A stretch of DNA of 64,000 bases from Halalkalicoccus sp. CG83 (GTDB lineage: Archaea > Halobacteriota > Halobacteria > Halobacteriales > Halalkalicoccaceae): contig NZ_JAZDDH010000001.1 of assembly GCF_037081715.1 (NCBI RefSeq), positions 434,001-498,000 of the forward strand, in the 5' to 3' direction. Of the stretch, positions 1-64,000 are shown in pieces. Both the position numbers and the translations under genes were made by a program. The notes below the pieces were generated by a model that was given only the letters and a program-made list of their open reading frames with translations, was not told the origin of the DNA and did not search any database. The first letter of the stretch is position 1. Each line of letters starts with the position of its first letter.

Positions 1-120
1 TGTCGGATACCGATCACCGATCGCCGGTGCGAGACCACTCCACGCATGATCCTGTACGCTTCCCCGGTCGAGACACGTCGAGAACAGTCCTCCAGCCACC
101 CCGACGACGAGGTGGCCTAA
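1..120 (+). CDS. Possible C-terminal end of an upstream gene (partial)
   Basis: A reading frame is open from the window edge to a TAA at 118-120, one base before the glmS start. The 39 codons are not rich in acidic residues and match no family I know, so this may be chance. If real, it is the tail of a gene co-transcribed with glmS. Confidence 0.25.
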   Translation, partial: CRIPITDRRCETTPRMILYASPVETRREQSSSHPDDEVA

Positions 121-121
121 G

Positions 122-1936
122 ATGTGTGGCATCATCGCCTGCGTCGGTGCGGACGACGCCGTCGATACGGTCCTGACGGGGCTGAACAACCTCGAGTACC
201 GTGGCTACGACTCCGCGGGCATCGCCGTCCAGAACGGGCGAGGGCTCGCGATCCGGAAACGGGCGGGCGAGATCAGCGATCTCTCCGGATCGTTCGTGGA
301 GAGTCTACCTCAGGCCACCGTCGGTATCGGCCACACTCGTTGGAGCACCCACGGGCCGCCGACGGACGACAACGCGCATCCACACACGAGTCGCTCCGGC
401 GACGTCGCGGTGGTCCACAACGGCGTCATCGCGAACTACGCCGCCCTCCGTGAGGAGCTCGAGGGACTCGGATACGAGTTCACGAGTGAGACCGATACCG
501 AGGTCATCCCCCACCTCGTCGACCGGTATCTCGAAGACGGCCTCGACGGCGACGCCGCGTTCCGCCGAACGGTCGAGCGTCTCGAGGGGAGCTATGCCAT
601 CGCGATGTTGATCGAGGGCGAGAACACCATCCGAGCGGCCCGGCAGGGTTCGCCGCTCGTCGTCGGTCTTCACGACGACGCCTACTACCTCGCGAGCGAC
701 GTCCCGGCGTTCCTCGAGTTCACCGACCGGGTGATCTACCTCGAGGACGGCGACGTCGTCGCCGTCGATCCGACCTCGCTGTCGATCACCGACCTCGATG
801 GCGAGCCGGTCGAACGCGACGTCGACACGGTCGACTGGAGCCCCGAGGAGACCGGCAAGGGCGGGTACGATCACTACATGCTCAAGGAGATCGAGAGTCA
901 GCCGGAGGCCCTCTCGAACACGATTCGCGGTCGGATCGATCCCGACGAACCCGCGATCACCCTCGAGGAGTTCCCGCCGGGATCGTTCGAAGGGATCACC
1001 GACGTCCACTTCGTCGCCTGTGGTACCTCGTATCACGCCGCACTGTACGGGGCTCGTCTGCTCGATGAGGCCGGGTTGCGAGTACGGACGAGCAGAGCGA
1101 GCGAGTACACCGGTAGCGTCCCCGATCCCGAACACACGCTGGTCGTCGCCGTCACCCAGAGCGGTGAGACGGCCGACACCCTCGGTGCGCTCCGAGCCGC
1201 GAAGGCGACGGACGCCAGGACGCTCGCGCTCACGAACGTCGTCGGCTCCACCGCGGCGCGCGAGGCCGACGATGCCCTCTACATTCGCGCGGGTCCGGAG
1301 ATCGGCGTCGCCGCGACCAAGACCTTCTCCTCGCAGGTCGTGACGCTCGTCCTGCTCGCGGAACGGGTCCGCCAGGACGTCGAACCGGCGACCGAACGCG
1401 ATGACCTCGGTGCGCTGCTTCGGGCGCTCTCGCAGCTCCCAGACCAGCTCGAGGAGGTGATCCGTACCTCGCGAGCGGAGGCTCTCAGTAGGGCTTACGA
1501 GGGGCGTGAATCGTACTTCTTCATCGGTCATCGGCTCCTCCACCCGGTCGCGCTCGAGGGAGCGTTGAAGTTCAAGGAGATCACCTACGAACACGCCGAG
1601 GGGTTCGCTTCCGGCGAACTCAAACACGGCCCGCTTGCGCTCGTCACGCCCGGAACGCCGGTGTTCGCGATGTTCGATGGCGTCCACGACGAGAAGACCC
1701 GTACCAACGCCACGGAGGCACGCGCTCGTGGCGCGGAGATCGTCGCGATCACGGCGAGCGAGCAGCGCGTCGAGGAGTGTGCCGACGAGGTGCTCGTGAT
1801 CCCCGACACCCATCCCGACCTCAGCGGTCTGCTGTCGAACGCTCAGCTCCAGCTCGTCTCCTACTACACCGCCCGGCTCCTCGACCGTCCGATCGACAAG
1901 CCGCGCAACCTCGCGAAGAGCGTCACCGTCGAGTAG
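122..1936 (+). CDS. glmS: Glutamine--fructose-6-phosphate aminotransferase (isomerizing)
   Basis: GlmS makes glucosamine-6-phosphate from fructose-6-phosphate and glutamine, the first committed step to UDP-GlcNAc in the cytoplasm. The 604-residue protein has the usual length. It starts MCGIIACVG, whose Cys2 becomes the N-terminal nucleophile of the class II glutaminase domain (about 1-220), followed by YRGYDSAG. Two SIS sugar isomerase domains fill the rest (about 285-420 and 455-590), with SQSGETADT in the first, and the protein ends with the family tail KPRNLAKSVTVE. GlmM and a GlmU-like enzyme lie 5-7 kb downstream on the other strand and complete the pathway. Confidence 0.97.
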   Translation: MCGIIACVGADDAVDTVLTGLNNLEYRGYDSAGIAVQNGRGLAIRKRAGEISDLSGSFVESLPQATVGIGHTRWSTHGPPTDDNAHPHTSRSGDVAVVHNGVIANYAALREELEGLGYEFTSETDTEVIPHLVDRYLEDGLDGDAAFRRTVERLEGSYAIAMLIEGENTIRAARQGSPLVVGLHDDAYYLASDVPAFLEFTDRVIYLEDGDVVAVDPTSLSITDLDGEPVERDVDTVDWSPEETGKGGYDHYMLKEIESQPEALSNTIRGRIDPDEPAITLEEFPPGSFEGITDVHFVACGTSYHAALYGARLLDEAGLRVRTSRASEYTGSVPDPEHTLVVAVTQSGETADTLGALRAAKATDARTLALTNVVGSTAAREADDALYIRAGPEIGVAATKTFSSQVVTLVLLAERVRQDVEPATERDDLGALLRALSQLPDQLEEVIRTSRAEALSRAYEGRESYFFIGHRLLHPVALEGALKFKEITYEHAEGFASGELKHGPLALVTPGTPVFAMFDGVHDEKTRTNATEARARGAEIVAITASEQRVEECADEVLVIPDTHPDLSGLLSNAQLQLVSYYTARLLDRPIDKPRNLAKSVTVE

Positions 1937-2698
1937 CGCCCCCTCTCCTGACGGACCCTCGGTGCGAACCGCGGGTCTCGATGTCCTCGGTGACTACGGA
2001 TCCGGAGCCAGGAGGCCCGTCTGCCGGTAGATCGATTTCGATCGCCGAAACGACCGTCTCCGCCGAACCCGTCCTACGAGTCAACTGGTATCGGCGTGTC
2101 CTCGAGTGTGCAGCTACCCGAAGACGAGTCCGGTACGGGGCGTCCATCGATTTCGACCGGTCGTCGGTTCCCACTCTCCGTTCCCCATCCGTTCTTCCCG
2201 CCGATACCTGCGCTCACCGTGCGGTCGGCGAGTGCGATACGTGAGTGGTGCGGTTGCTCTTGAGAAACGCGAACGGAGTAGCTCCGATGCTTTCGTCCGC
2301 CTTTCGGCGTTGTCCGGCACATATCGTGCGAATCGTGACCTCGTCGATCGGCTCCTCGAGGAATGATGTCCGCGTTCGTGAGACATCCGGTATTCGTGTG
2401 CCGGCGTCGAGGACGCCCAGGCCCTCGTCCTCGAGACGACTCGATACGTTCGCGATCGGCGTCCGTACTCCGTCGTCGGGCGAGCGAACCCCGAGTCTCC
2501 TCCTCGTCGGCGTCTCGTTCGATCCGACACGAACCGGGTCACCGGCTCGATGGAGTCGACCCGTCCCTCGAACCCGACCCATTGCCCCGGTGCTCGCCTC
2601 CCGGTTCGCCACTGAACGAGGGACCCGAAGCGTGTTCGGTCGATTAGAACAGTCGTTCGGCCCGAGGAACTCGCTCGTGCGTTCCGTCCCGGTCCCCG
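1937..2698. other. Intergenic stretch with no convincing gene
   Basis: This 760-base stretch follows glmS. Every open frame in it gives Arg/Ser-rich translations without haloarchaeal acidity or recognisable motifs. The least bad candidate is a minus-strand frame at 2214-2612, which also looks non-coding. It may be decayed coding sequence or a long control region; I see no repeat or RNA gene in it. Confidence 0.5.
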
Positions 2699-3274
2699 CT
2701 ATCCGAAGATCGGACCGTCGGTGCTTTCGGTCTCGTTATCGTTATCACCCTCTCCGTCGTCGTCCGTGTCGTCGCTCCCGTCGGTCCCGTCGTCCGTGTC
2801 GTCCCCACCGGTGCCGTCGGTCTCGCCATCGGTGTCGTCTTCGTCCTCGTCCGGGCCGAAGATCGGTGCATCATCCCCGCTGTCGTCACCGCCATCGTCG
2901 TCTCCGCCGTCGTCACTGCCGCCCCCGTCGGTGCCGTCACCGGTGTCGTCGGCTCCGTCGTCTCCGCCACCGTCGCTTCCGGCCGAGTCGTCCGACGCAT
3001 CGTCGCTGCCCGACGCATCGTCCCCCTCCTCACCATCGTCGGCGGCCGGCTCCTCCGGTTCGGGCGCGTCCTCCTCGTCGTCCGGTGCCGTCGTGCCGAG
3101 ATCGCCGCCGGGTAGCCCGGCAGTGATCGCCAGTCCGACGATGAACAGGCAGACGCCGAGGATCAGTAGCGCACGTTGGATGACGACCTGGTCGGGTCCG
3201 GTCGTCGACGGCCCCGATCGAAATCGTCCTCGAATCGGGGACGAGACCGACGATACGCGTGAAACGGCCCACAT
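2699..3274 (-). CDS. Membrane-anchored Asp/Gly-rich low-complexity protein
   Basis: Function unknown. The 191-residue product has a basic N-terminus, one hydrophobic segment at about residues 33-52 (ALLILGVCLFIVGLAITAG), then about 130 residues almost wholly Asp, Glu, Gly, Ser and Thr. The motif PIFG occurs inside the tail (APIFGPDE) and again at the very C-terminus (DGPIFG). A likely arrangement is a membrane anchor with a long disordered acidic tail outside the cell. The ATG at 3274 is favoured because a TATA-like element (cgataataaa on the minus strand, 3301-3310) lies about 27 nt upstream, as in leaderless haloarchaeal transcripts. Confidence 0.65.
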   Translation of the reverse strand: MWAVSRVSSVSSPIRGRFRSGPSTTGPDQVVIQRALLILGVCLFIVGLAITAGLPGGDLGTTAPDDEEDAPEPEEPAADDGEEGDDASGSDDASDDSAGSDGGGDDGADDTGDGTDGGGSDDGGDDDGGDDSGDDAPIFGPDEDEDDTDGETDGTGGDDTDDGTDGSDDTDDDGEGDNDNETESTDGPIFG

Positions 3275-3405
3275 CGATACCGGCTACTACAGGCCCTCGC
3301 TTTATTATCGGTTCGATAAACCATGAGCGACGCGCTGGTACCCCACTCGCGTCACAATCCGTGTAACTAAATTCGATGCGCTGCAATCGATGACTGATCT
3401 TCGGT

Positions 3406-4761
3406 ATGAACGCTACGAACGCCGATCGACTCCAGTTCTCCGAACGGTCGGTGGACGATACGTGGTCTCTGTACGTCGCCGGCGACTGCATCTACACCGG
3501 ATCGGACGAAACCGATCCGATCGGCGATGGCGTCCGATCACGCATGGACGGAGCGGATCTCTCGATACTCAATCTCGAGGCGCCGATTCCGACGGACGAC
3601 TCTATCCCCAAGTTCGGGCCACGAAAGGGATCCCACGAGGGGGTCCCAACGATGCTCGCGGACGCGGGTATCGACGCCGTCACGCTCGCGAACAACCACG
3701 CCATGGACTACGGGTCGACGGGACTGTTCGCGACGATCGATGCCTGCCACGAAGCCGGAGTCGATACCGTCGGCGCGGGAGCGGGAATTCGTGAGGCGCT
3801 CGTACCCCTTCGATACACCGTCGGTGATACCGCCGTCGCCGTCGTCAACGCCTGCGAACGCGAGTTCGGGATCGCCGACGACGACGCTACGACGGGTGCC
3901 GCCTGGATCGCCCATCCCGAGGCGTTACGGACCGTCGAACGCGCGACCGAGGACGCCGACGTGGTGGTCCTGTTCGCCCATGGCGGCATCGAGTACGTAC
4001 CCCTGCCGCCCGTCCAGTGGCAGCGCCGCCTGCGGCGGTTCGCCGACGCCGGCGTCGACCTCGTCGTCGCCCATCATCCGCACGTCCCCCAGGGGTGGGA
4101 GCGATACGGCGGAACGCCGATCTTCTACAGCCTCGGAAACCTCCTGTTCGACCACATGACCCGGCCAAAAACGGGATGGGGACTCTCGGTCGAGATATCC
4201 TTCGACGGGACGACACCGGTCGCCGCCGATCTCGTCATCACCGAGGAGTCCGATGGGGGCGTCGACGTCATTGAGGAGGGGTCGCGTCGCAGCGACCGGC
4301 TCGAGCACCTCCATCGGCTCGCGGCGCTGACGAGCGACTCCGATGTGTTGGTTCCGCTCTGGCAGGAGCTCTCGGTCCGGCTCTTCCGCCAGCGGTACGC
4401 GGGCTGGTTACGCCGATCGGCCGGCGGTAACCCTTACGCCTTCCTCAAACACCCGCGCCGCCACCTCGAGCAGGGCGCACTCTGGGACGGCGAAACACGC
4501 CAGGAGGAACTGCTCATCCTGCTCAACCTCGTTCGAAACGGCTCCCACCGCTCGGTGATAGAGACCGCACTCGAGATCGAGGCCGGCGTCGTACCGGACC
4601 GACGAACCCCGGAGATCGAACGAGAGGTGCGCGAACTGCTCTCCTGGACGGAGGACCGAGACGTCTACGATCGGCCCTCCGCGATCCGTCGGAAGCTGAC
4701 CGAGATCGTCGAGGGTCTATTGCCGGATCGCCTCGTTCGATCAGAGGATTCGAGCGGCTAA
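3406..4761 (+). CDS. CapA-like metallophosphatase-fold protein
   Basis: Belongs to the CapA / poly-gamma-glutamate synthesis family (metallophosphatase fold), tied in bacteria to capsule assembly; the exact substrate here is unknown. Visible family motifs are GD at residues 26-27, NLEAPI, the NNHAMDYG block, FAHGGIEY, AHHPHVPQG and YSLGNLLFD. At 451 residues it is longer than the core domain and ends in a roughly 170-residue extension I do not recognise. No signal peptide is evident. It converges on the flippase gene with their stop codons overlapping by 4 bases, and the neighbouring amino-sugar genes support a role in surface polymers. Confidence 0.85.
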   Translation: MNATNADRLQFSERSVDDTWSLYVAGDCIYTGSDETDPIGDGVRSRMDGADLSILNLEAPIPTDDSIPKFGPRKGSHEGVPTMLADAGIDAVTLANNHAMDYGSTGLFATIDACHEAGVDTVGAGAGIREALVPLRYTVGDTAVAVVNACEREFGIADDDATTGAAWIAHPEALRTVERATEDADVVVLFAHGGIEYVPLPPVQWQRRLRRFADAGVDLVVAHHPHVPQGWERYGGTPIFYSLGNLLFDHMTRPKTGWGLSVEISFDGTTPVAADLVITEESDGGVDVIEEGSRRSDRLEHLHRLAALTSDSDVLVPLWQELSVRLFRQRYAGWLRRSAGGNPYAFLKHPRRHLEQGALWDGETRQEELLILLNLVRNGSHRSVIETALEIEAGVVPDRRTPEIEREVRELLSWTEDRDVYDRPSAIRRKLTEIVEGLLPDRLVRSEDSSG

Positions 4762-6350
4762 CCCGTCTCGTCGGAATCGACGAACCAACGTTCGAGGGCC
4801 GCGGCGCGATCGCTGATCGGGGCGGGCAGTCCGTTGAGAAGGCTGAGGATCTCCTCCGGACGGATCGCGCCCGTCAACAGGGTCAGAGCCGCGTAGACGA
4901 CGAGCCCGATCGGCGGGATCAGTAAGAACGCGATCAGCGCCGCACCGATCGACACCGATCCGACCAGCGGGAGGCCGACGGTCACCACCGTCTCCGGGAT
5001 CACGTAGTCGATCCCCAGAGCGAGGGCGACGAGGACGACCGCGGTTCCGACCGCGGTGGTCGCGACGCCCACCGGGCGGACGTCGCCAAGCGGGTTGTAG
5101 CCGATCTGTTTGGCCCCCCAGAGGTGGAACATCGGCATCGAGATGTAGCCCAACGAGGTCGCGATCGCAGCGCCCTCGATGCCGAACAGGGGAATAAACA
5201 GCAGGTTCAGCAGCAGGTTCATCACCGCCGCCGCCCCCGTCGCGAGGATCATGACCCGCATGTCTCCCCGTGCGTGGCTCACCGAGAGGATCGGCCGGGC
5301 GACGGCGAATCCGACGGTGCCGGGAAGCAACAACAGCAACGGCGCGATCGTCGGCTCGAACTCCGAGCCGTAGTAGCGCGGAACGAACTCGGCGGAGAGC
5401 ACCGCGATCCCGATCGCCAGCAGCGTCGTCAACAGCAGTGTATAGCGCGTCGCCTTCGAGGCGAGGTCGGTGATCTTCTGGATTCGATCGCGGTGCCAGA
5501 GCTCCGAGGCTGACTGGATCATCACCGACTGGACCGCCTTCGGCGCGAGCCAGAGGAACTCCGCGAGCACGAGCGCCGCCTTGTAGTAGCCGACCTGAGC
5601 CTCGGTCGTGTACGCCTGGAGCATCAGCACGTCGACGTGATACAGCGACGTCAGCATGAAGATGTAGACGATCGAGAGGTTGTTGAAGCTGAGCAGTTCC
5701 TTCCGAGGGAACTCCTCGGGTGTGCGCTCGAACATCTTCGACAACGAGAGCTGTTTCGAGAGGAAGAGGGTTCCGATCGTCGTCGTGAGTGCGTCGGCGA
5801 TGATGTGTCCCGCGAGCACGCCAGTCACCCCGTAGCCGAGATACGCGAGCGAGATCGCGAAGATGAAGAAGAACACCTTCTGTGCGACGTACAGGGGCTC
5901 CGAGATGTGTTCGAGTTTCAGCCCTAGCAGCGAGCGATGGGCGAACTCCCGGAACTGCGCCATTATCGTGACGATCGCGAGCAGGAAGAAGAAGAAGGCG
6001 TACTCCTCGCCGAGGGTTGCATCGACGATACCGATCTGGGCGACCACGAGCAACAGCGCGCTCGCGGCCAGCGCCAACACGGTCGCGACCCGGAAGTAGT
6101 AGCCGAAGACGTTGTCCTGCCACTCCGGTTCGTCGCGGTCCTCCGCGAGGTACTTGCGCGTCCCGCTGTCGACGCCGGAGCTGACGACGATCATCAGCAG
6201 CGCGAACACCGACATGACGGTCGCGTACGTCCCGTAGCCGGTCGGTCCGAGGATGCGGACCAGGATCGGCGTCATCACCGCTCCGAGCATCGCGACTGCG
6301 ATGTTCGAGCCGGCGATCGAGATGAAGGCGGTGACGAGCGTCCGTCTCAT
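4758..6350 (-). CDS. Polysaccharide flippase (MATE/Wzx-like membrane protein)
   Basis: A 530-residue integral membrane protein with about 12-14 hydrophobic segments along its whole length, typical of the oligosaccharide flippase (RfbX/Wzx) family that moves lipid-linked glycans across the membrane. N-terminal features include the segment SNIAVAMLGAVMTPILVRILGP and GYGTYATV, a usual family opening. It lies 50 nt downstream of the GlmU-like gene in the same direction, so it is probably the last gene of a three-gene amino-sugar operon. A UDP-GlcNAc-derived lipid-linked glycan is a plausible cargo, by context only. Confidence 0.88.
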   Translation of the reverse strand: MRRTLVTAFISIAGSNIAVAMLGAVMTPILVRILGPTGYGTYATVMSVFALLMIVVSSGVDSGTRKYLAEDRDEPEWQDNVFGYYFRVATVLALAASALLLVVAQIGIVDATLGEEYAFFFFLLAIVTIMAQFREFAHRSLLGLKLEHISEPLYVAQKVFFFIFAISLAYLGYGVTGVLAGHIIADALTTTIGTLFLSKQLSLSKMFERTPEEFPRKELLSFNNLSIVYIFMLTSLYHVDVLMLQAYTTEAQVGYYKAALVLAEFLWLAPKAVQSVMIQSASELWHRDRIQKITDLASKATRYTLLLTTLLAIGIAVLSAEFVPRYYGSEFEPTIAPLLLLLPGTVGFAVARPILSVSHARGDMRVMILATGAAAVMNLLLNLLFIPLFGIEGAAIATSLGYISMPMFHLWGAKQIGYNPLGDVRPVGVATTAVGTAVVLVALALGIDYVIPETVVTVGLPLVGSVSIGAALIAFLLIPPIGLVVYAALTLLTGAIRPEEILSLLNGLPAPISDRAAALERWFVDSDETG

Positions 6351-6400
6351 TCGTGGAGGTCCGGTGTATGCATGGACAGGGGGCCGTTATCGCGGCGTGG

Positions 6401-7582
6401 TCAGCGATCGCGCGTGACGCTCTCTCCCGGCGCCGTCGTCGCGCCACACGAGAGCGTCACGCCGGGCGAGAGACTGGTGTTGATACCGGTCTTGGCGCCG
6501 TGGCCCGCGACGACGCCGAACTTCCGTCGTCCGGTCGAGACGCGGTCACCCTTGACGGTGAGTTTCACGTCGCCGCCGTCGTGGCGTAGGTTCGCGACGT
6601 TGGTTCCGGCGCCGAAGTTGACGTCGCGTCCCAGCACGCTGTCGCCGATATACGTGAGGTGCGGGACGTTCGTCCCGCGCATGATCACGCTGTTCTTCAC
6701 CTCGACGGCCTGGCCAATATGGACGTCGCCCTCGAGCAGCGTCGCCCCTCGTACGTACGCGTTGGGACCGATCGTCGAGCCCGCGCCGACGTAGGCGGGC
6801 CCCTCGATCGTGACGCCCGACTCGATCTCCGCACCCTCCTCGACGACGACGCGGCCTTCGAGGGTGGCATCGTCGGCGACGTCGCCGTCGATCCGCCGCT
6901 CGTGCTCGCCCAGTAGGAGCTCGTTCGCCTCGAGCAGCTCCCAGGGCCGTCCGACGTCCATCCAGCGCTCGAGCTCGACGGGGGTGACGTCGTAATCCTC
7001 GATGACCCGTGCGAGTACGTCGGTGAGCTCGTGTTCGCCGCGCTCGCTCATCGGGACGTCGAGGTACGAACGCGCCTCGGCGGGGAAGAGATAGACCCCG
7101 GCGTTCGCGAGGTTCGTCGGCGGCTCGGCGGGCTTCTCGACGATGTCCGTCACTCGTCCCCCCTCGACCGAGAGCACGCCGTAGTTCGAGGGGTTCTCGA
7201 CCTCGAAGACGCCGATCCCCGGTCCGGTACCGAACAGCTCGACGATGCTCTCGGGGTCGTAGAGGTTGTCGCCGTTGAGGACGGCGAACTCCTCCTCGAT
7301 GTGCTCGCGGGCGGCCGCCACCGCGTGGGCGGTCCCGAGCTGCTGCTCCTGGGTGGCGTAGCTGACGGGGACGCCGCGGTAGCTCTCGCCGAAGTGCTCC
7401 TCGACGACCTCGCCCATGTACCCCGTGACGAAGATCAGCTCGTTCGCCCCGCCGGCGACCGCCGCATCGGCGACGTGGGCGGCGATCGGCCGGCCGGCGA
7501 CCGGTAGCATCGGCTTCGGTATCAATTCCGAGAGGGGACGCAGTCGCGTCCCCTGTCCGGCGGCGAGAATGACGGTCTGCAT
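6401..7582 (-). CDS. glmU: GlmU-like sugar-1-phosphate nucleotidyltransferase / acetyltransferase
   Basis: The N-terminal half (about 1-225) is a nucleotidyltransferase with LAAGQGTRLRPL and KPMLPVAG at the extreme N-terminus and the acceptor loop NGDNLYD. The C-terminal half (about 235-393) is a left-handed beta-helix of hexapeptide repeats with YIGDSVLG and NFGAGTNVAN, as in GlmU acetyltransferase domains. This two-domain architecture is used in archaea to make UDP-GlcNAc from glucosamine-1-phosphate. Transfer of dTTP or UTP to other hexose phosphates cannot be excluded from sequence alone. It sits between glmM (86 nt upstream) and the flippase, all on the minus strand. Confidence 0.85.
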   Translation of the reverse strand: MQTVILAAGQGTRLRPLSELIPKPMLPVAGRPIAAHVADAAVAGGANELIFVTGYMGEVVEEHFGESYRGVPVSYATQEQQLGTAHAVAAAREHIEEEFAVLNGDNLYDPESIVELFGTGPGIGVFEVENPSNYGVLSVEGGRVTDIVEKPAEPPTNLANAGVYLFPAEARSYLDVPMSERGEHELTDVLARVIEDYDVTPVELERWMDVGRPWELLEANELLLGEHERRIDGDVADDATLEGRVVVEEGAEIESGVTIEGPAYVGAGSTIGPNAYVRGATLLEGDVHIGQAVEVKNSVIMRGTNVPHLTYIGDSVLGRDVNFGAGTNVANLRHDGGDVKLTVKGDRVSTGRRKFGVVAGHGAKTGINTSLSPGVTLSCGATTAPGESVTRDR

Positions 7583-7668
7583 TGTGGTGTGTATCCCGTC
7601 TGGCGATCTTTGTTATCTTCCCGTTAATACGTGCCGGTACGGTCCGTTCTCCGGGGTTCGTGAACGCG

Positions 7669-8997
7669 TCACTCGGCGCTGGCGTCGGCCACGAACTCCT
7701 CGGCAGTCGCGAGCAGCTCCTCGGCACGGGCCTCCTCGCGGGCCTCGGCGGTCACGCGTACGAGCGGCTGGGTTCCGCTCGCCCGGATCAGGAACCAGCC
7801 GCCGTCGAACGAGACGCGGATCCCGTCGAGCGTCGTGAACCGGTCGGAGCCGTACTCCCGTTCGACCCGCTCGCGAACCCGTTCCATCGTCGCCTCCTTC
7901 GCCGCTACCTCGACGTTCGTCCGTCGAAGGGGGAGGGTCGGCACCCCGTCGACCAGCGCGTCGAACGACCCCTCCCGGGCGACGGTCGCCGCGAGCTTGC
8001 AGGCGGCGAGCGGTCCGTCCGGACAGAGCGTCTCCTCGGGCCAGATCCACGCGCCGCTGGGCTCGCCGCCGAAGACGACGTCAGACTCCCGGGCCCGTCC
8101 GGCGACGTGCACGTCGCCGACGGGAGTGTAGGTCACCGACGCCCCGAGCGGTTCGAGGGCGTCCTCGACCGCGAGGCTCGTGTCGACCGGCGCCGCGACC
8201 CGGTCCCCCTCGCTCGCGGCCTCGCGGGCGAACAGCGCGAGGAGCACGTCGCCGTCGGGATACCGCCCCGACTCGGTCGCCGCGCGCATTCGGTCGGCGT
8301 CACCGTCGTGGGCGATTCCCAGGTCGGCGTCCGCCTCGACGACCCGTTCGCGGAGCGCTCGACAGTTCTCCGCGGTCGGCTCGGAGGGACGGTTCGGAAA
8401 CGAGCCGTCGGGCTCGCCGTTCATCACCTCGACCTCGCAGCCGAGGCGTTCGAGTGCGCCCACGACCACCCCGCCCGCGCCGTTGCCCAGGTCGACGACG
8501 ACGGAGAGGTCGTCGATCGAGCCGACCGCCTCGACCAGGGCGTCGGCGTGGCGTTCGGTCGCGTCGTCGATCGTCCCTCGGCCGCCGCCCCCGCTCCAGT
8601 CCGCGAGGTCGTACTCGCCGCGCTCGATCCGTTCCTCGATCTCCCCGGCCTGGGCGGCGTCGAACGCCTGTCCGGAGGGATTCCAGAGCTTCAACCCGTT
8701 GTCCTCCGGCGGGTTGTGTGACGCCGTCACGACGACGCCGGCATCGGCGTCCTCGCGGCCCACCGCCCGCGCGAGCGTCGGCGTCGCCACCATCCCCGCG
8801 TCGAACACGTCGGTCCCGCACTCGCGGGCGCCCGCCGCGACGGCCTCGCGCAGCCACCGTCCGCTGTCGCGGGGGTCGCGACCGACGACGATCCGATCCG
8901 CGTCGCCGGCGACGGCTCGCCCGACCGACAGCGCGAGCTCGCCGGTGACCACGTCGCCGACCGGTCCCCTGATTCCGCTCGTTCCGAACAGGCTCAT
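7669..8997 (-). CDS. glmM: Phosphoglucosamine mutase
   Basis: An alpha-D-phosphohexomutase of 442 residues that interconverts glucosamine-6-phosphate and glucosamine-1-phosphate. All four active-site loops are present: the phosphoserine loop TASHNPPEDNG, the metal loop HDGDADRM, the sugar-binding loop GGEPSGAW and the phosphate loop RASGTQPLVRV. I start at 8997 because the protein then begins MSLFGTSGIRG, the normal family opening; a further ATG five codons upstream is less likely. Clustering with GlmU-like and glmS favours glucosamine over glucose or mannose as substrate. Confidence 0.92.
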   Translation of the reverse strand: MSLFGTSGIRGPVGDVVTGELALSVGRAVAGDADRIVVGRDPRDSGRWLREAVAAGARECGTDVFDAGMVATPTLARAVGREDADAGVVVTASHNPPEDNGLKLWNPSGQAFDAAQAGEIEERIERGEYDLADWSGGGGRGTIDDATERHADALVEAVGSIDDLSVVVDLGNGAGGVVVGALERLGCEVEVMNGEPDGSFPNRPSEPTAENCRALRERVVEADADLGIAHDGDADRMRAATESGRYPDGDVLLALFAREAASEGDRVAAPVDTSLAVEDALEPLGASVTYTPVGDVHVAGRARESDVVFGGEPSGAWIWPEETLCPDGPLAACKLAATVAREGSFDALVDGVPTLPLRRTNVEVAAKEATMERVRERVEREYGSDRFTTLDGIRVSFDGGWFLIRASGTQPLVRVTAEAREEARAEELLATAEEFVADASAE

Positions 8998-9136
8998 GAA
9001 CACTCTCCTCATCGACGCACGCCCGCAAACCGTTTGCGGATCGCCCGGCCTCGACGACCGACAACCGAGAACGGATCGGCCGACCGCTCGGCGGTGGGGC
9101 CGGTCGGGACTACCGACGTCACGCCTCGAACGCGGG

Positions 9137-9409
9137 CTACGTCCGGTAGAACGTCACCTCGCCGCTGGAACGGACCGAGACGAGGTAGTCGTCGAGCGGG
9201 AACGCCAGGTAGCCGACGTCGTCGGGGCTCGGATCGAACAGCTGCTCCAGCGCGTCCGGATCGATCGTCTCGCCCAGTCGAACGTCGAGCTCTATCGGCG
9301 ATTCGTCTTTCAGCTCCGCGAGCGCCTCGATGATCGTGGTCGCGAGGTCGCTCCACTCGTCCGGAGTGGTCGTGTAGACGGCGTCCGAGAGTCGGGTCGT
9401 GGTGGTCAT
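9137..9409 (-). CDS. Stand-alone HalOD1 output-domain protein
   Basis: A 90-residue soluble acidic protein that looks like a lone HalOD1 domain, a haloarchaea-specific output module otherwise found fused to response regulators. The match rests on WSDLATTIIEALAE, a Pro-rich middle (DALEQLFDP) and the closing strand pair ending SSGEVTFYRT. No receiver, sensor or DNA-binding domain is present. A second lone HalOD1 protein lies about 1 kb away on the same strand beyond the DUF420 gene. Its partner is unknown. Confidence 0.75.
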   Translation of the reverse strand: MTTTTRLSDAVYTTTPDEWSDLATTIIEALAELKDESPIELDVRLGETIDPDALEQLFDPSPDDVGYLAFPLDDYLVSVRSSGEVTFYRT

Positions 9410-9475
9410 CGACTCGGAACAGGCCGAACCGGCTTATGAGTTTCAGCGAACCCTCGAGTAACGCGGCGGGTTACC

Positions 9476-10090
9476 TCAGGCGGGGACGAACTCCGCCGCA
9501 TAGAGGTGGTTGAGCAGGACGTAGGTGACGACCCCGAGAACCAGGCTGAGGATCCAGGTGGCCGCGGCGATCCGCCCGACAGTCGCGTGGCGAGTCCCGG
9601 TCAGCTCCCGCGGACTGTGGGTGAGCCCGAGCACGAGCGCGTAGAGGACGAGCGGTACCGCCAGCACCGAGAGGCCGATGTGGATCGTGAGCATCAGCAG
9701 GTAGGTCGGGTAGATCCAGCCCCAGAGCGGTACCCAGGCATACGCCGACTCGAGCACGAAGTGTTTCTCACCGCCGCCGCCGACCTTCGGCAGGTACAAC
9801 AGGAGAAAGAGCACGATCAGCACGAACGCGCTCACCATCGCGACGCGGTGTTTGGCGACCTCGCCGCGGCGGATCCAGTACCAGCCGAGCACGAGCGCGA
9901 CCGTCGCGAGCGTGTTCACGACCGCGATCGCGTGCGAGAGGAGATTCACGCCGGTCTCGCCGATGTCGGGATAGAGCGGCACGACGCCGGCGAAGGTGCC
10001 GATGACGAGCGCGTAGCCGATCGCGCTCAGCAGAAGCGTCGTACCCAGTGGCCGATCCCGTGCCCGCCGGTGTACGTCCGCAGTCGCCAT
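9476..10090 (-). CDS. DUF420 family membrane protein
   Basis: A 204-residue polytopic membrane protein with about five to six hydrophobic segments. It fits the DUF420 family, whose bacterial members are found with cytochrome oxidase assembly genes. Conserved features are histidines near the membrane segments (HAIAVVNT, KHRVAMVSAF, TIHIGLSVLA, GRIAAATWI). The start at 10090 gives MATADVHRRARD followed by the first membrane segment; the longer frame upstream is Arg-rich and unlike protein. It is flanked by two stand-alone HalOD1 genes, but no oxidase gene is in view. Confidence 0.8.
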   Translation of the reverse strand: MATADVHRRARDRPLGTTLLLSAIGYALVIGTFAGVVPLYPDIGETGVNLLSHAIAVVNTLATVALVLGWYWIRRGEVAKHRVAMVSAFVLIVLFLLLYLPKVGGGGEKHFVLESAYAWVPLWGWIYPTYLLMLTIHIGLSVLAVPLVLYALVLGLTHSPRELTGTRHATVGRIAAATWILSLVLGVVTYVLLNHLYAAEFVPA

Positions 10091-10137
10091 GTCCGCGTTC
10101 GGGGTCGCACGGTAAAGGACCTCTCGCTTTACCGTCG

Positions 10138-10479
10138 CTACGTCGAATCGGGGACGGTCGGCTCCTGCGTGTCGATCTCGATCTCGCCGGTGCTGTAGAT
10201 CACCGCCCTCTGGCCGAGGACGTGGAACTCGACCCAGCCGCGCTTCTCGTCGTCGGCGTCGCGAAGCGGCGTGAACAGCGCGTCGAGCGAGTCCGGATCG
10301 AGGTAGCTGTAGAGCTGGAAGTCCGTCGGGTCGATGCCGGCACACTCGCTGATCGCCGTGACGAGCGTGGCCGAGAGCGAACCCGAACCCGTGTGTCGGA
10401 CGCGATACGTCCCCGACGACGCTTGGGGCGTCGGAGCGACCGTCGTATCGGCCGTCGCGTCGCTGGTTCTCTCAGGCAT
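10138..10479 (-). CDS. Second stand-alone HalOD1 output-domain protein
   Basis: A 113-residue protein with a Thr/Ser/Ala-rich N-terminus (about 35 residues) followed by a HalOD1-like domain. Its pattern of LVTAISECAGIDP, YLDPDSLDALFTPL and closing strands resembles the protein encoded at 9137-9409. I chose the ATG at 10479 because an AT-rich TATA element (10541-10553) places the transcript start near 10520, after the longer upstream candidate start codons. An inverted repeat lies at that presumed transcript start, so expression may be switched by a DNA-binding protein. Confidence 0.72.
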   Translation of the reverse strand: MPERTSDATADTTVAPTPQASSGTYRVRHTGSGSLSATLVTAISECAGIDPTDFQLYSYLDPDSLDALFTPLRDADDEKRGWVEFHVLGQRAVIYSTGEIEIDTQEPTVPDST

Positions 10480-10519
10480 CTCCTCTACCTCTGATGACGG
10501 GCCAAGCCATCGGGACCAT

Positions 10520-10553
10520 ATCCTCGATAGAGGATCATACATAATATATCTTA
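10520..10553 (-). promoter_or_regulatory. TATA element plus inverted repeat before the HalOD1 gene
   Basis: On the minus strand an AT-rich TATA element (gatatattatg, about 10543-10553) is followed by a perfect 6-bp inverted repeat, atcctc-gata-gaggat (10520-10535). The repeat falls about where transcription should begin, the usual place for an archaeal repressor operator. The binding protein is unknown. Confidence 0.5.
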
Positions 10554-10654
10554 CTGTAAAAAAGATGGAACAATAAGACGGCACGGCCGGAACGGCGAGG
10601 CTCGGTTTCGAAAGGACGGTCGGACGGACATTCGACGACGCTCACATCGAGGAG

Positions 10655-10676
10655 TGGGACCGCCCGGATTTGAACC
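10655..10676 (-). repeat. Detached copy of the tRNA-Pro 3' end
   Basis: These 22 bases are identical to the last 22 bases of the tRNA-Pro gene (10773-10794 in plus coordinates) and lie 118 bp downstream of them on the same strand. They cover the acceptor 3' strand and the 3' half of the T arm. Beyond that point the T stem cannot form, so this is not a working tRNA. Confidence 0.85.
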
Positions 10677-10772
10677 CCGGTCGTTTCGTTCGCTGGCGCT
10701 CACTTCACACCCTGGATCAAACCCGTTCGCCGTCCAGTTCTGCTGCTTGTGAGTGTACTCGCAGCAGAGACA

Positions 10773-10845
10773 TGGGACCGCCCGGATTTGAACCGGGGTC
10801 AACGGCACCCAAGGCCGCAAGGATACCAAGCTACCCCACGGTCCC
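10773..10845 (-). tRNA. tRNA-Pro (anticodon TGG)
   Basis: A 73-nt cloverleaf on the minus strand. The acceptor stem GGGACCG pairs with CGGTCCC, followed by discriminator A; the CCA end is not encoded. The anticodon stem GCGGC/GCCGT encloses loop CTTGGGT, so the anticodon is TGG, reading proline CCA. The T arm CCCGG-TTCAAAT-CCGGG is intact. A partial copy of its 3' end lies downstream at 10655-10676. Confidence 0.95.
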
Positions 10846-10897
10846 GCACTCCGGCTTCGCTGTACGACGGGGAAAGCGTTTCGCTCGAGGTCGGCGG

Positions 10898-10906
10898 GTA
10901 TAAACC
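10898..10906 (+). promoter_or_regulatory. TATA box of the BofA-like gene
   Basis: The sequence gtataaacc lies 24 nt before the ATG at 10928. This spacing predicts a leaderless transcript and supports that start codon. Confidence 0.65.
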
Positions 10907-10927
10907 GGGAACGTCCCACCGTCCGAT

Positions 10928-11191
10928 ATGGTCACTGTCCTCGAACTGGGCGTCCTCGTCTTCGCCATCGCGCTGCTGCTCGGGTCGTATCGGGTGATCG
11001 ACGCGGTCCGGCCGTTCGTCGTCAACGCGGTCGTCGGTCTGGTGGTGCTGATCCTCGCCGCGTTCTTCGGGTACGGCGTGGAGATCACGCCGATCGTCCT
11101 GCTGATCGTCGCCATCGTCGGACTCCCGGGGGCGGTTCTGGTGGTCCTGCTCGCCTACCTCGGGATCGCCTTTACACCCGTCGTGTTCTGA
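10928..11191 (+). CDS. BofA-like membrane protein (pro-sigmaK processing inhibitor family)
   Basis: An 87-residue, almost wholly hydrophobic protein with two to three membrane segments (LGVLVFAIALLLGS, VNAVVGLVVLILAAFFGYG, IVLLIVAIVGLPGAVLVVLLAYLGIAF). The end, with GLPGAxLVVLLxxLGIxF, is the recognisable BofA family signature. In Bacillus BofA holds the site-2 protease SpoIVFB inactive; archaea lack sigma-K, so the target here must differ. An S2P protease with CBS domains, the SpoIVFB architecture, lies about 4 kb downstream at 15122. The gene begins with a TATA box at -24 and no leader. Confidence 0.82.
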   Translation: MVTVLELGVLVFAIALLLGSYRVIDAVRPFVVNAVVGLVVLILAAFFGYGVEITPIVLLIVAIVGLPGAVLVVLLAYLGIAFTPVVF

Positions 11192-11313
11192 TCGGATCGA
11201 CCTCTCTTCGGCGGTGCTCCCTGAACGGGACAATATACAGAAAGCTTATGGAGGCAAAAATACATGTCTGGGTATGTGTTCCCGTCGACCGACACGAGGA
11301 GGCGTTCGGTGAG

Positions 11314-11430
11314 ATGTTCCTCCTCCTGCTCGCACTCTGGTTGCTGTTGTTACTTCCGATGATCGGCCTGTTCGTCGCGGAGGGTCGGCGTACCGATCGC
11401 GAGCGTGCGGACCGTCCTCGACTCGGATGA
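11314..11430 (+). CDS. Possible very small membrane protein
   Basis: A 38-residue frame: a Leu-rich membrane segment (LLLLALWLLLLLPMIGLFVA) followed by a charged tail. The same frame could start at 11248, but a TATA-like element (caatatac, 11231-11238) is too close to that codon, so 11314 fits better. It has no family I know, and Leu-rich frames arise easily in high-GC DNA, so confidence is limited. Confidence 0.4.
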   Translation: MFLLLLALWLLLLLPMIGLFVAEGRRTDRERADRPRLG

Positions 11431-11439
11431 GCGCGTCCG

Positions 11440-13494
11440 TTACCGATCGTCGTCGACGAGTTCGAGTTCGGCGACGATATCCACCGAATCGTTCCCCTTC
11501 CTGATCCCGTCGAGGATCCGGAACGCGTCGTCGGGCGAGAGAAAGTGCGTCGTGACCGCCCGTCCGAGCGGCGTCGGCTCCAGCCCGTCGATGAAGCCGT
11601 ACTCGAGCAGCTTTCCGATCGCGTGCTTCGTCGGCACCTCGCCGATCATCCGATCGTTGAGCGCCTTCGTTCGTTTGCCGGCGACGGTGACGTTCGCGAG
11701 CGTCTCCTCGACGGCGGCCGACTGGTCGTAGAGCGTGTGGACGGGCTCCATCTCGTCCTTCAGCAGCGTGAACGCGACCTCGTCCTCGGTGCGCTCCATG
11801 CTGTTGTGGTAGGTACAGTCGGGCTCGACCAGCAGGTAGACCACGCCGCGGTCGTGGTAGTCCGGCCGACCCGCGCGCCCGAGCATCTGGTGGAACTCCT
11901 GGACCGAGAGCCACTCGATCCCCATCGCGAGCGAGTCGAAGACGACCTGCGAGGCGGGGAAGTCCACCCCGGCGGCGAGCGCCGCCGTGGTGACGACGGC
12001 CGAGAGCTCCTGATCGCCGAACATCCGCTCGACCTTCTTCCGGCGCTTGTAGTCGAGACCGGCGTGGTACGGTGCCGAGGCGTACTCGAGCTTGCGGCTG
12101 ATCTCGTGACACCGCCGCCGCGAGTTGGTGAAGATGATCGTCTGGCCGCGATAGCCCTTCGAGGACTCGCGGTCGAACTCCCGGCGGACGAGCTTGTTCT
12201 CGATGCGGGTCTTCTCACGACCGTCCGCGAAGGTGACGTGGCGCTCGATCGGGACGGGGCGTTCCTCGAACTCGACGAGGCGTGCGCCGAGGCTCTCGGC
12301 GAGCCAACCGGGGTTGCCGACGGTCGCCGAGAGATAGATCCACTGGGCGCCCCCGTAGCCCGAACGGTTCGCCGCGCGCTGCTCGCAGTAGTCCTTCAGA
12401 CGGGCGATCAGCCCGTCGAGACGGTGGCCGCGCTCGCCCTCCTTCAGCGTGTGGACCTCGTCGATGACGACGGTGCCGACGTCGCCCAGGTCCCGTCCCG
12501 TCCGCAGCGCGTGGTCGATCCCCTCGTAGGTACCGACGATCACGTCCGCGCCGGGATCGAAGCGGTTGCCGTCGTCGCGCACCCGGCTCGCGCCCACCCG
12601 GATGGTGACGTCGACGAGGTCGCCGTAGGTATCGAGAAAGTCCTCGTGTTTCTGATTCGCGAGCGCGACCAGCGGGACCAGAAACAGCATCTTCCCGTCC
12701 CCCTTCAGCACCCGATCGATGCCCGCCATCTCCCCGACGAGCGTCTTTCCGGTGGCGGTCGCGCTCACCACTAGTTGATCCTCGCCGTCGAACAGTCCGC
12801 TCTCGACCGAGAGGCTCTGAACCGGAAGCAGCTCCTCGAACCGTCCCTCCAACAGCCCCTGGAGGTCGGGATGGAGGCCGAGCGAGTCCACGGGAACGGG
12901 GTCGACGTCCTCGACGGTGGCGCTGATCTCGTCGAACTTCGTCAGCTCGGGGTCGAGCTGGCCCTGGAGCAGGTTCACGATGCGCTCGAGGTCCTGGACC
13001 TCGAGCAGGAGGTCCTTCAGCCGGTCCTCCGCGGCGCCGGTCACGCCGCCGGCGTACGAGAGCTCGCGTTCGAGCTCCTGCATCGCGCAGTCCGGACAGA
13101 TCCGCTCGCGGTCGGTTCGGATCGCCGTCTCCTCGGTGATCGGCGAGTACCGCCCCGCCGAGGCACAGAACCGGCACGTCCGGACGACGCGCGCCTCGAG
13201 CTGGTAGCCCTCGAGCATCGCGCGCAGCTCCCCGCGGCCCTCGCGGGAGGTCTGCTCGGAGATGCGGATCCGCTCGGCTCGGCGGGCGATCTCGACGAAC
13301 TCGTCGGGACTACGCGGGTCCTCGTTCGAGCCGCGCTTGATGCGAAAGCGCCCGGGTCGGGGTCCCGCACTCGTCTCCTTCAGCCCGAGGGTCGCCCGAA
13401 AGAGGCGTTCGCCGTCGCGGTCCGCGACGACCGAGTACCCTTTGTCGGTTTCGTGCAGGAAGAGGGTGTCCACCTGCTGGACCTGCTGTGCCAC
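11440..13494 (-). CDS. Superfamily 2 DEAD/DEAH-type helicase (Ski2-like core) with N-terminal extension
   Basis: A 684-residue ATP-dependent helicase. Core motifs in order: I ATATGKT (G249), II DEVH (345-348), III LSATVGN, IV IIFTNSRRRC, V TTAALAAGVDFP and VI QMLGRAGRPDY. The motif II and VI forms resemble the Ski2/Hel308 group. An N-terminal region of about 200 residues holds a four-Cys zinc-binding pattern (CRFC...CPDC) and a predicted coiled stretch, and is haloarchaea-specific as far as I know. The substrate (RNA or DNA) is not evident. The gene stands alone, with a cupin gene just upstream on the same strand. Confidence 0.88.
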   Translation of the reverse strand: MAQQVQQVDTLFLHETDKGYSVVADRDGERLFRATLGLKETSAGPRPGRFRIKRGSNEDPRSPDEFVEIARRAERIRISEQTSREGRGELRAMLEGYQLEARVVRTCRFCASAGRYSPITEETAIRTDRERICPDCAMQELERELSYAGGVTGAAEDRLKDLLLEVQDLERIVNLLQGQLDPELTKFDEISATVEDVDPVPVDSLGLHPDLQGLLEGRFEELLPVQSLSVESGLFDGEDQLVVSATATGKTLVGEMAGIDRVLKGDGKMLFLVPLVALANQKHEDFLDTYGDLVDVTIRVGASRVRDDGNRFDPGADVIVGTYEGIDHALRTGRDLGDVGTVVIDEVHTLKEGERGHRLDGLIARLKDYCEQRAANRSGYGGAQWIYLSATVGNPGWLAESLGARLVEFEERPVPIERHVTFADGREKTRIENKLVRREFDRESSKGYRGQTIIFTNSRRRCHEISRKLEYASAPYHAGLDYKRRKKVERMFGDQELSAVVTTAALAAGVDFPASQVVFDSLAMGIEWLSVQEFHQMLGRAGRPDYHDRGVVYLLVEPDCTYHNSMERTEDEVAFTLLKDEMEPVHTLYDQSAAVEETLANVTVAGKRTKALNDRMIGEVPTKHAIGKLLEYGFIDGLEPTPLGRAVTTHFLSPDDAFRILDGIRKGNDSVDIVAELELVDDDR

Positions 13495-13523
13495 GCTTGT
13501 CGACGTTACTCGGCCGGAGTATT

Positions 13524-14009
13524 TCAGCCGTTCGTCTCGACCAGTTCGATCGTATCGTCGCCGTTCGGGACCACACAGAGGAACGTTCCCCGCTCGTCGC
13601 CCTCGTTTCGATACCAGTGGACCGTACCGGCGGGGATCAGAAGCGAGTCGCCCGGCGTGACGACGTGTTCCTCCTCGCCGTCGACGGCTTCCTCTCGCGG
13701 GCGCTGCCCGCTCGAACGGTCCGCGGAGCTTCGTTCCGCGCTATCGCCGTCTGCTCGATGCGTCTCCGATGTATCGCTGATCCCGACGACGTACTCCCCC
13801 TCGAGCACGTACTGCTCGTGTTCGACCGCGTTGGTGTGTCTCGGAACTTCGGCACTGGGTTCGAGGACGAACCGACGCATGGCGAAGTTCGGCGCGCCGT
13901 CGCTTTCGGCGATCAGAACGCCCTTCCGGAGACCTGCCGCCGCCTCGACGGGTTCGTACTCGATCGCTTCGCCGCGTCGGACGCGTGCGGACGGGTTCGG
14001 GTTCGACAT
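13524..14009 (-). CDS. Cupin-domain protein
   Basis: A 161-residue single-domain cupin. The first metal motif region includes PRHTNAVEHEQYVLEGEYVVG and the second HVVTPGDSLLIPAGTVHWYRNEG, giving a full set of His/Glu ligands. The two halves are joined by an acidic loop longer than usual (about residues 88-112: SETHRADGDSAE...). The substrate is unknown; small cupins like this may be sugar isomerases, dioxygenases or storage proteins. It lies 29 nt upstream of the helicase gene on the same strand and could be co-transcribed with it. Confidence 0.85.
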   Translation of the reverse strand: MSNPNPSARVRRGEAIEYEPVEAAAGLRKGVLIAESDGAPNFAMRRFVLEPSAEVPRHTNAVEHEQYVLEGEYVVGISDTSETHRADGDSAERSSADRSSGQRPREEAVDGEEEHVVTPGDSLLIPAGTVHWYRNEGDERGTFLCVVPNGDDTIELVETNG

Positions 14010-14093
14010 GCGTTCCGATACGGGCGGCTGGCTAATCGATCTGGCGTCCGGTTCGACTGAACGCTTTTGTACTCCGACAGGTAATAGCTAGCA

Positions 14094-14996
14094 ATGAACG
14101 AGCTGCGGACGGATCACGAGGACGACGACGCCGACCGGGAGTACCGGCTGGTCGTCGCCGTCGGCAACCCGACGTACGCCGAGCAGCTCGCCCGGACCGC
14201 GGTCGACATCGCACGAGCGAGAAACGGCGAGATCCACGTCGTCAGCGTCGTCCACAAGCCCCCCGAGTCACCGTTCGCGCTCTTCTCCGACGAGACGATC
14301 AGGACGGAGTTCGCCGGCGACCGCCGGGAGATCCTCGACCGGGCGATCGAGACCGCCACCGGCGACGTTCCCGTCAAGGGTGAGGTGGTCGTCGGAACCG
14401 ACGTCGCGCGTACCCTCGTCTCGGCCGTCGAGGAGCTCGAGGCGGACGCGCTGTTGGTCGGCTGGCACGGCCGTCCCCGTCGATCGGAGGTCGTTCTCGG
14501 AACGACCATCGACACGGTCCTTCGTCGCGCCCCCTGTGACGTGTTCGTCGAACGGATCGGCCCGACCGCCGACGGCGTCGAGCGCGTGCTGCTGCCGGTC
14601 GCGGGCGGACCCCACGTCCCGCTCGCGGCGAGCGTCGCCGACGCCATCGCGACGGCGAACGACGCCACGATCGACGTGCTCTCGGTCGTCGCCCCGAGCG
14701 CCGACGAGAGCGAACGCGAGACCGCCCGGGGCTACCTCGAGGAGGCGCTCGCTCAGCTCACCGCGCCGACCGAGACCGCGCTCCGCGAGGCGTCCGCGAT
14801 CGACGACGCCGTTCTCGAGGCGGCGAGCGACTGCGATCTGGTCGTGTTCGGGGCGACCCGTCAGGGCGGGGTGCGGCGACGGCTCGTGGGATCGATCCCG
14901 CAGGCGGTCGGACGCCGAACGGATCGGACCGTGATCCTGGCTCGGCGTCGTCCCGAGCCGTCGGTGATCGGTCGTCTGACCGGGCGACTGTGGTAG
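14094..14996 (+). CDS. Tandem universal stress protein (UspA x 2)
   Basis: A 300-residue protein made of two UspA domains. The first (about 16-150) begins RLVVAVGNPTYAEQLARTAVDIAR and ends with VLGTTIDTVLRRAPCDVFVER. The second (about 158-288) begins RVLLPVAGGPHVPLAA and ends with RRRLVGSIPQAVGRRTDRTVILARR. The Gly-rich ATP loop G-x2-G-x9-G is only partly conserved, so nucleotide binding is uncertain. Usp proteins act in stress adaptation; the partner is unknown. It stands alone on the plus strand. Confidence 0.88.
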   Translation: MNELRTDHEDDDADREYRLVVAVGNPTYAEQLARTAVDIARARNGEIHVVSVVHKPPESPFALFSDETIRTEFAGDRREILDRAIETATGDVPVKGEVVVGTDVARTLVSAVEELEADALLVGWHGRPRRSEVVLGTTIDTVLRRAPCDVFVERIGPTADGVERVLLPVAGGPHVPLAASVADAIATANDATIDVLSVVAPSADESERETARGYLEEALAQLTAPTETALREASAIDDAVLEAASDCDLVVFGATRQGGVRRRLVGSIPQAVGRRTDRTVILARRRPEPSVIGRLTGRLW

Positions 14997-15121
14997 ATCG
15001 GTCGGATGGCTCGACGGCGAGCGGGACGAGCGGATCCGGAACGCTTCATCACCCGACTACGGCCGACACCGACACGTAGCTGTCCGCGGATTCTTTTAGC
15101 CCCCGGCCCAAGGGTTCGTCA

Positions 15122-16336
15122 ATGTTCAAGAGTTTCCGGATCGGCTCGCTCTTCGGGATTCCGATCAAGCTCGACGTCTCGTTTCTGCTGATCCTGCCGG
15201 TCTTCGCGTGGCTGATCGGCTCGCAGATCGAGGTGCTCGTCGGCCCGCTCAACGCCGTCCTCGGGGCGGGACTCGAAACGGAGGCGCTGACCGCCGGCTC
15301 ACGGCCCTGGCTGCTCGGCCTCTCCGCGGCGATCGGACTGTTCGTCGGGGTCGTTCTCCACGAACTCGGTCACTCGCTGGTAGCGATCCGATACGGCTAT
15401 CCCATCGATTCGATCACGCTGTGGATCTTCGGCGGGCTCGCCCAGCTCAGCGACCAGCCCGAGGACTGGAAACAGGAGTTCGCGATCGCGATCGCCGGCC
15501 CGATCGTCAGCGTGCTCGTCGGAATCGGTTCGTATCTCCTGATGCTGCTGGTCCCGGTGCGGTTCGACGGCGCGACCTTCGTCCTCGCGTATCTCGCGCT
15601 GTTGAACGTCGCGCTGGCGGGGTTCAACATGCTTCCGGCGTTCCCGATGGACGGCGGACGGGTGTTGCGGGCGCTCCTCGGCCGGAGTCGGCCGTTCGCC
15701 CAGGCCACCCAGATCGCCGCCGAGGTGGGAAAGCTGTTCGCCCTCCTGATGGGGTTGTTCGGCCTCCTGCAGCTCAACGTCGTCCTCATCGGAATCGCCT
15801 TCTTCGTCTACATCGCCGCCTCAGGCGAAGCCCAACAGACGGTGATGACCGCCGCCTTCGAGGGCGTAACGGTCAGTGACATCATGACCGACCGGGAGGA
15901 CCTCCACGTCATCTCGACCGACAGCTCCGTCGCCGACCTCCTCGAACGGATGTTCTCGGAGCGCCACACCGGTTATCCCGTGATGGACGACGGCCGGCTC
16001 GTCGGCCTCGTGACCCTCACTGACGCCCGAGAGGTCGATTCCGTCGAGCGCGACGCCTACAGGGTCGAGGACGTGATGTCGACGGAGCTCGAGACGATCG
16101 GCCCCGACGACGAGGCGATGGACGCGCTCAATCGGATGCAACGGGAGGGCATCGGCCGCCTACTCGTCGTCGAGGACGGCGACCTCGTCGGCCTCATCTC
16201 GCGGACCGACCTCATGACCGCGCTCGACATCATCCGCTCGAGCGGCTCGATCGAGACCGCGAACCGAGCAGCGGACGGTCGCGAACCGGACCGGTCGCCG
16301 GCCGGCGACCGAGACGCCGATCGGGGCTGGGAGTAG
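15122..16336 (+). CDS. Site-2 protease (M50) with C-terminal CBS pair
   Basis: An intramembrane metalloprotease of 404 residues. The zinc motif is HELGH at residues 80-84, and the third ligand lies in NMLPAFPMDGGR (Asp177). About six membrane segments span residues 15-240. Two CBS domains (about 250-305 and 315-375), with the repeated VSDIMTDRE / VEDVMSTEL openings, form a likely adenosine-nucleotide sensor. This S2P-CBS order is that of Bacillus SpoIVFB. The cleaved substrate is unknown; in other organisms it is often a membrane-tethered regulator. It converges on hsp20 with an 11-bp gap. Confidence 0.92.
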   Translation: MFKSFRIGSLFGIPIKLDVSFLLILPVFAWLIGSQIEVLVGPLNAVLGAGLETEALTAGSRPWLLGLSAAIGLFVGVVLHELGHSLVAIRYGYPIDSITLWIFGGLAQLSDQPEDWKQEFAIAIAGPIVSVLVGIGSYLLMLLVPVRFDGATFVLAYLALLNVALAGFNMLPAFPMDGGRVLRALLGRSRPFAQATQIAAEVGKLFALLMGLFGLLQLNVVLIGIAFFVYIAASGEAQQTVMTAAFEGVTVSDIMTDREDLHVISTDSSVADLLERMFSERHTGYPVMDDGRLVGLVTLTDAREVDSVERDAYRVEDVMSTELETIGPDDEAMDALNRMQREGIGRLLVVEDGDLVGLISRTDLMTALDIIRSSGSIETANRAADGREPDRSPAGDRDADRGWE

Positions 16337-16347
16337 TACGAAAGAAC

Positions 16348-16770
16348 TCAGTCGATGTCGATGCGGGTTCCGGGGTCCTCGTCGTCAACGGACTCGGGGG
16401 TCGGGAGGTGAACCTCGAGCACGCCGTTGTGGTAGGAGGCGGCGATCTCCTCCTCGATGATCTCGCCGGGGACGTGGATCCGTTCGTGGACGTGGCGGGC
16501 GTGGTGGCGCGCGGAGACGCCGTCCTCCTCGCTCGTCTCGTGGGACGCCTCGACCGAGAGGCTCCCGTCTTCGAACCGGAGGTCGATCTCCTCCTTCTCG
16601 AACCCCGGCACGTCCGCGACGACCACGTAGCCGTCGTCGTCCTCGTCGAGACTGAGGTTGATGCCCCTGTTCCCGGCGTCGAACGCCGGAAGGCCGGTAC
16701 GGCCCTCGTACACCGCACGGCGCATCTGTTCCATCATTCGCTCCATCTCATCGAAGGGGTATCGTCGCAT
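16348..16770 (-). CDS. Small heat shock protein (Hsp20 / alpha-crystallin)
   Basis: A 140-residue ATP-independent chaperone. The alpha-crystallin domain (about 42-135) runs from INLSLDEDDDGYVVVADVPG to the closing strand HNGVLEVHLPTP, holding the family A-x-x-x-N-G-V-L motif. The N-terminus MRRYPFDEMERMM resembles other haloarchaeal Hsp20 proteins. A strong TATA element (acaatatat, 16788-16797) fits a leaderless start at 16770; the ATG at 16776 is an alternative. Heat induction is likely but not shown by the sequence. Confidence 0.9.
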   Translation of the reverse strand: MRRYPFDEMERMMEQMRRAVYEGRTGLPAFDAGNRGINLSLDEDDDGYVVVADVPGFEKEEIDLRFEDGSLSVEASHETSEEDGVSARHHARHVHERIHVPGEIIEEEIAASYHNGVLEVHLPTPESVDDEDPGTRIDID

Positions 16771-16905
16771 TGCCATAACGATCACCGATATATTGTACAC
16801 GTTCGTTTATCTCGGTTTCGTGATCGATGATAGCAGTCGTCCGACGAATTAACTCGATTTCGAATCACAGTAACTTCTTATGGTTCGCGACTGTACCTGG
16901 GCGTG

Positions 16906-17031
16906 ATGCCAGAAATCACCGTCTCCGACTCGCTGTACCGACAGCTCGAGAACGCCGCCGAGGAGGATCTCGAGGCGGCGCTGTGGGAGATGACGTACCT
17001 GTTCCAGCGTGGCAACGACCCCTCCGAGTAG
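16906..17031 (+). CDS. Small uncharacterised protein (41 aa)
   Basis: A 41-codon gene with strong GC3 bias encoding MPEITVSDSLYRQLENAAE followed by an amphipathic helix with a Trp (ALWEMTYLFQRG). The N-terminal strand and helix resemble the start of ribbon-helix-helix antitoxin-type proteins, but the protein is too short to be sure. A TATA-like element (cttcttatgg, about 16875-16884) lies about 25 nt before the ATG. I recognise no function. Confidence 0.6.
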   Translation: MPEITVSDSLYRQLENAAEEDLEAALWEMTYLFQRGNDPSE

Positions 17032-17077
17032 ACGCTCGTTTTCACGCGGCTCGACGTGATCGTCACCGAACGCTTCC

Positions 17078-17091
17078 GCCGTAGCTACGGC
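17078..17091. repeat. Perfect 14-bp palindrome
   Basis: The sequence gccgtagctacggc is fully self-complementary, with no loop, and lies 46 bp after the small gene at 16906. It could be a transcription end signal or a protein binding site. Confidence 0.4.
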
Positions 17092-17175
17092 TCTAGACGG
17101 TAGTGGTAGACGAGAGTGGAGAGAATGAGGGATGGTCGAAGCGAACGCTACGGTCGGGAGACGACGGAACGTAAG

Positions 17176-17200
17176 AAGGTCCAGGTGCGAGAATTGAACC
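17176..17200 (-). repeat. Detached copy of the tRNA-His 3' end
   Basis: These 25 bases are identical to the 3' end region of the tRNA-His gene (17290-17314) and lie 114 bp downstream on the same strand. They cover the acceptor 3' strand, T-arm 3' half and three trailing bases. The copy cannot form a tRNA. A nearby motif (cttcaattctt, about 17240-17250) could pair with it as a hairpin. Confidence 0.85.
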
Positions 17201-17292
17201 TCGGTCGCGTCACTCACTTCGTTCGTTTCGCTCCCTGCTTCAATTCTTTCCGGTCGGACTTTTCGCTCCTCACGTCCGTTCGTCGCGAAAAG

Positions 17293-17366
17293 GTCCAGGT
17301 GCGAGAATTGAACCCGCGTCTCAGCCTCCACAAGGCTGAAGGATGGGCCACTACCCCAACCCGGAC
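17293..17366 (-). tRNA. tRNA-His (anticodon GTG)
   Basis: A 74-nt cloverleaf on the minus strand. The extra 5' G (G-1) pairs with discriminator C73, the identity mark of tRNA-His. The acceptor stem TCCGGGT/ACCTGGA follows, and the anticodon loop CTTGTGG sits between CAGC and GCTG arms, giving anticodon GTG. The T arm is GCGGG-TTCAATT-CTCGC. A TATA-like stretch (cgtattttagcc, about 17390-17401) lies upstream. A partial copy of the 3' end is downstream at 17176-17200. Confidence 0.95.
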
Positions 17367-17592
17367 ACGTTCCTCCATAGTCGCCGTACGGCTAAAATAC
17401 GTTACGACTCCCCCGCAGGGTGTGTGTTCGTGTCAGTGTCACGCGCCGAGATGAGCATCGGTGGAATGATTGGTTCGCTTCCGGTAACCCCGCTCGAATG
17501 TCCCACCGATCGACGCGACGAGACACGCCCCGACGAACCGCGAGTCCTGGCGATACGGCCGCTTCCCCGTCGAAAGCCGAGGAGGATAACCG

Positions 17593-18168
17593 ATGAGGGA
17601 GACCCTCAGTAGACGGCGATTCGTCGAGGCGGCAGGCGCGGCAAGCATCTTCGCGCTCGCGGGCTGTACCGATAGCGAAAACGGCGGCGACGGCGGCGAG
17701 AACGCCAGCGACGGTGAGGACGGGAACGGTACCAACGAGACCAACGAGACCAACGAGAGCGACGGTCTCGGCGGCGACGGGAACGAGAGTAACGAGAGCG
17801 ACGACGAAACCGGGAACGAGTCCAACGAGACGGACGACGAGCAGACCCAAGCCATTCGCCTCGGTGCCGAGACGGCGGGATGGCAGGGCCAGGCGCCCAA
17901 CGACATCGAGGATGAGACGAACCCCACCATCTCGCTCCAGGCCGGAACGACCTACGACCTCACCTGGGAGAACCTCGACGGTGAGGAGCACGAACTCATC
18001 GCCGAGGACGCCGACGGAAACGAGATCGCGGCGTCGGACGAGTCCGAACAGGAGGGTGAGACGGTCTCGATGACGCTCGAGATCACCCAGGAGATGGCCG
18101 GTCGGTCGGGAACCTACTACTGCGAGTACCATCCGGAGGCGATGCGCGGCGAGTTCTCCGTCGAATAG
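17593..18168 (+). CDS. Halocyanin-like blue copper lipoprotein
   Basis: A cupredoxin probably carrying electrons on the outer face of the membrane. The N-terminus has a Tat-type signal (SRRRFVEAAG) ending in lipobox ALAGC, so Cys25 should be lipidated. A linker (about 26-84) of Asn, Glu, Ser, Thr and Gly holds about nine N-x-S/T glycosylation sequons. The copper domain follows, with ligands His133 (EEHEL), Cys177, His180 and Met184 (CEYHPEAM). The 191-residue length fits a single-domain halocyanin. An in-frame ATG at 17593 follows the sequence gaggataacc. No electron-transport partner gene is adjacent. Confidence 0.9.
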   Translation: MRETLSRRRFVEAAGAASIFALAGCTDSENGGDGGENASDGEDGNGTNETNETNESDGLGGDGNESNESDDETGNESNETDDEQTQAIRLGAETAGWQGQAPNDIEDETNPTISLQAGTTYDLTWENLDGEEHELIAEDADGNEIAASDESEQEGETVSMTLEITQEMAGRSGTYYCEYHPEAMRGEFSVE

Positions 18169-18213
18169 CGCACCCGGAGGCTTTTGTAATCCGGACGCGT
18201 ACGACCTGATACT

Positions 18214-18669
18214 GTGGCGATCACGGACAAGATCTACCTCAAGAACCACCGTCAGCTCGCCTCACAGCTCGATACGAACCTCCCGAAGGGTGCGTTCAAA
18301 GGAGCGACGCTGGACCTCCTCTTCCAGGGCGAGGGCCTCGAGAAGCTCGACGACGCCTCCCAGCAACGCGTACTCGACTTCACCCAGGACTTCCTCGACT
18401 GCGACTGTCAGGACAACCCCTACTGTGGCTGTGCCGAGCGGAAGTTCATGCGGTATCTCCTCGAACTCCGTGCCGACGGACTCGGCCCCGAGGCGATCGT
18501 CGACGTGATGACCGACGACTACATGCTGTACGCCTACCCCGGCGACGTCCTCTCGTTTCTCGACGATTCGGTCAGAACGCTCGAGGCGATCGAGTCGCTC
18601 GCATCGGTCGAGGGCAGCGGTGAGGCAGAGCGGCAGGCGGCCCGGCGAAAACAGGAGCTCTCGGGCTAG
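18214..18669 (+). CDS. Conserved haloarchaeal protein with Cys cluster (possibly DUF5814)
   Basis: A 151-residue protein of a type I believe is widely conserved in haloarchaea; the DUF5814 name is from memory and uncertain. It opens with AITDKIYLKNHRQLASQL and carries the tight cysteine cluster CDCQDNPYCGC at about residues 68-78, which looks like a metal or iron-sulfur site. The rest is alpha-helical. The GTG at 18214 is taken as start because a TATA-like element (gcttttgtaat, 18180-18190) lies about 27 nt upstream. The gene converges on the next one with a 4-base overlap. No function can be given. Confidence 0.78.
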   Translation: MAITDKIYLKNHRQLASQLDTNLPKGAFKGATLDLLFQGEGLEKLDDASQQRVLDFTQDFLDCDCQDNPYCGCAERKFMRYLLELRADGLGPEAIVDVMTDDYMLYAYPGDVLSFLDDSVRTLEAIESLASVEGSGEAERQAARRKQELSG

Positions 18670-19076
18670 CCCAGCCGGTAGGGCTCCTCACCCTTCCCGT
18701 TCTCGCGATCGATCTCCTCGAGGTGGACGATCTCGTCGATGTCGTCACCCTCGTCGATGCGTCGGCGGAGGTTCGTGATGTAGCGCTTGTGCTCGTCGAG
18801 CTGTTCGCGGAGGTGTTCGGCCTCGAGTTCGAGTCGCTCGTGTTCGCGGACGAAGCTCTTCGGTACCTCGACCTTTGGCGGGAAGTCGTCGGTCGTCTCA
18901 CCGTCGAGTTCGTGTTCGGGGACGACACGCACCTGACCGTCGTGGGCAACCAACAGGTCGACGTAGTCGCGAAACACCGCCGAAAGCGAGATGTCGCGCT
19001 CTTCCGCGATCTCCCGGAGCGTCTCGAAGGCGTCCTCGTTGACGCGAAAGGAGATCGTCTTGTTCTTGTTGCCCAT
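18666..19076 (-). CDS. Ribbon-helix-helix protein with coiled coil
   Basis: A 136-residue protein. Residues 5-45 (NKTISFRVNEDAFETLREIA...) match a CopG/MetJ-type ribbon-helix-helix DNA-binding fold, and residues 75-115 (ERLELEAEHLREQLDEHKRYITNLRRRI) form a coiled coil. A DNA-binding dimer extended by a coiled coil is expected. Similar stand-alone proteins may be transcriptional regulators or chromosome-associated proteins. The target is unknown, and no toxin gene is adjacent. A TATA-like cgttaagta (about 19105) precedes the start. Confidence 0.78.
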   Translation of the reverse strand: MGNKNKTISFRVNEDAFETLREIAEERDISLSAVFRDYVDLLVAHDGQVRVVPEHELDGETTDDFPPKVEVPKSFVREHERLELEAEHLREQLDEHKRYITNLRRRIDEGDDIDEIVHLEEIDRENGKGEEPYRLG

Positions 19077-19127
19077 CCGTCGGTAGTTGTTTCCGATCGT
19101 ACTTAACGGTTCGTCAGACGTCGGTCC

Positions 19128-19370
19128 TCAGTCCGACGTCACGGCGTTATGACCGTTTCGCTCGGTCCGGTCGTTCGTCCGGGACGGCACTCGGTCGGCG
19201 TACTCGTCGAGCGTGTGGTCGTTACGCGCCTTCGACGACGTCTCGGTTTCGGCTCCGCCATCGGACGGGACGCCCATCGCGGCGTACACCGCTCGCCAGC
19301 CGGCACTGGGAGACGTCCGCTCTTCGGTTCGGTCGATACGTTCTTGTCTTCGGCTTGTATCGGTGGTCAT
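19128..19370 (-). CDS. Hypothetical small hydrophilic protein
   Basis: An 80-codon frame with codon use like its neighbours (mostly G/C in third position). The product is highly charged and probably disordered apart from GWRAVYAAMGVP near residue 25. It resembles nothing I know. It lies just downstream of the RPA pair on the same strand and fills an otherwise empty gap of about 390 bases. Confidence 0.45.
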   Translation of the reverse strand: MTTDTSRRQERIDRTEERTSPSAGWRAVYAAMGVPSDGGAETETSSKARNDHTLDEYADRVPSRTNDRTERNGHNAVTSD

Positions 19371-19465
19371 GGGCTTCGGATACGGCCCTGTTCGGGTGCT
19401 GGAACCACCCGGGCGTCTTCGGTTCCGACGACTGTCGGGCCGCTGTTTTCGAAAACGGTGCGCGG

Positions 19466-20059
19466 CTACGCCGTCGCTTCCGCGTCGGCCTCGGTCTCGT
19501 CGAGACTCTCGAGCGCGGTCAGCAGTTCGCGGTGATAGTTCTCGATCGGGAGGTCGTACTCCTCGCGGGCCATCTCGGCGTACTCGTTGGTCTCGTCGTC
19601 GAACCGGTCGATGCGTTCGAGCGTTCGGTTCGCGGTCTCGACGACCCACCGATCGCGCGTCGCGGCATCGACCTCGGTGATCGACTCGGGCCGTAGCGAG
19701 ACGTTGATCGAACCGTCGTCGGTCTCGTAGGTACGGGGCTTCCCGACGACGGCGACGTACGTGGGCGGCTCGGCCTCCCGGAGGAAGTTCGTCGCCTCGG
19801 GCTGGTACTGGCCGGCGTAGACGAAGAACGTCCCCGTCGGATCGACCACGCGGCCCTGCCAGTACTCGCTCTCCTCGCCGACGTCGGTCTTCTCGGTCAG
19901 CGTGCCGACGACGAACACGCGGTTCGCACGTTCGCCGGTCGGGAGCAGCAGGTAGAGCGGCGCTCGTTCGTCGTCCGATTCCTTGAACGTGTAACTGGCG
20001 TCGTTGAACTCGCGTGCGAAGACGCGCTGGGCCAGTTCTCGGGTGGGTGCTTGACTCAT
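19466..20059 (-). CDS. RPA-associated OB-fold protein (RPAP/COG3390 type)
   Basis: A 197-residue partner of archaeal replication protein A. The opening APTRELAQRVFAREFNDASYTF and the OB-fold core with VFVVGTLTEKTDVGEESEYWQGRVVDPTGTF and YVAVVGKPRTY match the haloarchaeal rpap family encoded beside rpa. In Haloferax such proteins act with their cognate RPA in DNA repair and replication. The gene begins immediately after the rpa stop codon with no gap, so the two are translationally linked. No zinc finger is visible in this subunit. Confidence 0.88.
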   Translation of the reverse strand: MSQAPTRELAQRVFAREFNDASYTFKESDDERAPLYLLLPTGERANRVFVVGTLTEKTDVGEESEYWQGRVVDPTGTFFVYAGQYQPEATNFLREAEPPTYVAVVGKPRTYETDDGSINVSLRPESITEVDAATRDRWVVETANRTLERIDRFDDETNEYAEMAREEYDLPIENYHRELLTALESLDETEADAEATA

Positions 20060-21028
20060 TTAGATCGACCTCGCTTTGATCAGCGTCTCCTCCGCATCCG
20101 CCGGTCCGCCGAGTTCCTCGACCTCGTCGGCGAGCACGTAGCGGCCGAACGTCGGTCCGGTCACGCGGTAGTACTGACCGAGGATCTTCGCACGGATCTC
20201 GTCGGCGACGACCGTCGTATCGAGCGCGTCCATTGCCATCTGTTTGGCCTCCGCGAGGTCGATTCCGGCGACGTCCTCGGTCGCCTCCTGATTGAAGATG
20301 ACCTCCTGGACCTCACGGCCGTCGTCGAGCACGCCCTTGATCCGCAGGTCGAACTCGCCGTCGACCTCGCCGTGTTCCGAGCACCGGCCGTTCTGGAGGA
20401 CGCGCGTACAGCCCTCCTCGGGACAGCGCTTGATCAGTCCGGATCCGGACTGGATGTCGACGAGCGCGCCCTCGATCTCCGTCGTGTCGTCGCCGACCTC
20501 GAGTTCCTCGTCGAGTTCGGTGATGGTCGTCGTTCGGTTGAGCTTCACCGAGTACTGACCCTGGTACTCGTCCGTGACGACGTTCTCGAGCCGGTAGACC
20601 GAGCCCTCCTCGAGCTCCGGCAGCTCCGATTTCGCCCACTTGGTGAACTTCATCCGCCCCGAGGGGTCGCCGAGCAGGCCTACCTGGGCGATCGAGTCGC
20701 TGCGTGGCTCCCAGAGGTCGATCACCTTCGCCGTCAGGTCGACCCACTGTTCGGCAGCGTCGATCTCGGCGAGCTCGACCTCGGCGTTCCCACCGCGGCC
20801 GAGCTCGTCACGGTCCATGTCGGCCTCGTCGAGGTAGTGGTTCGTTACGCTTCGTCGGGCCTCCTCGGCGGGGATCTTGTACTCGCTAACGAGGGTGTCG
20901 AGTCGAGCTTCGACCTCGTCGACGTCGACGTCGAGGTGCTCCGAGAACTGGTCCGCTATCGCTTCCGCTTCTTGTCGCAGGTCTGTCATGGTCTCACTGT
21001 CTCCGCTTCGTTTTCCAATGGGAGACAT
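20060..21028 (-). CDS. rpa: Replication protein A (single-stranded DNA-binding)
   Basis: The main single-stranded-DNA-binding subunit, 322 residues. It has an N-terminal helical region (EEAEAIADQF-like; EEARRSVTNHYLDEA), two OB-fold regions (about 90-165 and 175-225) and a C-terminal zinc finger, CPEEGC followed by C-x-x-H (about 230-250). A strong TATA element (tttttata on the minus strand, 21050-21058) puts transcript start at the ATG at 21028, so I use it; homologs commonly start at the internal ATG at 20989 (MTDLRQ), which is the alternative. It is directly followed by its partner gene. Confidence 0.9.
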   Translation of the reverse strand: MSPIGKRSGDSETMTDLRQEAEAIADQFSEHLDVDVDEVEARLDTLVSEYKIPAEEARRSVTNHYLDEADMDRDELGRGGNAEVELAEIDAAEQWVDLTAKVIDLWEPRSDSIAQVGLLGDPSGRMKFTKWAKSELPELEEGSVYRLENVVTDEYQGQYSVKLNRTTTITELDEELEVGDDTTEIEGALVDIQSGSGLIKRCPEEGCTRVLQNGRCSEHGEVDGEFDLRIKGVLDDGREVQEVIFNQEATEDVAGIDLAEAKQMAMDALDTTVVADEIRAKILGQYYRVTGPTFGRYVLADEVEELGGPADAEETLIKARSI

Positions 21029-21092
21029 ACGGTGGTTGGAGCCCGATGGTATAAAAAGTTCCGCGAGCGTGGTGAAAGTGAAACGACGGGGC

Positions 21093-21863
21093 TTACCAGT
21101 ACGCCTTCGCGGCCTTGAAGCGCGCGGCGACGTCGTCCCAGTCGACGACGTCCCACCAGGCGTCGACGTATTCCCCCCGTCGGTTCTCGTACTGGAGGTA
21201 GTAGGCGTGCTCCCAGACGTCGAGCCCCAGCAGCGGCGTTGCGTTCTGGTGAGCGAGGCGGTTCTGGCTCTCGACCTGGCCGACGATCAGCTGATCGGCC
21301 ACCGGTTCGTAGAACAGCCAGGCCCAGCCGTTGCTCTCGACGGCCTTGGCCGCCTCGCTGAACTCCTCGCGAAACCGCTCGACCGAACCGAACTCCTCGA
21401 TCAACCGCTGGCAGAGCGTTCCTTGAGGATCGCCGCCGCCGTCGGGACTCATGTTCCGCCAGAAGATCGAGTGGTTGACGTGACCCGAGAGATTGAACGA
21501 GAGGTCGCGCTTCGCACGTTTGATCCCCTCGAAATCGTCGGATTCGCGCAGCCCCTGGAGCCGTTCGAGGGCGTCGTTCGTCCCGTCGACGTAGCCCCGG
21601 TGGTGCGCCGAGTGGTGCAGTTCCATGATCCGGGCGTCGATCGTCGGTTCGAGCGCGTCGTACGCGTACGGCAGGTCGGGAAGCGTGTACTCGCCCGCCT
21701 CGTACGACCCATCGAGGCCGGCGTCCGACCCCGGTTCCTTCTCGTCCCCGCTCGCGCCGACGCCCTGAACGCCCGCACCTGCGAGCGCGCCGGCGCCGGC
21801 GAGGCCGAGCCCCTGCAGGACCCGGCGTCGGTCGAGTTCGATGATCGGGATGTCCCGGCTCAT
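21093..21863 (-). CDS. Superoxide dismutase (Fe/Mn) with Tat signal peptide
   Basis: A 256-residue Fe/Mn superoxide dismutase preceded by a twin-arginine signal: DRRRVLQGLG, then the hydrophobic stretch LAGAGALAGAGVQGVGA (about residues 11-37), and an acidic Gly-rich linker. The catalytic domain has all metal ligands: His in LHHSAHH, His in HVNHSIFW, and Asp and His in LDVWEHAYY. It should fold with its metal in the cytoplasm and then be exported. It starts 1 nt after the stop of a cytoplasmic paralog and is about four-fifths identical to it by eye, so it arose by tandem duplication plus gain of a signal. Confidence 0.92.
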   Translation of the reverse strand: MSRDIPIIELDRRRVLQGLGLAGAGALAGAGVQGVGASGDEKEPGSDAGLDGSYEAGEYTLPDLPYAYDALEPTIDARIMELHHSAHHRGYVDGTNDALERLQGLRESDDFEGIKRAKRDLSFNLSGHVNHSIFWRNMSPDGGGDPQGTLCQRLIEEFGSVERFREEFSEAAKAVESNGWAWLFYEPVADQLIVGQVESQNRLAHQNATPLLGLDVWEHAYYLQYENRRGEYVDAWWDVVDWDDVAARFKAAKAYW

Positions 21864-21864
21864 C

Positions 21865-22503
21865 TCACTCGTCCCGTTCGTCTGAGTCTCCGTGGTCGTC
21901 CTCGACGCGGGCTCGGGCCTCGTCGTAGCGCGCGCTCACGTCGTCCCAGTCGACGACGTCCCACCACGACTCGACGTACTCGCCGCGTTCGTTCTCGTAC
22001 TGGAGGTAGTAGGCGTGTTCCCAGACGTCGAGCCCCAGCAGCGGCGTCGCACCCTGATGGGCGAGGCGGTTCTGGCTCTCGACCTGGCCGACGATGAGTC
22101 GGTCGCCGACGGGCTCGTAGAACAGCCAGGCCCAGCCGTTGCTCTCGACGGCCTTAGCCGCCTCGCCGAACTCGCTTCGGAAGTCGTCGAACGAGCCGAA
22201 CCCCTCAGCGATCGCGTCCGCGAGCTCGCCGCCGGGTTCGCCGCCGCCGTCGGGACTCATGTTCTGCCAGAAGATCGAGTGGTTCACGTGACCCGAGAGG
22301 TTGAACGAGAGATCGCGCTTGGCGTGCTTGATCCCCTCGAAATCACCCGACTCACGCATCCCTTCCAGCTCGTCGAGGGCGGCGTTGGCGCCGTCGACGT
22401 AGCCCTGGTGGTGCGCCGAGTGGTGCAGTTCCATGATGCGGGCGTCGATCGTCGGTTCGAGCGCGTCGTACGCGTACGGCAGGTCGGGTAGTTCGTAGAC
22501 CAT
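21865..22503 (-). CDS. sod: Superoxide dismutase (Fe/Mn), cytoplasmic
   Basis: A 212-residue Fe/Mn superoxide dismutase converting superoxide to peroxide and oxygen. Metal ligands lie in LHHSAHHQGY, HVNHSIFW and LDVWEHAYY. The ATG at 22503 gives MVYELPDLPYAYDALEP, the usual beginning; the longer upstream frame is not protein-like. The C-terminus has a short acidic tail (DDHGDSDERDE). It heads a two-gene operon with its Tat-exported copy, with no gap between them, and is transcribed away from the gene at 22610. Confidence 0.93.
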   Translation of the reverse strand: MVYELPDLPYAYDALEPTIDARIMELHHSAHHQGYVDGANAALDELEGMRESGDFEGIKHAKRDLSFNLSGHVNHSIFWQNMSPDGGGEPGGELADAIAEGFGSFDDFRSEFGEAAKAVESNGWAWLFYEPVGDRLIVGQVESQNRLAHQGATPLLGLDVWEHAYYLQYENERGEYVESWWDVVDWDDVSARYDEARARVEDDHGDSDERDE

Positions 22504-22609
22504 CTCCTCCGATTTCGATGGCTCGCCACTTGGAGGCACACACCTGCACATGAAAGGGGAGGTGATTCGAGGGCGACGGGTCTTTGTACGCCGATCCGCT
22601 ACCGACGAC

Positions 22610-22894
22610 ATGGTCGATCGGCGACGCGTGAACCGGTTTCTGCGCTCGAAGATCCGGGAGGCGGGTCGGCAGTACGAGCGGGCCCGTGGCTCCTCTCGGA
22701 ACGGTCGTGGCGCCGACCGCGAGGGACCTCCACGTGATGAGTCCGGTCGCGTGAGGATCGTCTGCCGGCGCTACGCGGAGAAACGCGCCGTTATGCTCGA
22801 CGAGGAGGACCGCCCGGCCTGTTTCGATGCCGATCACCCCGATTGTGAGGGTTGCGTCGAGGACCTCCACGCCGACACGATCGAGACCTGGTAG
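22610..22894 (+). CDS. Small conserved haloarchaeal protein with Cys motifs (possibly DUF7091)
   Basis: A 94-residue protein starting MVDRRRVNRFLRSKIREAGRQY, basic at the N-terminus and acidic after. The second half carries VCRRYAEKRAVMLDEEDRP and ACFDADHPDCEGCVED, with Cys residues spaced as C-x7-C-x2-C, which may bind metal. I recall such proteins as a haloarchaeal family of unknown function (possibly DUF7091; the number is from memory). The start at 22610 is chosen over 22550 because a TATA-like tctttgtac (22581-22589) precedes it. It is divergent from sod. Confidence 0.7.
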   Translation: MVDRRRVNRFLRSKIREAGRQYERARGSSRNGRGADREGPPRDESGRVRIVCRRYAEKRAVMLDEEDRPACFDADHPDCEGCVEDLHADTIETW

Positions 22895-22991
22895 TCCCCT
22901 ACGCCGACGAGGAGTCGGGTGTTTCGACGCGTTCCCATCGGCGCCCTCGTCCCGTTCGACACCGCCGTCGTGGTGCGGGTCGACCGAAACG

Positions 22992-23474
22992 CTACTCGAC
23001 CCTCGAGCGGCGGACCTGGACGCTCCCGTCGACGGTGACGCCGACGAGCAGGTCGCGCTTGACCGCGCGCCCGCTGATCGCGTCGCCGGCGGCGTCGCTG
23101 ACCGACTTCATCAGTTCGGGCGCGGTCTGGTTCACCTTCACGCCCGCGTCGTCGCAGGCCGCGTACACTCTTGATGGGATGTCGTAGAGATCGGTGCCCG
23201 CCTCGACCTCCACGCGGACGGGTGCGTCGAGCGCCTCGGCGAACGCGACCGTCTCCCGCGCCTTCTCGACGTTCGTGCGTGCGCTTGCTTCGATGCTCGA
23301 GACGTTCGCCCGGGACGTGCCGAGCCGGGTGGCGATGGTCGTCTGTGCGACGCCACGCTCCCGCAGCGCGAGCACCTCCGCCTGTCGGCGGGTCAGGACG
23401 TTCGTCTCCGCCTCGAAGCCGACCTTCTCGAGGATCGATTCGGCGTCGAGGTCGTCGGCGCTCGGGTCGTCCAT
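22992..23474 (-). CDS. Tfx-family DNA-binding transcriptional regulator
   Basis: A 160-residue archaeal Tfx-type regulator. After an acidic start it carries the helix-turn-helix LTRRQAEVLALRERGVAQTTIATRLG (about 27-52) with SRANVSSIEASARTNVEKARETV, and then the C-terminal domain (VEVEAGTDLYDIPSRVYAACDDAGV), the marks of the family. In Methanothermobacter Tfx binds the fmd promoter of molybdenum formylmethanofuran dehydrogenase; haloarchaeal targets are unknown to me. A TATA-like element (catttatcc on the minus strand, about 23508) lies upstream. Confidence 0.9.
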   Translation of the reverse strand: MDDPSADDLDAESILEKVGFEAETNVLTRRQAEVLALRERGVAQTTIATRLGTSRANVSSIEASARTNVEKARETVAFAEALDAPVRVEVEAGTDLYDIPSRVYAACDDAGVKVNQTAPELMKSVSDAAGDAISGRAVKRDLLVGVTVDGSVQVRRSRVE

Positions 23475-23527
23475 GACTGTCCGTTCTCACGTGGGGGGGT
23501 CGGCTGGATAAATGTCGCGTCCGCTCG

Positions 23528-23995
23528 CTACGAGCCCCAGAAGTTGTCGCGACTGCCCAGTCGCTCGCGGGCCGGCCGGCTCGGCTGCTCGTTCGACTCG
23601 TCGTCCCCGTCGTCCTCGGTTCCCTCGACCTCCTCGTCCGACGTCTCGTCGTCCGCCTCGTCCATCGGCAGACGTTCGAGTTCGTCCGCACGGGCGTGGT
23701 TCGATCGAACTTGCGAGATCTTCACGCGGGCGCGGGCGTCGGGCAGGATGCCGTCGACCAGCACGATGAAGCCGTCGTCGGTCCGTCCGACTCCGGCGCC
23801 GCTCTCGTGGATGTCGGTGACGTCGACGACGACCTCCTCGCCCGGCTGGACCGGCTGTCCCTTGAGATCGCGGATCGGCTGGCTGTAGTGGTTGCACCAC
23901 TCGGCACCCCCCCGATCCCCGTAGTGTTGACACCCCATGCCCGAGATCCGCTCGGAGTAGCTCGGGCACTCGTCCGCGAGTGGACAGTCCGACAT
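23528..23995 (-). CDS. TRAM-domain protein with N-terminal Cys motif
   Basis: A 155-residue protein. Residues 1-40 hold five cysteines (DCPLADECPSYSERISGMGCQHYGD and WCNHY), which may bind metal. A TRAM domain (about 45-100; VQPGEEVVVDVTDIHESGAGVGRTDDGFIVLVDGILPDARARVKI) gives likely RNA binding. The last 50 residues are acidic and disordered. TRAM proteins modify or chaperone RNA; small archaeal ones can act as cold-shock-like RNA chaperones. A TATA-like cgtttagac (24016-24024) fits a leaderless start at 23995. Confidence 0.87.
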   Translation of the reverse strand: MSDCPLADECPSYSERISGMGCQHYGDRGGAEWCNHYSQPIRDLKGQPVQPGEEVVVDVTDIHESGAGVGRTDDGFIVLVDGILPDARARVKISQVRSNHARADELERLPMDEADDETSDEEVEGTEDDGDDESNEQPSRPARERLGSRDNFWGS

Positions 23996-24092
23996 GTGCC
24001 CTAGTTGCCGAGCAGTGGTCTAAACGCTTGCGAACCGATTTCTCGTTGCCTCCGTTCTCCCGCGCTGAACCTGCAACCGGAACCGTGAGTCG

Positions 24093-24132
24093 TCACGCCA
24101 GCGGCGAGCGTTCGACCACCCTGCCGTCCGAC
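24093..24132 (-). repeat. Diverged copy of the radical SAM gene tail (copy C)
   Basis: On the minus strand this stretch reads as DGRVVERSPLA and a stop, matching the true end DGTVVERTPLA of the gene at 24243. It lies exactly 150 bp beyond the real stop codon, with about 80% of bases alike over 36. No longer open frame leads into it. Confidence 0.65.
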
Positions 24133-24192
24133 CTCTTTCGGTACGGGATCGCAGAGCGACCCGCTCACCGGAAAACGTCGACGAAAAGCCGC

Positions 24193-24216
24193 CTACGCTA
24201 ACGGCGTTCGCTCGCG
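24193..24216 (-). repeat. Diverged copy of the radical SAM gene tail (copy B)
   Basis: On the minus strand this reads RERTPLA and a stop, matching the true tail ERTPLA of the gene at 24243. It lies exactly 50 bp downstream of the real stop. With copy C it makes three tail-like units at 0, 50 and 150 bp. Confidence 0.55.
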
Positions 24217-24242
24217 GAAAAACCCGCACCAAAAACGGCTGA

Positions 24243-25235
24243 TCATGCCAGCGGCGTTCGTTCGACGACGGTACCGTCGTAGGTCGGATACTGCTCGACG
24301 ATCTCGCCGTTCGCGACGTCGCCCTCCTCGACCATCTCCTCGAGGAGCCACCACGCCAGTTCGACGTGCTCGGACTTCGCCGTGTAGAACTCCTCGGGGA
24401 CGCCGAGTTCGCGAAGCCGCGTCTCGGGTTCGCGGGTCTTCCCGTAGACGAGCGTGCCGTCGTCGGTGATCTCGTCGAACTCTCGTCTGACGGTTCGGGC
24501 CATCCGCTTGAGCCGGTTTCGGTGCTGGGCTGCGTCCTTGAACACGCTCGTACAGAAGTAGACCTTCGGGTGATCGCCCATCTCCTCGAGGATCGCCTTC
24601 GAGCCCTCGACAGCGCTCATGTGGCCGTCCTCGAGCTCGTAGCCCTCCTCCTGCATCCGGCGGTAGTTGCCGTCGCTCATCTCGAACTGGTTGACGTTAC
24701 AGAACTCGGCAGCCCCCTCGTCGAGGAAGTCGAGGAACTCGCTCTCGGAACGGATCCCGGGGATCTCGAACGCCGGCGTCAGTCCCTCCTCGCGGGCGAC
24801 GTAGAGGATCTCCTCCCACTCGGTACCGTGGAGTTCGCCCCACTGCTCGAACGGCGGGTGGAAGCGGATCTCGTCGAGACCCGCCTCCGAGAGCCGGCGC
24901 ATGTTCTCACGGCCGCCGGTGATTCCGGTGTAGAGGTGGGTGTGGTGGTCGTCGCCGAACTCCTCCTTCAGCAGGCGGAGATACCGGCAGGTCCGGTTCA
25001 TCGCCTCCTGGGGCTCGCCTCCCGTGATCGAGGTCCCGAGCGCCTCCATCCGTCTCGCCTCCTCGAGGACGTCATCGTCGGTCTCGACGGGCCGCTCGTT
25101 CGCGTACACCTGGGTGACGTTCTTGCGGTTCTCCCCCAGGGGACAGTAGAAGCAGTCGCGCTGGTCGCAGTAGCCGTAGACGAACAGTACCATCTTGCCG
25201 CCCTTGGCGCACTGCTCACAGCCCTTCGAGATCAT
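24243..25235 (-). CDS. Radical SAM protein (COG2108 type)
   Basis: A 330-residue radical SAM enzyme of the archaeal group related to pyruvate formate-lyase activators. The cluster motif is unusual: Cys23-x4-Cys28-x2-Cys31 (CDQRDCFYC) rather than C-x3-C-x2-C, preceded by another pair, C6-x2-C9. The SAM-binding GGEP motif is in TSITGGEPQEA. Residues 75-240 look like a TIM barrel with YTGITGG, RFHPPFEQW and CNVNQFEMSD. The reaction is unknown. The C-terminal tail is repeated twice downstream. It is divergent from the DUF373 gene. Confidence 0.85.
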   Translation of the reverse strand: MISKGCEQCAKGGKMVLFVYGYCDQRDCFYCPLGENRKNVTQVYANERPVETDDDVLEEARRMEALGTSITGGEPQEAMNRTCRYLRLLKEEFGDDHHTHLYTGITGGRENMRRLSEAGLDEIRFHPPFEQWGELHGTEWEEILYVAREEGLTPAFEIPGIRSESEFLDFLDEGAAEFCNVNQFEMSDGNYRRMQEEGYELEDGHMSAVEGSKAILEEMGDHPKVYFCTSVFKDAAQHRNRLKRMARTVRREFDEITDDGTLVYGKTREPETRLRELGVPEEFYTAKSEHVELAWWLLEEMVEEGDVANGEIVEQYPTYDGTVVERTPLA

Positions 25236-25392
25236 TTCGTACCGGACGAACGGTCCCGACCGACAAAAGACGTGCGGGATCGATCGACGCTCGCGATCGC
25301 CGGCGCCGTTCGCTCGTCCCGTCCCGCCCGGTCCGGCGCCGAAGAGCCGAGAGCCCGAAGGTCCTTATCCGACCGCCGCGTAGACCCGATCG

Positions 25393-26478
25393 ATGTTGCT
25401 GGTGTTGTGCGTCGACCTCGACGACGACGTCGGCCGCAAGACCGACTTCGAGACGCCGGTGGTCGGTCGCGGAAACGTCGAGGCGGCCGCCGTCGCGCTC
25501 GCGACCGCGGATCCCGAGGATTCGGACGTGAACGTCCTCTTTCAGGGCGTCCACCTCCACGACGACCTCGCCGGCGAGGGCGAGACCGTCGAGGTCGCCG
25601 CCATCACCGGCAACGAGAAGGCCGACGTGAGCGCCAACCGGGAGGTCGGCGCGGAGCTCGATCGCGTGCTCGCCGGCCTCGCGACCGGCGAGTCGGTCTC
25701 AGCGATCGTCGTCACCGACGGCGCGCAGGACGAGAGCGTCGTCCCCGTGATCCGCTCGCGGGTGCCCGTCGACGGCGTCCGGCGGGTGGTCGTCCGCCAG
25801 GCACAGGACCTCGAGTCGATGTACTACACGATCAAGCAGGTACTGAACGACCCCGAGACGCGGGGGACGATACTCGTTCCCCTGGGAATCCTGCTGTTGA
25901 TCTACCCCCTCGTCGCCGTCGCGAACCTACTCGGTCTTCCGGGAAGCGTCTTCGGGATGCTCTCGGCGCTCCTCGGTCTCTACGTCCTCTTCCGGGGGCT
26001 CGGTCTCGAGGAGACCGTCGACGAGTACGCCGAACGCGGCCGACAGCTGCTCTACACCGGCCGAGTGACGCTCATCACCTACGTCGTCGCCGCCGCCCTG
26101 CTTTTCATCGGCGGTGTCGGCGGGATCGAGGCCGTCGAGGAGGTGCGAACGGAGATGGATCCGAGCGCGCTCGAGATCATCGCGGCGCTCGTCTACGGCG
26201 CAGTCCAGTGGTTCGCCGCCGCCGGGATCACCTCTAGCCTCGGCCAGATAACCGACGAGTACCTCGCCGATCGCTTCGAGTGGCGCTATCTCAACGCGCC
26301 GTTCTACGTCGTCTCGATCGCGGTCGTCCTCTACGCGGTGAGCGCGTTCGTCCTCGGCTACCAGACGCTGCCGTACGTCGCCGTCGCGCTCACCGTCGGC
26401 ACGCTGCTCGGGCTGGTGAGCACGCTCACATTCGCCATCGCGGAGTCGCGCTTCGAGCGCCGAGCGGAGCCGACGTGA
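25393..26478 (+). CDS. DUF373 family membrane protein
   Basis: A 361-residue protein of the archaeal DUF373 family. Residues 1-150 are soluble, opening LLVLCVDLDDDVGRKT and holding GNEKADVSANREVGAELD and VTDGAQDESVVPVIRSRVPV. The second half has about six membrane segments (from PLGILLLIYPLVAVANLLG on). The soluble domain resembles a nucleotide- or sugar-binding Rossmann-like unit, but no function is established. The start at 25393 agrees with the family opening. It stands alone. Confidence 0.88.
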   Translation: MLLVLCVDLDDDVGRKTDFETPVVGRGNVEAAAVALATADPEDSDVNVLFQGVHLHDDLAGEGETVEVAAITGNEKADVSANREVGAELDRVLAGLATGESVSAIVVTDGAQDESVVPVIRSRVPVDGVRRVVVRQAQDLESMYYTIKQVLNDPETRGTILVPLGILLLIYPLVAVANLLGLPGSVFGMLSALLGLYVLFRGLGLEETVDEYAERGRQLLYTGRVTLITYVVAAALLFIGGVGGIEAVEEVRTEMDPSALEIIAALVYGAVQWFAAAGITSSLGQITDEYLADRFEWRYLNAPFYVVSIAVVLYAVSAFVLGYQTLPYVAVALTVGTLLGLVSTLTFAIAESRFERRAEPT

Positions 26479-26490
26479 ACGCGAACTACC

Positions 26491-26500
26491 AATACTAAAC
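26491..26500 (+). promoter_or_regulatory. TATA-like element before the broken gene
   Basis: The sequence aatactaaac lies 24 nt before the ATG at 26524. The promoter therefore seems to outlive the broken reading frame behind it. Confidence 0.45.
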
Positions 26501-26523
26501 GTCCGATCCCGTAGCCACGGACC

Positions 26524-27203
26524 ATGGACGAACTGACGCCGAGCGAGACCGTCCTGCTCAACGGCGAGCGATTCGCCGAGAAACGTCTCGTCGGAAACGT
26601 CCGTCTCCTCCACGCGGATTGAACGGTCGCCGCGGACCGGCTGGGAACGGCGATTCTGATGGCGGCGTTCCTCTCGAACGAGGAGAGGGACGCGATCCGG
26701 TTCGAGACGGGCGAACTATCGCGCTGGTTCGGGCTCCGATCGCGGACGGCCCTGTTCGTCGAGCACGCCGGGGAAGCTCCGTCCTGGCCCCGATTTACCT
26801 TCGAGTGGGCGATCCCGGCGTTCCTCGAGGAGATCCAGTATCAGGAGGGCCCCGATGGGTACTCGTCGCCGCCCTCGTCGACGCGTTCTTCGACGGGGGT
26901 CGGGAGGACCCCTGGAAGTACGTGATCGATAGCGCCAAGGACGGGTTGGCGGATCGGGGCCTTCTCGAACGTCGGCCGAAACGGGTGTTCCGATTGCAGA
27001 CGGGGAGGATCGATTACGTGCTACCCGATGCGACCGCGGAGCTCGCGGCCGAACACTCCCCGGAGGACGTCGAGCGGCTGTTCAGTGCCACCGAGACGTC
27101 CCGTCCGGAGCTCTGGGAGCTCCTCCGCTGGGAGATCGATCGCGCCGTTTCGGCACGACGTACCACGGATCCAGGTCCCTACTACGGCGGCGACCACTGG
27201 TGA
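26524..27203 (+). pseudogene. Broken gene: in-frame TGA and -1 frameshift
   Basis: One protein of about 226 residues can be read across two lesions. The ATG at 26524 opens MDELTPSETVLLNGERFAEK and reaches an in-frame TGA at 26620-26622. The same frame goes on, ILMAAFLSNEERDAIRFETGELSRW to about 26850, then the coding signal moves to the -1 frame (PRWVLVAALVDAFF) and ends at 27203 in GDHW. Codon use is haloarchaeal throughout, so the decay looks recent. The switch lies on GGGCCCC (26847-26853). I do not recognise the family. Sequencing error at the G/C run is possible for the shift but would not explain the TGA. Confidence 0.65.
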
Positions 27204-27677
27204 TCTCTCGTACTGCTAACGGCCGGTGACGGCAGCACCGATCGCGAGAAATGGCTCTGCGGGGTTGACGGTGGATGGTGTGATCGGTCGATCTCTAGAC
27301 CCGCCCGCGTTTCCGGTTTGTAGCTCTCGAGCGCCCAGGTGCGGGTTCGCCGATGGCTGAACGGACGGACCCACCGGCCGCCGCGCGAAGCTCCGTTACC
27401 ATCAGCCGGACGGCGAGATCGTCCGAACGTCCGCCCTCGCGGTCGTCTTCGCCTTCCCGTCCGTGTCCATGTCCGCGTTCCGTGATCCGAGTAGTACGGT
27501 TGGGGCAGCGACACTCCGGCGTCGGTGCGCGCTCGCGGACGATCCAATACGCCATCGGTCGGACAGAACAACAGTGACTCCCTATCGGGCGGACTGTCAG
27601 GGACCGGAACGGATCGAGGTGTCACGCGAACGTAGGACATCGAATCGGATACCGCTGCTGGACGCCTCTGAACCGGA
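27204..27677. other. Intergenic stretch with no convincing gene
   Basis: These 474 bases lie between the broken gene and the prenyl diphosphate synthase end. Open frames on both strands give Arg/Ser/Pro-rich products without family features. A minus-strand frame at 27295-27555 is the best-looking but I do not accept it. It may be decayed sequence linked to the neighbouring pseudogene. Confidence 0.45.
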
Positions 27678-28520
27678 CTACCGTTCTCGGATGACGACGA
27701 ACTCGGCGAGATCTCGGAGGTACTCGTACGCCTGCTCGTCCTCGACGTCGATCCGGGAGAGCGCGTCCAGCGCGGCATCGCTCTCCTCGTGCGCGCGTTC
27801 GTTCGCCTCCTCGGGGCTGAGGTCGGTCACCTGCAACAGCGAGGGTCGATCCATCTCGTCGTCCTGGCCCGTCGGTTTGCCGAGCTCCTCGGAGTCCGCC
27901 GTCGCGTCGAGCACGTCGTCGCGGATCTGGAAGGCGATACCGACCCGCTCGGCGTACTCGCCGACGGCCTCGACGATCACCCCATCGGCGTCGGCGGCGA
28001 TCGCGCCCAGCTCCGCCGCGGCACGAAACAGCGCGCCGGTCTTGCGCCGGGCGAGCTCCATGTACTCGCCCTCCGTCTCCGGCTGGGCGACCAGCTCGGT
28101 CGCCTCGCCCTCGCCGAGCTCGACCATCGCCTCGGTGACCGTCTGCATCGCGCGCGGATCCGCCGAGAAGAGCGCGAACGCCTCGCCGAGCTGGGCGTCG
28201 CTGTCGATGATCGCCGGCCCGTAGCCGAACGTCGCCCACGCGCTCCCGACGCCCCGGCGCATCGCCGAGCGGTCGATGACGTCGTCGACCACCAGCGAGG
28301 CGTTGTGGACCAGTTCGATCCCGACGCCGAAGTCGACGGCGTCCTCGGGTTCGCCGCCGATCGCCTCACAGACCAGCACCGTGATCGTCGGTCGCACCCG
28401 CTTGCCCCCCGAGAGGGCGGTGTGGCGCACCTCCTCGGCCAGTCGATCCGGCTCGAGCTCGTCGAGGACGGCCTCCAGCCGGTCGTCGACGAGCCCCCGA
28501 CGACGCTCGAGATACTCCAT
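27678..28520 (-). CDS. idsA: Polyprenyl diphosphate synthase (geranylgeranyl/farnesylgeranyl type)
   Basis: A 280-residue trans-prenyltransferase that extends isoprenoid chains for archaeal ether lipids or quinones. Motifs: GGKRVRP (38-44) for diphosphate binding, the first Asp-rich motif D79-D80-x-x-D83 (VVDDVIDRS), and the second IRDDVLD near residue 200 with KPTGQDDE after it. Chain length cannot be set from sequence alone; GGPP (C20) is the common product. The ATG at 28520 begins MEYLERRRGLVDDRL; the longer frame upstream is not protein-like. It is divergent from the DUF2071 gene. Confidence 0.92.
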   Translation of the reverse strand: MEYLERRRGLVDDRLEAVLDELEPDRLAEEVRHTALSGGKRVRPTITVLVCEAIGGEPEDAVDFGVGIELVHNASLVVDDVIDRSAMRRGVGSAWATFGYGPAIIDSDAQLGEAFALFSADPRAMQTVTEAMVELGEGEATELVAQPETEGEYMELARRKTGALFRAAAELGAIAADADGVIVEAVGEYAERVGIAFQIRDDVLDATADSEELGKPTGQDDEMDRPSLLQVTDLSPEEANERAHEESDAALDALSRIDVEDEQAYEYLRDLAEFVVIRER

Positions 28521-28616
28521 TACCGGAAACTCGGGCCGTTCGAGGCAAGTAGGTGACGAAACGGCGGCGATCGAACCGACGTCGGGAGTTAACCGGTCCG
28601 GACGCGTACGCCGTCC

Positions 28617-29375
28617 ATGGCCGTATCCCTCCCGCTCGCGTTCGGGTGGGGACATCTCCTGTTCGCGAACTGGCCGATCGACGCCGACCGCCTCGATTCA
28701 CACCTCCCCGACGCGTTGTCCGTCCAGACGTACGACGGCGTCGGCTGGCTGACCGTCGTCCCCTTCGTCAACGTCGACACCCGCCCCCGCGGGCTCCCCG
28801 CGTGGACCGCGTTCGACGTCCCCGAACTCAACCTGCGGACGTACGTCACCCACGAGGGCGAACCCGGGGTCTACTTCTTCAGTCTCGACGCACGGAGCGT
28901 CGCGACCGTCCTCAGCGCGCGTCTGTTCCATCGACTCCCGTACTACTACGCCCGGATGGACTGGCGGTGGACGGGCGAGCGCGTCGAGTTCGCGAGCCGA
29001 CGGTTCCACCCCGGCGACCGTCCGGCGCGCTTCGAGGCGACCTACGGACCGGCCGGCGACCCCTTCACGCCCGAACCCGGCTCGCGCGCCGCGTTCCTCA
29101 CCGAGCGCCGGCGCCTCTACACCCAGGGGACCGACGGTACCGTCCGCCACACCGATATCGATCACGAGCCGTGGACGCTCCATCCGGCGACGACGTCGAT
29201 TGCCGAGAACACGCTCCTCGAGGCCAGCGGGTTCGACCGTCCGAACGTCGATCCCGTCTGTTACTACAGCCCCGGCCTCGACGTCGTCACGGCCCGAAGC
29301 AAGCGCCGGGGACGAAGCGACGGGGTTCTGGGCCGGGTGGCCGCGGCCCGCGATCGGATCGGCACCCGGCGGTGA
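28617..29375 (+). CDS. DUF2071 / YqjF-like protein
   Basis: A 252-residue cytosolic protein of the DUF2071 (YqjF) family, whose members have an acetoacetate decarboxylase-like fold but no confirmed activity. Family marks are FGWGHLLFANWPIDADRLDSHLPD near the start, VGWLTVVPF, VYFFSLDA, ARLFHRLPYYYARM and the late HEPWTLHPA. No signal or membrane segment is seen. The start at 28617 has no better alternative. The next gene downstream on the same strand is a decayed PhaC-like fragment. Confidence 0.88.
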   Translation: MAVSLPLAFGWGHLLFANWPIDADRLDSHLPDALSVQTYDGVGWLTVVPFVNVDTRPRGLPAWTAFDVPELNLRTYVTHEGEPGVYFFSLDARSVATVLSARLFHRLPYYYARMDWRWTGERVEFASRRFHPGDRPARFEATYGPAGDPFTPEPGSRAAFLTERRRLYTQGTDGTVRHTDIDHEPWTLHPATTSIAENTLLEASGFDRPNVDPVCYYSPGLDVVTARSKRRGRSDGVLGRVAAARDRIGTRR

Positions 29376-29454
29376 GACGTCCATGAGACCGGACCGGACG
29401 GGCCTTCGGCGGATCACCGGCTCGGTCAGGGGAGGAGAACGCGCCGACGTCTTC

Positions 29455-29905
29455 GGTACCGTCTCCGCGCCCGTGCTCGACGTGAGGCTGTCGATACGCA
29501 AACCGGTCGAATACGCCGCTTGCGCCCCGCTCCGCCCCTACCAGAACCTCGCGAGGACTTCGCCCGGCGGGCCGAGTGGGCGGTCGGCGGGATGGACGTA
29601 CCCGGGGGGACCTACCGGGGGATCGTCGAGAAGCCGTTCGAGGGAACCGGCTGATCGAGAACGAGCTGTTCGGCGGCGGCGAGCGCGTCGACCTTGACGC
29701 CATCGAGGTGCCGGTGGTGCTGGTCGTCGGTGCGGAGGACGGCTTCGTCCCGCCCGGGGCGTACGAGCCGTTCCTCGATCGCGTTCCGAGCGAGGACGCG
29801 GCGACCATCGAGTTCCCGACGACACACGTCGGGCTGTCGGTCGCTCCCGAGGTCCACCAGGAGGGCTGGCCGGCGGTGTGCGACTGGCTCGAAGCACGTT
29901 CCTGA
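29455..29905 (+). pseudogene. Decayed C-terminal part of a PhaC-like polyhydroxyalkanoate synthase
   Basis: Three pieces of one protein can be read in order. Piece one (to about 29553): SIRKPVEYAACAPLRPYQNLA. Piece two in another frame (29553-29654): EDFARRAEWAVGGMDVPGGTYRG, ending at a TGA. Piece three back in the first frame (about 29645-29905): LIENELFGGGERVDLD, then VVGAEDGFVPP with the catalytic Asp and THVGLS with the catalytic His. Only the last third of a class III PhaC-like alpha/beta hydrolase is left; the Cys nucleophile region is gone. Family assignment is from my memory of PhaC tails. Confidence 0.65.
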
Positions 29906-29908
29906 GCG

Positions 29909-30721
29909 TCACCGACCGTCGAGAAACGCCAATATCCGCCGCTCGAACGTCGGCTTGTGGGTGTGGAACGCGCCGTGTCTGGCCCCCTGAATCACGTGAA
30001 GCTCCGCGTCCGGAATCGCCTCGGCCGTCTCCTCGAGGATCGCGGGCGGGAAGAACGGGTCGTTCTCGCCGCCGATGACGAGCGTCGGCGCGCGGATCCC
30101 GCCGACGCTTCGTCGACCGTCGTAGTCGAGCAGCGCCTCGATCGAGATCCAGGCGTCCGAGGGGACTGCCGGCGTCGGCAACGTGAACCGACCGACCGAT
30201 GCCGTCATCGACGGATAGACCATCCGTCGCCAGTCGCTGAACATTCCGGCGGCGATGGCCGCGCGGATCGCCTGCCAGTCGTGATCGTACGCGCGCCGTC
30301 GCATCTCGTCGACGCGTTCGCGAGCGCCCTCCGCGATCCGGGTCCCCGTGACCCCGAGGACGAGTTCGTCGACGAGGGTGGGGTGTTCGACCGCGAGCTG
30401 CTGGGCGATGCAACCACCCATCGAGAGGCCCCAGACCGCTGCCGTCCCGATTTCCTCCTCGAGAACGCGTGCGTAGTCGTCGGCCATGTCCCGGATCGTC
30501 TTCCCCGCCTCGAGTCCGCGGGGTCGGCTGATCACGTAGACGGTGTAGTCGTCGGTGAACCGATGGTAGTACCGCCCGAGGAGGTGGACGGCGAGCCGTG
30601 GGTAGTTCCCGTCAAACAGCGGATCGGTCGCGCCGGGCAGGACGACGAGCGGCCGGGAGCCGTCACCCAGGCGAACGTACGGGAACTCGTCTAGAAGCCA
30701 TCCCGACTCTCCCCGAGCCAT
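29909..30721 (-). CDS. Alpha/beta-fold hydrolase
   Basis: A 270-residue soluble hydrolase. The nucleophile elbow is GLSMGG, the oxyanion region PLVVLPGATDP, the acid is likely in IGGENDPFFPP and the catalytic His in GARHGAFHTH. A cap region of about 90 residues follows the nucleophile. The substrate is unknown. The start at 30721 gives MARGESGWLLDEFPYVRLGDG; the upstream extension is not convincing. Its stop lies 3 bases from the end of the decayed PhaC gene on the other strand. Confidence 0.87.
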   Translation of the reverse strand: MARGESGWLLDEFPYVRLGDGSRPLVVLPGATDPLFDGNYPRLAVHLLGRYYHRFTDDYTVYVISRPRGLEAGKTIRDMADDYARVLEEEIGTAAVWGLSMGGCIAQQLAVEHPTLVDELVLGVTGTRIAEGARERVDEMRRRAYDHDWQAIRAAIAAGMFSDWRRMVYPSMTASVGRFTLPTPAVPSDAWISIEALLDYDGRRSVGGIRAPTLVIGGENDPFFPPAILEETAEAIPDAELHVIQGARHGAFHTHKPTFERRILAFLDGR

Positions 30722-30839
30722 GACGCGTACCGAGACGGGTCGTCGACAAAAGCCTACCGTCGATCGACCGTCGTACCCCTCACGTGATACGAAAACGTCC
30801 GTTCTAAACCTCAAAACCCGAAACCCTTCAAACCCGAAT

Positions 30840-31496
30840 TCAGGCCGGAACCGCCGACGGCTCCTCGATCGTCGTGTCCGTGCTGAGCAGGTCGTACCCG
30901 ATCAACGCCCAGACGGCACAGACCGGGCCGGCGAACAGCACGATATCGAGGACGGGTACGCCGATCATGACTCCCAGGATCATCCCGGGACCGACGGCGG
31001 TCATCAGCCCTGCGATCGCCCGGGAGACGATCTCGGTCCGCAGGAGTTCGATGCCCAACACGAGCGATCCGAGCGTGAAGAGGAGCATCATGCTGGGGGC
31101 GGCGATCATCTCGCCGATCATGGCGACGTCTCCGAGACCGGCGAGGCCGGCGAGTGCCGCGAAGCCGAACCCGAGAGCAGTACCGGCTAACCCGAGACTT
31201 ACCGCGCCCGCGCCGACCTTCACCAGACGGTCGTCGGTGCGCATCACCAGTGCCGCGAATCCAAGCGATCCGAGGAACAGCAAGCCCCACGCGAGCGAGA
31301 GACTGCCATAGCTCAGGAAGAATCCGAGCGTGCCGGGGACGTCGATGGTCCCGTCGATGCCGCGATACCGAGCGACTTCGTGTCCGATCAGGCTGATCGC
31401 GAGCGCGATCGAACCCGCGATGGCCGCCATACCCGCCCGGTTGATCCGGGTCGTCGTTCGAGCGTTCACTCCGAGAGACCGTACGTTAATCGTCAT
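30840..31496 (-). CDS. Uncharacterised membrane protein (about 6 TM)
   Basis: A 218-residue hydrophobic protein with about six membrane segments, among them AAIAGSIALAISLIG, FFLSYGSLSLAWGLLFLGSLGFA, AGAVSLGLAGTALGFGFAALAGL and DIVLFAGPVCAVWALIGYDLL. There are no conserved catalytic motifs I can see. The start is a single ATG at 31496, behind a TATA-like acgttcttaatgg (about 31528). It stands alone between the hydrolase and the etfAB operon. Function unknown. Confidence 0.7.
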   Translation of the reverse strand: MTINVRSLGVNARTTTRINRAGMAAIAGSIALAISLIGHEVARYRGIDGTIDVPGTLGFFLSYGSLSLAWGLLFLGSLGFAALVMRTDDRLVKVGAGAVSLGLAGTALGFGFAALAGLAGLGDVAMIGEMIAAPSMMLLFTLGSLVLGIELLRTEIVSRAIAGLMTAVGPGMILGVMIGVPVLDIVLFAGPVCAVWALIGYDLLSTDTTIEEPSAVPA

Positions 31497-31620
31497 TAGC
31501 TGTATCCGACTCTGGCCAGCAGAATCACGTTCTTAATGGTTCCGCACGGCAATAAACATAGATGGAGCGGTGCTAGCACGGGTTCCCCGACGAGGACGAT
31601 GGTCTATTCGAACGCCTCGG

Positions 31621-32580
31621 TCACCTCTCGAACTCCTCGATCAACGCCGGCACCACGTCGAAGAGGTCCTCGACGATGCCGTAGTCGGCGATGTCGAAGA
31701 TCGGCGCGTTCGGATCGGTGTTGATCGCGATGATCGTCTCGCTCCCCTTCATGCCGGCGACGTGCTGGACCGCACCGGAGATCCCGATCGCGATGTAGAT
31801 CTTCGGGGTGACGGTCTTACCCGACTGGCCGACCTGTCGGTTCTTCTCGAGCCAGCCGCTGTCGACGATCGGTCGCGAGGCCGAGAGCGTCGCGTCGAGC
31901 GCGTCGGCGAGCTCCTCGACGAGTTCGAGGTTCTCCTCCTCGTCGATGCCCCGACCCACGCTCACGAGCACCTCGGCGTCCGCGATGTCGACGTCGCCGC
32001 CGCCGACCTCCTCGAACGCCCTGACCGTCGAGCGGACGGCGCTCTCGTCGATCGACGCGTCGCGCTCGCGGATCTCCGGATCGCCCGAATCGTCGGCGCT
32101 TGGCCACTCGCCGCCGCGGATCATCACCACGGTGCGCTCGGCGTCGACCTCGACGGTGGTCTCGACCTTCGATCCGTACATCTCGCGGGTCGTCGAGAGC
32201 GCCTCACCGTCGAACGAGGCGTCCGTCACGTCGCTCACCAGCGGGCGTCCCAGCCGGTTCGCGAGCGCGGGGCCGTAGTCGAGCCCGTTGACGCTGTTCG
32301 GGACGAGCACTACACCGGGATCGATCTCCTCGACGAGCCCCTCGGCGATTTGGGTGTAGACGTCGTGGTTGAACTCCTCGCCGTTGGAGACGGCGTGGAT
32401 CACGTCGACGCCCTCCTTCGAGAGCAGCCGAGTGAACTCCTCGAGGTGACCGCCGATCACTGCGAGGTGGAGCTCGCCGTCCGTCTCCTCCGCGAGCTCG
32501 CGCCCGGCGGTGATCAGCTCGTAGCTCACGTCGCGCAGCGTTCCGCGGCGGTGTTCGGCGATCGCGAGGACGTCCGTCAT
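31621..32580 (-). CDS. etfA: Electron transfer flavoprotein, alpha subunit
   Basis: A 319-residue FAD-binding ETF alpha subunit, passing electrons from acyl-CoA dehydrogenases or other dehydrogenases to a quinone reductase. The N-terminal domain starts TDVLAIAEHRRGTLRDVSYELI. The C-terminal FAD domain carries VSVGRGIDEEENLELVEELAD, SRPIVDSGWLEKNRQVGQSGKTV, YIAIGISGAVQH and AINTDPNAPIFDIADYGIV, all family hallmarks. It overlaps etfB by 4 bases (ATGA), so the subunits are made together. No ETF dehydrogenase (fixC) gene is in the window. Confidence 0.96.
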   Translation of the reverse strand: MTDVLAIAEHRRGTLRDVSYELITAGRELAEETDGELHLAVIGGHLEEFTRLLSKEGVDVIHAVSNGEEFNHDVYTQIAEGLVEEIDPGVVLVPNSVNGLDYGPALANRLGRPLVSDVTDASFDGEALSTTREMYGSKVETTVEVDAERTVVMIRGGEWPSADDSGDPEIRERDASIDESAVRSTVRAFEEVGGGDVDIADAEVLVSVGRGIDEEENLELVEELADALDATLSASRPIVDSGWLEKNRQVGQSGKTVTPKIYIAIGISGAVQHVAGMKGSETIIAINTDPNAPIFDIADYGIVEDLFDVVPALIEEFER

Positions 32581-33368
32581 TCCGCGCCCACCCCCTTCTC
32601 GCGCAGGACGCTCGCGAGCTGGACGGCCGCGTCCTCCGGGCCGCCCTGGATGATCGTCGCGTCGCTCTCGACCTCGGGTTCGTACATCTCCGTCAGCCGA
32701 AGCCGGCTCTCGACCGCCGACGCGTCGAGTCCGAGGTCCGCGAGTGACGTCGCGGCGATCTCCTTCTGCTGGGCCTGGCGGATCCCCCGCAGGCTCGCGT
32801 AGCGGGGGTCGTTGATCCCCGTCTGGATCGTGAGTACGGCAGGCAGTTCGACGTCGGTGAGCTCCTCGACGCCGCCCTCGAGTTCGCGACGAACGCTCGC
32901 GACTCCGTCCTCGAAGTCGTGATCGAGGCCGTTGACGACCGCGGCCCACTCGACGCCGATGGCGTCCGCGAGCGCTACCCCGGTCGCGCTGAACATGTCG
33001 TCGCTGGCCTGGACCCCCGTTAGGACGAGGTCGGGCTCCTCCCGCTCGACGACGGCCTCGAGGATCCGCGTCTTGGCGGCGACGTCGAGCAGGGTATCCT
33101 CGAACGACTCGTCCCAGATCCGGATCGCCCTGTCGGCCCCCTTCGCGAGCGCCATCCGGATCGTCTCCTCGCTTCGCTCGGGACCGATCGTGACGGCGAC
33201 GACCTCGTCTGCAACCCCCTCCTCCGCGAGCTGGACGCCCTCCTCGATGGCGTAGTCGTCCCACTCGTTCAGGTCGTACTCGAGGTATCGCTCGTCGATA
33301 GCCGATCCGTCGATCTCGAAGTCCTCCTCGACGGTCGCCACCTCCGCGACGGTCACGAGAACCTTCAT
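32577..33368 (-). CDS. etfB: Electron transfer flavoprotein, beta subunit
   Basis: A 263-residue ETF beta subunit that binds AMP and pairs with EtfA. It opens MKVLVTVAEVATVEEDFEIDG, then has YDLNEWDDYAIEEGVQLAE, the signature VVAVTIGPERSEETIRMALAKGADRAIRI and GVQASDDMFSATGVALAD. The C-terminus includes LTIQTGINDPRYASLRGI. The gene precedes etfA with a 4-base overlap, forming a two-gene operon. Electron donors may be acyl-CoA dehydrogenases elsewhere in the genome. Confidence 0.96.
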   Translation of the reverse strand: MKVLVTVAEVATVEEDFEIDGSAIDERYLEYDLNEWDDYAIEEGVQLAEEGVADEVVAVTIGPERSEETIRMALAKGADRAIRIWDESFEDTLLDVAAKTRILEAVVEREEPDLVLTGVQASDDMFSATGVALADAIGVEWAAVVNGLDHDFEDGVASVRRELEGGVEELTDVELPAVLTIQTGINDPRYASLRGIRQAQQKEIAATSLADLGLDASAVESRLRLTEMYEPEVESDATIIQGGPEDAAVQLASVLREKGVGAE

Positions 33369-33410
33369 GACCGACCTTCTCGACCAGGGGTGCTAAACGT
33401 TTCCGAAGCC

Positions 33411-34508
33411 TCAGTCCCCGTTCTCCTCCTCGACGAGGGTGATGAGGTTCTCCCGACCGATGCGTAGCTTCTCGATCCGTCCCTCGTCGGCCATCGACGA
33501 CAGCAGCTGTGAGACCTTCGCGTTCGACCAGTCGGTCTCGGCGACGATGCTCGCCTGCTTCATCCGCCCGCCGTTGGCCTCGAGCAGGCGGACCACCCGC
33601 TCCTCGTCGGAGAGCAGCTCCGGATCGATCCCGCCGAACGGGTCGTCGGGCTCCGTCGGCGGTTCGGGTGCGGGCTCCGGCTCCGATTCCGGCGGATCGG
33701 ACGTCTCCTCGCCGCCGTCCCCCGCGGTGGGGAGCAGCGCCTCCCAGCCGCGTTCTCCGCGCTCCTGTCGTCCGGCGGCGGCCGTCCGGCGTCGCGAGAG
33801 CAGGTAGACCAGCAGCACGATCGCGGCCACGAGTGCGATCCCGATCCCCACCGTGAGCACCGAGATCCCGGTTCGGCTGCTCGGAACCAACGTCGCGTTC
33901 GGCTCGCCCGGCTCGAACTGCCGCGGTCCCTCCCAGATCAGCGTGCCGTTGTCGACCGACGCGTCGGGGTTCGCGCCGTCCACGGCGTACTCCTCCGGGG
34001 CGTGAATGACGAGGCGCTGGCCGTCCGAGAGCGAGGGGAGCCACTGCTCGCCGTCGATCACGAAGACGTCACCGACCTCGAGTCGGTCCTCCGGGGTGGC
34101 GGCGAAGCCGGTCCACCGGAATCGTAACTCGAGCCTGCCAGCGTTCTCGCCGCTCTCGCTCTCGCGAGCGACGTCCTCGATCGCCATCTCGCGGCCGGCG
34201 TTCTCGCTCGCCGCCTCCGCGATCCGCTCGAAGACGGTCGCCGAGAGCTCCCGGTCGGCGTCGCCGCTCTCGAACTCCTGGGCGAGACGATCGAACGCCT
34301 CGCGGTCCTCCTCGGACTCGAACGCGAACCGCTGTGAGACCGAGACGATCGCATCGCCGTCCGCCTGGAGGCGGATCTCGATGGTCTGGCCGACGGCGCC
34401 CTCCGCCTCGACGCCGTCCTGTGCCGCCACCGGCGCCGAGACGACGCCCGTCGCGCCGCTCGCGACCAGCAGACAGAGGATCCAGACGGCGACGACGGGC
34501 ATCCGCAT
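33411..34508 (-). CDS. Membrane-anchored protein with C-terminal winged-helix domain
   Basis: A 365-residue one-pass membrane protein. A signal-like segment (VVAVWILCLLVASGATGVVSA) leads into an external domain (about 30-220) rich in beta strands. One membrane helix (ISVLTVGIGIALVAAIVLLVYLLS, about 230-253), a Pro/Glu/Ser-rich linker and then a winged helix-turn-helix follow (about 300-365: DEERVVRLLEANGGRMKQASIVAETDWSNAKVSQLLSSM). It looks like a sensor outside the cell tied to a DNA-binding domain inside. Haloarchaea have many such proteins, targets unknown. It is divergent from the secreted protein at 34644. Confidence 0.82.
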   Translation of the reverse strand: MRMPVVAVWILCLLVASGATGVVSAPVAAQDGVEAEGAVGQTIEIRLQADGDAIVSVSQRFAFESEEDREAFDRLAQEFESGDADRELSATVFERIAEAASENAGREMAIEDVARESESGENAGRLELRFRWTGFAATPEDRLEVGDVFVIDGEQWLPSLSDGQRLVIHAPEEYAVDGANPDASVDNGTLIWEGPRQFEPGEPNATLVPSSRTGISVLTVGIGIALVAAIVLLVYLLSRRRTAAAGRQERGERGWEALLPTAGDGGEETSDPPESEPEPAPEPPTEPDDPFGGIDPELLSDEERVVRLLEANGGRMKQASIVAETDWSNAKVSQLLSSMADEGRIEKLRIGRENLITLVEEENGD

Positions 34509-34611
34509 CGAGTAGCAGTGACGTCCGGGGGGAGAAAATGCTTTCCATGCTAAGTGAACTCCCCTACAAGGATACCCCGTCGCCCGCGGGCCGATTCTCG
34601 TCGCCGGTTCG

Positions 34612-34619
34612 TTTTTATA
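34612..34619 (+). promoter_or_regulatory. TATA box of the secreted-protein gene
   Basis: The sequence tttttata lies 24 nt before the ATG at 34644 and fits leaderless transcription from that codon. Confidence 0.6.
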
Positions 34620-34643
34620 GTATGAACATCTGATGGAATCTAT

Positions 34644-35882
34644 ATGAACTACGCGCTCCCGCTGGCGCTGGCAGCCCTTCTGGTCTGCTCGTTGCCCGCG
34701 GCGGCGTTCCCGGGGGGGCCGCTCCACCCACAGCCGGGCGATTCGAGTCCCGCGCTGGAGGACGGCGACTGGCTCGCACCGGCGGGCGACGACGTCGCGA
34801 GCGGCAGCGGGCACGTCGCCATCGACGCGAGCGCGACCCTCGCCGCCGACGCCTCCGGACTGGAGTCGCGCTACGACGAACACCGCCTCGACGTGCGTCT
34901 CGAACGGGCGGGATCGGACGCGGAACGCCGGGCGATCGTCCGCGAGGAGACCAAGGAGCTGGAGCGGGCCGTCGTCCGGCTCCGCGAACGCGAGCGCGAC
35001 GCCTATCGCGCCTACCACGCCGGCGAGATCGACGAGCGGGGGCTTGCGGTCGAACTCGCTGCGGTCCACTCGAACGCCGTCGACCTCCAGCGGTCCGTCT
35101 CGTCGCTCTCGGATCACGTCGGGAGCGTCGCCGGAATCGAGCGCGGGAGCGAGTTCGAGGCGATGGCGGTCGAGACCGAGACGATGCAGGGGCCGGTCCG
35201 CGAGCGGCTCGCCGGCGCGCTCCGCGGCGAGATCGACTCGACCCGCGTCCACGTCGAGGCGGACGACAGCGACGTCGTCCTCGCAACCGTCGAGGACGAC
35301 TACTTCTACCGGGAGGCCTACCGGGCGGACGCCCGCGATCCGGCGGCGGAACCCCACCTCCACAGCCTCGGCGAGTCGGAGGAGCGCATCGCCGAGCTCT
35401 ACCCCGAGGTCTTCCCTGCGGCCCGCTGGAGCTACAGCGAGGTCGGCTACGGCACCTACCGGGGCGTCGGCACGTACACCGAGGGGACGATCGCCGTCTA
35501 CCTCGATCGTGCGACGACGGACGTGTATCGCGAGTATTTGGAGCTTCGGCTCGACGGCGTCGAGACCGCATCCCTCGGAAACGAGACCGAGGACGGGGCT
35601 CGCCTGAGCGTCGAGGGGACGGCTCCCGGCGGTCCCGCGGTCGTCTCGCTGACGAACGCCGAGACCGACGCGCCCCTCTCCGGCGTCGTCTCGCTCGACG
35701 GCCAGCGTCTCGGGAGCACCGACGACGAGGGCGAACTGTGGCTCGTCCTTCCCCACGAGCCGACGACGATCACCGTCTCCGTCGGCTCGACGACGATCGA
35801 GTTGACGGTCGACGGGACGGCGGCCGGGGAGCGTGCGTCGGAGGGCCGGATAGCACCCCGTACCGAGCGCGGAGGTTTATAG
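34644..35882 (+). CDS. Secreted or surface protein, coiled-coil and beta domains
   Basis: A 412-residue exported protein of unknown function. A Sec-type signal (NYALPLALAALLVCSLPAAAF) starts it. Residues 75-180 form helices with many Arg and Glu (DVRLERAGSDAERRAIVREETKELERAVVRLRER), probably a coiled coil, followed by a middle domain and a C-terminal Ig-like beta domain (VVSLTNAETDAPLSGVVSLDGQRLGSTDDEGELWLVLP) like carboxypeptidase-regulatory domains. It lacks a C-terminal anchor. It shares a divergent promoter with the membrane winged-helix protein and precedes the pilin-like gene by 22 nt. Confidence 0.78.
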   Translation: MNYALPLALAALLVCSLPAAAFPGGPLHPQPGDSSPALEDGDWLAPAGDDVASGSGHVAIDASATLAADASGLESRYDEHRLDVRLERAGSDAERRAIVREETKELERAVVRLRERERDAYRAYHAGEIDERGLAVELAAVHSNAVDLQRSVSSLSDHVGSVAGIERGSEFEAMAVETETMQGPVRERLAGALRGEIDSTRVHVEADDSDVVLATVEDDYFYREAYRADARDPAAEPHLHSLGESEERIAELYPEVFPAARWSYSEVGYGTYRGVGTYTEGTIAVYLDRATTDVYREYLELRLDGVETASLGNETEDGARLSVEGTAPGGPAVVSLTNAETDAPLSGVVSLDGQRLGSTDDEGELWLVLPHEPTTITVSVGSTTIELTVDGTAAGERASEGRIAPRTERGGL

Positions 35883-35904
35883 CCGAGACCGGCCCAACCG
35901 GGTC

Positions 35905-36363
35905 GTGGATCGTGCGCTCTCCCCGGTCGTCGGCGTCGCGCTCCTGACGGCGTGTGTGGTCGTGCTCTGCGGCGTCGTCGGGACGATGGTGCTCGCCTAC
36001 GAGCCGTTCGAGTCGGCCTCGCCGGTCCTCGTCGGCGCGACGGTCGACGCCGATGCCGACGAGATCACCCTCACGCTCGAACGCGGCGGCCCCCTCGACG
36101 TTCGAGAGCTCTCGCTTCTCGTCGAGGTCGACGGCGAGCCGCTCGCGCACCAGCCACCCGTACCGTTCGTCGGCGCGACCGGGTTCTCGACGCCGTCGGG
36201 GCCGTTCAACGCCGCGGCGGACCCCCACTGGGAGCGCGGCGAGAGCGCCGTCCTTCCGATCGCCGGGACGAACGGTCCGCTCCCCGAACCCGGCAGCAGG
36301 CTGACGATCCGGCTGTTCGAGAACGAGCTTCCGATCGCGGTCGTCGAGACGAGCGCCGACTGA
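35905..36363 (+). CDS. Type IV pilin-like protein
   Basis: A 152-residue protein starting DRALSPVVGVALLTACVVVLCGVVGTMVLAY: an Arg-Ala-Leu-Ser-Pro prepilin peptidase site followed by a hydrophobic helix, the mark of archaeal type IV pilins (DUF1628-type N-terminus). PibD should cut the short leader and the helix should pack in a pilus or anchor the protein. The rest is a beta-rich domain (DEITLTLERGGPLDVRELSLLVEVDG). The start is GTG at 35905. It lies 22 nt after the secreted protein, so the two are probably co-transcribed. Confidence 0.82.
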   Translation: MDRALSPVVGVALLTACVVVLCGVVGTMVLAYEPFESASPVLVGATVDADADEITLTLERGGPLDVRELSLLVEVDGEPLAHQPPVPFVGATGFSTPSGPFNAAADPHWERGESAVLPIAGTNGPLPEPGSRLTIRLFENELPIAVVETSAD

Positions 36364-36384
36364 TCTCCGTCGTCGGGCGGCCGG

Positions 36385-37005
36385 TCACTCTGGGACGCGT
36401 GCGACGGTGGTGATCGCGACGTCGGGGTCGTAGGAGGGGCCCATCAGGCGGTGTTCGACGTCGTCGAAGCCGGCCTCGGCGAACATCCGGTCGGCCTCGC
36501 GGTCGTCGTAGAAGAGCATGATCGCGTCGGCGAGTCGCTGCATGAGGCCGGTCTTGGGGTAGTTCGGACCGACGACGAGCACCTGGCCGTCCGGCCTCGC
36601 GACGCGGCGCAGCTCTCGGAGGGTCGCGACGGGGTCGGGCCAGTACTCGATCGAGCCCGACGACCAGACGACGTCGAACGAGTCGTCCTTGAACGGGAGG
36701 CGTTCGGCGTCGCCGAGGTAGAACCGGACGGGGTCGTGTTTGCCGAGCTTCGCCCACGCCTTCTCCATCTGGTGGCGGCTCTGATCCAGCCCGTGAACCC
36801 GGCTCGTGTGTTCGAGCAGGCCCTCGGTGGCGAAGCCGGTGCCACAGCCGACGTCGAGCACGCGGTCGTCGTCGTCGATCTCCAGCATCGAGAGCGCCTC
36901 CCCGCGCATGCGCTCGTTCCAGACGAACGGGTTGATCCGGTCGTACACCTTCGAGAGGTATTTGTAGAACAGCCGGGCGCGAGCCTTGTCCTCGAGGATT
37001 CCCAT
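36385..37005 (-). CDS. SAM-dependent methyltransferase, UbiE/MPBQ-type
   Basis: A 206-residue class I methyltransferase. Motif I is VLDVGCGTGFATEGLLE, motif II is DSFDVVWSSGSIEYW and motif III is ELRRVARPDGQVLVVGPN. The opening LEDKARARLFYKYLSKVYDRINPFVW and the segment on a phospho-like loop resemble plant MPBQ/MSBQ methyltransferase and menaquinone methyltransferases. A role in quinone methylation is plausible, since haloarchaea use menaquinones, but is unproven. The ATG at 37005 gives the shortest convincing start. It is divergent from the SDR gene. Confidence 0.82.
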   Translation of the reverse strand: MGILEDKARARLFYKYLSKVYDRINPFVWNERMRGEALSMLEIDDDDRVLDVGCGTGFATEGLLEHTSRVHGLDQSRHQMEKAWAKLGKHDPVRFYLGDAERLPFKDDSFDVVWSSGSIEYWPDPVATLRELRRVARPDGQVLVVGPNYPKTGLMQRLADAIMLFYDDREADRMFAEAGFDDVEHRLMGPSYDPDVAITTVARVPE

Positions 37006-37102
37006 CGGTTCGCGTTCGGGGCCCCGTTCATATAATCCCTCCACCTTCGACGCGATCCACGTCACCGAAATACACACCATCGGGGCGGGCGTGAGATCGA
37101 CC

Positions 37103-37954
37103 ATGGCAAACGAGATCCAACCGGCGGAGCTCGACCGCGAGTCGATCCTGACGCTCGAGGACCCCCGGTTCTCGTCCGATCGGGTCGCGATCGTCACCGG
37201 CGCCGGCTCGGGCATCGGTCGGGCGACGGCGCTCGCGCTCGTCCACAACGGGCTCACGGTCGTCGCGACCGACGTCGACGGGGAGGGCCTCGAGGAGACC
37301 GAGGAACGCAAGGAGGAGCTCGGCCTCCGGGGGGAGATCGAGACCGTCGAGGCCGATCTGACCGACGACGCGGACGTCGCGGCGATCGTCGAGGCCGCAG
37401 CGGGGCTCGGCGAGGTGACCTATCTCGCGAACATCGCGGGGTTCCAGCACGTCGCGCCGCTCGAGGAGTTCCCCGTCGAGACGTACGACGCGATGCAGCG
37501 GGTGATGGTGCGCGCGCCGATGCTGCTCGCGAAGCACTGTCTCCCCCACATGCGCGGCGGCGAGGAGCCCGCCGGGGTCGTCGCCAACATGTGTTCGATC
37601 CACGGCCACTACGTGACCCGCGACAAGGTGGGCTACAACACGGCGAAGTTCGCGCTCCGCGGGCTGACCCAGTCGATCGCCGCGGAGGGCGAGGGCGACG
37701 TCCGCTCCTTCTCGCTCTCGACGTCCTACGTGAAGACGCCGCTGGTCGTGAACCAGATCGCCGATACCGCCCAGCAGCGGGACATCTCGGAGCGCGAGGT
37801 CGTCGAAAAGGTGATGCTCGAGGAGGCACGAACCAAGGAGCTGATGGATCCCATCGAGGCGGCGAACGCGTTCGTGTTCGGCTTCTCGGAGCACGCGCGC
37901 TTCCTCAACGGCGCCGACCTGCTGTTCGACGGCGGCTACACGCTGACCTACTGA
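37103..37954 (+). CDS. Short-chain dehydrogenase/reductase (3-hydroxybutyrate dehydrogenase-like)
   Basis: A 283-residue classical SDR. The NAD(P) loop is TGAGSGIG, the Asn-Ala-Gly equivalent is NIAG, the catalytic Ser lies in MCSIHGHYV and the pair is Tyr-x3-Lys in YNTAKFALRG. The stretch YVKTPLVVNQIADTAQQRDISEREVVEKVMLEE and the ending FLNGADLLFDGGYTLTY resemble D-3-hydroxybutyrate dehydrogenases. That substrate is possible, in keeping with a decayed PhaC-like gene and MaoC in the window, but unproven. An unusual 27-residue N-terminal extension precedes the fold. Confidence 0.88.
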   Translation: MANEIQPAELDRESILTLEDPRFSSDRVAIVTGAGSGIGRATALALVHNGLTVVATDVDGEGLEETEERKEELGLRGEIETVEADLTDDADVAAIVEAAAGLGEVTYLANIAGFQHVAPLEEFPVETYDAMQRVMVRAPMLLAKHCLPHMRGGEEPAGVVANMCSIHGHYVTRDKVGYNTAKFALRGLTQSIAAEGEGDVRSFSLSTSYVKTPLVVNQIADTAQQRDISEREVVEKVMLEEARTKELMDPIEAANAFVFGFSEHARFLNGADLLFDGGYTLTY

Positions 37955-38037
37955 CGACGCCGGTCGTCCCTCGTCTCCGGCGGTGTGCGCCATCGTGGAA
38001 GTGCACGACCCGCCGTAAACGCCCTGCTTCGTAAGTA

Positions 38038-38046
38038 CCTTATAGC
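38038..38046 (+). promoter_or_regulatory. TATA box of the ATP synthase operon
   Basis: The sequence ccttatagc sits about 33 nt before the first start codon (38077). It is the only clear promoter signal ahead of the eight-gene run. Confidence 0.55.
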
Positions 38047-38076
38047 CCCTCGAGCAAACTTCCGCCTGATCACAGC

Positions 38077-38409
38077 ATGCCGAGGCCAGAGGTTCTACAG
38101 AACATCAAGGAGGCCGAAGCGGAGGCCGATGAGATCGTCGCCGAGGCCGAACGCGAGCGCGAGGACCGCATCGCCGAGGCCCGCGAGCGCGCCGAGAAGA
38201 TCCGTGAGGAGGCGCGCGAGGAGGCGAACGAGCACGCCGACGAACGCCTCGCGGAGGCGCGCGAGGAGATCGAGGCCGAACGCCAGGAGATCCTCGCCAC
38301 CGGCGAGGAGGAGCGCGAGGCCCTCGAAACGCGCGCCGAGGACAACGTGGACGACGTCGTCGAGTTCGTCGTGAGCCGGTTCGAGGAGGCGGTGCATGCT
38401 CAGACCTGA
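38077..38409 (+). CDS. ahaH: A-type ATP synthase subunit H (AhaH)
   Basis: A 110-residue, nearly all alpha-helical, highly charged protein (EAEADEIVAEAEREREDRIAEARERAEKI), part of the peripheral stalk where it pairs with subunit E as a right-handed coiled coil. It opens the operon, and the atpI start lies inside its last codons with a 14-base overlap. The length matches the family. Confidence 0.9.
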   Translation: MPRPEVLQNIKEAEAEADEIVAEAEREREDRIAEARERAEKIREEAREEANEHADERLAEAREEIEAERQEILATGEEEREALETRAEDNVDDVVEFVVSRFEEAVHAQT

Positions 38410-40633
38410 ACGGATGAGCAAGGTCTCGGTGACCGGCTCCAAGCCCGTCATGGGCGAGGCCATCGAGACGATCCACGACCTCAACCTGGTCCACCTGGTC
38501 GACTACGACGACTCCTGGGAGGGGTTCGAGCCGGGCGACCCCGAGGCCGAGGCCGAGGAGATCTCCGAGAAGCTCGTCACCGTTCGGGCGATCGAGAGCA
38601 TCCTCGACGTCGACGAGGAGGACGCCGGTCCGAGCCGGATCGTCGAGGACGAGGAGATCGAGGCCGAGATCGAGGAGGTCCGCGAACGGGTCAACGAGCT
38701 CGACGACAGACGCGTCGAGCTCCGCGAGGAGCTCCGGGACGTCGACGAGCGCCTCTCGTCGGTTCGACCGTTCGCGCGCCTCGGCATCGACCTCGATCTG
38801 CTCTCGGGCTACGAGAGCCTCGAGACCGCCGTCGTCGAAGGCCGCGAGGAACGAATCCGGGAGGCGCTCGAGGGCGCCGAGGGGATCGACGAGTACGAGA
38901 CCTTCGCCGAGGAGGGCGTCGTCGCGATCTTCGTCCGTCCCGAGGAGGGCGTCGAGGACGCGCTCGCCGACGCGCTGGTCGGCGTCGAGGTGACGATGCT
39001 CTCGGTGCCCGACGCCGAGGGCAGCCCGCAGTCGTACGCCGAGGATCTCGAACACCGGAGACAGCAGCTCGACTCGAAGCTCACGAGCGTCGAGGGCGAG
39101 ATCACCGAGCTGAAGCTGGACGTCGGCGGGTTCCTGCTCGCGGTCGAGGAGGAGCTCTCGATCGACGTCCAGAAGGCGGAGGTGCCCCTCTCCTTCGCGA
39201 CGACCGAACGGTCGTTCATCGCGGAGGGGTGGGTGCCGACCGAGCGCTACGAGGAGCTCGAGGCCGCTCTCGCCTCGGAGGTCGGCGACCACGTCGACTG
39301 TGAGGAGCTCGAACGCGTCGACTTCGACGACGTCTCGCACGGCCACGGCCACGGCACGGCCGACGAGGAGTCGGGCGACGCGGGCGACGCCGACCGCCAG
39401 CCCGCCGCGGCCGACGGCGGCGAGCGGAAACCGCGCGCCGACGGCGGGCACGCCGCCACGAGCATGCACGGCGACGAACCGCCGGTCGTCCAGGACAACC
39501 CCGGCACCGCACGGCCGTTCCAGCTGCTCGTCGAGGCGATCAACCGCCCACGGTACTTCGAGCTCGACCCGACGATCGTCCTGTTCCTGACATTCCCAGT
39601 GATGTTCGGGCTGATGATCGGCGACGTCGGCTACGGGATCCTCTACATGGCGATGGGCTTCGGGCTCTATCGGGCGTTCGACAGTCCCGCCATGAAGAGC
39701 CTCGGCGGAATCGCGATCTGGTGTGGGATCTTCACGACGATCTTCGGCGTGCTGTACGGCGAGATCCTCGGCTTCCACACCATCTCGACGATGCTCTGGG
39801 AGGGCGTCGTCGGGCTCGAACACGCCCCGATCGAGAAGGGCCTCGACAGCGCCTATGCGCTGTTCTGGCTCGTGGTCGCCCTGCTGATCGGGCTCGTCCA
39901 CCTGACGATCGGCTACGTCTTCGGGTTCGTCAACGAGCTCGAGACGGAGGGGCTGGTGCCCGCCGCCGCGAGCAACCTCTCGTGGGCACTGCTGGCGATC
40001 GGGGCCTGGATCTGGATCTTCAGCACGACCTACGCGTCGTCGAAGCCAGAGTTCCTCTTCACCGTCTTCGACGGGGAGCCGATGGCGCTCGGATTCGCCG
40101 GCTTCAGTCCGGCCGTCGGCGCCGCCGGCCTGGGCCTCGCGGCCGTCGGGCTGGTCGGCGCGGTCTACGGGGAGTACCTCCACCAGGGCTCCGCCGGGAT
40201 CCTCATCGGCCTCATCGAGAGCATCACGAACGGGCTCGCCCACATCATCTCCTATACGCGGATCACCGCGGTGTTGCTCGCGAAGGCCGGCATGGCGTTC
40301 GTGGTCAACCTGCTCGTCGTGGGCGCCTACGAGGACGAGGAGGGACACTTCCACTTCATGACCGGTGCCCACTCGGAGGTACCCGAAGGAGGCGAGCTGA
40401 TGTTCAGCGGAATCCTCACCACCGACGCCGGCCTCGCGATGGCCGCTCTCACGGTTCTCGCCGGCGCGCTCGTCTTCGTCGTCGGCCACGTCATCGTGCT
40501 AGGACTCGGCATTACGAGCGCCGGCCTGCAGGCCGTACGCCTCGAGTACGTCGAGTTCTTTGGGAAGTTTTATGACGGCGGTGGTGAGAACTACGAACCG
40601 TTCGGATACGATCGAACCCACACGACGGAGTAA
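38396..40633 (+). CDS. atpI: A-type ATP synthase subunit I (a-subunit)
   Basis: A 745-residue subunit with a cytoplasmic N-terminal half (helices from residues 20-360) and a membrane half of about seven to eight segments. The key membrane Arg for ion transfer is in IISYTRITAVLLAKAG (near residue 622). Between the halves is a His-, Asp- and Gly-rich stretch (about 315-365: HGHGHGTADEES...HAATSMHGD) that is probably disordered. The start MLRPERMSKVSVTGS overlaps ahaH by 14 bases. It forms the proton half-channel with the c-ring. Confidence 0.94.
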   Translation: MLRPERMSKVSVTGSKPVMGEAIETIHDLNLVHLVDYDDSWEGFEPGDPEAEAEEISEKLVTVRAIESILDVDEEDAGPSRIVEDEEIEAEIEEVRERVNELDDRRVELREELRDVDERLSSVRPFARLGIDLDLLSGYESLETAVVEGREERIREALEGAEGIDEYETFAEEGVVAIFVRPEEGVEDALADALVGVEVTMLSVPDAEGSPQSYAEDLEHRRQQLDSKLTSVEGEITELKLDVGGFLLAVEEELSIDVQKAEVPLSFATTERSFIAEGWVPTERYEELEAALASEVGDHVDCEELERVDFDDVSHGHGHGTADEESGDAGDADRQPAAADGGERKPRADGGHAATSMHGDEPPVVQDNPGTARPFQLLVEAINRPRYFELDPTIVLFLTFPVMFGLMIGDVGYGILYMAMGFGLYRAFDSPAMKSLGGIAIWCGIFTTIFGVLYGEILGFHTISTMLWEGVVGLEHAPIEKGLDSAYALFWLVVALLIGLVHLTIGYVFGFVNELETEGLVPAAASNLSWALLAIGAWIWIFSTTYASSKPEFLFTVFDGEPMALGFAGFSPAVGAAGLGLAAVGLVGAVYGEYLHQGSAGILIGLIESITNGLAHIISYTRITAVLLAKAGMAFVVNLLVVGAYEDEEGHFHFMTGAHSEVPEGGELMFSGILTTDAGLAMAALTVLAGALVFVVGHVIVLGLGITSAGLQAVRLEYVEFFGKFYDGGGENYEPFGYDRTHTTE

Positions 40634-40650
40634 GACAGTCACAACCTACA

Positions 40651-40911
40651 ATGCTAGAACTCGAATTCGCTAACGCACTCGCAGACGCAGTCGTAATGCA
40701 AGCAGAGGGACCCTCGGTCGAGAACTCCGGGCTGGCGGCGCTCGCGGTCGGCCTGGCAGCGCTCGGCGCAGGGTACGCAGAGCGTGGCATCGGAAGCGCG
40801 GCGATGGGCGCGATCGCCGAGGACCGCGACCTGTTCGGTCTGGGCCTGATCCTGACGGTCCTGCCGGAGACGCTCGTGATCCTCGCGCTGGTCGTCGTGT
40901 TCGTCGTCTAA
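40651..40911 (+). CDS. atpK: A-type ATP synthase subunit K (proteolipid c)
   Basis: An 86-residue, two-helix proteolipid. Helix one is AALAVGLAALGAGYAERGIGSAA, and helix two LFGLGLILTVLPETLVILALVVVFVV holds the ion-carrying Glu73 in PET. The 25 residues before helix one may be a removed leader. It follows atpI by 17 nt and forms the rotor ring. Confidence 0.95.
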   Translation: MLELEFANALADAVVMQAEGPSVENSGLAALAVGLAALGAGYAERGIGSAAMGAIAEDRDLFGLGLILTVLPETLVILALVVVFVV

Positions 40912-40935
40912 ACGCCCCCCTTTCCCCTTTCATCA

Positions 40936-41517
40936 ATGAGTTTAGAAACGGTCGTCGAGGACATTCGGGACGAAGCCCGCGCGCGTGCAAAGGAGATCCG
41001 CGCCGAGGGCGATGAGCGCGCGGAGGAGATCGTCGCCGAGGCCGAACGCGACGCCGAGGAGATCCGATCGGAGCGCAAACGTGAGGTCGAGCGGACGATC
41101 GAACAGGAGCGCGAACAGCGCCTCTCGAGCGCGAACCTCGAGGCGAAACAGAAGCGCCTCGAGGCCCGTCGGGACGTCCTCGGCGACGTCCGCGAGGCCG
41201 CTGAGCGTGAGGTCGCGGCCATCGACGGCGACCGACGCGAGCGGCTCACCCACGAGCTGATCGAGGCGACCGCAGCGGAGTTCGACGAGGACGCGGCGGT
41301 GCAGATCTACGGCCGTGCGGACGACGCGCAGCTGCTCACGTCGCTGCTCGCGGAGTACGACAGCCTCGCGCACGCCGGCGAGTACGACTGTCTCGGCGGC
41401 GTCGTCGCCGAGAGCAAGCAGTCCCGGATCCGCGTGAACAACACGTTCGACTCGGTGCTCGACGACGTCTGGGAGGACAACCTCAAAGAGGCCAGCGCCC
41501 GACTGTTCGAGCAATGA
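40936..41517 (+). CDS. atpE: A-type ATP synthase subunit E
   Basis: A 193-residue peripheral stalk subunit. The N-terminal helix (ETVVEDIRDEARARAKEIRAEGDERAEEIVAEAERDAEEI) pairs with AhaH, and the C-terminal domain has the family tail GGVVAESKQSRIRVNNTFDSVLDDVWEDNL. It overlaps atpC by 4 bases (ATGA). Confidence 0.95.
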   Translation: MSLETVVEDIRDEARARAKEIRAEGDERAEEIVAEAERDAEEIRSERKREVERTIEQEREQRLSSANLEAKQKRLEARRDVLGDVREAAEREVAAIDGDRRERLTHELIEATAAEFDEDAAVQIYGRADDAQLLTSLLAEYDSLAHAGEYDCLGGVVAESKQSRIRVNNTFDSVLDDVWEDNLKEASARLFEQ

Positions 41518-42587
41518 GCCCCAGGACGCAGACGATCGGGAGTTCGAACCCGGAGTACGTGAACGCCCGCGTCCGGGCCCGACGCGCCGCGCTGTTCGGC
41601 GACGACGAGTACCGGAAGCTCGTCCGGATGGGACCGAGCGAGATCGCACGGTTCATGGAGGAGACCGAGTACGAGACCGAGATCAACGCGCTGGGTGCAC
41701 GCTACGGCGGCGTCGACCTGATCGAGTACGCCCTCCACCGGAACCTCGCGAAGCACTTCGACGACCTCCTCCGCTGGTCGGAGGGGCGGCTCTACGAACT
41801 GATCGCGAACTACCTCCGGAAGTTCGACGCCTGGAACGTGAAGACGGTGATCCGCGGCGTCTACACCGACACCGATTCGGAGGCCATCGAGGCCGACCTC
41901 ATCCGAGCCGGCGAGTTCTCCGATCGCGAGATCGATCGGCTGCTCGAGGCCCGATCGATCGAGGAGGTCGTCGAGCAGCTCGACGGCACGATCTTCGGCG
42001 ACCCGATCGCGGAGGCCTACGAGGAGTACGAGCGGACGGACGTGCTCGTCCCCCTTGAGAACGCGGTCGATCGGACCTACTACGAACACCTGCTCGACGA
42101 CGTCGGCCGGATCAGCGGCGAGCGCGACGACCCGATCACGCGCTACGTCGAGTTCCTGCAGGCGGAGATCGACTTCCGGAACATGCGGAACGCGCTCCGG
42201 CTCGCGCGGACGGGCGCGGAGATCGACCCCGCGGAGTTCTTCATCGAGGGCGGGACGCTGTTCACCCGATCGGAGCTGTCGGCGCTGGTCGGCAACCGCG
42301 AGGAGCTGCTCGCGCGAATCGAGGAGAGCCGCTACGGCGACCGCCTCGACGAGGCGCTCGCGCAGCTCTCGGAGGCCGACAGTCTGATCGGGTTCGAGCA
42401 CGCGCTCGACGTGGCGCTGCTCGAGTACGCCGATAAGCTCGCGAACCGCTATCCGATGTCGGTCGCGTCGGTGCTGTCGTACGTCCTCGCGAAGGAGCGC
42501 GAGGTCGACAACATTCGGGCGATCGCCCGCGGGCGCGAGGTCGGACTGAGCGAGGAGGAGATCACCGAGGAGCTGATCGTCACATGA
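41514..42587 (+). CDS. atpC: A-type ATP synthase subunit C
   Basis: A 357-residue subunit (V-type d / A-type C) that sits as a socket between the central stalk and the c-ring. Helical repeats include [50 protein letters not shown] and [25 protein letters not shown]. It overlaps both neighbours by 4 bases. Confidence 0.95.
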
Positions 42588-42910
42588 GCCAGGAGATCGC
42601 CGTCGTCGGCAGTCCCGAGTTCACGACCGGCTTCCGCCTCGCGGGCGTCCGGGTCTTCGAGAACGTTCCCGAGGAGGAGAAGAGCGAGGAGCTCGACGAC
42701 GCCGTCGAGCGCGTCCTCGAGAACGAGGCGGTCGGCATCGCGATCATGCACGAGGACGACCTCGAGCACCTCTCGCGGAAGATCCGCCAGCGTGCCGAGA
42801 CCAGCGTCGAACCCACGTTCGTGATGCTGGGCGGCGGCGCGGGCAGCGGCGGACTCCGCGAGAAGATCAAGCGTGCGATCGGGATCGACCTCATGGAGGA
42901 GGAGTCCTAA
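42584..42910 (+). CDS. atpF: A-type ATP synthase subunit F
   Basis: A 108-residue central stalk subunit with a Rossmann-like fold: [21 protein letters not shown] at the start and the family end [21 protein letters not shown]. It overlaps atpC by 4 bases and precedes atpA by 38 nt. Confidence 0.95.
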
Positions 42911-42948
42911 CCACGACTTATGCAGGCCGAGTTCCAACACCAAACACA

Positions 42949-44712
42949 ATGAGCCAAGCAACACAACAGGAGATCGACGCCGTAAGCGAGGGCGTGATCG
43001 AGAGCGTAAGTGGCCCCGTCGTGAGCGCCACGGATCTGGACGCCCGGATGAACGACGTCGTCTACGTCGGCGACGAGGGGCTGATGGGCGAGGTCATCGA
43101 GATCGAGGGTAACCTGACGACGATTCAGGTGTACGAGGAGACCTCGGGCGTCGGCCCCGGCGAGCCCGTCTCGAACACGGGAGAGCCACTGAGCGTGGAC
43201 CTCGGGCCCGGCATGCTGGACAGCATCTACGACGGCGTCCAGCGTCCGCTCGACGTCCTCGAATCGCAGATGGGCGCGTTCCTCGACCGCGGGGTCGACG
43301 CGCCCGGCATCGACCTCGAGAGGACCTGGGAGTTCACCCCCGAGGTCGACGTCGGCGATAGCGTCGAACCGGGTGACATCGTCGGTACCGTCCCCGAGAC
43401 CGAGAGCATCGACCACAAGGTGATGGTCCCGCCCGACTCGGAGGGCGGCGAAGTGAGCGCGATCGAGTCGGGCGAGTTCACCGTCACCGACACCGTCCTC
43501 GAGCTCGAGAACGGCGAGGAGATCGCGATGCGCCAGGAGTGGCCCGTCCGTCAGGCCCGACCGACGGAGAACAAGCACTCACCGGACCGACCGCTGGTGA
43601 CCGGCCAGCGCGTCCAGGACGGCCTGTTCCCGCTCGCGAAGGGCGGGACCGCGGCGATCCCCGGTCCGTTCGGCTCCGGGAAAACGGTGACCCAGCAGTC
43701 GCTCGCGAAGTTCTCCGACGCCGACATCGTCGTCTACATCGGCTGTGGCGAGCGGGGCAACGAGATGACGGAGGTGATCGACGACTTCCCCGACCTGCCG
43801 GACCCCCAGACGGGCAACCCGCTGATGACGCGGACCTGCCTCATCGCGAACACCTCGAACATGCCCGTCGCCGCCCGCGAGTCCTGCGTCTACACCGGGA
43901 TCACGATCGCGGAGTTCTACCGCGACATGGGCTACGACGTCGCGCTGATGGCCGACTCGACCTCGCGGTGGGCAGAAGCGATGCGCGAGATCAGTTCGCG
44001 CCTCGAGGAGATGCCCGGCGAGGAGGGGTATCCCGCGTATCTGGCGGCGCGCCTCTCGCAGTTCTACGAGCGCGCGGGCCTGTTCGACAACATCAACGGC
44101 ACCGAGGGCTCGATCTCGGTCGTCGGCGCGGTCTCGCCGCCGGGCGGTGACTTCTCCGAGCCGGTCACCCAGAACACGCTGCGCATCGTGAAGACGTTCT
44201 GGGCGCTCGACGCCGACCTCGCCGAACGGCGGCACTTCCCGTCGATCAACTGGAACGAGTCCTACTCGCTCTATAAGGACCAGCTCGACCCCTGGTTCAT
44301 CGAGAACGTCGCCGAGGACTGGCCCGACGTTCGCCAGTGGGCGGTCGACGTCCTCGACGAGGAGAGCGAGCTCCAGGAGATCGTCCAGCTGGTCGGTAAG
44401 GACGCCCTGCCGGAGGACCAGCAGCTCACCCTCGAGATAGCGCGCTACCTCCGCGAGGGCTTCCTCCAGCAGAACGCGTTCCACGACGTCGATCAGTTCT
44501 CGCCGCCGGAGAAGAGCTACCTGATCTGGCAGGCGATCAAGACGTACAACGACGAGGCGTTCAACGCGCTCGAGGCGGGCGTGCCGGTCGAGGAGATCAC
44601 CGCGATCGACGCCGCCCCGCGCCTGAACCGGATCGGCACCCAGGAGGACTACGAGGCGTACGTCGAGGAGCTTCAGGACGACATCGAATCACAGCTCAGG
44701 GAGAAATACTGA
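42949..44712 (+). CDS. atpA: A-type ATP synthase catalytic subunit A
   Basis: A 587-residue catalytic subunit. The P-loop GPFGSGKT lies at residues 239-246, the catalytic region includes [15 protein letters not shown], and the Arg-finger-facing motif and SVSP-like regions are present ([18 protein letters not shown]). The bulge domain before the P-loop ([16 protein letters not shown]) is kept and no intein is inserted. It abuts atpB, with the two sharing one base (TGATG). Confidence 0.97.
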
Positions 44713-46199
44713 TGAAGGAGTACCAGACCATCACCGAGATCAGCGGACCGCTCGTGTTCGCCGAGATCGACGAGCCCGTCGGCTACGACGAGATCGTCGA
44801 GATCGAGACGCCCAACGGCGAGATAAAGCGCGGCCAGATCCTCGAATCCGAGAGCGACGTCGTCGCCATCCAGGTGTTCGAGGGTACCTCCGGGATCGAC
44901 CGCAACGCCTCCGTCCGGTTCCTCGGCGAGACGATGAAGATGCCCGTCACCGAGGACCTCCTCGGGCGCGTGCTCGACGGCTCGGGCAACCCGATCGACG
45001 GCGGCCCCGAGATCGTCCCCGACGAACGCCACGACATCGTCGGCGAGGCGATCAATCCCTACGCCCGCGAGTACCCCGAGGAGTTCATCCAGACGGGCGT
45101 CTCGGCGATCGACGGGATGAACACGCTCGTGCGCGGCCAGAAGCTGCCGATCTTCTCCGGCTCGGGGCTGCCGCACAACGAACTCGCCCTGCAGATCGCC
45201 CGCCAGGCGACCGTCCCCGAGGAGGCCGCCGAGGACGAGGCCACCGACGAGCCCGGCGATGAGGAAGAGGGCGACCTCGGTGAGGGCGCCGACGACGAGG
45301 GCAGCGAGTTCGCGGTGATCTTCGGCGCGATGGGGATCACCGCCGAGGAGGCAAACGAGTTCATCGACGACTTCGAGCGCACCGGCGCGCTCGAACGGTC
45401 GGTCGTCTTCATGAACCTCGCGGACGACCCCGCTGTCGAGCGGACGGTCACACCGCGGCTCGCCCTGACGACGGCGGAGTACCTCGCCTTCGAGAAGGGC
45501 TATCACGTGCTGGTCATCCTCACGGACATGACCAACTACTGTGAGGCGCTACGGGAGATCGGTGCCGCCCGCGAGGAGGTCCCCGGCCGTCGGGGGTACC
45601 CCGGTTACATGTACACCGACCTCGCGCAGCTCTACGAGCGCGCCGGCCGGATCAAAGGAAGGGACGGTTCGGTGACCCAGATCCCCATCCTGACGATGCC
45701 CGGCGACGACGACACCCACCCGATCCCCGACCTCACCGGTTACATCACCGAGGGTCAGATCATGATGGATCGGGACCTCAATTCTCAAGGTATCGAGCCG
45801 CCGGTGAACGTCCTTCCGAGCCTCTCGCGGCTGATGGACGACGGGATCGGCGAGGGACTCACCCGCGACGACCACGCCGACGTCTCCGATCAGCTCTACG
45901 CGGCGTACGCCGAGGGGGAGGACCTACGCGACCTGGTGAACATCGTCGGTCGCGAGGCCCTCTCCGAACGGGACAACAAGTACCTCGACCTCGCGGATCG
46001 GTTCGAGGAGGAGTTCGTCCAGCAGGGCTACGAGACGAACCGCGACATCGACGAGACGCTCGACATCGGCTGGGATCTGCTCGGGATGCTGCCCGAGGCG
46101 GAGCTCAACCGGATCGACGAGGATCTCGTCGAGAAGTACTACCCGCGCGAGGAGTCCGAGGCCGAACCCGAAGAGGTCGGCGTCGAGGCCGACGACTAG
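44712..46199 (+). CDS. atpB: A-type ATP synthase subunit B
   Basis: A 495-residue regulatory subunit paired with A. The nucleotide-binding-like region lacks a P-loop ([22 protein letters not shown]), as is normal for B. An unusually long acidic insert (about residues 170-197: [21 protein letters not shown]...) falls in a loop after that region, before [13 protein letters not shown]. The C-terminus is [26 protein letters not shown]. Subunit D is not next; it lies 3.2 kb on. Confidence 0.97.
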
Positions 46200-46253
46200 C
46201 CGTTTCTCGCCGCTCCTCTCGTTTCACTTCTACCCGTTCGGGTGCGCTACGTG

Positions 46254-47306
46254 CTACTCGGCGTCGCCCGGCTCGTCGTCCGGTAGTCCCCGCTGGAGGA
46301 CGAACGGGCCGAAGTCGGCGGCGGTCCGACGAGCGACCGTCGCGATCCTGAGCACGTAGACGATCAGTACGGCGAACGGGCTGAACAGCGCCGTGATCGT
46401 CGTGCTCACGACGGCCACGTAGACGTACGGATGGAGTTCGAGCTCCAGCAGGTTGCCGTAGCCGAGGATGACGAACCCGCCGCCGAGCAGCGTGGGGAAG
46501 CCGACGTAGAGGAGCACCTTCGAGAGGTCCGCGAGCTCCTGTTGCATGTGGACCGTCTTGAAGTACTGGCGCGCGACGTGGACGTCCTGGAGCAGCTCCT
46601 CGAGACGGTCGAGCTGACCGTCGGCGGCCTCCGAGAGCTCCTCGGCGTAGTGCTCCTGTATTCGGCGCACGACCTGGAGCTGCCAGGGGTCGTCGTAGTC
46701 GATGATGACCCCGATGACCTCGAACGTCCCGAAGGTCGCATCCTCCAGGACCTCCACGGCCTCCTGGTCCCTCGTCTCGGTCGTCTCGACGAACTCCTCG
46801 ACTTCGGCACGGAGTCCCTCTGACGCGTCGGTACACACCTCCCTGAGGCCGAGCGCAGTCTGGCGCTTCTTCGCGATCAGCACCCGGAGGAACTCGGAGG
46901 GTTCGACCGGGGTCGGGCGGATCCCCGTATGGTTCTCGATGCCGCGTCGGTACTCGCGGGTCTCCTCGAGGCGTTCGAAGAACGTTCCCGTCGTGCCGAA
47001 CTCCTCCGAGAGGATCAGCTGGTTGATCGCGAGCACCACCGTGATGAACGGGAGCATCCCGCCGATCAGCGAGCCGGCGAGCTCCGTGACGTCGCCGGCC
47101 TCCGAGGGAGTGATGAGTCCGCCCCGAATGAGCACGAGCGAGGCGACGAAGACACAGACGAGCAGCCCGGCCGAGAGCAGCCCCCGGTGACCGTCGAGGT
47201 AGATCCAGCGCGTCACCTCCTCGACGTTCAGTCGCTCGCCGAGGCCCGGATCCGGCTGGGATTCGGGCGGGTCGTCCTGGCTCCCCATCTCGTCCGTCTC
47301 GTCCAT
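46254..47306 (-). CDS. Uncharacterised four-TM membrane protein
   Basis: A 350-residue protein with membrane segments at about 43-60, 80-100, 270-295 and 300-325, and between them a 170-residue soluble, mostly helical domain rich in Glu (ERLEETREYRRGIENHTGIRPTPV, LREVCTDASEGLRAEVEEFVETTE). No family motif is clear to me. It is the first of three genes that separate atpB from atpD, on the opposite strand to the operon. An ATG six codons further in is an alternative start. Confidence 0.7.
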   Translation of the reverse strand: MDETDEMGSQDDPPESQPDPGLGERLNVEEVTRWIYLDGHRGLLSAGLLVCVFVASLVLIRGGLITPSEAGDVTELAGSLIGGMLPFITVVLAINQLILSEEFGTTGTFFERLEETREYRRGIENHTGIRPTPVEPSEFLRVLIAKKRQTALGLREVCTDASEGLRAEVEEFVETTETRDQEAVEVLEDATFGTFEVIGVIIDYDDPWQLQVVRRIQEHYAEELSEAADGQLDRLEELLQDVHVARQYFKTVHMQQELADLSKVLLYVGFPTLLGGGFVILGYGNLLELELHPYVYVAVVSTTITALFSPFAVLIVYVLRIATVARRTAADFGPFVLQRGLPDDEPGDAE

Positions 47307-47364
47307 GGTGGCGTACCGCCCGCCGAACGGAAAGAGCCGTGGGATCCGATCTCGAAGCCGCCGC

Positions 47365-48360
47365 TCAGTCCTGCTCGTTCCAGCGGCTCTCGCCTACGAC
47401 ACACGCCCGGCCCGCGCTCGAGTCGTCCTCGAACGATCCGCGCAGGCCCGCCAGTTCGTGCTCGAGTCGCTCGCGGTTGAGGATCGCGAAGCCGGCGAAC
47501 ACCACGAGGAAGCCGAGGACGGTCGTGGGGGTGATCGTCTCGCCGAGGAAGACCCAGCCCCCGAGCGCCGCGACGACCGGAACGAGGTAGAACGCGAGGT
47601 TCGTCCGGATCGCGCCGATCTCGTCCAGCAGGCCGAAGTACGCGATGTACGCGAGCACTCCCGAGAAGACGCTGACGTAGCCCAGCGCGACCAGCCCGGT
47701 CGACGTCCACTCGATCGCGGCGACGCGTTCGCCCTGCGAGAGGGCAAGCAGGTGACAGAGCAGTGCTCCCACCGGAAGGCCCCAGGCCGTGCGGGCGGTG
47801 CTCGGCATCGAGGCGTCGGCTCGCCGGATGAGCACTCCGCCTAACGCGGCCCCGACCGCGCCGGCGAGCAGGAGCGCGTGAACGGCGCCGGCGCTCGCGA
47901 GCAGGTTCACCGGATCCAGGTCGATCACGATCGCCACGCCGACGAGCGCGACGACCATGCCGACGGCCTCCGCCGCGGTCAGCCGTTCGTCCGAGAGCAG
48001 GAAGGCCGCGAACACCGGCGTCAGGATCGGATTGAGGCTGAAGACGATCGACGCGACGGCGCTCGAGACGTACTGCTGGCCGAGGAAGAGCATCGCGTTG
48101 GCGAGTCCGATCGACAGCAGGCCGGCGGCGGCGATGCCGGCGAGGTCGGCGCGCGTCCTCGGGAGCCACTCCTCCCGGGGGTGGGTGAGGACGACGTAGC
48201 CGAGCAACAGCACCGCCGCGACGTCGAAGCGTACCGCGACGAACAACAGCGGCGGCATGTACTCGAGGCCCGCCTTCGCGGCGACGAACGTCCCCCCGAA
48301 GAAGACCGCCGTCGCCAGAAACATGACGATGTTGCGGGCGGAGGAGTCTATCGCCACCAC
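47365..48360 (-). CDS. EamA-family (DMT superfamily) transporter
   Basis: A 331-residue transporter with ten membrane segments in two repeated EamA units of five. The first begins NIVMFLATAVFFGGTFVAAKAGLEYMPPLLFVAVRF, the second GAVGAALGGVLIRRADASMPSTARTAWGLPVGA. Cargo in this family is a metabolite or drug and cannot be predicted. The start is GTG at 48360. It is divergent from the HTH regulator at 48541, a typical arrangement for a regulator and its target, with operator-like repeats between them. Confidence 0.87.
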   Translation of the reverse strand: MVAIDSSARNIVMFLATAVFFGGTFVAAKAGLEYMPPLLFVAVRFDVAAVLLLGYVVLTHPREEWLPRTRADLAGIAAAGLLSIGLANAMLFLGQQYVSSAVASIVFSLNPILTPVFAAFLLSDERLTAAEAVGMVVALVGVAIVIDLDPVNLLASAGAVHALLLAGAVGAALGGVLIRRADASMPSTARTAWGLPVGALLCHLLALSQGERVAAIEWTSTGLVALGYVSVFSGVLAYIAYFGLLDEIGAIRTNLAFYLVPVVAALGGWVFLGETITPTTVLGFLVVFAGFAILNRERLEHELAGLRGSFEDDSSAGRACVVGESRWNEQD

Positions 48361-48486
48361 CCCTTCGACGAACGACGTTCCGTGGGACCCATCTCGTCTT
48401 CGGGTACGCCCGTGACGGGTTTATACCTGTCCAGAAATACGATCGATAAGTGAATGAATCGGACGAAGAGAAAGCCGGTCGAGGGA

Positions 48487-48518
48487 TGAAACGCTTTCAC
48501 GCTACGAAACCGTTTTGT
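48487..48518. promoter_or_regulatory. Two similar inverted repeats between EamA and HTH genes
   Basis: First repeat tgaaacgctttca (48487-48499), a perfect 5-bp palindrome around cgc; second acgaaaccgttttgt (48504-48518), 6 of 7 bp paired around one base. Both contain a gaaac half-site, and their centres are 18 bp apart on the same side of the helix roughly two turns away. They lie just before the regulator start at 48541. Confidence 0.5.
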
Positions 48519-48540
48519 GAGGTTGCCGTCGAGAGGCCGT

Positions 48541-49329
48541 ATGGAGTCGGCGCTCGCGGAGATCGAGTTTCTCGTCCTCTCGTCGAACCGGGTCGCGATC
48601 CTCGAGGCGCTCGCCGAGGAGCCTCGGGATCGCTCGGCGCTCGCCGAGGCGACGGATGCGTCCCAGCCGACGATCGGCCGGATCCTCCGCGACCTCGAGG
48701 AGCGCCGCTGGATCACCCGAACCGAGAGGGGGTACGAGGCGACGGCGACCGGCCGACTCGTCGCGGAGGGTCTCACCGACCTGCTCGCGATCGTCGAGAC
48801 CGAACAGCGACTGCGTCCGGTGATGGAGTGGCTGCCCGTGGACGTGATGGCGTTCGACCTCAGGCGGCTGCGAGACGCGACGATCACCGTCCCGAGTCGG
48901 ACGCGCCCGAGCGCACCGGTTCGGCGGGTGAACGGGATGATCCGCGAGGCCGAGGACGTCCGGGTCTGTTCGCACGCCTTTAACGAACAGAGCCTCGAGG
49001 CCGTTCGCGAGCGGGCCCTCGACGGGCCGGGGACGTTCGAGGGGGTGTTCTCCCGGACGGCGATCGACGCGCTCGCCGAGGACGACTCCCTGCGAACGCG
49101 GCTTCGCGAGCTCGCCTCGTCGGACGGCGCGGCGATCCGCATCCACGCGGAGGAGATCCCGATCGCGATCACGATCGCCGACGACCGGGTCCACCTCATG
49201 CTGCGAGACGACGACGGGGTGTTGCAGGCGGCGATCGACACCGACGACCCCGAGGTACTGTCGTGGGCACGATCCGTCCACGAGGCCCACTGGTCGGCGG
49301 CGGCTCCCCTCGACGCCGAGGGGCTCTAG
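48541..49329 (+). CDS. Helix-turn-helix transcriptional regulator (FilR1-like)
   Basis: A 262-residue regulator. An N-terminal winged helix (about 1-75: LSSNRVAILEALAEEPRDRSALAEATDASQPTIGRILRDLEERRWI) reads DNA. The C-terminal region (about 85-262) resembles the archaeal transcription-regulator domain seen in FilR1-type haloarchaeal proteins. The effector is unknown. I use the ATG at 48541 rather than GTG at 48517 because the latter overlaps a likely operator. It is divergent from the EamA transporter, a probable target, and precedes atpD. Confidence 0.82.
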   Translation: MESALAEIEFLVLSSNRVAILEALAEEPRDRSALAEATDASQPTIGRILRDLEERRWITRTERGYEATATGRLVAEGLTDLLAIVETEQRLRPVMEWLPVDVMAFDLRRLRDATITVPSRTRPSAPVRRVNGMIREAEDVRVCSHAFNEQSLEAVRERALDGPGTFEGVFSRTAIDALAEDDSLRTRLRELASSDGAAIRIHAEEIPIAITIADDRVHLMLRDDDGVLQAAIDTDDPEVLSWARSVHEAHWSAAAPLDAEGL

Positions 49330-49424
49330 CGTCGAATCGTTCCCGCCGGTTTACCGGCCGAGCGGGGCGAACCGGGTTCCTCGACTGAAAAGGATTAACA
49401 GCGTTCGCGTGCAACCCCCGCGTA

Positions 49425-50126
49425 ATGGCCAAGGACGTCAAACCCACCCGGAAGAACCTGATGGCGATCGAGGATCGCATCGACCTCTCCGAGCGTGGCC
49501 ACGACACTCTCGAGAAGAAGCGCGACGGGCTGATCATGGAGTTCATGGACATCCTCGATCAGGCCCAGGACGTCCGATCCGACCTCGACGACGACTACGA
49601 GCGCGCCCAGCGCACGCTCAACATGGCCCGATCGATGGAGGGCGACGTCGCGGTGCGGGGCGCCGCGGCCGCGCTGAAGGAGCACCCCGAGATCACGCTC
49701 CAGTCGAAGAACATCATGGGCGTCGTCGTCCCGCAGATCGAGTCCACCCGCGTGAAGAAGGGCCTCGACCAGCGTGGCTACGGCGTGCTCGGCTCCTCGG
49801 CGCGTATCGACGAGGCCGCCGACGCCTACGAGGAGCTGCTCGAGACGATCATCCTCGTCGCGGAGGTCGAGACCGCGATGAAGAAGATGCTCGACGAGAT
49901 CGAGACCACCAAACGCCGCGTGAACGCGCTCGAGTTCACGCTGCTGCCGACGCTCTACGACAACCAGGAGTACATCGAGCAGAAGCTCGAGGAGCAGGAG
50001 CGCGAGGAGATCTTCCGGATGAAGAAGATCAAGGACAAGAAGGAACGCGAGGAAGAGGAGGAGGACGAACTGGAGGAGACGACGGAGGAGTCCGTCGACG
50101 CCGGTATCGCGGAAGCCGACGACTGA
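49425..50126 (+). CDS. atpD: A-type ATP synthase subunit D
   Basis: A 233-residue central stalk subunit, nearly all coiled coil. The N-terminal helix starts [37 protein letters not shown], and the returning helix ends [43 protein letters not shown] with an acidic tail. It lies 3.2 kb from atpB and has its own TATA-like element (gactgaaaaggatta, about 49385-49399), so it is not in the main operon transcript. Confidence 0.95.
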
Positions 50127-50270
50127 GCTCAACTGCTGATCTGCCTTCGACCACCCGTAGTCGCAGCGGTGAAACCACGCCGACTTCCGTTCCTTCTAGC
50201 CACTCGATCGAGACACCGTGTGACGGACACTCGGGCCGACCCTTTACGTCCGAACGCCGTAGTGCCGGCG

Positions 50271-51380
50271 ATGTCACAGACCTCGACTGCCGACCCGCTG
50301 TTCGAGGAGTTCCGGCTCTCGGAACTCGAGCTCGACAACCGGATCGGCCTCTCGCCGATGACGCGGATCAGCGCGACCGAGACGGGACGGGCGACCGACG
50401 AGATGGCGGAGTACTACGCCCGGTTCGCCCGCGGCGGGTTCTCCGTTCTCATCACCGAGGGGATCTACACCGACGAGGCACACAGCCAGGGCTACGACGG
50501 CCAGCCCGGCCTCGCGACCGACGAGCAGGCCGCCTCGTGGGAGGCCGTGACCGACGCCGTCCACGAGGAGGGCGCCCCGGTGATCGCCCAGCTCATGCAC
50601 GCCGGTCCGCTCGTCCAGGGCAACCGCTTCGTCGACGAGCCGATCGCCCCCTCCGCGGTCGAGCCGAAGGGCGAACCCCTGGCGGCCTACGGCGGCAGTG
50701 AGGAGTTCGCGACGCCGCGAGCGATGACCGACGAGGACGTCGAGGACGTCATCGAGGGATTCGTCGACGCCGCCCGCCGGGCGGAGGACGCGGGCTTCGA
50801 GGGCGTGGAGATCCACGGCGCGAACGGGTATCTACTCGATTCCTTCCTCACCGAGTACACCAACGACCGCGACGACGAGTACGGCGGCTCGCCCGAGAAC
50901 CGCGTTCGATTCCCCAGGGAGGTCGTCGAGGCGGTTCGCGAGGCGACGCCCGAGGAGTTCGTCGTCGGGATTCGGCTCTCCCAGAGCAAGGTCAACGATC
51001 CCGACTACCGCTGGTCCGGCGAGGAGGAGGCCGAGACGATCTTCGGCACGCTCTCCGCGGCGGGCGTCGACTACCTGCACGTCACCGAGGCCGCCATCAC
51101 GACGCCGGCGTTCGACTCGGAGTCGGGGCCGACGCTCTCGGAGCTGGCCGCACGCCACGGCGACGTCCCCGTGATCGCCAACGGCGGGCTCACCGATCCG
51201 GAGCTCGCGCGCGAGGTCCTCGAGACCGGCGGCGCGGACCTCCTCACGCTCGCGACGGGCGCGCTCGCGAACCCCGACTGGCCGAATCGCGTCAGGGAGG
51301 GCCGGGAGCTCGACGCGTTCGACCCGGAGGAGACGCTCCAGCCCGACGCCTCCATCAACGAGTTCGAGCTCTCCGAGTAG
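50271..51380 (+). CDS. Old Yellow Enzyme-type NADH:flavin oxidoreductase
   Basis: A 369-residue FMN enzyme reducing activated alkenes or similar substrates. FMN-binding and catalytic parts: LSPMTRISATETG at the start, the HGANGYLLDSFLTEYTNDRDDEYGGSPENRVRF block with the substrate-binding pair in EIHGANGY, HVTEAAI and VIANGGLTDPELAREVLETGGADLLTL at the phosphate site. No Fe-S cluster domain is attached. The start at 50271 begins MSQTSTADPLFEEFRL. A T-rich stretch (ggggtttt) follows the stop. Confidence 0.92.
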   Translation: MSQTSTADPLFEEFRLSELELDNRIGLSPMTRISATETGRATDEMAEYYARFARGGFSVLITEGIYTDEAHSQGYDGQPGLATDEQAASWEAVTDAVHEEGAPVIAQLMHAGPLVQGNRFVDEPIAPSAVEPKGEPLAAYGGSEEFATPRAMTDEDVEDVIEGFVDAARRAEDAGFEGVEIHGANGYLLDSFLTEYTNDRDDEYGGSPENRVRFPREVVEAVREATPEEFVVGIRLSQSKVNDPDYRWSGEEEAETIFGTLSAAGVDYLHVTEAAITTPAFDSESGPTLSELAARHGDVPVIANGGLTDPELAREVLETGGADLLTLATGALANPDWPNRVREGRELDAFDPEETLQPDASINEFELSE

Positions 51381-51416
51381 GCGAGGGGTTTTCACCCTGT
51401 TCGCCCTCCTGCCGGT

Positions 51417-51815
51417 ATGCAGTGTCCCGAGTGCGACGGCGACGTCCTCGTCGTCGCCGTTCCCGACGAACTGCGCGGCTACCTCCCGAGCGATCCCGAT
51501 ACCGTGGCGGTCTGTGAGCGCTGTCTGACGACGACGCCGGTCGACGGTCCCGCCACGGACGACGCGGCGGCCGTCGCCGCCCTCTCAACCGAACTCCCCT
51601 CGGCTCCCGAGACCGCCCTCTCCGTGGCGGTGTTCGTGACGCTCTGTGGGTCGCTCGCGCTCCACCGTGCGGAGATCGAGAAGCTGGTCTCGCGGATCGA
51701 GCACGCGGGCGTCGACCCGCTCTCGGCGCTCGATCGGCTCGGGGCCGATCCCGCCTTCGACCTCGCGCTCGACGTCGAGCGTCGACGGACACAGCTGACT
51801 CAACTGCTCGATTGA
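51417..51815 (+). CDS. DUF6276-like zinc-ribbon protein
   Basis: A 132-residue protein with an N-terminal four-Cys zinc ribbon (MQCPEC, then CERC at about residues 31-34) and a helical C-terminal part (LALHRAEIEKLVSRIEHAGVDPLSALDRL). I believe this is the haloarchaeal DUF6276 family; the number is from memory. The function is unknown. It lies 36 nt after the OYE gene on the same strand. Confidence 0.75.
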   Translation: MQCPECDGDVLVVAVPDELRGYLPSDPDTVAVCERCLTTTPVDGPATDDAAAVAALSTELPSAPETALSVAVFVTLCGSLALHRAEIEKLVSRIEHAGVDPLSALDRLGADPAFDLALDVERRRTQLTQLLD

Positions 51816-51857
51816 TCGAAACAAAGACTAACCGGCGTCGGCCGAGAGAGCCGATGC

Positions 51858-52421
51858 ATGTCGGATACGAACGACGATCGACGGCGACGCGTGCTGCAGG
51901 GAATCGGTGCACTGCTCGGCGGCTCGTCCCTCGCGGGTGTTGGCGCGGGTAGCGCCGCTGCCGGCGCGGACGACGGCGGCCCCGAAGACGAAACCGAGGA
52001 ATCGGACGGTGAGGGGTTCTGCTTTCGCGACGACGGGCTCGTCACCGTCGAGAGCGGCGAGGACGTCCCCGGAACGGTCGGCTGCATCGAGCGCGCCATC
52101 GAGGAGGCGGGTCTGTTGCACGTCGCGACGATCGATCACGCCGAGAACGCGGCGTCGATCGGCGAGGAGCTCCGGCCGACGACGCTGCTGATCTTCGGCA
52201 ACCCCGAGGTCGGAACGCCGCTGATGCAGGAGGACCAGTCGATCGGCATCGACCTCCCCCAGAAGCTGCTGGTCTGGGAGGGCCCCGATGGGGACGTGAA
52301 CGTCACCTACAACGACCCGGAGTACCTCGCCGCCCGCCACGGGATCGATCAGGACGAGCGGATCGGCATGATCGGCGAGGCGCTCGCCGGTCTGGCCGGG
52401 AGCGGGCGATCCGACGAGTAG
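51858..52421 (+). CDS. Tat-exported DUF302 protein
   Basis: A 187-residue protein with a Tat signal (DDRRRRVLQGIGALLGGSSLAGVGAGSAAA) and a DUF302 domain (about 50-160: LLHVATIDHAENAASIGEELRPTTLLIFGNPEVGTPLMQEDQSIGIDLPQKLLVWEG). DUF302 binds no known ligand for certain; relatives are often fused to or near thiosulfate- or copper-linked proteins. It is secreted, as it has no lipobox or anchor. It shares RRRVLQG with the exported superoxide dismutase. Confidence 0.85.
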   Translation: MSDTNDDRRRRVLQGIGALLGGSSLAGVGAGSAAAGADDGGPEDETEESDGEGFCFRDDGLVTVESGEDVPGTVGCIERAIEEAGLLHVATIDHAENAASIGEELRPTTLLIFGNPEVGTPLMQEDQSIGIDLPQKLLVWEGPDGDVNVTYNDPEYLAARHGIDQDERIGMIGEALAGLAGSGRSDE

Positions 52422-52505
52422 ACTCGTGAACGATCGGGCGTGCGAGCGCTCGGCGTCCTCGAGCGACGATCGAGGCGGGGTAGCCGGAAGAGGGGGATCG
52501 AGCCG

Positions 52506-53747
52506 TTAGACGCCGGTCGAGTAGCGCAGGATGCCCGCGATCCCGCCGAAGGCGTCGTAGAGCTGTTCGCCCTTCTCGAAGTCGGTCGAGATGAACTTCG
52601 TCTCGGTGCCGCGCTGTTCGGCGATCGAGATCAGGTGCTCGATCGCGTCCTCGCGTTCGACGACCTCGGCGCTCGAGCCGCTCTCACAGGTGTGATCGGG
52701 TGTGTCGCTCCGGCGGTCGATGAGCTCGAACTCCTCGGTGCCGTCGCAGTCGTAGGTGACGACGTCCTTGCGGAGGTCCTCGCTGATGAGCAGTCGCTCG
52801 ACCGAGCCCATGATGAGGTTGCGTCGGGTGGCGTCGAAGCCGTAGGTGGCGAGGTCGCCCTGATGGAGCTGCTTGAAGAACTCCTCCATCTGGGACTTGT
52901 CCTTCATCACCTCGGCGTCGGCCAGCGCGTCCTGAGCGGCGTCGACCAGGTCGTAGAGGCCCGACTCGTCGGTGTAGGAGACGTCGAACTTCCCCAGCAC
53001 CTTGTCCTGGAGCTCGTGGTGGAGGTAGTCGCCGTCGAGGAACTCGTCCTTCGTCGGGGAGGGCCCGCCCACCAGGATGCCGTCGAGCTCGTGGCGCTGG
53101 GCGACGAAGAGGTCGTTGGCCATCTCCGCGATCTCCTGGTAGAAGTTGTCGATCGCCTCGAGTCGGAGGCGGGCGAACCGCTGGGCGGACTGGCCACCCT
53201 TTCGCTGCTTGCCGGGGACCAGCGACGACGCCGACTTGACGGGTTCGACGCGCTTCCCGCGGAGCCAGCCGACGTTGGCCTCCCGACGATCGAGGACGAC
53301 CAGGCCGTAGAGGCCCTTATCCGCGAGCATCTGCTCGAGCGGCTCGGTGAGGAAGTCAGAATCGCAGTGGTAGCGGAACGACTCGACGGGCTGGGGCGGG
53401 TTCTCCAGCACCCGCGTGATCATCTCGGTCTGGCCGCCCCCCGAGTCGACCGCGCCCGAGAACAGCACCATCCCGTTCTCGGGCGGGTAGTTGTCGTAGT
53501 ACTTCAGGCGGTCCTTGATGCTGGTGAGCGCGTCCTGGACGTTCGTTCGGGTCTGCTTCGACTTGATGTTCGACGCCTCGCTGTGCTCCTGGGTGACGTG
53601 GGCCGCGACGTCGGAGACCTGCCTGTCCGGAGGAACGTAGATGGTGACGAGCTGCGTGCCGGAACCCTCGAACTCGTCCAGCTCCTCGATGACCTTCCGG
53701 AACTCGTACTTCTTCCGGTCGGACTCATCGCCCTCCTGAGTGCTCAT
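52506..53747 (-). CDS. prf1: Archaeal peptide chain release factor 1 (aRF1)
   Basis: A 413-residue translation terminator reading all three stop codons. Domain 1 holds the stop-decoding NIKS (60-63), domain 2 has the peptidyl hydrolysis motif GGQ (184-186), and domain 3 has a C-rich region (CDGTEEFE, HTCESG). The ATG at 53747 gives MSTQEGDESDRKKYEF, the usual start. A small membrane-protein gene is divergent at 53830. Normal length and complete motifs point to a functional gene. Confidence 0.97.
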   Translation of the reverse strand: MSTQEGDESDRKKYEFRKVIEELDEFEGSGTQLVTIYVPPDRQVSDVAAHVTQEHSEASNIKSKQTRTNVQDALTSIKDRLKYYDNYPPENGMVLFSGAVDSGGGQTEMITRVLENPPQPVESFRYHCDSDFLTEPLEQMLADKGLYGLVVLDRREANVGWLRGKRVEPVKSASSLVPGKQRKGGQSAQRFARLRLEAIDNFYQEIAEMANDLFVAQRHELDGILVGGPSPTKDEFLDGDYLHHELQDKVLGKFDVSYTDESGLYDLVDAAQDALADAEVMKDKSQMEEFFKQLHQGDLATYGFDATRRNLIMGSVERLLISEDLRKDVVTYDCDGTEEFELIDRRSDTPDHTCESGSSAEVVEREDAIEHLISIAEQRGTETKFISTDFEKGEQLYDAFGGIAGILRYSTGV

Positions 53748-53829
53748 TACCTCCACTAGCCCGGCCGACCGATAAGAACCCTTTGACCCGAGAGAAACAA
53801 CTAACCCGCTGCTTGAGAGACCTCGATCC

Positions 53830-53997
53830 ATGTCGGCGACCAACGACACGAACGGCTCGGTTCCGCTCGGCTGGATACTGCTGTTCATCCTGATCACGAT
53901 CGGCGCGACTCTCGGCGTCATCTACTACGCCGGCGGCGGCCAGTTCAGCGCGAACGTGATCCTGCCGGCGATCGGCGGATTCGACCTCCCTGGTTGA
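53830..53997 (+). CDS. Small single-pass membrane protein (55 aa)
   Basis: A 55-residue protein with a polar N-terminus, one membrane helix (LGWILLFILITIGATLGVIYYAGG, about residues 13-36) and a short C-terminal end. The good spacing between divergent prf1 and convergent argS, and codon use like the neighbours, support it. Function unknown. Confidence 0.6.
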   Translation: MSATNDTNGSVPLGWILLFILITIGATLGVIYYAGGGQFSANVILPAIGGFDLPG

Positions 53998-54010
53998 GGT
54001 CGTCCCGTCG

Positions 54011-55756
54011 TCACATCGAGTCGGGCGCCTCGACTCCGAGGACCGATAGCGCGTTCGCGACCGTGTGTCTCGACGCCGCGACGAGCGCGAGACGCGCCTC
54101 GCTCAGATCGCGGTCCTCCGAGAGCACCTGACACTCCCGGTAGAAGGTGTTGAACGTCTCGGCGAACTCCCGCGTGTAGGTCGCCACCTGGTGTGGCTGG
54201 CGGTCCTCGGCGGCCTCCTCGATGACCGCGGGAAAGCGTGCGATCACCTCGAGTAGGTCGCGTTCCTCCACGGTCTCGAGGACGGCTGGATCGACGTCGT
54301 CGGGTTCGAGGTCGGCCTCGGCGAGAATGCCGCAGGTTCGCGCGTGAACGTACTGGACGTACGGCGCGGACTGGGCCTCGAAGTCGAGCGCGCGGTCCCA
54401 CTCGAAGGTGATCGCCTTCGAGGGCTGTTTCGAGACGATGTCGTACCGGACGGCGCCGATGCCCACCTGCCGAGCGATGCGCTCGACGTCCGCCTCGTCG
54501 AGCTGGTCGTTCCGGATGCGGGTGTCCAGACGGGATTCGACCTCCTCGCGGGCGCGCGTGACCGCCTCGTCGAGTAGATCGTCGAGATCGACGCCGGTCC
54601 CCGCGCGCGTGCTCATCTTCCCCTCGGGGAGGTTGACGTAGGAGTAGAGCACCTGGTCCAGCGGGTCGGCGTCGTGTCCGAGCAGTTCCAGCGTCGTCCG
54701 GACCTGCTGGGCCTGGAGGTTGTGGTCCTCGCCGAGCACCGTCACCGCTTGGTCGAAGCTCTCGAGTTTCCACTCGTGGTGGGCCAGATCCCGGGTCGGA
54801 TACAGCGAGGTGCCGTCCGACCGGAGGAAGACGAGGTTCTTCTCGATGCCGTGCTCGGAGAGGTCGAGCTGCCAGGCGTCCTCCTCGTAGACGGCCTCGT
54901 CGAGCGCCTTCAGCCGCTCGACGAGCTCGTCGGTCGAGCCGTCGCGGATGAACCGGGTCTCCTTGACGAACTCGTCGAACTCCGCGGGCAGCCGCGAGAG
55001 CGACTCGCGCATCCCCGCGAGCACGGCGTCGACGACCCGCTCGACGCGCTCGTAGGCCTCCTCGTCGCCGTTCTCGAGGCCCTGCATGATCGAGGCGATC
55101 TCGGCCTCGGCGGCCTCGACTTCCCCCTCGGAGGCCTCCTCGAGAAACGCGTTGCCCTTCCGATAGTAGCGAACGAGCTCGTAGTCGCGTTTCTCGCGTT
55201 CGGGATCGGGGAGGTCGGCCTCGTCGAACGTCTCGTAGGCCCACGCGAACACCGCCATCTGCCTGCCCGCGTCGTTGACGTAGTAGTGGGTCTCGACGTC
55301 GTGGCCCGCGAACTCGAGCAGCCGGGCGATCGCGTCGCCGATGATCGGGTTTCTCGCCCGACCGACGTGGACCGGTCCCGTCGGGTTGGCGCTGGTGTGC
55401 TCGACGACGACGCGCTCGCCGGTCGACTCGAGGTGACCGTACGCCTCGTCGCGTGCAGCATCGAGCGTGTCGGCGTAGTACGCCTCGCTCGCGAGCACGT
55501 TCACGTACGGACCCTGCGGCTCGACGCGTTCTACGTACTCGTACTCGCCGGGGTCGATCGCCTCCGCGACGTCGACGGCGATCTCGCCGGGAGCTCGTCC
55601 GACCTCGCTCGCGAGCCGGAAGGCGACGCTCGAGGCCAACACGGCGTCGACGTCCTCGGGAGGCTTCTCGATGCCGAGATCGTCCGTGGGAAGCCCCAGC
55701 GCCGAGAGCCCGTCGGCGACGGCGCGTTCGGCCTCCTCGCGGAGCGATAGGAACAT
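54011..55756 (-). CDS. argS: Arginyl-tRNA synthetase
   Basis: A 581-residue class I synthetase. The N-terminal additional domain recognises tRNA; the signature is HVGR in [19 protein letters not shown] in place of HIGH, a common archaeal form, and KMSTR stands at the KMSKS position ([11 protein letters not shown]). The DALR-type anticodon domain ends the protein ([23 protein letters not shown]). The ATG at 55756 gives [17 protein letters not shown], the usual start. It attaches arginine to tRNA-Arg in the cytoplasm. Confidence 0.96.
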
Positions 55757-55791
55757 ACTCGCCGTAATACGACCGCCGGATAAAGCCGTTT

Positions 55792-56244
55792 TCAATCGGT
55801 CAGCGCGACGACCTCGCCGTCGGTCTCGAGCGCCGTCAGACAGTCCCAGACGCTGTAGACGGTCGACCGGTCGTCGTCGGCACACGGGAACACTCCTCGG
55901 AGGTCGTCGTCGGCGTGGACCGCGATGCAGATCATCGGGAAGACGATCAGTCGTCCGTCGGTACGCTCGTGTTCCTGAAAGAACGGCTCGATCGAGTGGT
56001 TCCGCTCCTCGGCGTGTCGCTTGAACGACTCGAACGCCTCGACGGCGTGGGTCTCGACGGCGTCGGGTCCGTTCGAGACGACCACCCGGTCGTCCCACCG
56101 GCGGATGGTCACGTCCTCGATCCGATCGGTCTCGACGAGCCGTTCGGCCCGCTCGACCACCTCGCGCTGGCGTTCGCGCGCCACCCGGGGCGTCGAGGCG
56201 CGGAGGTAGACGGTCAGTTTCGGTCGTTCGGCCTCTTCGGTCAT
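55792..56244 (-). CDS. HTH-domain regulator (HTH_63 type)
   Basis: A 150-residue haloarchaeal protein resembling the HTH_63 family: [41 protein letters not shown], then [25 protein letters not shown] and the end [33 protein letters not shown]. Family members are predicted regulators, targets unknown. A palindrome and TATA just upstream suggest it regulates itself. It lies 35 nt upstream of argS on the same strand. Confidence 0.72.
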
Positions 56245-56256
56245 GGTTCCCTCCCT

Positions 56257-56276
56257 CACACGGCGTGTGGTATACC
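56257..56276 (-). promoter_or_regulatory. Palindrome between TATA and start of the HTH gene
   Basis: On the minus strand a TATA element ggtatacc (56269-56276) is followed at once by cacac-gcc-gtgtg (56257-56269), a perfect 5-bp inverted repeat, 12 nt before the ATG at 56244. A dimeric regulator bound there would block transcription start. Confidence 0.5.
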
Positions 56277-56325
56277 GAGAAAGTCGGCGGCCAGCTACAA
56301 AACTCCGTAGGGCGGATCGGCCGGG

Positions 56326-56964
56326 TTACTCGGGGAGGTCGTCGATGAGGACGACTGCCTCGCCGTCGATCAGCTGGTTGCCGTCGTCGTCGGTCACGGT
56401 GGCGGTCAGGCGATACCGATCGTCGCCCAGGTCCTCGACGATCTCACACCGAGCGGTCAGCACCGATCCGATCATCGCCGGTCCCTTGAACTCGAGGCTC
56501 TCCGAGAGGTAGATCGTCAGACCTGGAAGCCGGGCGAGGGCGGCGCTGATCAGTCCGCCGACCAGCGTGCCGTGGACGATCCGACTGCCGAAACGCGAGC
56601 GCCCGGCGTACTCGTCGTCGAGGTGAAGACGGTTCGTGTCGCCGCTGGCCTGCGCGAACGCGTGAACGTCGGCGTCGGTCATCAGCTTGGTGAACTCGAC
56701 GTACTCGCCGACGCCGAGCTCCTCGCGCGTGTCGGCGGAGCGGTCCATCGACCAGCCGACTGAGCCGTAGGAGAGCTCCTTGATCGGGGGTTCGACCTGG
56801 ACCTGCTCCTCGTCGTTCCCCTCGGGGCCCGCCAGCCCCATACCCGCGAGTATCGCCTTGTTCGCCTCGAAGTAGCTGTTGATGACGTGTTTCGAGGCGT
56901 CGGACCACGAGTCGACGAACTCCGTCATCGGCGTCTCGTCGCTCGGGCTCTCGCTCTCGCTCAT
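56326..56964 (-). CDS. MaoC-family (R)-enoyl-CoA hydratase
   Basis: A 212-residue single hotdog-fold enzyme of the MaoC type. The hydratase motif is [15 protein letters not shown] with the catalytic Asp and His, then [14 protein letters not shown]. About 70 N-terminal residues ([27 protein letters not shown]) form an extra helical segment unlike plain hydratases and like PHA-associated proteins. It may supply (R)-3-hydroxyacyl-CoA to PHA synthesis or act in beta-oxidation. A TATA-like element (catatttaac, about 57043-57052) lies about 80 nt upstream. Confidence 0.82.
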
Positions 56965-57142
56965 CGTCGACCTCCGTCCACGATGAGGCAGTACGCGAGC
57001 TGCATGGCGTGTACCATGACCCCATCTATACCGTCACCAAGGTTAAATATGCTGCTTGTAATCGCTCACGCCGGCCGCTCGTCCCCGCGTCGCCCGCCTC
57101 GTACCCGGGCGCTTTTGACCGCCCGCGTCCAAGCGACGCGCC

Positions 57143-58111
57143 ATGAGCGGGCCAAAGCAGGTGTCCTCGCCGGACTACCACAGCGAGAACCACACCGCCG
57201 CCCAGACCTGTGGCTGGACCGCGAACGCGCTCCGCGGCGAGGGTAAGTGCTACAAGTACGCCTTCTACGGCATCGAGTCCCACCGTTGCATCCAGATGAC
57301 GCCCGTCGTGAAGTGCAACGAGCGCTGTGTGTTCTGCTGGCGCGACCACCAGGGCCACGCCTACGAACTCGGCGACGTCGAGTGGGACGACCCCGAGGCC
57401 GTCGTCGACGCGAGCCTCCGGCTCCAGAAGAAGCTGCTCTCGGGCTTCGGCGGCAACGACGAGGTACCCCGCGAGGTCTTCGAGGAGTCGATGGAGCCCC
57501 GCCACGTCGCCATCTCGCTTGACGGCGAGCCCACGCTCTATCCCTACCTTCCCGAACTCATCGACGCCTTTCACGACCGCGACGTCACCACCTTCCTCGT
57601 GAGCAACGGCACCGATCCCGAGATGCTCTCGCGGTGTGATCCCACCCAGCTCTACGTCAGCGTCGACGCCGCAGAGCGCGCGACGTTCGACCGGGTGGTG
57701 CGGGCGGTCAACGACGACGCCTGGGAGCGCCTGATCGATACGCTCGACGTGCTCGCCGAAAAGGACGACACCCGCACGGTGCTGCGGACGACGCTCGTCG
57801 GCGGCGAGAACATGCACGACCCCGACTGGTACGCCGCGCTCTACGACCGTGCGGACCCCGACTTCGTCGAGCTCAAGGCGTACATGCACGTCGGCCACTC
57901 CCAGGGCCGGCTCGACCGCTCGGCGATGCCCGACCACGAGGACGTCCTCGCGTTCGCCGAGGCGGTCGAGGAGCACATGCCCGAGCACTCCCACATCAAG
58001 GACGTGCCGGTCTCCCGGGTGGCGCTGCTCTCGAGGACGGCCGACACCTGGGTTCCGAAGCTCCGGAAGGGAAGCGAGTTCTGGGCGCGTGACCCCGCCA
58101 CCGGCGACTGA
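57143..58111 (+). CDS. taw1: 4-demethylwyosine synthase (TYW1/Taw1)
   Basis: A 322-residue radical SAM enzyme that builds the tricyclic base of wyosine at position 37 of tRNA-Phe. The radical SAM cluster ligands are Cys58-x3-Cys62-x2-Cys65 (CNERCVFC), and Cys23, Cys36 and Cys49 bind a second 4Fe-4S cluster as in archaeal Taw1. Later parts are [29 protein letters not shown] and [13 protein letters not shown]. The flavodoxin domain of eukaryotic TYW1 is absent, as usual in archaea. The gene stands alone. Confidence 0.95.
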
Positions 58112-58192
58112 CCCCACGTCCGTCGCGCCTCCGACGCCCGGCCGTCTCGTTTTCGTCACGCATCTCACGTTCGGTATGCTTATACGCGACGC

Positions 58193-58207
58193 GTTCGAAG
58201 CTCGAAC
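58193..58207 (+). promoter_or_regulatory. Inverted repeat before rbkR
   Basis: The sequence gttcga-agc-tcgaac is a perfect 6-bp inverted repeat ending 1 base before the rbkR start (58209). A TATA-like gcttatacg lies 15-20 bases before it (58178-58186). RbkR proteins are known to repress riboflavin genes, so this is a good candidate for its own operator. Confidence 0.55.
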
Positions 58208-58208
58208 C

Positions 58209-58910
58209 ATGTCACGAACCGCGGTACGGGAGGTCGGCCACGACGAACTCGCCGCCCTGAAGCGGCTCGCGCTCGACGGCGCGCTCGCCGGCGAGGTGAA
58301 GGTCTCCTGCTCGGCGTTCGCGGGTCGGCTCGACGCCTCCAGCCAGACCGCGTCGCGGCGGCTCCAGGGACTCGAGGACGCGGGACTGATCGAACGGGAG
58401 ACGGTCGTGGACGGCCAGTGGATCGTCCTCACCGAGGCGGGAGAGCGCGCGCTTCGCCGCGAGTACGACGCCTACCGTCGGCTGTTCGAGGGTGCCTCGA
58501 GCGTCGAACTCGAGGGGACCGTGACGGGGGGGATGGGCGAGGGGAAACACTACATCTCGCTTCCGGGCTACATGCGCCAGTTCGACGAACGGCTGGGCTA
58601 CGAGCCGTTTCCCGGCACGCTGAACGTCGACCTCGAGGACGAGAGCGTCCGTCGCCGGGGCGCGATGGAGACGTTCGATCCGGTCCACATCGACGGCTGG
58701 GAGGACGACGACCGCACGTACGGCCCCTGCGTCTGCTACCCGGCGACCGTCGTCGCCGACGGGGGGGAGTACGACTCGGCCCACGTCATCGCTCCCGAGC
58801 GAACCCACCACGACGAGGACCAGCTCGAGCTGATCGCCCCCGAGAAGCTGCGCGACGCGCTCGGGCTCGACGACGGCGACGCGATGGTCGTCCGCGTGGA
58901 GGAGCGATAG
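58209..58910 (+). CDS. rbkR: CTP-dependent riboflavin kinase / riboflavin regulator
   Basis: A 233-residue two-domain protein. The N-terminal part (about 1-95) is a winged helix ([45 protein letters not shown]). The C-terminal part (about 100-233) is the archaeal riboflavin kinase with [24 protein letters not shown] and [10 protein letters not shown], which makes FMN using CTP. In archaea this fusion also controls riboflavin genes in answer to FMN. Two nucleotides separate it from ribB, so the two form an operon, with a likely operator just upstream. Confidence 0.95.
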
Positions 58911-58912
58911 CG

Positions 58913-59593
58913 ATGACCCAGCACCACGCGAGCGCCGCCGAGGGGGCGATCGACGCCTTTCGCGCCGGTGAGCCCGTGTTGATCCACGACGCCGACGACC
59001 GCGAGGGCGAGACCGACCTGATCTACCCCGCCAGCGCGGTGACGCCCGAGGCCGTCGCCCGACTCAGGAACGACGCCGGCGGGCTGGTCTGCGTCGCGCT
59101 CTCGGCGGCGGTCGCGGACGCGCTCGAGCTACCGTTCGTCCAGGAGACCATCGAGCATCCTGCCGCCGCCGACCACGACCTCGCGTACGACGACCGGTCG
59201 TCGTTCTCGCTCACCGTCAACCACCGCGAGACGCGGACGGGGATCACCGACGAGGACCGCTCGCTGACGATCCGGGCGCTCGGCGAACTCGCGGACGAGG
59301 TACGCGCCTCCGAGCGGGGACCCGACGCGGCGGCGTTCGCGGAGACGTTCCGCGCGCCGGGCCACGTCCACCTGCTGCGGGCCGCCGAGGGGCTGCTCGA
59401 TGAGCGGCGCGGCCACACCGAGTTCGGGGTCGCGCTCGCCGACGCCGCGGGGCTCGCGCCCGCGGTAGTGGTCTGTGAGATGCTCGACGACGCGACCGGG
59501 CGGGCGCTCTCCTCGTCGGCCGCACACGACTACGCCGACCGCCACGGTCTCGCCTACGTCGAGGGCGCGGAGCTCGCCCGGCGCCTGGACTGA
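58913..59593 (+). CDS. ribB: 3,4-dihydroxy-2-butanone 4-phosphate synthase
   Basis: A 226-residue RibB that makes 3,4-dihydroxy-2-butanone 4-phosphate from ribulose 5-phosphate, a precursor of the riboflavin xylene ring. The acidic metal loop is DDREGETDLIYP; further family parts are NHRETRTGITDEDRSLTIRAL, APGHVHLLRAAEGLLDERRGHTEF and VVCEMLDD. It is a stand-alone RibB without the GTP cyclohydrolase II domain, as is normal in archaea. It follows rbkR by 2 nt and is probably controlled by it. Confidence 0.95.
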   Translation: MTQHHASAAEGAIDAFRAGEPVLIHDADDREGETDLIYPASAVTPEAVARLRNDAGGLVCVALSAAVADALELPFVQETIEHPAAADHDLAYDDRSSFSLTVNHRETRTGITDEDRSLTIRALGELADEVRASERGPDAAAFAETFRAPGHVHLLRAAEGLLDERRGHTEFGVALADAAGLAPAVVVCEMLDDATGRALSSSAAHDYADRHGLAYVEGAELARRLD

Positions 59594-59644
59594 GCACCCC
59601 GACCGATCCGCAAACTCATTACGGCGGGGTTCGAGGGGTCGAGT

Positions 59645-60568
59645 ATGGGATTCGACGAGATGGACGTCGATACGATCTGGAAGGACGGCGAGTTCGTCGA
59701 CTGGGAGGACGCGCAGGTCCACGTTCTCAGCCACGGTCTCCACTACGGCAGCGGCGTCTTCGAGGGGATCCGGTGTTACGACACCCAGGAGGGATCCGCG
59801 ATCTTCCGCTGGGACGAACACGTCGATCGGCTCTATCAGTCGGCGAAGCCCTACGATCTCGAGATCGGGTACGAGCCCGAGGAGCTAGAGGAGGCGACCA
59901 AGGAGCTCATTCGCCGCCAGGATCTCCGGGCGTGTTACATCCGCCCGATCGCCTTCTTCGGCTACGACAGCCTCGGGGTGAGCCCGAAGGACTGTCCGAC
60001 CGTCGTCGCGATCGCGGTCTGGCCGTGGGGAACCTATCTCGGCGAGGAGGCCCTCGAGAACGGCGTCGAGGTGAAGGTCTCCTCGTGGCGCAAGCACGCC
60101 TCGAGCCAGATCCCGACCAACGCCAAGACCACGGGGCTGTACGTCAACAGCATGCTCGCCGGCGAGGAGGCGCGACGCCACGGCTACGTCGAGGCGATCG
60201 TACTGAACAAGGAGGGCAACGTCGCGGAGGGGCCCGGCGAGAACCTCTTTCTGGTGCGCGACGGCGAGCTCTACACTCCCGGCCTCGCGGAGGGGATCCT
60301 CGACGGGATCACCCGCCTGAGCGTCATCGAGATCGCCCGCGATCTGGGCTACACCGTCCACGACCAGGCGACGATCAGCCGCGGGGAGCTCAACACCGCC
60401 GACGAGCTGTTCTTCACCGGCACCGCCGCGGAGGTGACGCCGATCAAGAAGGTCGACAACGTCGTCGTCGGCGAGCGTGGTCCAGTGACCGAGGAGATCC
60501 AGTCGCGCTTCTTCGACGTCGTCGAGCGCCGGACCGACGCGTACGACGACTGGTTCACGTACGTCTGA
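59645..60568 (+). CDS. ilvE: Branched-chain amino acid aminotransferase
   Basis: A 307-residue PLP enzyme of fold type IV for the last step of Val, Leu and Ile synthesis. Marks: SHGLHYGSGVFEGIRCY near the start, SSWRKHASSQIPTNAKTTGLYVNSMLA with the PLP Lys, EGPGENLFLVRDGELYTP and LFFTGTAAEVTPI for phosphate binding. The start at 59645 is the family one. It follows ribB by 51 nt but need not share its control. Confidence 0.95.
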   Translation: MGFDEMDVDTIWKDGEFVDWEDAQVHVLSHGLHYGSGVFEGIRCYDTQEGSAIFRWDEHVDRLYQSAKPYDLEIGYEPEELEEATKELIRRQDLRACYIRPIAFFGYDSLGVSPKDCPTVVAIAVWPWGTYLGEEALENGVEVKVSSWRKHASSQIPTNAKTTGLYVNSMLAGEEARRHGYVEAIVLNKEGNVAEGPGENLFLVRDGELYTPGLAEGILDGITRLSVIEIARDLGYTVHDQATISRGELNTADELFFTGTAAEVTPIKKVDNVVVGERGPVTEEIQSRFFDVVERRTDAYDDWFTYV

Positions 60569-60620
60569 GCCGGCAGGAGGCGGCAAAAGGTTCCTATCGC
60601 TCGGCGTTCTACGGACCGCG

Positions 60621-61232
60621 ATGACACACCACGAACACGGTACGACGATCGACGTCCGCGAGATCCAGGGCGTGCGAGTGGGCGTCGGCACCGGCCCCGA
60701 CGAGATCTTCCTCGACCTGCCGATCACCCGGCCGATCTACATCCGGGTGAGCGAGGGCGATCGCATTCAGGAGGGCGACGTCCGGGCGCGGGGCTCGTTC
60801 GAGCTCTCGGAGGGGGGCGACGAGCTCGCCTCGACGACGCTCCGGACCTGGGAGGTCCTCGATATCGGTCCCGAGACCGTGGTACTTCGCGACCTCGCGA
60901 GCGACGGCCGCGAGGAACGCGACCGCGAGGCACTCGAGTACGACCTCGCGACGGGCGTCCTCAGCACAAACCTCACCGAGTTCGAACGAGTCTCGGTCGT
61001 CCGGACCGGACCATGGGACGAGGAGGACGACACCCCGCCACACGTCACGGTGACGGCGTACGGCAACGACGGGCGGAAGTTCTCACGGGTGTACCACCTC
61101 GGGGAGGGGACTACCCTCGAGTACTGGCGCCAGGACCGAGCGATCACCGAGTTCAGCGACGCGCTCCGGGATCGGTTCGAGCGGCGAGTGGCGGGGGCGC
61201 TCGAGGACGACGGTTACTCCGTCGCCGAGTAG
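60621..61232 (+). CDS. Hypothetical acidic haloarchaeal protein
   Basis: A 203-residue soluble protein rich in Glu, Asp and Arg, with alternating strand-like segments (IDVREIQGVRVGVGTGPDEIFLDLPITRPIYIRV, SVVRTGPWDEE, HVTVTAYGNDGRKFSRVYHL) and a C-terminal helix (DALRDRFERRVAGALED). It has no family I know. It follows ilvE by 52 nt and its last 19 bases overlap the end of the phosphatase gene on the other strand. Confidence 0.75.
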   Translation: MTHHEHGTTIDVREIQGVRVGVGTGPDEIFLDLPITRPIYIRVSEGDRIQEGDVRARGSFELSEGGDELASTTLRTWEVLDIGPETVVLRDLASDGREERDREALEYDLATGVLSTNLTEFERVSVVRTGPWDEEDDTPPHVTVTAYGNDGRKFSRVYHLGEGTTLEYWRQDRAITEFSDALRDRFERRVAGALEDDGYSVAE

Positions 61233-61852
61233 GGGACGTGGTTCTCGCGACGGATCTCGATCCCGTCGTCCCGCCGGCACAGCTCGGTGATCGCGCCGTT
61301 CCGGTAGTCGGTTCCGAGGACCGCCTCGATCAGGTCGACGCCCTTGAGATGCCCGAGGAGCACGTACAGCGGGCCGCCGTGGGTGACGACGACGACCGTC
61401 TCCCCGCCCCCGTCGGGCAGGCGTCCCCACGCGTCGAGGACGCGCTCTCGCATCCCGAGGAGACTCTCGCCGCCCTCCGGGACGGTTCGGGCGGCCTCGA
61501 TTCCGATCTCGCCGAGGGCGAACTCCGGGAACCCCCCGAACAGCTCCTCGTAGCTCAGCCCCTGGAGCCGCCCGAAGTCGCGCTCGCGCCAGCCGGGGTC
61601 GAACTCGATCCCGGCGTCGATCCCGCCGGATCGCCGCAGCAGGCGTGCGGTCTCGGCCGTTCGGCGTAAGTCCGAGGCGACGATCCGGTCGACGGCGTGT
61701 CCCGCCGCGATCGCACGTCCGGCGGTGCGTGCCTGCTCCTCGCCGCGTTCGGTGAGCCCGGTCGGTGCCCACCCCTGGACGCGGCGCTCGCGGTTCCACG
61801 TCGTCTCGCCGTGGCGCACGAGCAGGACGGTCCCCGCTCCGGTTTCGGTCAT
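61214..61852 (-). CDS. Histidine phosphatase (phosphoglycerate mutase-like)
   Basis: A 212-residue histidine phosphatase. The catalytic His is in VLLVRHGETTWN, with the second His in VVVVTHGGPLYVLLGHL and Arg/Glu support in SDLRRTAETARLL and WRERDFGRLQGLSYEEL. Substrates range from phosphoglycerate to cobamide and small phosphates, not predictable here. The start at 61852 overlaps the tatC stop by 4 bases, so it is translated with tatC. Confidence 0.9.
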   Translation of the reverse strand: MTETGAGTVLLVRHGETTWNRERRVQGWAPTGLTERGEEQARTAGRAIAAGHAVDRIVASDLRRTAETARLLRRSGGIDAGIEFDPGWRERDFGRLQGLSYEELFGGFPEFALGEIGIEAARTVPEGGESLLGMRERVLDAWGRLPDGGGETVVVVTHGGPLYVLLGHLKGVDLIEAVLGTDYRNGAITELCRRDDGIEIRRENHVPYSATE

Positions 61853-62688
61853 CTGCCGACCCACTTCAGGATCAGCAGCGTCCCCTCGAACAGCCCGACC
61901 ATCGTCAACGCGATGATGATCGGCGCCATCCCCGTCGGGTCGGGACTCGAGATGAACGCGACGCCGAGGAAGCCGCCCCAGAAGTAGAGCCGGCGCTCGG
62001 TGAGCCACCGCCTGGTGGTGAGCCCCATCATGATCGCGAGCATGATCATCAGCGGGATCTGGAAGACGATGGCGAGATACGCCATCAGGATGAGGATCAG
62101 GTCGAACGTCGAGGAGAGCGCGAACGCGATCTCGCCGGCCTCCTGGGAGTAGGTGAGGAAGTAGGTGAAGATCGCTGGCAGGACGACGAAGTACGCGAAG
62201 AGCACGCCGACGACGGCGAGCACGAGGCTGGTCGGCACCGCTGCGAGGTAGTACTTGCGCTCGTTCTTGTAGAGGCCCGGGCGCATGAACCGGTAGGCCT
62301 GGTAGACGACCACCGGCAGCGCGACGATCAGTCCCGCCAAACTGGCGACCTTGATGCGCGCGAGGACGAACTCGAGCGGGCCGTAGACCCGGGGTTGGGT
62401 GACCTCGCTGTTCGGCAGGATCGAGTACCAGAGGAAATTGATGAGCTGATCCGCGAGCGGGAAGACGACGATGCTGATCGAGCCGGCGACGACGATGACG
62501 ATCGCCAGCCGCTTTATCATCTCCTCGATGTGGTCGGCGAGCGGCATCTCCTCGTCCTCGGTGGGGGCGGAGAGGCCGCCGACGTCCTCGTCGTCGGCGT
62601 CGGCGTCAGCCGTGGCCGTCGCTCGGGTGGTCGTCCCCCCATCGGTCGCGACGGCAGGCTCCGTGGTCGGCTCGCGGGGCTCGCCCAT
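61849..62688 (-). CDS. tatC: Twin-arginine translocase subunit TatC
   Basis: A 279-residue Tat translocase subunit with an N-terminal acidic extension of about 45 residues, then six membrane segments. Signal-binding parts are MPLADHIEEMIKRL near the start of the fold, the FMRPGLYKNERKYY loop with conserved Pro and Glu, and LYFWGGFLGVAFISSPDPTG near the end. It precedes a phosphatase gene with a 4-base overlap. It would export the Tat substrates seen in this window, such as the superoxide dismutase and the halocyanin. Confidence 0.95.
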   Translation of the reverse strand: MGEPREPTTEPAVATDGGTTTRATATADADADDEDVGGLSAPTEDEEMPLADHIEEMIKRLAIVIVVAGSISIVVFPLADQLINFLWYSILPNSEVTQPRVYGPLEFVLARIKVASLAGLIVALPVVVYQAYRFMRPGLYKNERKYYLAAVPTSLVLAVVGVLFAYFVVLPAIFTYFLTYSQEAGEIAFALSSTFDLILILMAYLAIVFQIPLMIMLAIMMGLTTRRWLTERRLYFWGGFLGVAFISSPDPTGMAPIIIALTMVGLFEGTLLILKWVGR

Positions 62689-62848
62689 TCATCCGGACGT
62701 AGGCGTCCGCGCCACTATAGGCTTTCTTGAACGCGTCCGAGGTTCGTCCCCCGAACGCCACGTTCGATATCGATTCGGCCGTTCGTTCGGGTCCGCGAGC
62801 CGTCGAGAAAAGAAAGTTGATATGCACGAACGCGCTATCACGAGGTGA

Positions 62849-64000
62849 ATGTCGAGTTCGATCGTCGACGAGGACACCGCCCGCAGTCTCAACAGCGGGA
62901 AGGAGTCGATCGGGGCGGTGCTGTCGACGGCGCAGACTCATCTCCAGAAGGTCTTCATCATCTTCGTCGTCGGCTTTCTCGGGACGTTCTACGCGCTCAG
63001 GGCCTACGTCTGGGACTGGCTCAAGTGGGTCACCGTCTCGGAGATGGCGCCGGAGGTGGCCGAGGAACACGAGATCATCGTCCAGACCCCCTTCGAGGTC
63101 ATCCTCCTGCAGGCGAAGATCGGGATCGTCGCGGGGATCCTCATCGCCCTTCCGCTGCTCCTCTACCTCTCGCGCCACGAACTCAGAGCACGCGGCTACT
63201 GGCCCCAGACGCCGATCTCGCGGTGGAAAGCCGTCGCGATCGCGCTGCTCTCGCTCGGGCTGTTCGTCGGCGGCGTCGTCTACGCCTTCGCGGTGTTCTT
63301 CCCGCTGATCCTCGGGTTCCTCGCGACGTTCTCGCTCGGCGTCGGCGTGACGCCGACGTGGTCGATCGTCATGTGGACCGAGTTCCTCGTCCTGCTGACC
63401 ATCTCGTTCGGGCTCGCCGCCCAGCTCCCGCTCGCGATGAGTTCGCTCGCGTACATCGAGGTCGTCCCCTACGAGACGTTCCGGGACAAGTGGCGCTACG
63501 CGATCCTCGGGATCTTCATGTTCGGCGCGCTGTTCTCCCCGCCCGACCCGATCTCCCAGATCATGTGGGCGCTCCCGCTGATCGTCCTCTACGGGTTCAG
63601 CCTCGGGCTGACCCGCTTCATCGTCAACCTCAAACGCGGCGGGCGAGCGGAGATCGGGCCCACGTTCCGACGCAACGCCGGAAAGCTCATCGGCGCGCCG
63701 TTGTTGCTCGCCGCCGCTCTCTACGCCGCGCTCGTCTCCGGCGCCGGCCGGTACCTCCACGACGAACTCCTCGCTCCGCGGGGCATCGCCCTCCCCGAGG
63801 CGCTCTGGCTCCAGCAGGTGCTCGGCGTCTCCCGCGAGATCGCGCTCGCGGTCGGCGCCGCGGGCGCCACGTTCCTCCTCGCGTTCGCCGTCCTCGGGCT
63901 CTACTACCTGTTCACCTCGGTGAACGTCGAGGAGTCCGCCGGCGGTCGGATGGGCGACCCGGCCGGGATCGACCTCGCACCGCTCGACGCGGCGGGGGTC
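62849..64000 (+). CDS. tatC2: Long TatC-fusion protein (TatCt type), cut by the window end
   Basis: The first 384 codons of a second TatC. It begins SSSIVDEDTARSLNSGKES and runs through about eight or more membrane segments, with TatC-like parts (IGIVAGILIALPLLLYLSRHELRARGYW, FGALFSPPDPISQIMWALPLIVLYGFSLGL). Haloarchaea carry a tandem TatC with 14 membrane segments, and the length and order seen here fit that. The gene is divergent from tatC at 62688 and its end lies outside the window. Confidence 0.9.
   Translation, partial: MSSSIVDEDTARSLNSGKESIGAVLSTAQTHLQKVFIIFVVGFLGTFYALRAYVWDWLKWVTVSEMAPEVAEEHEIIVQTPFEVILLQAKIGIVAGILIALPLLLYLSRHELRARGYWPQTPISRWKAVAIALLSLGLFVGGVVYAFAVFFPLILGFLATFSLGVGVTPTWSIVMWTEFLVLLTISFGLAAQLPLAMSSLAYIEVVPYETFRDKWRYAILGIFMFGALFSPPDPISQIMWALPLIVLYGFSLGLTRFIVNLKRGGRAEIGPTFRRNAGKLIGAPLLLAAALYAALVSGAGRYLHDELLAPRGIALPEALWLQQVLGVSREIALAVGAAGATFLLAFAVLGLYYLFTSVNVEESAGGRMGDPAGIDLAPLDAAGV

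Follow-up and report, generated by a model that had tools for sequence, protein, structure and literature searches.

Copies of a gene end behind a haloarchaeal radical SAM gene as the probable trace of two insertions of a dispersed hairpin element

In the genome of Halalkalicoccus sp. CG83, a radical SAM gene is followed on the same strand by two short sequences that resemble its own end. The gene lies in a stretch of 64,000 nucleotides (contig NZ_JAZDDH010000001.1, positions 434,001 to 498,000), here called the window. The question is how these copies came to stand behind it. The gene ends in DGTVVERTPLA with a stop at 24243-24245 on the minus strand, and the C-terminus DG[TQ]VVERTP[LV]A is kept in nearly all haloarchaeal orthologues compared. 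The nearer copy, tail B, reads RERTPLA with its stop at 24193-24195, exactly 50 bp past the gene stop. The farther copy, tail C, is 36 nt long and reads DGRVVERSPLA with its stop at 24093-24095, exactly 150 bp past the gene stop. With a probability of about 0.83, a hairpin element has inserted twice behind this gene, each time with duplication of the gene tail, and the array is the aged remainder of these events. The element is named E here and has the form TTTTTGGTSCAGATTTTT-hairpin-AAAAAGGTSS. Read along the gene, the order in the window is tail A (the present gene end), the mostly deleted first element E1, tail B, the second element E2, tail C and the old flank (Table 1).

Table 1. Positions in the window of the radical SAM gene, its tail copies and the elements assigned between them.
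Feature	Position	Strand	Basis
Radical SAM gene	24243..25235	-	ORF and Pfam Radical_SAM match at cut-off
Tail A, present gene end (last 36 nt of the radical SAM gene)	24243-24278	-	
E1, remnant of the first element, GTTTTTGGTGCGGGTTTTTCCGC, truncated, joining tail B at GAGCG	24214..24236	-	Core motif match, 2 mismatches
Tail B, gene-end copy including the TAG stop (24193-24195) and 4 nt beyond	24189..24213	-	25/25 nt against H. paucihalophilus
E2, hairpin element abutting tail C directly	24129..24183	-	Covariance model, genome search, fold
Tail C, probable displaced original gene end, DGRVVERSPLA and stop	24093..24128	-	29/36 against tail A
Putative old downstream flank, beyond tail C	24050..24088	-	28/39 ungapped match against L012

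Both copies had been picked out by a sequence-only reading of the window, and both are real. Tail C matches the gene end at 29/36, whereas 5000 dinucleotide shuffles of the 300 bp behind the gene yield no match above 24/36. Tail B looks like a weak match to the window's own gene end. It resembles every relative's gene end more closely than it resembles tail A and carries the genus-type end. Together with the four nucleotides past its stop, it agrees at 25 of 25 nt with the end of the actual gene in Halalkalicoccus paucihalophilus; against this end, the shuffled spacer gives at most 13 matches. This 25-nt match also rules out that tail B is an ordinary GAGCGAAC haloarchaeal hairpin. The same reading had proposed that the copies were once coding or came from a coding paralog. 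They are former gene ends, but a paralog as their source is not supported, as the radical SAM gene is single-copy and a search of its own genome found no second one.

Tail C is most likely the displaced original end, because the DNA behind it matches the DNA behind the real gene in relatives; the DNA between tails A and C would then be inserted. The match to the downstream DNA of the real gene in L012 is ungapped, lies at an equal offset from the stop and covers 28 of 39 positions. The scores (17.5 for L007 and 17.0 for L012) lie above the shuffled 99th percentile of 16.0. The match is modest, and the present end A is also similar to the relatives' downstream flank. The equal 50-bp steps look like a coincidence, because copies in other species sit about 91-200 bp away. 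A CRISPR-like acquisition, suggested by the regular steps, is rejected on the irregular spacing elsewhere.

The element between the tails has a consistent layout. TTTTTGGTSCAGATTTTT is followed by a GC-rich stem, AAAAAGGTSS, a gap of about 0-10 nt and then the tail copy. E is about 50-150 bp long, contains no gene and has imperfect inverted repeats at its ends. Nineteen E sequences align to one long helix, in which paired changes are common; the outermost pair is C-G in 13 and G-C in 6. Covariation in this helix is 0.375; shuffling gives 0.083 +/- 0.021 and slid partners give no more than 0.074. In nine E-bearing loci searched with the Rfam 15 covariance models, only tRNAs scored above the gathering score. 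In L199 (1943-2090), L204, L209 and L210, a longer E contains two extra internal hairpins, GGTCCACCGTGAG..CTCACGAGCCTTCG..CGAAGACAGATTTTT. It looks as if the common short E were a deletion derivative of this longer form.

A covariance model (R1) was built from 19 E sequences of many loci, none of them from the window. E2 is its sole significant match in the 64 kb (34.1 bits, E-value 7e-6), is recovered again in the genome search and folds with a z-score of -3.6. For the E1 core motif, the reversed-motif control gives no matches, and a truncation of the same form as E1 is present in Haloferax (L078). As E1 survives only as a remnant and E2 has diverged, the local case draws in part on the pattern at other loci.

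In these other loci, E and the tail copies occur together. Among 76 radical SAM orthologue loci with a readable gene end, scored at a fixed tail-copy threshold, a tail copy is present at 11 of the 14 loci with E and at none of the 62 without it (p = 6e-11). This value overstates the independence of the loci, since the species are related, though seven genera are involved. L068 is a twelfth E-bearing case, which has a shorter coding part and yet a 34/34 repeat. The same kind of hairpin lies between gene end and copy in Haloferax, Halobacterium, Halomarina, Halosegnis, Halorussus and one Natrialbaceae genome.

The association extends to other genes. Seventeen of 27 distinct E cores have a flanking direct repeat scoring at least 15.5; at random positions, a direct repeat scoring at least 15 is found 3.4% of the time. 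In a sample of 86 further E copies, 27 lie between direct repeats (score at least 15), which are mostly the 3' end of the upstream gene. About two thirds of this sample have no detectable flanking repeat, so that E must often insert without duplicating its target or the trace must often decay. The repeats are 17-228 bp long. At L290, the longest duplication beside E comprises about 228 bp of a gene's 3' end (score 157) and far exceeds the usual target-site duplication. The right-hand repeat begins within 12 nt of E in 24 of 27 cases, usually 4 nt after it. In nearly all 3'-end cases, E is oriented in the sense of the duplicated gene. The duplication often stops about 18 nt or less from the stop codon, a distance that is indicative, as ORF calls are rough in GC-rich DNA. 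Among E copies without repeats, many have the stop codon of an opposing open frame 0-3 nt away, and one E copy has a 43-bp duplicate of a gene start. The same gene ends carry E in several genera. From their translated ends, the other genes with E between end repeats are presumably those for a thiolase, an oxidoreductase, ETF alpha, PheT and an acetyltransferase.

Two of these genes provide filled and empty sites. At the oxidoreductase locus of Haloferax, where the genes of the species compared are 97-99% identical, the site is empty in three species, three others carry one E with a tail copy and one carries two. In the filled sites, the distal copy retains the flank of the empty site and the proximal copy runs into E. 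The Haloferax sites show that E was inserted together with a tail copy and that the original tail was thereby moved downstream. The acetyltransferase site is empty in one close species, and others have E insertions. The duplicated stretch starts at GGCCCGTACG or TACGTGTCG, depending on the species, and because these starts differ the insertions are independent.

E is also dispersed within genomes. In a single genome, E copies 96-99% identical to one another occur at unrelated loci with unrelated flanks, and therefore E has dispersed. The genome-wide statistics are based on model matches and their retrieved flanks. The model search detects E in 13 of 19 sampled Halobacteriales genomes, mostly with 7-28 copies each, and 21 copies in the Halalkalicoccus sp. 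CG83 genome. In the rest of the phylum (about 100 genomes) there are only two weak single matches. The E core matches this genome 15 times at two mismatches or fewer and three other haloarchaeal genomes 18 times, with no reversed matches in either search. Many of these copies stand between repeats of the ends of other genes. Viral contigs contain three exact core matches, all in one unrelated coding sequence and without the remainder of E. When 864 kb (the window, 400 kb of its own genome and 400 kb of a congener) were scanned de novo for repeats, chiefly in-frame coding repeats and tRNA tails came up, and the DNA scanned contains no exact-core E. From its dispersal and its presence or absence at given sites, we infer that E is probably itself mobile. 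A 72-nt subtype in G095, G127 and G089 (for example at L316-L319 and L333-L335) is near-identical at many loci per genome, and no flanking repeats were found beside it. This form may have spread recently and may insert without duplication.

The sequence-only reading had suggested that repeated replacement of the gene's 3' end could leave such an array, which is partly right. Repeated events are supported by the relative-like flank of tail C (28/39) and by the genus-type end of tail B; their cause is most probably the insertion of E with tail duplication and not a paralog. That reading had also named unrelated DNA in relatives and shuffle-like tail scores as grounds against an array, and the array withstood this check.

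According to the preferred reading, the arrival of E behind a gene would be accompanied by duplication of 17 to about 230 bp at the end of that gene. After insertion, E would follow a complete gene end, and the displaced original end would begin about 4 nt beyond the right border of E. The junction on this side is fixed, and the duplication varies in length. The likeliest mechanism, at slightly under even odds, is copy-in at a break or at a pair of staggered nicks near the gene end, in which fill-in or repair synthesis would duplicate the stretch between the cuts. Long duplications of varying length speak against the action of a DDE transposase, of a site-specific integrase or of Cas1-type integration. 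To our knowledge, they match no known transposase or integrase and no known prokaryotic transposition chemistry. It is possible, though less likely than not, that E represents a new class of mobile element that copies in with the host gene's 3' end, in the sense direction and near the stop, for instance by way of an RNA or single-stranded intermediate that is joined to gene ends. If true, E would use a chemistry unlike that of known transposases, integrases and Cas1-type enzymes.

The main rival to copy-in is recombination import, which is possible but less probable. A gene end with E from another strain or species, as DNA or cDNA, would recombine on one side and be joined illegitimately at the right end of E, and the recipient's own gene end would remain downstream. 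Import would account for proximal ends that are often unlike the empty-site end at and after the stop (TAACCTAAG compared with TGAGCTGA), for the identity of tail B to another species' gene end over 25 nt, and for E stems that vary between loci yet are common to the species at one locus. However, the junction on the right always coincides with the right end of E, and a random donor fragment would not produce this. In addition, recent duplications are identical within a genome, including its own variants (43/43 at L183 and 68/68 at L280).

That the gene end and its terminator were simply duplicated in tandem or by slippage, with no mobile element involved, is improbable. Tandem units of tail and E do occur in L061 (100 bp), L186 (92 bp) and L196 (91 bp), but relatives with empty sites (L201, L203, L213, L212 and L055) have no E at all, and single insertions run into the old flank without a second E. 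An array of attachment sites, in which the gene's 3' end served as attB of an integrase element and the copies are attL and attR remnants left after its loss, is very improbable. It is in keeping with a complete gene end and a displaced original tail, as at integrase targets, and with similar copies at tRNA 3' ends in the same genome. It is not congruent with duplicated stretches of varying length (17-228 bp) whose start points differ between insertions at one gene, nor with the many unrelated genes affected, and what is inserted is a conserved, structured element some 50-150 bp long rather than the remnants of varied elements. Chance resemblance in GC-rich DNA is negligible: GAGCGAAC-type words are abundant in haloarchaeal intergenic DNA and tail B overlaps such a stretch, but 25/36 is reached in none of the 5000 shuffles against 29 observed, tail B matches exactly over 25 nt, and the same pattern recurs across many species and genes.

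As an insertion of E with tail duplication, the pattern shares features with several known systems. MITEs share their ends with a parent transposon. Like them, E is a short non-coding element with imperfect inverted repeats and flanking direct repeats; MITE duplications are short and typical of the family, whereas those of E vary from 17 to 228 bp. RAYT-mobilised REP and BIME sequences are likewise extragenic hairpins scattered close to the 3' ends of genes, and their stems covary. Unlike E, REPs cause no target duplication that we know of. Integrase elements at the 3' ends of tRNA or protein genes also keep a complete end and displace the original as a direct repeat, and can form arrays. These elements are kilobases long and contain an integrase and a fixed att core, whereas E is gene-free, about 50-150 bp long and has no constant core, as the duplication starts differ at one gene. 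The SMR-A/B elements of Haloquadratum walsbyi are about 80-110 bp long, non-coding and dispersed, with inverted repeats and without a known transposase (PMC3119063). E resembles them in being short, non-coding and dispersed, with inverted terminal repeats. SMRs have no target duplication, and their targets are mostly IS605-type transposons and PATEs (PMC3119063), whereas 27 of 86 E copies are flanked by long gene-end duplications. A search of the open-access literature gave no description of an element such as E, the closest being the SMRs (PMC3119063), and E is apparently undescribed.

E has T-runs on both strands and adjoins stop codons. T-stretches end transcription in Haloferax (PMC7237163). 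E resembles a two-way terminator and may be retained for that function. By leaving a new end, the element and the displaced old end, E reshapes gene 3' ends and provides a readable record of doing so. It accounts for C-terminal duplicates between haloarchaeal genes that would otherwise be puzzling. Most of the haloarchaeal genomes sampled have E, among them genomes of the laboratory genus Haloferax, and the filled and empty sites in close, culturable strains make the insertion mechanism directly testable.

Tail copies are also present at tRNA genes. Each of the two tRNA genes in the window is followed, 90-94 bp downstream, by a copy of its own 3' tail (tRNA-His at 17292-17365, copy at 17176-17200; tRNA-Pro at 10773-10845, copy at 10655-10682; both genes on the minus strand). 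In one sample, 11 of 30 tRNA genes of the same genome have a tail copy, compared with 3 of 29 in the congener, and the presence of copies differs between the two Halalkalicoccus genomes. In one Haloferax the count is 16 of 35, and some of these are true tandem tRNAs. The spacers (for example 17201-17291 and those of L169, L148, L161 and L163) are unlike E and consist of a hairpin followed by an anti-tail complementary to the tail copy; the anti-tail therefore varies with the tRNA. The complementary pairs are GGATTTGAA and TTCAAATCC, for tRNA-His AGAATTGAA and TTCAATTCT, and for tRNA-Arg GGGATTCGAA and TTCGAATCCC. These spacers are possibly a second, tRNA-specific family of tail-duplicating elements.

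The window also contains a pair of adjacent, highly similar ORFs on the minus strand (21093-21863 and 21865-22611), which are tandem genes. By eye, they are presumably superoxide dismutase-like, and the first of the pair has an apparent twin-arginine signal.
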